From assembly GCA_015657435.1 (NCBI GenBank), contig JADLKH010000001.1:185786-203712 (forward strand): a stretch of 17,927 bases of DNA. Direction: 5' to 3'. Of this stretch, positions 1 through 17,927 are shown piece after piece (position 1 is the first letter of the stretch; each line of letters starts with the position of its first letter). The notes under the pieces are model-generated. The model did no database searches and was not told the origin of the DNA. It saw only the letters and a list, made by a program, of their open reading frames with translations. The DNA is from Synergistales bacterium (GTDB lineage: Bacteria > Synergistota > Synergistia > Synergistales > 79-D21). The position numbers and the translations under genes were made by a program.

Positions 1-708
1 GGAATCCTGGAAGGAAAACGTTACTATCTAGGCAGCGAGCGATTCATGGAGTACACCGGGATAAAACGGATTGACACCGACGGTTTGGAACAGGGTTCCT
101 CGGTCGTTTTCCTGTTCGACGAAGAGAAGGTGCTGGCGCGGTTCGACATGGTTGACGGGATTAAAGAGACGAGCCGCGAGGCAGTAAGAGACTTGAAGAC
201 ACTTGGGGTCGAAACCCTGATCCTGAGCGGGGACAATGAACAAACTGTGGAAAGGGTCGCGAGGGAAGTCGGCATAGACAAATTCAAGGGGGGCCTGATG
301 CCCGAAGAGAAATTGGACGTCCTGGAGTCCCTAGCAAAGGAAAGACGACTGACGGTGGGGATGGTCGGGGATGGCATCAATGACACCCCGGCCCTGGCCA
401 GGGCAAACATCGGGTTTGCAATGGGGCTCCTGGGCACTGAAGCCGCCTTGGAAACGGCCGATGTGGCCGTCATGGATGGCGACTTGAGGAAGGTCCCGGA
501 ATTCATCCGCCTTTCCAGGTCTACGGCCAGGATCCTCGGCCAGAATATCGCTTTGGCTCTGGGGCTGAAACTGGTCTTCCTGGGTCTTGCAGTAGCGGGC
601 CTCGCCACGATGTGGATGGCCGTGGTCGCAGATGTGGGAGTCAGTCTGCTGGTGACCTCGAACGGCTTGCGCCTGCTCCGTACGCCTAGGCCTTCTCACG
701 CATGGTGA
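1..708 (+). CDS. Zn/Cd/Pb-type P1B ATPase, C-terminal part (truncated by window edge)
   Basis: The frame is open from base 1, so the gene begins left of the window; 235 codons are visible. The fragment covers the end of the P/N domains and the last two membrane helices of a heavy-metal efflux ATPase. A LSGDNEQT motif lies at about codons 75-82 and the hinge motif GDGINDTPA at about 123-131, typical of P-type ATPases. The last helix pair contains WMAVVADVGVSLLVT, in which the Asp matches the conserved metal-binding Asp of the ZntA/CadA group. It lacks the MxxSS signature of Cu ATPases, so Zn, Cd or Pb is the likely substrate. The phosphorylated Asp and N-terminal metal sites are outside the window. 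Family assignment is firm; the exact metal is inferred. Confidence 0.9.
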   Translation, partial: GILEGKRYYLGSERFMEYTGIKRIDTDGLEQGSSVVFLFDEEKVLARFDMVDGIKETSREAVRDLKTLGVETLILSGDNEQTVERVAREVGIDKFKGGLMPEEKLDVLESLAKERRLTVGMVGDGINDTPALARANIGFAMGLLGTEAALETADVAVMDGDLRKVPEFIRLSRSTARILGQNIALALGLKLVFLGLAVAGLATMWMAVVADVGVSLLVTSNGLRLLRTPRPSHAW

Positions 709-769
709 ACGCGGGGGCACCTCTCCGAGACGCCGAAAAGAGTGCAGGTAGATGTAAAACATGGGATCG

Positions 770-840
770 ATGGTTTTGCTACTCTAAAATTGACCAGATT
801 TTGAGGGAAACGATCACGGAAAACTGACCACTCGGTATCA
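770..840. mobile_element. Possible IS21-like terminal repeat remnant
   Basis: The 427 bp between the ATPase and the DUF302 gene hold no convincing gene. Within them are two related direct repeats, AAAATTGACCAG near 786 and AAAACTGACCAC near 820, and a weaker AAATTGAGC near 943. Repeats of the TGACCA type spaced some tens of bases apart resemble IS21-family ends. No transposase is present, so this would be a relic. The assignment is from memory of the family and is weak. Confidence 0.25.
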
Positions 841-990
841 AGATCGATGAATCCCTGTTGGGTAAACCGGTTTTGACAATCAGGCGACCCCGCCGGCGAA
901 GAAGGGGTGGCGCTGCTTTCCAGATTGACTCGCTGGATCGGCCAAATTGAGCGGATCAACGATGCAAGATCACAGCTTACCGTGCAAAAG

Positions 991-1088
991 GAAGGACCTC
1001 CCCTCCGGGTGAGGCCCTTCCTCGTACCGCTCGAAGCCGGTTCGTCCGGCTTCTTCTCTCCATTGCTTCCTGCGTCCTATCGAACGAT
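991..1088 (-). terminator. Double-hairpin terminator module, copy A, downstream of the DUF302 gene
   Basis: Two hairpins follow the leftward DUF302 gene. The first, 1033-1053, pairs GAAGCCGG with CCGGCTTC around a 5-nt loop. The second, 991-1020, pairs GAAGGACCTC with GAGGCCCTTC with one mismatch and runs into a short T stretch on the minus strand. The block starts with the sequence TCCTATCGAACGA (1076-1088). All three parts recur at 5941-6037 in the same order. Confidence 0.6.
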
Positions 1089-1135
1089 CTTGCCCAGAGG
1101 CGGTTTTGCACAGGCTGATCAGGGAAAGAGCGGTC

Positions 1136-1519
1136 TTATCTCGAGCGGTCTATCGCATCGATGAGATCCTTTTCCACTTCCCCGGCGATCCCGCTCAATC
1201 TCTCGTTCCCCATGAGGGCGATCAGCCTCGAAGGCCTGGCCCCCCCGATATGAGTCACGCCACCCTTTACATAAACTGCGACCTTGCAGGGCAGGAAATA
1301 TCCCGCCTTGATGTCGATTTCCAAAACGGATTTCGCCCTTTGCGGGTTACACACTTCCATGATGATAATCTGGCCGGGGTAGTCGATTCCCTTCTCCTTC
1401 ATCTTGGCTACAATGTCCAGCTCCCACAGGACACCGAATTTCGATTCGGCCAACGACATTTTCAAATCTGCCAACGCCGCTTCAGGACTCTTGTCGCTGG
1501 TCACCGTGTAGTCAAACAT
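1136..1519 (-). CDS. DUF302 family protein
   Basis: This 127-aa protein has the hallmarks of DUF302: a short N-terminal segment, FGVLWELDIVAKMKEKG in the first third, and EVCNPQRAKSVLEIDIKAGY followed by FLPCKVAVY in the middle. No signal peptide or membrane segment is visible, so it is probably cytoplasmic. The biochemical role of DUF302 is not established; such genes are often found near metal-stress and sulfur-metabolism genes. A GGGGAG ribosome-binding site lies about 7 nt before the ATG. The gene follows the DUF305 gene by 25 nt on the same strand and probably shares its promoter. The double-hairpin terminator module follows it. Confidence 0.85.
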   Translation of the reverse strand: MFDYTVTSDKSPEAALADLKMSLAESKFGVLWELDIVAKMKEKGIDYPGQIIIMEVCNPQRAKSVLEIDIKAGYFLPCKVAVYVKGGVTHIGGARPSRLIALMGNERLSGIAGEVEKDLIDAIDRSR

Positions 1520-1544
1520 TCCTAACTCCCCCTGGGTCCCGTTT

Positions 1545-2051
1545 TCAATGTTTGGCCAACCATTGTCTGAAGAGCAGGATTTCGCCCGACTGGGACTGGA
1601 TGATATTGTCCGCGAGTTTCAGGATCCGCTCGTCTGTCCCCCTCTGCAGGACGTGGACTCCCATCATGATGGCCTGGGCATGATGGGGGATCATCAATTC
1701 CAGGAAGGCCTTGTCCGGGTTCACGGAGGCTCTGAGAAGATCCTGCATCATCTCGTCCATTTCGTCCTGCATCATGTGGTCCTGCCCGGCAAGCGACTCG
1801 GCTCCCGTATCCTTCAGCAAGGATTTCATCAGTCGAATCTCCTCTTCCTGAACCTTCAGGATCATACCCGCCCATTCCCTCACCTGTTTGTCCTTGCCTT
1901 TTTCCAGGATATACCGGCTCATCTCCACCGCTCCTTCATGGTGGGGAATCATCATGACCAGAAAGGCCTGGTCGAACTGCACGCCCTGGGGCATCATGCC
2001 CCATCCCATCATCCCCATGCCATTTCCCATACCGGGTCCCATCATGCCCAT
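1545..2051 (-). CDS. DUF305 family protein, Met/His-rich, probably exported (leader separated by a frameshift)
   Basis: The 168-aa open frame contains two DUF305 half-repeats, each marked by FDQAF or PDKAF followed by MIPHH (about residues 29-38 and 115-124). It begins with a Met/Gly-rich stretch (MGMMGPGMGNGMGMM). DUF305 proteins are typically periplasmic and linked to copper or other metal handling; the paired MIPHH motifs and Met clusters fit metal binding. No signal peptide is in this frame. A well-formed leader lies just upstream in another frame (2042-2125), and adding one G to the G run near 2056-2059 joins them into one 193-aa exported protein. The ATG at 2051 has only a weak ribosome-binding site, which supports the upstream start. 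It heads a unit with the DUF302 gene. Confidence 0.85.
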   Translation of the reverse strand: MGMMGPGMGNGMGMMGWGMMPQGVQFDQAFLVMMIPHHEGAVEMSRYILEKGKDKQVREWAGMILKVQEEEIRLMKSLLKDTGAESLAGQDHMMQDEMDEMMQDLLRASVNPDKAFLELMIPHHAQAIMMGVHVLQRGTDERILKLADNIIQSQSGEILLFRQWLAKH

Positions 2052-2125
2052 CTGTCCCCAGGAAGGAACCCAAAAGAAACCAAGAGAAGAACCGCTATTA
2101 CTAACACGAGACGATGCGTCTTCAT
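2042..2125 (-). pseudogene. Signal-peptide fragment of the DUF305 gene, out of frame
   Basis: A 27-codon open frame starts with ATG at 2125 after a strong GGAGG site and encodes MKTHRLVLVIAVLLLVSFGF, a typical signal peptide with a basic start and hydrophobic core. It stops at 2042 inside the start of the DUF305 frame. From 2125 to the DUF305 stop is 581 nt, that is 3n+2, so one added base restores a single gene. The likely site is the GGGG run at 2056-2059. Real mutation and sequencing error cannot be separated here. Confidence 0.7.
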
Positions 2126-2176
2126 TTTCTCCATCCCTCCATTTTTTGCTTTCCCGCTTCTACTGGCGCATGGTTA

Positions 2177-2205
2177 ATTGTATAGGGTTGTGCCAGAATC
2201 TACAA
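2177..2205 (-). promoter_or_regulatory. Predicted promoter for the DUF305-DUF302 unit
   Basis: On the minus strand a TTGTAG -35 box (2205-2200) and a TACAAT -10 box (2182-2177) are separated by 17 bp, about 50 bp upstream of the leader ATG at 2125. It is a reasonable sigma-70-type match. It is separate from the divergent MerR-type promoter, about 40 bp to the right. Confidence 0.45.
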
Positions 2206-2243
2206 TAAGTCTCAGCGCTCACATTTTTAACGAGCAGCAAGGC

Positions 2244-2275
2244 TTGACTCTTGTCTATAGTCCATAGTTTATAGT
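2244..2275 (+). promoter_or_regulatory. MerR-type promoter/operator upstream of merR-copA (20-bp spacer)
   Basis: TTGACT (2244-2249) and TATAGT (2270-2275) are separated by 20 bp. The over-long spacer is the hallmark of promoters activated by MerR-family regulators through DNA distortion. The spacer carries repeated CTATAG/CATAG elements around a centre at AGTCC. Almost the same block occurs at 5182-5213. Position and strand suit autoregulation of the merR-copA unit. Confidence 0.7.
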
Positions 2276-2317
2276 CCGCCATAGGGGTTATTTGGAATTC
2301 ACGGGAGGAATCGCGCC

Positions 2318-2787
2318 ATGACGGGAATGACCATAAGCAGGCTTGCCAAAAAGGCCGACGTTTCCATTGACACGATCAGGTTCTACGAAGGGAGAGGGCT
2401 CATCGCTTCCCCCCTCGAACGGATTCGAACTATCGCCTGTACCCCGAAGACGACGCGGCACGGCTGCGCTTCATCCGGCGGGCCAAGGAACTGGGATTCT
2501 CACTCCTTGAGATCAAGGACTTGATGACCCTGCAAAACGACTCCGGGACCTCAAAAGCGGACGTGAAGCGGCGGACCGAAGATAAGGTCAAGGATATCAA
2601 ACAGAAGATCAAGGACCTTACACGAATACTCGAAACGCTTGAACATCTCGTTGCCGCCTGCGACGGCCACGGGCCGGTCAGCGAATGCCCGATTCTAGAG
2701 GCACTGGCGTTCCCGGATGATAAAGAGCCCGAACATCATCACCATCACGGAATGGGAGGGACTGACCATGAAGGACATGGGACATGA
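2318..2787 (+). pseudogene. MerR-family metal-responsive regulator, apparent single-base frameshift
   Basis: The N-terminal frame gives MTISRLAKKADVSIDTIRF and YEGRGLIA, a MerR winged-helix start. It then loses sense at a run of six C near 2411-2416. Reading one frame over gives TDSNYRLYPEDDAARLRFI and KELGFSLLEIKDLM, the expected second half of the MerR DNA-binding domain, running into the dimerisation helix and the 2521-2787 frame. One added C gives a 156-aa protein. The C-terminus carries ACDGHGPVSECPI, a Cys-x8-Cys metal loop of the MerR type, and a His-rich tail ([15 protein letters not shown]). The start at 2318 has a GGGAGG site. The end overlaps copA by 20 nt, implying coupled translation. 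It likely senses Cu or a thiophilic metal and controls both 20-bp-spacer promoters. Untreated, the sequence yields only a 68-aa truncated product. Confidence 0.8.
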
Positions 2788-5134
2788 AAACCACAAACAT
2801 CACCAGCATGGGGGGAACGCGACCTACACGGACCCCGTATGTGGCATGTCGACGGACGACAAGACAGCTTTCAAGCCTTTGGACTACGAGGGGAAGACCT
2901 ATCACTTCTGCAGCCTTCACTGTCTGGAGAAATTCAAACAAAATCCGGAAGCCTATGTGAAAGGCGAGAATACTGCGAACAATGAAATCGGAGAGGAGAA
3001 GAAACCTGTAACCGAATACACCTGCCCCATGCATCCGGAAGTGGTTCGGGACGGACCAGGAAGTTGCCCCAAGTGCGGTATGGCGCTTGAACCCCGGACG
3101 GTTTCCCTGGAGCAGGAAGAACAAAACCCCGAGTACGAGGATATGCGGAAGCGGTTCATGTTCGGCCTGGTTCTGACCGTTCCACTGGTCCTCATCGCTA
3201 TGCGGGAAATGCTTCCGGGGGGACATCTCATCGAAACAATGGCATCCCCATTTGCGCTCGGCTGGATCGAACTGATCCTCGCCACGCCGGTTGTGCTTTG
3301 GGCCGGATGGCCCTTTTTCGTCAGGGGTGCGCAATCCGTCGTCAATAAGAGCCTGAACATGTTCACCCTTATCAGCCTGGGGGTTTCCGTCGCCTATATC
3401 TACAGCGTCGTGGGGATCCTATTCCCAAAGGTATTTCCCATGGGGATGCAGGGGGCCGACGGGACCGTTCATGTCTATTTTGAGGCGGCGGCTGTCATCG
3501 TCACACTGATCCTGCTGGGACAGGTTCTGGAACTGCGTGCCCGTAGCCAGACAGGAACGGCGATCAAGGCCCTGCTGGGCCTCGCACCCAAGACAGCCAG
3601 GAAGCTCAACGCCGATGGCAGCGAAATCGACATTCCCCTGGGGGAGGTTCAAAAGGGGGATCGACTTCGGATCCGCCCGGGAGAGAAGGTCCCTACCGAT
3701 GGTGTGGTGCTGGAGGGAAGCAGTTCGATCGACGAATCCATGATCACCGGTGAGCCGATTCCCGTATCCAAACAGGTGGGAGACAAAGTCACGGGGGCGA
3801 CAATCAACGGCACGGGGAGCTTGATTATGTCGGCAGAGAGGGTCGGAAGCGAGACACTTCTTTCCCAGATTGTAAAAATGGTTGCCGAGGCCCAGCGCAG
3901 CCGGGCGCCCATCCAAAAACTCGCCGACACGGTCTCGGGCTATTTCGTTCCGGTTGTCATGGCCATTGCCCTTGCGGCTTTTGGAATCTGGGTCACGGTA
4001 GGCCCCGAACCGCGATTGGCCTACGCCCTCATCGCGGCCGTCTCGGTTTTGATCATCGCCTGCCCTTGCGCCCTCGGACTCGCGACGCCTCTGTCCATCA
4101 TGGTGGCCACCGGCAAGGGAGCGACCATGGGAGTTCTTTTCAGAAATGCAGAAATGATTGAAACCCTCCGGAAGGTCGATACTCTTGTGGTGGACAAGAC
4201 GGGAACCCTGACGCTTGGGAAGCCAAGTCTAGCCACCGTGATCGCAGTTCCTGGACTTGACGAGAACGAGTTGCTCGCTTTGGCGGCGTCCCTTGAGAAG
4301 GGAAGCGAACATCCGCTTGCGTCAGCCATCGTATCCGGGGCTCTCGATCGGGGGATACCCCTCGCGGAAGCCGGGAAATTCAACTCGCATACCGGAAAAG
4401 GCGTTTCCGGAGAAATTCAGGGACGCTCCGTCATACTGGGAAACCAGAACCTGATGGATGAATACAAGGTCGACACAAGCATGCTGGATACCGAAGCGAA
4501 AAACATGAGGGAAGAAGCCCAGACGGTGATGTTTGTGGCTGTCGAAGGCAAAGCCGCGGGACTTCTCACAGTATCCGACCCGATCAAGCCAAGCACCCCG
4601 AAGGCCATTGAACAACTCCACAGGGAAGGCATGCGCATCGTCATGCTGACGGGAGACAGCCAAGTTACGGCCGAAGCGGTCGCTCGCAAACTGGGAATCG
4701 ACGAGGTGGTGGCCGGAGTATTGCCGGAAGGAAAGGCCGCAGCCGTCCTGCGTTTCCAGAAGGAGGGACATGTTGTCGCCATGGCGGGCGACGGAATCAA
4801 CGACGCGCCGGCTCTAGCCCAGGCACAGATTGGCATCGCCATGGGTACCGGCACCGACGTCGCCATGGAAAGTGCGGGCGTGACCCTGGTCAAGGGCGAC
4901 CTGACGGGTATCGTCCGGGCGCACAGGATTTCCCGGGCAACCATGCGCAACATCAAACAGAACCTTTTCTTCGCCTTTGTCTACAACGCACTCGGAGTCC
5001 CTATCGCCGCGGGAGTCCTCTACCCGGTTTTCGGAATTCTGCTCAGCCCGATGATCGCTGCTGCGGCTATGAGCGCAAGTTCCATCTCGGTCGTCGCCAA
5101 TGCCCTCCGGCTGAGGTCGCAGGAGATCAGGTGA
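2768..5134 (+). CDS. copA: Cu(I)-type P1B-1 ATPase with YHS and heavy-metal-binding domains
   Basis: This 788-aa inner-membrane pump would export Cu(I) using ATP. A His-rich N-terminus precedes a YHS domain (residues about 20-65, with DPVCGM and FCSLHC) and a heavy-metal-binding domain (YTCPMHPEV at 84 onward; C100 and C103 in CPKCGM). The core has the actuator motif TGEPIPVSK, the transmembrane CPC at 432-434, the phosphorylated Asp in DKTGTLT (D476), the HP motif SEHPLA near 513 and GDGINDAPA at 674. The last helices carry YN and MSASS, the Cu(I)-site signature. The start at ATG 2768 is preferred over 2717 because a GGGAGGG site lies just upstream. It overlaps the end of merR and probably shares its MerR-type promoter. 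An intrinsic terminator follows. YHS-type N-termini instead of ferredoxin-like CXXC domains are common in environmental CopA proteins. Confidence 0.95.
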
Positions 5135-5144
5135 TCAAACTCAA

Positions 5145-5171
5145 CCCGAAAAACTCGGCGGGACTTTTTTT
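5145..5171 (+). terminator. Intrinsic terminator after copA
   Basis: Eleven bases after the copA stop, a CCCGA arm pairs with TCGG(C)GGG around an AAAAC loop. It is followed by seven T on the plus strand (5165-5171). This separates copA from the next MerR-type promoter, so the 5277 gene has its own regulated start. Confidence 0.65.
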
Positions 5172-5181
5172 GATTTGCCAC

Positions 5182-5213
5182 TTGACTCTTGACCATAGTC
5201 CAAACTTTATACT
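5182..5213 (+). promoter_or_regulatory. Second MerR-type promoter/operator (20-bp spacer)
   Basis: TTGACT (5182-5187) and TATACT (5208-5213) flank a 20-bp spacer. The block CTTGACTCTTG...CATAGTCCA...TTTATA matches the merR-copA promoter at 2244-2275 nearly base for base, but the surrounding sequence does not match. This points to the same regulator acting at both sites. Confidence 0.7.
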
Positions 5214-5276
5214 CCCCTCAAGCCCGACAGGTCATGATCAAGACAAGAAAGCCGGGCTATCTGGGAGGTGCTCGAG

Positions 5277-5888
5277 TTGAATCTTGGAAACGGGTTACTG
5301 CTGCTCCTTGTCGGAGGATGCTTTTTCCTGATGATGAAGCGAGGCGGTGGCTGCTGCGGTGGTGGCCATACAAAGTCTAATTCCTGCCACCGAGGCGGGA
5401 ATACCTCATCAGGTAAGGCGTTGTTGGGCGAACAAGGTCTCACTCCGGTAGAACACGCTTCTGCAAAGCCCGAACCGTACAAGGGGAGCTCGAACAAGGG
5501 AGCCTTAGCCTCGTTGGCCTTAGCTGCAGTCCTGGCCCTGGGAACATATTCCCCTGTGTGGGCCAACGTTGCACATCATCCCGAGCAAACCCCCACACTG
5601 CCACAGGCGGAATCGATAATCCAGCCACAGGAAACGGCGAACATCGCTGTTCCTGGCGAAGAGATCAGCAAAGAGAAATGCGGGGCTCAAGCAGCCACCG
5701 GAAAGAAGGAGATGCTGAAGCCGGTGATACAGAAAGTCGGCGAAATGAATTCTATGAGCGGGGCGAGCCCCATGATGGGGACAATGATGAACCGGAAGCA
5801 GGGTATGGAAACCATGATGGATATGTGCAAAATAACGCAGCAGGCTGAGATAAGGGCACTGCCCAAACCAAGTCACACTGAAAAATAG
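5277..5888 (+). CDS. Cys/Met-rich membrane protein of the metal regulon, unknown function
   Basis: The product is about 203 aa from a TTG at 5277, which sits well behind a GGGAGGTG site; an in-frame GTG at 5268 lies inside that site. The N-terminus has a hydrophobic segment (GLLLLLVGGCFFLMM) followed by a Cys/Gly cluster (KRGGGCCGGGH and NSCHRGG). A second hydrophobic stretch near residues 77-100 (GALASLALAAVLALGTY) ends in PVWA, resembling a signal or second anchor. The C-terminal third is Met-rich (MNSMSGASPMMGTMMNRKQG, METMMDMCK). The soft ligands suggest Cu(I) or similar metal binding at the membrane. I do not recognise a named family. Its own MerR-type promoter places it in the copA regulon. 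Confidence 0.75.
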   Translation: MNLGNGLLLLLVGGCFFLMMKRGGGCCGGGHTKSNSCHRGGNTSSGKALLGEQGLTPVEHASAKPEPYKGSSNKGALASLALAAVLALGTYSPVWANVAHHPEQTPTLPQAESIIQPQETANIAVPGEEISKEKCGAQAATGKKEMLKPVIQKVGEMNSMSGASPMMGTMMNRKQGMETMMDMCKITQQAEIRALPKPSHTEK

Positions 5889-5940
5889 CCAGGGTGATTG
5901 CTCGAGTCGGTGTTTTTTTAACCAAACAACAAACAACAAA

Positions 5941-6037
5941 AAGAGGACCTCCCCATCCAGGGAGGTCCTCTTCATCGTTCAGTTCGAAGCCGGTCGTTCC
6001 GGCTTCTCTCCTAGGCGTTCCGCGTCCTATCGAACGA
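5941..6037 (-). terminator. Double-hairpin terminator module, copy B
   Basis: A perfect 13-bp inverted repeat (5941-5953 with 5960-5972, 6-nt loop) is followed on the minus strand by a T-rich run (TTTGTTGTTTG). A second hairpin at 5986-6006 pairs GAAGCCGG with CCGGCTTC around a 5-nt loop. TCCTATCGAACGA at 6025-6037 includes the stop of the 6027-6188 gene. The long hairpin lies between converging genes and may stop transcription from both sides, with the better T tract for leftward transcription. The same set occurs at 991-1088. Confidence 0.7.
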
Positions 6038-6188
6038 CTTTGCCGTTGACGATTTCGCGAAAGCCCAGTTCCGTGCGAAGCATGACCCGTTCTACGAATA
6101 GCCCGTTGCTCTGCTCCGCCGCTTCGAAACAACCTTCGGGCGTGAACCAGAAGGGCGCTCCGCTGACGTAAACCAGTTTGTTCCCCAT
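6027..6188 (-). CDS. Small hypothetical protein (53 aa)
   Basis: This short frame starts at ATG 6188 after an AAGGA site about 8 nt upstream and ends at 6027. The product is a compact 53-aa protein beginning MGNKLVYVSGAPFWFTPEG and ending REIVNGKVVR. It has no signal peptide, membrane segment or Cys pair. I do not recognise the family. Support comes from the ribosome-binding site, sensible codon composition and the terminator directly after its stop. Its last codons are part of the repeated module; copy A preserves a related ending (GKIVR then stop) without the rest of the gene, as if an earlier copy had been lost. Confidence 0.55.
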   Translation of the reverse strand: MGNKLVYVSGAPFWFTPEGCFEAAEQSNGLFVERVMLRTELGFREIVNGKVVR

Positions 6189-6189
6189 G

Positions 6190-6863
6190 CGTTTTTTCCT
6201 TGCCTTTCCTTGCAGATTCCGAACGTGACGGCGCGCAATGCAGGATGTTTCGGTTCCATCGTGATTGTGTGGAAGGGATGCGCCGCCAAAACCTCAAAAT
6301 CCTCCCGAAGGGTGAAGGATTTGCCTTCCTCCGTTCTCACACTCCAGCCATATACTTATTCAATGCACTCAACTACATAGATTTTTACCCCCCTAGCTCA
6401 TTTCGCGGGTACACGCGCGCGACCCAACCGGCGCTGCCAGAACGGTTTGCTTTGGACTTTTCACCCCCCCTACCCCCTGTGGAGCACCTGGAAGATCGTC
6501 TGACGCTCCTCAAAAGCCTCGGAAGGCATGGGAACAGGGGCTTTAAAGGCTGTGTCAACTAACAGTATACTTTTTATCTGACCAATGGGTTTCCAAAGAT
6601 TAACCGAGACAAATGCCCGGACTTTTTGCCTCTCTCCACCCGACAGAGCACAACTCTTTGCAACAACCGGGCTTATGCCCTCTTTCTCACCACACATTTT
6701 TCTCGAATCAGCCATATCTATCTTGTGTATCATTCGACCTTATCTCGGATAACTCACTGTCCTTGCGGGTTTGTGCCCTCACGCAAAGAGCAGAAAGGGG
6801 AGAAAAATCAGCGGTTTTCTATAATATTAAAAACAATGGCACTTTTATTAACTGTTTCGCGGT
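6190..6863. other. About 670 bp without a convincing gene, at the island/element border
   Basis: Short open frames exist on both strands (for example 6470-6733 minus, 87 aa), but none has a clear ribosome-binding site or recognisable sequence. The part from about 6550 to 6860 is visibly more AT-rich than its neighbours. No tRNA cloverleaf is apparent. Because the integrase ends at 6864 and metal genes lie on the other side, an attachment site could fall here, but with one end only the core repeat cannot be identified. Confidence 0.4.
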
Positions 6864-7454
6864 TCAATAGTCTAAGTTAATATAAGCTTCATCTATTTCA
6901 TCCTGAGTGAACCCGATATAGGCCAAAGTAACGGCCGGAGACGCGTGATTGAAGATCTGCTGCAGCTTCGTGATGTCGAACCCCTTCCGATAGTTGTGAT
7001 ACCCGAAGGTTTTCCTCAGGGTATGGGTCCCTATCCGTTCCTGGATTCCCGCCTCCCGGGCGGCCCTGTTCAGGATGTGGTAGGCCTGGCAGCGCTGGAT
7101 CGCCTTTGGCCTGCCCTCCTTGTCCTTCTTCCTGGAGACGAAGAGCGGATCCTCAAGGCTTCCGGTTCCACCACGAATCAGTTGCTTCAGGGCGAACCGC
7201 GCGGTCTTGTTCAGGACGATGATCTTCGCCTTGCCCGTCTTCATCTCCCTCAAAGACAGACTTTCCCGGATGACGAGATTCTTCCCTTCCGCTTTGGCCA
7301 CGTCCTGAACTCTCAGCTTCAGCAGGTCCGAGATCCGAAGGCCCGTGTAGATCCCCAGGACAAAAAGGGTGTAGTCCCGCAGGTTTCTGCTTTTCAGCAC
7401 TTCCTTCACCCGGGTGATATCGACCCTGCTTCTCAAGGGCTGTACGAACTCCAT
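6864..7454 (-). CDS. int: Short tyrosine recombinase / phage integrase (catalytic domain)
   Basis: The 196-aa protein is close to a bare catalytic domain of the phage integrase family. The catalytic set is visible: Arg in TGLRISD (R40), a candidate Lys near 72-76, H144 and R147 in HTLRKTF, H170 in FNHASP and the nucleophile Y179 in LAYIGF. The core-binding domain of about 90-150 residues found in lambda-type integrases is missing, yet the start is well supported by GGAGGTG just before ATG 7454. Short enzymes of this kind are seen in anaerobe phages and mobile elements and may act as integrase or invertase. A terminator at 7483-7510 cuts it off from the upstream leftward operon, so its promoter must lie in the short gap at 7455-7482 or transcription must read through. 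Confidence 0.9.
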   Translation of the reverse strand: MEFVQPLRSRVDITRVKEVLKSRNLRDYTLFVLGIYTGLRISDLLKLRVQDVAKAEGKNLVIRESLSLREMKTGKAKIIVLNKTARFALKQLIRGGTGSLEDPLFVSRKKDKEGRPKAIQRCQAYHILNRAAREAGIQERIGTHTLRKTFGYHNYRKGFDITKLQQIFNHASPAVTLAYIGFTQDEIDEAYINLDY

Positions 7455-7482
7455 CGGTTCACCTCCATCTTCTCTGGTATGG

Positions 7483-7510
7483 AAAAACCCCGGACCTTGA
7501 AGGACCGGGG
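7483..7510 (-). terminator. Intrinsic terminator at the end of the early operon, before int
   Basis: A 23-nt inverted repeat, CCCCGG-A-CCTT-G-AAGG-A-CCGGGG (7488-7510), is followed on the minus strand by TTTTT (7487-7483). It lies after the stop of the 7532-8020 gene and 29 bp before the int start. This is a strong minus-strand terminator and implies separate control of int. Confidence 0.85.
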
Positions 7511-7531
7511 CGGGATTGTCCTCTTTGTGCT

Positions 7532-8020
7532 CTACTTTCTCGGCACCCGCATGGCATTCCGGGCGATGGTCTCCACGACTTCCCTTCGTCTTCTCTGCAC
7601 CGTGTCCGTGCTCACGCCGTGCTTTTCCGCGATCCGTTCGAGCTGGCCCTCCCCGGAGAGCCGAGAGATCCCCCCGGTTTCCACCCAGGCCAGATGATCC
7701 ACGAAGATCTTCCAGCTCTGGGGGAAGGCCTCACGGTAGGTCCGGGCCATCCCGATAACGGCTTCCCATCCCCCGCAGGCATCCAGGGCTTCCTGGATCG
7801 TCTCGGCCTTCACGACGCAGGCCTCCTGCTCGGGGGTGAAACTTCCTCCCTGGACCCTCACTTCGCTCGGGTTCTTTCCCTGATCCTGGATCATGAGGAC
7901 CAGGTCCTCGAAGGTGGGGGCGGGGACCTCACCGGTTAGCACCCGAAGGCCGCAGGGATGAGATTGCAGGAGGAGCTCCACCACCGACACGAGACGCTCC
8001 GCCAGGTCCCAGTAGCTCAT
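7532..8020 (-). CDS. Putative DNA-binding protein, paralogue 1 (C-terminal HTH)
   Basis: The 162-aa product is clearly related to the adjacent 8017-8448 product. Shared blocks are HPCGLR(V/L)LTGE(V/I)P near the start, a GGW..VI..AR.YR central block, DH..WVE.GG.SRL.GE, and a C-terminal HTH-like segment (ERIAEKHGVSTDTVQRRRRE). The last segment looks like the recognition part of a homeodomain- or sigma-region-4-like fold. I recognise no named family. The ATG at 8020 overlaps the stop of the upstream paralogue (ATGA) and has a GGGGAGGG site, so the two are translationally coupled and could form a hetero-oligomer. It is the last gene before the operon terminator. The frame extends upstream to 8254, but that part is the shadow of the paralogue. 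Confidence 0.75.
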   Translation of the reverse strand: MSYWDLAERLVSVVELLLQSHPCGLRVLTGEVPAPTFEDLVLMIQDQGKNPSEVRVQGGSFTPEQEACVVKAETIQEALDACGGWEAVIGMARTYREAFPQSWKIFVDHLAWVETGGISRLSGEGQLERIAEKHGVSTDTVQRRRREVVETIARNAMRVPRK

Positions 8021-8448
8021 GCGGCCCTCCCCGAGGAAGCCGTCTGCGCGATGGCCAGGACGACCTGTTTCCTTCGCCTCTGAACCGTGTCCGAGCTCAC
8101 GCCGTGCTTTCCGGCAATCCGATCCAGCTGGCTTTCCCCGGGCAACCGGGACGTTCCCCCGACCTCCACCCAGATCGCGTGATCCGCGAAGATCTCCCAC
8201 TCCTTGGGCCAGCTCTTCCGGTAGGCTCTCGCCGCGGCGATCACACTCCTCCACCCGCCGCCGCCGACACGGGCAAGGGCTTCTTTCAGGACCTTCCCTC
8301 TAACCTCGTCATGCCCTTCAAGCAAACGGGGGATATCTTCCGGCTCCAGATCCGGGATCTCCCCGGTCAACAGCCTCAATCCGCAAGGATGAAAACGGAC
8401 CACCCGTTCCAGCAGTTCCTCCACTCGATGATCGACAAAACCGTTCAT
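8017..8448 (-). CDS. Putative DNA-binding protein, paralogue 2 (C-terminal HTH)
   Basis: This 143-aa protein shares with its downstream neighbour HPCGLRLLTGEIP, W.SVIAAARAYRKSWP.EW, FADHAIWVEVGGTSRLPGES and the HTH-like KHGVSSDTVQRRRKQVV. The middle linker differs most, which suggests an old tandem duplication rather than a recent one. A very strong AAAGGAGG site precedes ATG 8448. Its stop overlaps the start of paralogue 1. Function is not known; the Arg-rich end of the HTH and the position at the end of the phage early operon suggest transcriptional control or DNA metabolism. Confidence 0.75.
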   Translation of the reverse strand: MNGFVDHRVEELLERVVRFHPCGLRLLTGEIPDLEPEDIPRLLEGHDEVRGKVLKEALARVGGGGWRSVIAAARAYRKSWPKEWEIFADHAIWVEVGGTSRLPGESQLDRIAGKHGVSSDTVQRRRKQVVLAIAQTASSGRAA

Positions 8449-8476
8449 TCCTTCCCTCCTTTATGGTTTCAAGGGC

Positions 8477-8704
8477 CTATTCGGCCCGGATTTCGTAGCC
8501 CCGCTCGACTTCCCAATCGTCCAGGCAAAGCCTCCATCCGGTACGGGAGCGGAAGAGATGATGGGTCGTCCGGAAACCTCTTCCTGCTCCCTCGTAGAAG
8601 GCCGTCAGGGGAATTTCCGAAGAGATCCCGGGAACGGCCTCGCTCCACCTTCCCTCTTCCCTGGAGCGGATGTGAACCTTCGCTCCCATTTCGAAGGGGT
8701 TCAA
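8477..8704 (-). CDS. Small hypothetical protein (75 aa, TTG start)
   Basis: The product is rich in Arg, Trp and aromatic residues (AVPGISSEIPLTAFYEGAG and RTGWRLCLDDWEVERGYEI). No domain is recognised. The TTG at 8704 overlaps the stop of the preceding gene (TTGA), and an AAAGGA site lies 8 nt upstream inside that gene, a typical coupled start. An internal ATG at 8689 is the alternative. The strong site for the next gene follows after its stop, in line with an operon of small phage genes. Confidence 0.55.
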   Translation of the reverse strand: MNPFEMGAKVHIRSREEGRWSEAVPGISSEIPLTAFYEGAGRGFRTTHHLFRSRTGWRLCLDDWEVERGYEIRAE

Positions 8705-8931
8705 GAGCGCATTCCTTTCCGCTCCTCGAGATATCCCTTCGCCTCAAGCTCCCGGCAGACCTGACCCACCAGGCGGTACCAGGGATCCGGCCGGTGATGC
8801 CTCAGGAGGGGTAATTCCAGATCCGGCCTTATCACCCGGTACTGCCGATACTCCCCTTCCAGCCTCCCTACGTTATGGATGTGAACCTCGTCGATCTGCC
8901 TGTCGTTGACGTAGACTCTGACGATGAGCAA
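8701..8931 (-). CDS. Small hypothetical protein (76 aa, TTG start)
   Basis: The protein begins MLIVRVYVNDRQIDEVHIHN and ends GQVCRELEAKGYLEERKG. The first half looks like alternating beta strands, the second like an amphipathic helix. No family is recognised. The start is TTG 8931, chosen because AAAGGAGG lies about 9 nt upstream and there is no ATG near it. It sits 21 nt downstream of ssb and overlaps the next gene by 4 nt. Confidence 0.6.
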   Translation of the reverse strand: MLIVRVYVNDRQIDEVHIHNVGRLEGEYRQYRVIRPDLELPLLRHHRPDPWYRLVGQVCRELEAKGYLEERKGMRS

Positions 8932-8952
8932 AAGGGGATCCCTCCTTTAGCA

Positions 8953-9309
8953 CTATTCGGTTTCCTGGGCATCCTTCATGGCCCCCAGGTAGACGATCTT
9001 TCCGGCCAGGACCTCCGTCACGCTCTTTCGGTTTCCCCTGGAATCCTCGAAGATACGGGTCGTGAGGCGTCCCTCCACCAGGAGGGCGCTGCCCTTCCTG
9101 AGGTAGACCTCGGCGTTTTCGGCATCCCGCCCCTTTAGGAGGCAGGGAACGAAGTCGCTTTCGCTTTTGACCTTCCCCCCTTTGTCCTTCCAGGTCCGAA
9201 TGGCTTCCACCACGATCCGAGCGAGCATGAGCCCCTGAGGGTTTCTCCTCACGTCCGGGTTTTCGGACAAGGTTCCCATGACCGTGCTCCGGTTATAGCC
9301 CTGTTTCAT
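8953..9309 (-). CDS. ssb: Single-stranded DNA-binding protein (OB fold), no acidic tail
   Basis: This 118-aa protein is an SSB-type OB fold. It shows the start YNRSTVMGTLSENPDVR, the central F.PC...GRDAENAEVYLRKGS and VEGRL block, and the closing GKIVYLGA. It would coat single-stranded DNA during replication of the element. The ATG at 9309 is chosen because it gives the family's normal N-terminus; the longer frame to 9408 is not SSB-like. It ends soon after the OB fold in KDAQETE. The Gly/Pro-rich linker and the acidic tip ending in Pro-Phe, which normally recruits partner proteins, are absent. The gene just upstream, the DnaC-like loader, ends in such a tip. Confidence 0.92.
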   Translation of the reverse strand: MKQGYNRSTVMGTLSENPDVRRNPQGLMLARIVVEAIRTWKDKGGKVKSESDFVPCLLKGRDAENAEVYLRKGSALLVEGRLTTRIFEDSRGNRKSVTEVLAGKIVYLGAMKDAQETE

Positions 9310-9322
9310 GTCCTCGCCCCCC

Positions 9323-10345
9323 CTAGAACGGGATATCCGCCATGACGACCTGGCGGGCGGAGTCTTTCGCTTTGCCGTTTCCCCGGGACCCTTCCGAAAT
9401 CGGGGCATCGGACCGGATGAACCGGTAGTCCTCCGCCGAGATCCCGCACCAGGTCCCCATCTCCCCCAGGCGGGAGACGATCCTCTCCCCCTGCTCCCCG
9501 AGCTTCTTCAGCAGGTCCATGGGGGACGGGGAGTTCGTCGTCACGATCGTCTGAAGCCGGTGCAGGTAGCGATGGTTCACGATCATGTAAAGCCGTTCTC
9601 CCACCCAGTCCGTCAGGCGCTCGGCCCCCAGGTCGTCTAGGGCGAGAAACTCGGATTTCTTTACCGCATCCATGGCCTCGCTCCCCTTGCCCGTGGAGAT
9701 GGCCTTCCTCAGGTCATCCAGGAGCTCCGGGACCGGGATGAACAGGGCGGGTCGGCCCGAGGCGATCCGGGAATTCACCATCCCCGCGGCCAGGTGGGTC
9801 TTTCCCACTCCGCTTCCCCCGGCGAAGACGAGGCTGTTGCCGTCCCCCAGGGCCGCTAGGGCCATCCCCTTGGCCTTCAGGATGTCCGAAGACAACCCCA
9901 CCGTCCGGTAGGTCTCGAAGGTGCACCCCCGGAGGCGCTCCGGGAGTCGGGCACTCCTCAGGGCCCGTTCGGCTTCGGCCTGGGTATCGACCGAACTTCT
10001 AACCCCGCACTTGCTCCAGCGAACGACATAGGTTCTTCCCCCTTCACCGTAAGGTTCGCAGAAGGCTCCGGGGCGAAACCCCCTGTTGGGACAGTTCTTC
10101 ACTCCCCTGCAGGTGAGGTGGCAGTTTTCCGCCTCCGCGGCCAGGAGAAAGTCCCGGAGGGGAGAATGAAGCTCCCGGGCTTCCGCGTCCGGCCAGATGC
10201 TTCGAACCGCCTTCAGAGCCCGCTCCTCCATGCCCGGCAGGGTTGCCAGGCGTTTTCTGGCCTCCGCCAGGGCCGGGATCCGCCCCATGACGGTTCCGAT
10301 GTCCTCTATCCTCCGTTCGCCCAAGCCTCGAGCTGCTTCAGCCAT
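9323..10345 (-). CDS. dnaC: DnaC/IstB-like helicase loader with Cys cluster and SSB-like C-terminal tip
   Basis: The 340-aa AAA+ protein has Walker A GGSGVGKT (176-183), Walker B FLALDD (233-238), a sensor-1-like TTN (269-271) and a likely Arg finger at R292 in RIVSRLGEMG. This is the DnaC/DnaI/IstB pattern for loading the replicative helicase onto origin DNA. The N-terminal region has six Cys, five of them at 75, 79, 85, 96 and 113, suggesting a zinc-bound module. The last residues, VVMADIPF, match the acidic Pro-Phe tip of SSB proteins. The ATG at 10345 overlaps the end of the initiator gene by 40 nt and has an AGGAGG site about 11 nt upstream; a later Met at residue 20 is possible. Context (initiator, loader, ssb) makes a replication role more likely than transposition. 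Confidence 0.9.
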   Translation of the reverse strand: MAEAARGLGERRIEDIGTVMGRIPALAEARKRLATLPGMEERALKAVRSIWPDAEARELHSPLRDFLLAAEAENCHLTCRGVKNCPNRGFRPGAFCEPYGEGGRTYVVRWSKCGVRSSVDTQAEAERALRSARLPERLRGCTFETYRTVGLSSDILKAKGMALAALGDGNSLVFAGGSGVGKTHLAAGMVNSRIASGRPALFIPVPELLDDLRKAISTGKGSEAMDAVKKSEFLALDDLGAERLTDWVGERLYMIVNHRYLHRLQTIVTTNSPSPMDLLKKLGEQGERIVSRLGEMGTWCGISAEDYRFIRSDAPISEGSRGNGKAKDSARQVVMADIPF

Positions 10346-11298
10346 TTCGGATCGTTCCTCCTTCCTCCCGCGGTTGTTTCCCTCTCCTCCTGCTTCGCCT
10401 TCCCTGACTTCTGGTTTTTCAAGACATCCCAGAGGTAGTGCCAGGTGAGCTCGCTCGGGTCCCGGGGATGGAACCCAGGCCGTTTCGGGTTTTTGAACCG
10501 TTCCAGGGACTTCGAGATCTCCGCCTGCACCCGGGAGGGGATATGGAGTTTCTCCAGGGCTTCGATCCGGGCCAGTTCCGATTCCGAGATCCCTGTCCGT
10601 CCGGTCTTGAGCAAGAACAGGTCGTAGGTTTCCCGGAATGCCGAGGGAACGCTTTCCCGGGTCACCTCGGGTTTTTCCTGATCAGGCTTTTCCCTAGGGT
10701 GCAGGGTATGGGTATCGTAATCCCGCTTCAGTGGTCTTTGGGTGTCCTGTTCCCGGGGTCCTTGACCTTCTTCCCTGTCGCCTTCCGCGGCCGAAGCCGC
10801 CGGATACAACGTATCCGGTATCTTTTCCTGTTCTTTGTCTTTAGGTTCATCTGGTAAGACTTGGGGTGACTGACAGTCACCCCCCCGGTGACCACCAGTC
10901 ACCCCTCCGGCCAACTGATGGGTGACTGACAGACACCCCTCCCCCTGGGGAGTGTTTTCCCCCTTACCTCGAAAGCCCACGAGGGTGTAGAGGTTGGCCA
11001 GCTGCCTGGAGGTCCCGGGGCGGTAGGCGGCGGATTTCCGGATGACCCGGAGGTTTTCCAGTCTCTGCAGGGCCCTTTGCACCTGGCGTTCGGAGCATCC
11101 TGCACTTTCGGCGATCGTCCAGACCGAGGGGAAGCACTCTCCTTCCCGGGAGGCGTATGAGCACAGAACGACATAGACCATGCGTTCGTAGATCGAGAGG
11201 TCCGACTTCAACAGGGCCATCTCTACCCGGAAGTCCTGGAAGCGCCGACGATCCTCGATCCGGATTTGGTTGGGATGATTCGAACTGCGTTCAGTCAT
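10306..11298 (-). CDS. Phage replication initiator-like protein (O-like, N-terminal winged HTH)
   Basis: The 330-aa protein begins with an HTH-36-type winged-helix domain (about residues 25-115): LSIYERMVYVVLCSYA, CFPSVWTIAESAGCSERQVQ and LENLRVIRKSA are typical. A long polar linker follows (about 115-220, rich in Gly, Glu, Pro and Gln). The C-terminal part is helical and ends WLKQLEAWANGG. The layout of an N-terminal origin-binding domain plus a C-terminal loader-interacting domain matches lambda O-type initiators, and a DnaC-like loader follows directly. Three 17-bp palindromes lie inside the linker-coding part, as expected if the origin is inside the initiator gene. The start overlaps the MazG-like gene by 8 nt. 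Confidence 0.8.
   Translation of the reverse strand: MTERSSNHPNQIRIEDRRRFQDFRVEMALLKSDLSIYERMVYVVLCSYASREGECFPSVWTIAESAGCSERQVQRALQRLENLRVIRKSAAYRPGTSRQLANLYTLVGFRGKGENTPQGEGCLSVTHQLAGGVTGGHRGGDCQSPQVLPDEPKDKEQEKIPDTLYPAASAAEGDREEGQGPREQDTQRPLKRDYDTHTLHPREKPDQEKPEVTRESVPSAFRETYDLFLLKTGRTGISESELARIEALEKLHIPSRVQAEISKSLERFKNPKRPGFHPRDPSELTWHYLWDVLKNQKSGKAKQEERETTAGGRRNDPKWLKQLEAWANGG
10863..10938. repeat. Cluster of three 17-bp palindromes inside the initiator gene, candidate origin
   Basis: Sites are centred at 10873 (GGTGACTGACAGTCACC, perfect around a central base), 10895 (GGTGACCACCAGTCACC) and 10929 (GGTGACTGACAGACACC). Centre spacings are 22 and 34 bp, close to whole helical turns. About 50 bp to the left, a further inverted repeat CCGGATAC-AAC-GTATCCGG lies at 10800-10818, and the stretch 10819-10860 between them is less GC-rich. 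This fits iterons with a melting region. Confidence 0.65.
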
Positions 11299-11602
11299 GG
11301 GTTCCCTTTCCGTTTCCCCTTAGCAATCCTTCCAGGTGGTCCAGGCGCAGGGCCCGGATCCCCTGAAGCTCGCGATCCTCCATCCCGAGGCGTTTCAGGA
11401 TGACCCCCAGCTGGCCCGTCATGATCTGGACGTCCGCCAGCTCCAGAGCCACGGCCTGGAGGGTCCCCCGGCCCCTAAAGACAAGCCTGGCTACAGCCGC
11501 CTGAAGTTCCGCCAGCTCCTCCAGGAGCAAGGCCACCTGGGAGGGGACGCCCCACTTGTCCACGGCCGCTTCGAAGAGCCGCTCTTCTCTTGTTTTCGTC
11601 AT
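11291..11602 (-). CDS. MazG-like all-alpha NTP pyrophosphohydrolase family protein
   Basis: This 103-aa, nearly all-helical protein has EELAELQAAVARLVF followed by ALELADVQIMTGQL. That spacing gives an EExxE then ExxD arrangement, the metal-binding core of the MazG/dUTPase-like all-alpha NTP-PPase superfamily. Such phage proteins hydrolyse unwanted or signalling nucleotides. The ATG at 11602 is preferred because a GGAGGGGG site lies upstream and it starts right before the conserved helix. An ATG at 11623, coupled to the stop of the small upstream peptide, is possible. The gene overlaps the initiator start by 8 nt. Confidence 0.7.
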   Translation of the reverse strand: MTKTREERLFEAAVDKWGVPSQVALLLEELAELQAAVARLVFRGRGTLQAVALELADVQIMTGQLGVILKRLGMEDRELQGIRALRLDHLEGLLRGNGKGTHD

Positions 11603-11624
11603 GTGCTTTTCCCCCTCCGCCATT

Positions 11625-11684
11625 TCAAGGACCAGCCAGGCTTGACACGAGAACAAGGAAGACGATGAGGACGATCTCTTTCAT
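11625..11684 (-). CDS. Putative 19-aa membrane peptide
   Basis: ATG 11684 follows a strong GGGAGG site by 9 nt and opens a 19-codon frame encoding MKEIVLIVFLVLVSSLAGP. It is a single hydrophobic helix with a charged start, like a signal peptide or mini membrane protein. It lies between the Rha gene and the MazG-like gene, and its stop nearly touches an in-frame MazG-like ATG (TGAAATG). It could be a real micropeptide or a leader for translational coupling. Confidence 0.4.
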   Translation of the reverse strand: MKEIVLIVFLVLVSSLAGP

Positions 11685-11697
11685 TTCCTCTTCCTCC

Positions 11698-12453
11698 CTA
11701 CACGGCGAGCCGGTCGGCCAGGACCCGGGCGATGAGATCCCGCCCCCTGGGGGTGACCAGGGTCTTGCAGTAGGACCTTTGCCGGTCCTCACCCAGGTCG
11801 ATGACGACCCGCCGCACCCGGAAGTGTCCCGACTCGATGTATCGCTGCATGGGCACCCAGGATCCGTCCAGGCGGTAGAGGACCTTTCTCCTGGCCAGAA
11901 GCTCGAAGAGTTTCCGGGGACCGATACCGAACCTCGACATCTCCTTGGCGGCAGCCTGGATAGACATCTCGCTTCCCTCACTGCAGGTGGCGTCCCAGGC
12001 CAGGGCCTTGGGGGCGAGCCGTTCATTCTGTTCTTCAAGATTTGCCCGCTCCTCCTCGAGCTTTGCGGCGAGACGCAGGGCTTCCGGCAGGGTCCTGGGG
12101 ATCCGGAAATTCTGGATCTCCCGCTCCATGCGGTTGAATTCCGCGATATAGGCCTCCTTGAAGCGCATTGCCTTCTCTCCCGTGTACCCCATGGCCAGGA
12201 GAGTGAACCCATCCCGGCTCAGGAGGACCTCTTCCCTCTGGGAGAGGATGGGGATCCCGCTTGGGGCCATCTTGTATACGAAGTCAAAATTGACGCGGCC
12301 GAATCTCTCGCTGCATTTTCGGGCAAGCTCGTCGACATCCTTGAGGATCCGGTCATGGGGTTTCCCGAACGCCCTGGCCACGTGGCGACTGGAGACCACC
12401 ACGCGCCCTTCCCTCACCACCAGTCCCAATGCGTTTTCCGCTTCTTCTCTCAT
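11698..12453 (-). CDS. rha: Phage Rha-family regulatory protein with KilA-C domain (antirepressor-like)
   Basis: The 251-aa protein has an N-terminal pRha domain (about residues 8-112): SSRHVARAFGKPHDRILKDV, then FGRVNFDFVY, LLSRDGFTLLAMGYTGEKA and FKEAYIAEFNRME. A helical coiled linker (about 121-147) is followed by a KilA-C/ANT domain (about 160-251): MSIQAAAKEMSRFGIGPRKL, LYRLDGSWVPMQRYIESGHF and a VTPRGRD close. Rha and KilA-C proteins are phage regulators, often antirepressors or lysogeny switches. ATG 12453 has GGAGG at 7 nt. It is divergent from the toxin-antitoxin pair, and the 92-bp gap should hold promoters for both. Confidence 0.9.
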   Translation of the reverse strand: MREEAENALGLVVREGRVVVSSRHVARAFGKPHDRILKDVDELARKCSERFGRVNFDFVYKMAPSGIPILSQREEVLLSRDGFTLLAMGYTGEKAMRFKEAYIAEFNRMEREIQNFRIPRTLPEALRLAAKLEEERANLEEQNERLAPKALAWDATCSEGSEMSIQAAAKEMSRFGIGPRKLFELLARRKVLYRLDGSWVPMQRYIESGHFRVRRVVIDLGEDRQRSYCKTLVTPRGRDLIARVLADRLAV

Positions 12454-12496
12454 GTGCCTTCCTCCCTGTTCAAAAAAGTTGCCTGGATTTCCGTGA

Positions 12497-12530
12497 TATA
12501 ATTCCCTTGAAGGTGGGTTGCACCCACTTT
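12497..12530 (+). promoter_or_regulatory. Extended -10 promoter and operator palindrome of the TA module
   Basis: A consensus TATAAT (12497-12502) preceded by TGA gives an extended -10. Eight bases later is an inverted repeat, GTGGGT-TGC-ACCCAC (12513-12527), with matching A/T flanks, overlapping the likely start of transcription. The AGGAGGTGA ribosome-binding site follows. This suits autorepression by the AbrB-type antitoxin. Confidence 0.6.
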
Positions 12531-12545
12531 CAGGAGGTGAAACCC

Positions 12546-12821
12546 ATGCCAACAAAAACCGTCCGTTCCACGATGCACGTCGACGACAAGGGGCGTCTGA
12601 CCTTGTCCGCAGATCTCCGAAAGAAACTCGGGATCGGCCCGGGAGATGTCATCTTCTGCAAAGGAAAAGAAGGCCGATTCATCTGCGCCAAGGCCATCAA
12701 CCCCCTGGATGCCGTCCGCCCTTCTCTTGCCGAACGCCGTAAAATCCGGGAAGGACTTGCCGACCTCAAAGCCGGCAGAGTGACGCCCTGGGAGAAGGCC
12801 AAGGAAGAACTCGGACTATGA
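12546..12821 (+). CDS. AbrB/SpoVT-type antitoxin
   Basis: The 91-aa protein opens with a SpoVT-AbrB swapped-hairpin domain: STMHVDDKGRLTLSADLRKK, LGIGPGDVIFC and GRFICAKA (about residues 8-52). The tail (about 53-91) is helical and charged, as in antitoxins whose C-terminus wraps the toxin. ATG 12546 has a near-perfect AGGAGGTGA site. Its stop overlaps the toxin start (ATGA), so translation is coupled. The likely operator is the palindrome at 12513-12527. It is on the opposite strand to the surrounding phage genes, suggesting insertion of a moron. Confidence 0.88.
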   Translation: MPTKTVRSTMHVDDKGRLTLSADLRKKLGIGPGDVIFCKGKEGRFICAKAINPLDAVRPSLAERRKIREGLADLKAGRVTPWEKAKEELGL

Positions 12822-13090
12822 ACCTCGACCTGACCGACGCTGCCAAGAGGGACATCAGGAAGATCCAGGACAAAAACGCGAGAAAGGCCATCGGGAAAGC
12901 CCTGGATGACTTCGCCACCGATCCCCGTTCGACTCCGCTCAGGAAGCTCGAGGGATACAAGAATCTTTGGCGTCTCTCCCTCGACAACTGGCGCATGGTT
13001 CTCCTCATCCGCTGGTCCGAGGATCATGCCTTCGTGGTTTGCGTCGCAGACCGCAAGGAGATCTACCAGATCGTCGGCCGAAGGTTCTGA
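12818..13090 (+). CDS. RelE/ParE-family toxin
   Basis: The 90-aa basic protein has the RelE/ParE pattern: helix LTDAAKRDIRKIQDKNARKAI, then LRKLEGYKNLWRLSLDNWRM with the typical LW.....WR turn, and a closing strand VVCVADRKEIY. RelE members cut mRNA on ribosomes and ParE members poison gyrase; the sequence does not decide between them. It pairs with the AbrB-type antitoxin, a combination less common than with RHH or Xre antitoxins. It ends 35 bp from the stop of the converging methylase gene. Confidence 0.88.
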   Translation: MNLDLTDAAKRDIRKIQDKNARKAIGKALDDFATDPRSTPLRKLEGYKNLWRLSLDNWRMVLLIRWSEDHAFVVCVADRKEIYQIVGRRF

Positions 13091-13125
13091 AGCCCATGCC
13101 CTGACCGTTTGGCCCCCTCCTTGTC

Positions 13126-13968
13126 TCATTCCCCTATCCCCTCCATCGCATCTACCAGAGAACCAATCCCTCTTGATGCCGCCCGTTCGTTCATCCACAG
13201 GCACTCGACCTTCGGGCAGGCTCGGTCTGCATAGGCCCTGTGGTCGACCCTGACCCAGCCCTGGTAAAGCTCCTCATAAAGCGGGCTGTCGTATCCCGAG
13301 ACCAGGACCGCTCCCTTCGCCTCCTTCAGCACCTCTGCCAGGAGAACGTGCTCCTCCGTGCTCATCTCGTAGGGCCCGTAGGCGTTCCTGCCGCTAGACT
13401 TCGAGCGGATCCCCCCGAGGTAGGGCGGGTCAGCGTAGATGGCCGTATCAGGGCTGTCCCCTCGGGCGATGGCTTCCCTCGCTTCCCCCTGCTCGATGAA
13501 GACTCCCCGGAGGCGATCCGCCCAAAGCTCCACCTGAAGCCACACGTCTTTCCATTCGTCGGCCGAGGAGGTTCTGTCCTCTCTCAGGCCCCGTCTCCAG
13601 CCGGAGCGCTTCCCTCCCGTGCAAGCCCCGGTGCTCCCGTGGCTCTGGTGTCCCAGGACGATGAGCCGTCTTGCATCTTCCAGGGGGTCTTCCGCTTCTT
13701 CCCGGCAGTCCAGGTATTCCCTCTGGGCGCAGGGGGTGTAGCGCAGAAGTCTCCCCAGTTCCTCCGGCAGTTCCCGGATGGCCCGAAAGGCGCTCGTGAT
13801 CCTTCCGTAGGCGTCGTTAAGGACCTCCACCTTCGACCGGGGCTTCCTCAGAAGCACCGATGCCGCCCCGCAGTACGGTTCCAGGTAGATTTTGTGAGGC
13901 GGCAGGTGGGACAGGATCCAGGGGGCGAGCCGCCATTTGCCTCCGTGCCATCGGGCGATAGGGCGCAT
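13126..13968 (-). CDS. dam: DNA adenine methylase, D12 class (Dam-like)
   Basis: The 280-aa protein has the N-terminal RWHGGKWRLAPWI block, the AdoMet motif YLEPYCGAASVLL (28-40) and the catalytic DPPY at 180-183, in the order of the Dam/DpnM class. It would methylate N6 of adenine, probably in a short site such as GATC. No partner restriction enzyme is seen, so it is an orphan phage methylase that could protect DNA or alter gene control. Compared with Dam, the usual EPFxGxG is EPYCGAA, a mild deviation. ATG 13968 has GGAGG at 9 nt, and the preceding gene ends 3 nt upstream. Confidence 0.9.
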   Translation of the reverse strand: MRPIARWHGGKWRLAPWILSHLPPHKIYLEPYCGAASVLLRKPRSKVEVLNDAYGRITSAFRAIRELPEELGRLLRYTPCAQREYLDCREEAEDPLEDARRLIVLGHQSHGSTGACTGGKRSGWRRGLREDRTSSADEWKDVWLQVELWADRLRGVFIEQGEAREAIARGDSPDTAIYADPPYLGGIRSKSSGRNAYGPYEMSTEEHVLLAEVLKEAKGAVLVSGYDSPLYEELYQGWVRVDHRAYADRACPKVECLWMNERAASRGIGSLVDAMEGIGE

Positions 13969-13971
13969 GGT

Positions 13972-14307
13972 CTAGGTCCTCCGTGCCTTTCCGGGGCTTC
14001 GCTTTCGGGCCTTCAACGGCTCTTCCCCCGTCTCCTTCGCCCAGGCCGAATCCACCTGGCGGAAGTGGCGGATGAGGACCTTTTCCGAGAACTTCGGGAT
14101 CCCCGGTATCGCCTGAAGCTCGCTTCGGATCCGGTTCCAGGGCCAGCCTGCCATCTTGCAGTCCCGTATCTCGGCGTAGAGGGCTTCGATGTAGGGATAG
14201 ACCTTGCTCCAGGCTCGGCGAGGCACCGGGCGGCTAGCCAGCATCTTCAGGGCCTGACGTGCCTTCAGCCCTCCTGGGAGATCCATGGGGTCACGCTCGG
14301 GCGGCAT
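13972..14307 (-). CDS. HTH-like basic phage/plasmid protein (111 aa)
   Basis: The central part reads YPYIEALYAEIRDCKMAGWP, WNRIRSELQAIPG and SEKVLIRHFRQVDSAWAKET. A helix followed by W..I...L and a second recognition-like helix ending in RHFR resembles small plasmid/ICE DNA-binding proteins. The last 20 residues are strongly basic (KARKRSPGKARRT). ATG 14307 is preferred over ATG 14286 because of the GGGAGG site and the 5-nt gap to the preceding gene. The frame extends upstream to 14607, but that part is the shadow of the neighbouring gene. Function is not firmly known. Confidence 0.6.
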   Translation of the reverse strand: MPPERDPMDLPGGLKARQALKMLASRPVPRRAWSKVYPYIEALYAEIRDCKMAGWPWNRIRSELQAIPGIPKFSEKVLIRHFRQVDSAWAKETGEEPLKARKRSPGKARRT

Positions 14308-14312
14308 CGTCC

Positions 14313-14734
14313 TCAGGCCTCCCGGATCTCCAGACCCACGAGCTGGGCCGTGGTGTAGCAGCGGGTTCCGCACCCTGTTCTGAGAACATAGTGGGGACCC
14401 TGAAGGGCAACCACCCGACCCGTGCATTCCCCTCCGACTTCGTACTTCCGGCCCACTTCCAGAACGGGCAGAGACCGGCGTTCCAATCGCGCCGTTTTCT
14501 CCGATGCCCGGCTGCTGGACGCCTTTCGGTTCCTTTTGAGATCCCCTGCTTTCTCCAGTAGTCCGTTCTGCATGAGGGACAGAAACGGTCGAGGACGAAC
14601 CGGTCATGGCCGTTTTTCGAAAAGGAGCACTCTTCCAGAGCCCGCGCCTTTCCGCACTTCTGACAGGCCCGTCCCTCGGGATATTTGGCCGAGAACTTGG
14701 TCTTCCAAGCTTCCGAGAGATCCGGGAATCTCAC
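14313..14734 (-). pseudogene. Zinc-finger protein with apparent frameshift
   Basis: From GTG 14734 (AGGTG site about 7 nt upstream) the frame gives FPDLSEAWKTKFSAKYPEGR, then CQKCGK and FCPSCRTDYWRK: two CxxC pairs of a four-Cys zinc ribbon. Soon after YWRK the frame loses sense. The neighbouring frame continues plausibly as AGDLKRNRKASSSRASEKTA and then a small beta-rich domain (GRKYEVGGECTGRVVALQG, YVLRTGCGTRCYTTAQLVGL) to a stop at 14313. Start to stop is 422 nt, 3n+2, so one added base near 14541-14554 gives a 140-aa protein. The downstream frame has an ATG at 14573 but no ribosome-binding site, which argues against a separate gene. Function is unknown, probably nucleic-acid binding. Confidence 0.5.
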
Positions 14735-14744
14735 AACTCCCACC

Positions 14745-14912
14745 TCACTGGGTGAAGAGGTCGCAGACTTCTCCGGGCCAGGTGAGGACCCTGTGAGCCA
14801 CACAGGGCTTCTTACCTCCGGAGGCCCAAGGGTCCCAAAAGACGCACCGCCGGCAGCAGAAGGCTTCCGCGTCCTGTTCGGCGCTTCGGATCTTCACGGC
14901 CGTCTCTTCCAT
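14745..14912 (-). CDS. Cys-rich mini protein (55 aa)
   Basis: ATG 14912 has GGGAGG at 7 nt. The product contains EAFCCRRCVFWDPW, then KKPCVAHRV and GEVCDLFTQ. The arrangement CxxC with W, then two spaced Cys, resembles small phage zinc-knuckle proteins of unknown role. It ends 10 nt before the GTG of the next gene. Strong translation signal and operon spacing support it as real. Confidence 0.65.
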   Translation of the reverse strand: MEETAVKIRSAEQDAEAFCCRRCVFWDPWASGGKKPCVAHRVLTWPGEVCDLFTQ

Positions 14913-14914
14913 GC

Positions 14915-15082
14915 CTAGCCCTCCCCATGTTTTTTTTCGTCCTCTTCTGCTGCGGCCTGAAGCAGCGCCAGTCCCTCATCGCACAGGCCAAAAACGATGG
15001 GGGTCTCCCGGCACGGGTCGCAGTTCACCAGGTGTTCCACCAAAGCTTTTTCGGCCAGGGATACGGTTTCAAGCTCGTCCAT
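14915..15082 (-). CDS. Small zinc-binding phage protein (55 aa)
   Basis: The product reads MDELETVSLAEKALVEHLVN followed by CDPCRETPIVFGLCDEG and a charged C-terminal helix. The motif H-xxx-C-xx-C with a later C-xx-G is common in small phage proteins of unknown function and suggests one bound zinc. The start at ATG 15082 lies 5 nt after the stop of the transglycosylase gene; an AAGGA lies about 11 nt upstream. The stop lies within the ribosome-binding region of the next gene, so the small genes are tightly packed. Confidence 0.65.
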   Translation of the reverse strand: MDELETVSLAEKALVEHLVNCDPCRETPIVFGLCDEGLALLQAAAEEDEKKHGEG

Positions 15083-15087
15083 ACCGG

Positions 15088-15663
15088 TCACAGTCCTTCC
15101 GCAACATTCAGTACCTTTGCCGGGTACCATTTCGCCCCGCCCGAGTAGGCTTCCAGGGCCCGGGACAGATTCCCATACCGGTCAAGGTAGCCCCTCAAGA
15201 TCCACACTCCGGCCAGGATGGACCGCCTCGGTTCGAACAGGTCTTCCCGGGTAAAGATCTCGGGATGGTTCAGGATGAGATCGTTCTTCCAGACCGGCCA
15301 GTTCACCTGGGTGAGGCCCAGGCAGCCCTTGTTAGTCGCTTTCGGCTTTGCCCGGGATTCGGTATGGATGAGACCGGCGAGGATGGATTCGGGAAGCTTG
15401 TACCGATCCGCAGCTTCCTGGACGGCATAGGCCATATAGAGGGCGGTTTCCGGATCCAGGGCGGGGTTCGTCTTGAGGAAGAACCGCTTCAGGCTTTCCG
15501 CACCCTGGGTCTGTTCCAATTCCAGGGAGGCGGCCATAACCGCGGAGGCGACGAAGGCTTCCTGTTTCATCTGGCGCCATTCCGTGACGGCCATACCGAT
15601 TCCCGACCCGAAGGTGACTCCCGAGAGGAACACGAAGAGGGCCAGTTTCCCGTGGCGCTTCAT
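15088..15663 (-). CDS. Lytic transglycosylase (SLT fold) with N-terminal membrane anchor
   Basis: The 191-aa protein begins MKRHGKLALFVFLSGVTFGS, a signal anchor. The catalytic domain (about residues 84-191) has ESILAGLIHTESRAKPKATN with the catalytic Glu in HTES, GCLGLTQVNWPVW and a late ALEAYSGG. This is the Slt/VirB1 pattern that cleaves peptidoglycan. Its ATG overlaps the stop of the terminase-like gene (ATGA), so translation is coupled. Such enzymes serve in phage DNA entry, lysis or DNA transfer; the early operon position fits none of these neatly. No other lysis gene is visible nearby. Confidence 0.88.
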   Translation of the reverse strand: MKRHGKLALFVFLSGVTFGSGIGMAVTEWRQMKQEAFVASAVMAASLELEQTQGAESLKRFFLKTNPALDPETALYMAYAVQEAADRYKLPESILAGLIHTESRAKPKATNKGCLGLTQVNWPVWKNDLILNHPEIFTREDLFEPRRSILAGVWILRGYLDRYGNLSRALEAYSGGAKWYPAKVLNVAEGL

Positions 15664-16631
15664 GATCCGGGCTCCTCCTCACCCACCCTGGAGGCCAGGG
15701 CCCGAAAGAGGGCAAGAAGCCCATCGATCCGGTCGGGGCTTTTCTCCATGGAGGGTCGCAAATTCCCGAAGCCGTCTTTTTCCACTGCGAGGTTGTCCGC
15801 CATCCATTCCATGAGGGGGTTGTCGTCGTGGGTGAGGCTTTTGGACCTGAGAAGGAGGGGCAGTTCCTTCAGCACCGGGGACAGGAAGGAGAAGCCCTGC
15901 CAGACTCCGACCAACTTGAAGCCGTTTTTGCGGAGGCCTTCGGTGAGGCCGATGGCGTTCCAGGGGTCATGGGCGATCCACAAAACGGGGTGGGATTCGG
16001 CAAATTCCCGGATCTCCCGGCAGATCCGGGAAGGTCCGTGACCCCCCCGGGGTGACGGTGAGCCAACCCCCTTTGCGCAGGCGCCATAGAGGGTTCCTTT
16101 CGTGCCAGGTTCCTTGAGTGCGTCCTCGGGGATCCAGAACCGGGAAAGCAGGTGGAGATGGCCGTCTTCCAACTGAAAGAGGAATACGGCGGCGGTGAGG
16201 TCGGATACGCTGGTGGAGGAAACACCGACGATGCAGGGCCGTTCGCCCAGGTCGAAGGGGTCGCTATCCACGGCGCAGGTTTTCCATTCGGAGCGGGAAA
16301 AGAGCGGGGGTTCCTGAAGCGCACCCGACTGGGGACGATGGGCGACCCTGACCTGCGGCATGGCTTTGAGCAGTCCTTTGATCTGGTCCAGGAGGAAGGA
16401 GACCTTGACGGCCCACTCCTGGAAGTCCTCATTACCCTGCAGGGACAATTTGAGGGTGCGGGTCTCGGAGGTAGATTCTGGACGTGAAGCGAATCCTCTC
16501 ATGCAGGGGGTTTCGATCTTTCCCCGGATCTCCTCCTGCAGGGCGTCCAGGTCGACGGGGCGAATATGGACAGTGCTGCTTTCGACTCCGCATTCAATCC
16601 TTCCGCATGTTTTTTCCGGCTTCTTCTCCAT
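15660..16631 (-). CDS. Stand-alone terminase-large-subunit-like nuclease domain, one catalytic Asp missing
   Basis: The 323-aa protein matches the C-terminal half of HK97/Terminase_1-type large subunits. FLFQLEDGHLHLLSRFWIPE is at about 150-169. IAHDPWNA has D222 as a catalytic Asp. VWQGFSFLSPVLKEL, DDNPLMEWMADNLAVEKDGF and EKSPDRIDGLLAL (D303 as a catalytic Asp) follow. Before it lies the pre-nuclease linker (SEWKTCAVDSDPFDLGERPC). There is no Walker A or B; the first 110 residues are a different, partly helical region with no recognised domain. The first catalytic Asp, normally in a G-x-D-L-S motif, aligns with Ser138 (VGVSSTSVSDLT), so the enzyme may be inactive unless D144 substitutes. 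ATG 16631 is chosen over upstream TTG codons. It overlaps the transglycosylase start by 4 nt. Confidence 0.75.
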   Translation of the reverse strand: MEKKPEKTCGRIECGVESSTVHIRPVDLDALQEEIRGKIETPCMRGFASRPESTSETRTLKLSLQGNEDFQEWAVKVSFLLDQIKGLLKAMPQVRVAHRPQSGALQEPPLFSRSEWKTCAVDSDPFDLGERPCIVGVSSTSVSDLTAAVFLFQLEDGHLHLLSRFWIPEDALKEPGTKGTLYGACAKGVGSPSPRGGHGPSRICREIREFAESHPVLWIAHDPWNAIGLTEGLRKNGFKLVGVWQGFSFLSPVLKELPLLLRSKSLTHDDNPLMEWMADNLAVEKDGFGNLRPSMEKSPDRIDGLLALFRALASRVGEEEPGS

Positions 16632-16857
16632 GTTGTTGTTTACCTCGACCTCCGTTAGAATGGAGGCGGCAGTTGCTGCTGCCACCTTGATAGTCCCTTT
16701 GCCGTTGCCCGCCCTTTCGGCGGGCATAAATTTTTTGCGGATCCAACTCGTTCGAACCTCTGAAGCGCTCGACAACACAGCCTTCTCTCCCAGGATGGTT
16801 CAATCCTCCGTAGTAGATATCCTTGATCATTTTTTGCACTCCCGATCCAATGTCCAC
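16594..16857 (-). CDS. Doubtful ORF (87 aa, GTG start) overlapping the terminase-like gene
   Basis: GTG 16857 follows the stop of the AlpA-like gene with no gap and has GGAGGGG at 6 nt, an excellent start. The product begins VDIGSGVQKMIKDIYYGGLN and becomes very basic and polar (RRKGGQRQRD, SNCRLHSNGGRGKQQHGEE). No domain is recognised. It overlaps the next gene by 38 nt in another frame. The same stretch forms several hairpins, so it may instead be an untranslated leader or an entry site for coupled translation. Confidence 0.35.
   Translation of the reverse strand: MDIGSGVQKMIKDIYYGGLNHPGREGCVVERFRGSNELDPQKIYARRKGGQRQRDYQGGSSNCRLHSNGGRGKQQHGEEAGKNMRKD
16649..16725. other. Row of three hairpins before the terminase-like gene
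   Basis: Three inverted repeats occur in 77 bp: 16707-16725 (GCCCGCC with GGCGGGC, 5-nt loop), 16665-16686 (8-bp arms with a GAAG-like wobble pair, loop about 6) and 16649-16666 (CCTCC with GGAGG). On the plus strand the first is followed by TAAATTTTTT, so it could terminate plus-strand transcripts. On the minus strand the set forms a structured leader 18-94 nt before ATG 16631. It does not match a riboswitch class I know. Confidence 0.45.
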
Positions 16858-17085
16858 CTAGATCCCCTCCTCACCTAGCCTTTGGACGAGTTCCCGTATG
16901 TCTTCCGCTCTCCAAACTGTGATGTTCGGACCGAATTTGATCCCTTTCGGAGCCTTCCCTGTCCTAACCCACTTCCACCAGGTCGGCTTCTTTATGGGAA
17001 TAAACCGGAGTACATCCTTAATCCGAAGAAATCCAGTTTCAGGCAGGGTCAGGATCTGGATTTCAACTTGGGCTTCTGCCTGCAT
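16858..17085 (-). CDS. AlpA/excisionase-like HTH regulator
   Basis: The 75-aa protein has the MerR/AlpA-type winged helix: GFLRIKDVLRFIPIKKPTWW, KWVRTGKAPKGIKFGPNIT and VWRAEDIRELVQRL. The turn WWKWVRTGKAPKG and the following VWR wing are typical of AlpA/Xis proteins of satellites and prophages, which activate integrase or aid excision. ATG 17085 is chosen because GGAGGTG lies 6 nt upstream; the frame extends to 17100 without a better start. It lies 4 nt downstream of a small ORF. Confidence 0.8.
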   Translation of the reverse strand: MQAEAQVEIQILTLPETGFLRIKDVLRFIPIKKPTWWKWVRTGKAPKGIKFGPNITVWRAEDIRELVQRLGEEGI

Positions 17086-17089
17086 TTCT

Positions 17090-17236
17090 TCACCTCCCAA
17101 CTACCCTTAAGAGCTGTTTCCCCTCGTCGATCATTCTCTCAATCCGATCGAGGAACCGTACCGTTCTCTCCTCGTCCGCTCTGCCGTCCTGAAGATCCGC
17201 CGCGAAGCCGAGGACTTCGACCGGCGATCCAGTCAT
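17090..17236 (-). CDS. Small ORF (48 aa) upstream of the AlpA-like gene
   Basis: ATG 17236 opens a frame for MTGSPVEVLGFAADLQDGRA, then DEERTVRFLDRIERMIDEGK and a basic end. It is predicted to be mostly helical, with heptad-like spacing. Its stop overlaps the ribosome-binding region of the AlpA-like gene. No clear ribosome-binding site precedes it, which lowers confidence. No family is recognised. The repressor remnant ends 26 nt upstream. Confidence 0.4.
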   Translation of the reverse strand: MTGSPVEVLGFAADLQDGRADEERTVRFLDRIERMIDEGKQLLRVVGR

Positions 17237-17262
17237 AGCGGCAACGGACCCAAAACTGCCGA

Positions 17263-17528
17263 CTAGCCCGCAGAGGGCTGAAACACCTCGAGCGCTTGTC
17301 GGCGACGCGTCGGGGCCTTCGTAGGGTTTTCGACTAAGGCTTTGAGTAGAGTTCCAGGCGTCAAATGTAAAACCGACTCAAGTGCCGCGATATTTTGAGC
17401 CTCGGGTTGGTACTTGTCAGACTCCCACCCCCAATGCTTTGTCTAGAAGCTTTTACTTTTTCGGCCAATTGCTCTTGAGTTAAGCCAAGCCCAATTCTGC
17501 ACTTCTTTACGATCTCCCCTATTGTCAT
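17263..17528 (-). pseudogene. Xre/CI-type repressor, apparent single-base frameshift
   Basis: ATG 17528 encodes MTIGEIVKKCRIGLGLTQEQ and LAEKVKASRQSI, the first two-thirds of an Xre HTH. At a run of five G (17428-17432) the frame shifts. The neighbouring frame gives WESDKYQPEAQNIAALESVL, the expected end of the HTH, and continues with HLTPGTLLKALVENP to a stop at 17263. Adding one G restores the canonical RQSI-xx-WES and an 88-aa protein (266 nt is 3n+2). It is divergent from a second HTH repressor at 17683. If the shift is real, lysogeny control would rest on the other repressor. Confidence 0.7.
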
Positions 17529-17539
17529 ATCTCCACCCT

Positions 17540-17663
17540 CTATATGTAAATTTGAACATGCCATATATACACCTTTCATGGCTATATGTCAAATAAGCTA
17601 TGCATATATGCAAAACATGCTCGTCTTGATTCCCTATACAGTTAGTGTAAAGTTGTTTTTACA
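17540..17663. promoter_or_regulatory. Divergent operator/promoter region between two repressor genes
   Basis: This AT-rich stretch holds repeated elements: CTATATGTAAA (from 17540), GCTATATGTCAAAT (from 17581) and the palindrome TGCATATATGCA (17601-17612), followed by AAAA. A perfect inverted repeat TGTAAA-GTTGTT-TTTACA lies at 17646-17663, just upstream of the plus-strand repressor. A candidate plus promoter is TTGATT (17626-17631) with TAAAGT (17648-17653), 16 bp apart and overlapping that repeat. At least two operator types seem present, one per repressor. Confidence 0.5.
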
Positions 17664-17682
17664 TAGACCCGGAGGGAAGACC

Positions 17683-17927
17683 ATGGGGATTGGCGAGCGT
17701 ATTAAGAAGTTGCGCAAAAGCAAAGGGTGGACTCAAAATGAACTTGCCGAGAAGATCGGCAGGTCAAGGCAAAGCATATTGAACTGGGAGAAAGATAAAG
17801 CCATCCCAGATTCTGATGTGTTGTCCATTATTGCTAGCCTTTTTGAATGTTCCATAGACGCTCTATTAACTGATGAGCAGGGACCCCTCAAACGGAAGGA
17901 TGTTAATGTCGTCAGCGTCCCGGTACT
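17683..17927 (+). CDS. Xre-family repressor, LexA/CI-like (truncated by window edge)
   Basis: ATG 17683 follows GGAGGG at about 6 nt and stays open to the window end (81 codons). Residues 1-65 form a clear Xre HTH: MGIGERIKKLRKSKGWTQNE, LAEKIGRSRQSILNWEKDKA and VLSIIASLFECSIDALL. After a short linker, VVSVPV appears, as in the segment before the cleavage site of S24 peptidase repressors, so this may be an SOS-cleavable CI-like repressor. It points away from the leftward early genes and its start region carries candidate operators. Confidence 0.85.
   Translation, partial: MGIGERIKKLRKSKGWTQNELAEKIGRSRQSILNWEKDKAIPDSDVLSIIASLFECSIDALLTDEQGPLKRKDVNVVSVPV

Follow-up and report, generated by a model that had tools for sequence, protein, structure and literature searches.

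An early phage module in a possible satellite-type setting

The window, i.e. the whole stretch of 17,927 nucleotides analysed here, is part of contig C4 in an assembly of 2.68 Mb (G000; 85.6% complete, 3.7% contaminated), whose nearest named relatives are the Synergistaceae MAGs UBA5827 and UBA6083. It carries a phage module on the minus strand, in which positions 15660..16631 encode a protein of 323 aa related to the nuclease part of large terminases (TerL), as judged from the open reading frame and its translation, from matches to PF20441 and phrog_2699 and from its relatives. Directly upstream of this gene lies an AlpA-type regulator (16858..17100; PF05930, 22.9 bits with a cut-off of 21), and its stop codon overlaps in ATGA with the start of an SLT transglycosylase (15088..15663; PF01464, 6.1e-14), which is membrane-anchored by the look of its N-terminus. 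Further genes on this strand encode a Cro/XRE-like regulator (17361..17579; phrog_8, 4.5e-6), a D12-class DNA adenine methyltransferase (13126..13968; PF02086, 4.7e-18), a Rha/KilAC antirepressor (11698..12555; PF03374, 2.8e-23, and PF09669, 1.1e-21), a replication initiation protein (10306..11298; phrog_270, 2.5e-18), a DnaC/IstB-type helicase loader (9323..10345; PF01695, 5.7e-16), a single-strand DNA-binding protein (8953..9408; PF00436, 4.5e-21) and a short tyrosine recombinase of 196 aa (6864..7454; PF00589, 1.7e-27; phrog_216, 1.9e-60). On the plus strand, a divergent CI-like repressor with HTH and S24 peptidase parts (17689..17927; HTH_3 and Peptidase_S24 at L024:7475-8122) is cut by the window end. 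Among the ORFs of the window element searched against Pfam and PHROG, some of them against one of the two, we found no HNH, terS, terL, head or tail gene. Besides, a plus-strand segment inside the minus-strand module (12429-13090) holds a ParE toxin and a weak MraZ-like antitoxin match below the Pfam cut-off, and just past the CI-like repressor there is an Mrr-type restriction endonuclease (L024:8674-9687, corresponding to G000:C4:204673-205686; PF04471, 2.2e-11), possibly a defence cargo gene.

At the left side of the element, we read a stretch of about 100 bp (6381..6480) as a cos-like site, as it aligns with the HNH/terS junction of prophages. It shares 77% with a prophage of the same genome (G000:C4:257107-257204), its only other significant genomic match, as compared with 68-73% for the coding blocks, and 83% with the prophage of genome G002 versus 70-72% for coding blocks. 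Next to it lie a 3' half fragment of tRNA-Cys (6310..6331, minus strand), identified by alignment with intact tRNA-Cys loci, and a host sequence (5931..6307) that is repeated in the genome and elsewhere lies just downstream of tRNA-Cys. From the alignments, this arrangement beside the cos-like site looks like an attachment end, and the element of genome G003 has the same left end. On the right side, a tRNA search of C4:196000-235999 gave no match, and the right-side ORFs searched in G000 include no integrase; the best match between window positions 5700-6500 and C4:203900-208000 was 11 bp (within the first 20 matches), and the window contains no Rfam match at gathering score. The elements of G002 and G003 end on the right with a large serine recombinase (recognised by Pfam in G002 and by sequence in G003), which was not found in G000, where the CI-like repressor and the Mrr-like gene are followed by host-type PAS/GAF/HD genes. 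In both cases, the recombinase abuts half of a host gene, by motif presumably a nucleoside deaminase, that is whole in G000:C2, and the element limits therefore differ between genomes. The other half of this host gene has a sequence match in G003, where contig C3 ends and where a second related copy adjoins it (loci of the arrangement as a whole: L027:9051-10682, L029:5704-7365 and L168:1002-1275).

The tRNA-Cys region looks like an integration hot spot in G000. Intact tRNA-Cys genes followed by one and the same sequence occur at least twice in this genome, and two more loci combine the 3' half alone with that sequence (loci: window 5931-6331, G000:C1:709685-709758 and C2:391644-391717); partial copies of the downstream repeat are numerous on C1, C2 and C4. 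At a further locus of G003, the tRNA-Cys 3' half stands beside the first half only of the cos-like site, which breaks off inside (L030:12980-13320). Two ORFs at the left of the window (46-708 and 2717-5134) resemble heavy-metal P-type ATPases by motif and are located between, or just outside, repeat copies at 985-1094 and 5931-6307; they are possibly a metal-resistance island added at this site.

The same genome contains an apparently complete prophage with portal, head protease, major head and tape measure genes and ORFs resembling TerS and HNH (homologues of which in G180 are named by family). From position 6381 to about 17275, the window matches the early half of this prophage block by block and in the same order, including the recombinase, HTH, helicase loader, replication initiator, antirepressor, transglycosylase, AlpA and Cro region; a relative of the short tyrosine recombinase adjoins HNH-terS in the prophage. 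There, AlpA (L026:8313-8600) is followed by the transglycosylase region within about 60 bp, and since the two adjoin, the terminase-like gene is an extra gene in the window element. Taken together, the absence of recognised late genes, alpA, the cos-like site and a related, apparently complete prophage in the same genome that lacks the terminase-like gene speak for a satellite-type setting, in which the window element may be a living satellite or a remnant. The AlpA match corresponds to the one that characterises Gram-negative PICIs (phage-inducible islands), but is not diagnostic of a PICI-like satellite here, since the prophage carries AlpA too.

A terminase nuclease domain without motor

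Residues 107-313 of the protein (15693..16313, minus strand) match the Pfam family TerL_nuclease (PF20441) with 1.4e-18 and 67.5 bits, above the cut-off of 24, and are predicted to adopt the RNase H/RuvC-like fold of terminases. The best PHROG match is phrog_2699 (2.5e-39), followed by phrog_9 (2.5e-35), the relatives known to us are P0003-P0008, P0017, P0018, P0021 and P0022, and the Terminase_1 C-terminal motifs quoted in the first-pass annotation are present in the translation. The reading frame is open as far as 16778, beyond the ATG of the 323-aa reading. In G002, this N-terminal extension is broken by a one-base insertion and lacks a start, and we therefore retained the 323-aa start, with which the start of P0006 agrees.

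An ATPase domain with Walker motifs, as expected for a functional TerL, is not present in the protein. In the whole assembly, the TerL ATPase family PF03354 is matched once (C4:254943-255464), about 50 kb away inside the ordinary 556-aa TerL of the apparently complete prophage, so that the earlier description as a terminase nuclease domain without a motor holds. Nor does the gene adjoin terS in a packaging operon, its neighbours being alpA and the transglycosylase. A search of the genus with the full prophage TerL matched the nuclease part alone at the stand-alone loci of G000, G002 and G003, and likewise at the stand-alone copy of G180. The alignment further shows that the stand-alone proteins end about a dozen residues short of the prophage TerL, whose extra C-terminal residues may hold contacts. 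Their N-terminal part is modelled with low confidence (the first ~137 residues of P0003 and the first 124 of P0022), and a search with this region of a clade B copy (see below) returned P0022 and P0021 only. The missing motor also bears on the idea of an immune decoy, i.e. a TerL look-alike that ties up host terminase sensors such as Avs proteins: the obvious part of TerL to sense would be the ATPase half, which is just what is absent, and we regard this function as very improbable.

The catalytic residues were placed by alignment to the HK97 TerL structure (6z6d) and by family alignments. The catalytic centre of HK97 TerL contains D302, D388 and D471, and K463 is positioned so that it can connect D302 to D471 (PMC9410871). 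Ser138 (codon 16218..16220, all codons on the minus strand) takes the position of D302, and Met295 (15747..15749) that of K463 with its possible salt bridges, while Asp222 (15966..15968) at D388 and Asp303 (15723..15725) at D471 are kept; in clade B of the stand-alone proteins, the latter position is Thr or Val. Thus, the first-strand Asp that was said to be replaced by Ser138 indeed corresponds to the catalytic D302.

This pattern extends to the whole group. The family alignment covers 133 of 135 matches with a score of at least 120, near-duplicates included (113 different sequences). Its ten stand-alone rows comprise the window protein but neither its own database entry P0002 nor P0008; the latter, which is the G003 copy with the frameshift, has GVSSTS as well. 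D302 is absent from all ten (Ser in seven, Ala in three), as is K463 (six Met, one Leu, two Gln, one Trp), whereas the equivalent of D388 is kept in all ten and that of D471 in seven, which leaves D388 as the sole catalytic acid in clade B. The 123 other domains carry D302 in 118 cases (one Glu, four gaps), both D388 and D471 without exception, and Lys (113) or Arg (10) at the place of K463. Asp144, which might have occupied the catalytic position and thereby completed the set of three acids, falls instead on a further Asp (by our own count, HK97 308), which 119 of the 123 other domains possess, nearly always alongside D302; a substitute role of D144 is thus ruled out, as ordinary TerL domains have both. 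A full set of three catalytic aspartates is therefore found in none of the stand-alone proteins compared, with D302 replaced throughout and D471 also lost in clade B. Continued nuclease activity, through a rearranged active site or in the service of some other cutting task, would fit the two of three acids retained in clade A and the tolerance for active-site variation sometimes seen among RNase H-fold enzymes. It sits badly with the single acid in clade B and with the fact that all stand-alone proteins in the comparison lack both D302 and the partner lysine, and we consider it quite improbable. By sequence and structural modelling, the window gene is instead predicted to encode a pseudonuclease akin to the C-terminal half of large terminases of the HK97 type.

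Distribution, selection and the question of decay

Of 180 genomes belonging to the order, 21 gave matches to a profile built from the stand-alone proteins. In three of these, we recognised stand-alone copies; all three belong to the genus of the window, of which five genomes were covered. The other 18 contain frames of 422-604 aa, besides three short ones of 128-164 aa (131 aa in G175, 164 aa in G144 and 128 aa in G013). Protein searches add the stand-alone relatives P0003-P0007 and P0021-P0022. In a tree of 104 rows, left after removal of duplicates and of short and low-scoring domains, the stand-alone proteins form one group (support 91/93) that divides into two clades, A with the window protein and B. 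Judged from this tree, a single origin is likely, yet short of proven because both clades stand on long branches, which may attract each other.

Two of the three genomic clade A copies contain indels. In the window copy, three single-base deletions within 45 bp (16031..16075, minus strand; net -3 in the DNA alignment with both relatives) garble about 15 residues, 'GVGSPSPRGGHGPS', where the relatives read like 'WLTVTPGGVTDLP', before the frame is restored; in the G003 copy, a 5-bp gap and frameshift break the last ~55 residues. Sequencing error in homopolymers is a possible cause of these indels. They also speak for a decayed or frameshift-split terminase, as the first-pass annotation had considered, and nuclease-only entries named TerL in some phages (Leuconostoc phage CHB, 264 aa) point the same way. 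However, G002, P0003-P0007 and three clade B proteins show the same stand-alone architecture undamaged, the gene is located in an early module away from terS, and the full-TerL searches described above revealed no split-off ATPase half at any of the four loci. In addition, the nuclease domain has a dN/dS of 0.25 between window and G002 (Fisher p 5e-10, garbled stretch left out), 0.16 between G002 and G003 (p 4e-10, up to the frameshift) and 0.21 between two clade B copies (p 1e-12), whereas the N-terminal part is less constrained (0.72, not significant, and 0.53). These values indicate that the pseudonuclease fold is kept by purifying selection. Decay or splitting was rejected on these grounds, and we give it hardly any weight; the observation is real and more than decay.

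As for the first-pass proposal of an inactive, free nuclease domain, the sequence data support a free TerL nuclease domain that has lost a catalytic Asp; both features recur in independent elements and are retained by selection. The inactivity itself stays a prediction, and so does any binding to, or redirection of, the packaging complex of a helper.

Proposed role and comparison with known packaging proteins

The occurrence of clade B sets limits to any functional model. A clade B pseudonuclease is encoded in the same early slot on the 38.9-kb phage contig IMGVR_UViG_3300050333_000168, together with TerS, HNH, tape measure, endolysin and integrase genes and an intact TerL that is 96% identical to that of the G000 prophage. 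Likewise, an intact TerL (C26) coexists in G002 with pseudonuclease copies of clade A (C17) and clade B (the short contig C1). Since both carry the two kinds of gene, the pseudonuclease is not limited to elements without late genes and is compatible with a working TerL. That clade B is carried by a near-complete phage which has a TerL itself rules out a satellite-only gene and counts against a strictly satellite-borne weapon, and as both proteins are encoded on one contig, the pseudonuclease cannot simply poison all terminases of its kind.

Because the dead fold is conserved, we favour a role in binding. From gene position and residue loss, we infer early production and an action by binding rather than cutting, and we suggest, at slightly less than an even chance, that the dead nuclease blocks or redirects the packaging of co-resident or superinfecting phages. 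The nuclease domains of HK97 form a ring directly below the portal. Made early from its gene between alpA and the transglycosylase, a free dead domain could occupy the portal or the TerL/TerS/cos complex, or could join the TerL ring, and this occupancy would block or redirect packaging by the other phage. The beneficiary would be an element with the same cos-like site, in which no head, tail or working terminase genes were found; a phage with clade B could turn the protein on competitors, or hold its own terminase back until late. The most specific form of this idea, a weapon or switch that phages and their satellites have made from the large terminase, in which a motorless and cleavage-dead nuclease is produced early and, by docking on portal or terminase, determines which DNA enters the head, is more tentative still.

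Next in weight after packaging interference or redirection comes regulation of the phage's own terminase, in which the inactive subunit mixes into or caps the TerL ring or delays cleavage. Clade B beside an intact TerL in a near-complete phage would be well explained in this way, and over 209 nuclease-domain residues, the clade A protein of G002 (P0018) shares 42% identity with the prophage TerL. On the other hand, the G000 prophage has a TerL and no pseudonuclease of its own, so its TerL does not need one, and the search for a full TerL gave no match in the vicinity of the clade A elements of G000 and G003, nor elsewhere in the assembly of G003, which is 56% complete. We rate this function as rather unlikely. 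Less likely again is a structural DNA-binding protein for replication or recombination, whose RuvC-like fold would hold branched DNA without cutting and would have nothing to do with packaging. The loss of catalysis in two clades combined with a strongly conserved fold makes a non-catalytic role testable with purified proteins, and the pseudonuclease would be a natural probe of how the nuclease ring docks on the portal.

Compared with the nuclease domain of HK97 TerL (PF20441, PDB 6z6d), the pseudonuclease shares fold and profile and, in clade A, the equivalents of D388 and D471. In contrast to HK97 TerL, it lacks the ATPase domain, D302 and K463 (clade B also D471), has no C-terminal tail of the prophage-TerL kind and takes an early-module position. 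Nuclease-only chains named terminase, as in Leuconostoc phage CHB (264 aa, by its BFVD name) and phrog_2699, are similar in consisting of the nuclease part alone. A packaging-motor nuclease fold without catalysis is also described for phi29 gp16, whose C-terminal vestigial nuclease has lost catalysis and kept DNA binding (PMC7672431). The gp16 domain is still fused to its ATPase as part of the motor, whereas the pseudonuclease is a separate protein that exists in addition to a TerL or without one.

Among the literature matches listed, we found no free or satellite-borne dead TerL nuclease mimic in open-licence papers. The packaging-interference proteins that we found described target the small terminase or the capsid; a dead free TerL nuclease would make the large terminase, the portal or cos DNA a further target. 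Rpp of E. coli PICIs mimics TerS and was shown to bind it, blocks packaging of the helper while promoting that of the island, and is encoded by a cos-type satellite with alpA (PMC6739421). The pseudonuclease resembles Rpp in being a packaging-protein look-alike in an element with alpA and a putative cos site, and differs in mimicking the TerL nuclease and in being known here from sequence. Ccm of SaPIbov5, a satellite-encoded capsid-protein homologue that affects capsid size (PMC5052747), is comparable in so far as both are homologues of a late phage protein without the function of that protein. With look-alikes such as Rpp and Ccm, satellites redirect or block the assembly of their helpers. 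The pseudonuclease would add to the known packaging-protein mimics and vestigial terminase nucleases and, if docking is true, would stand to TerL as Rpp does to TerS and Ccm to the capsid protein.
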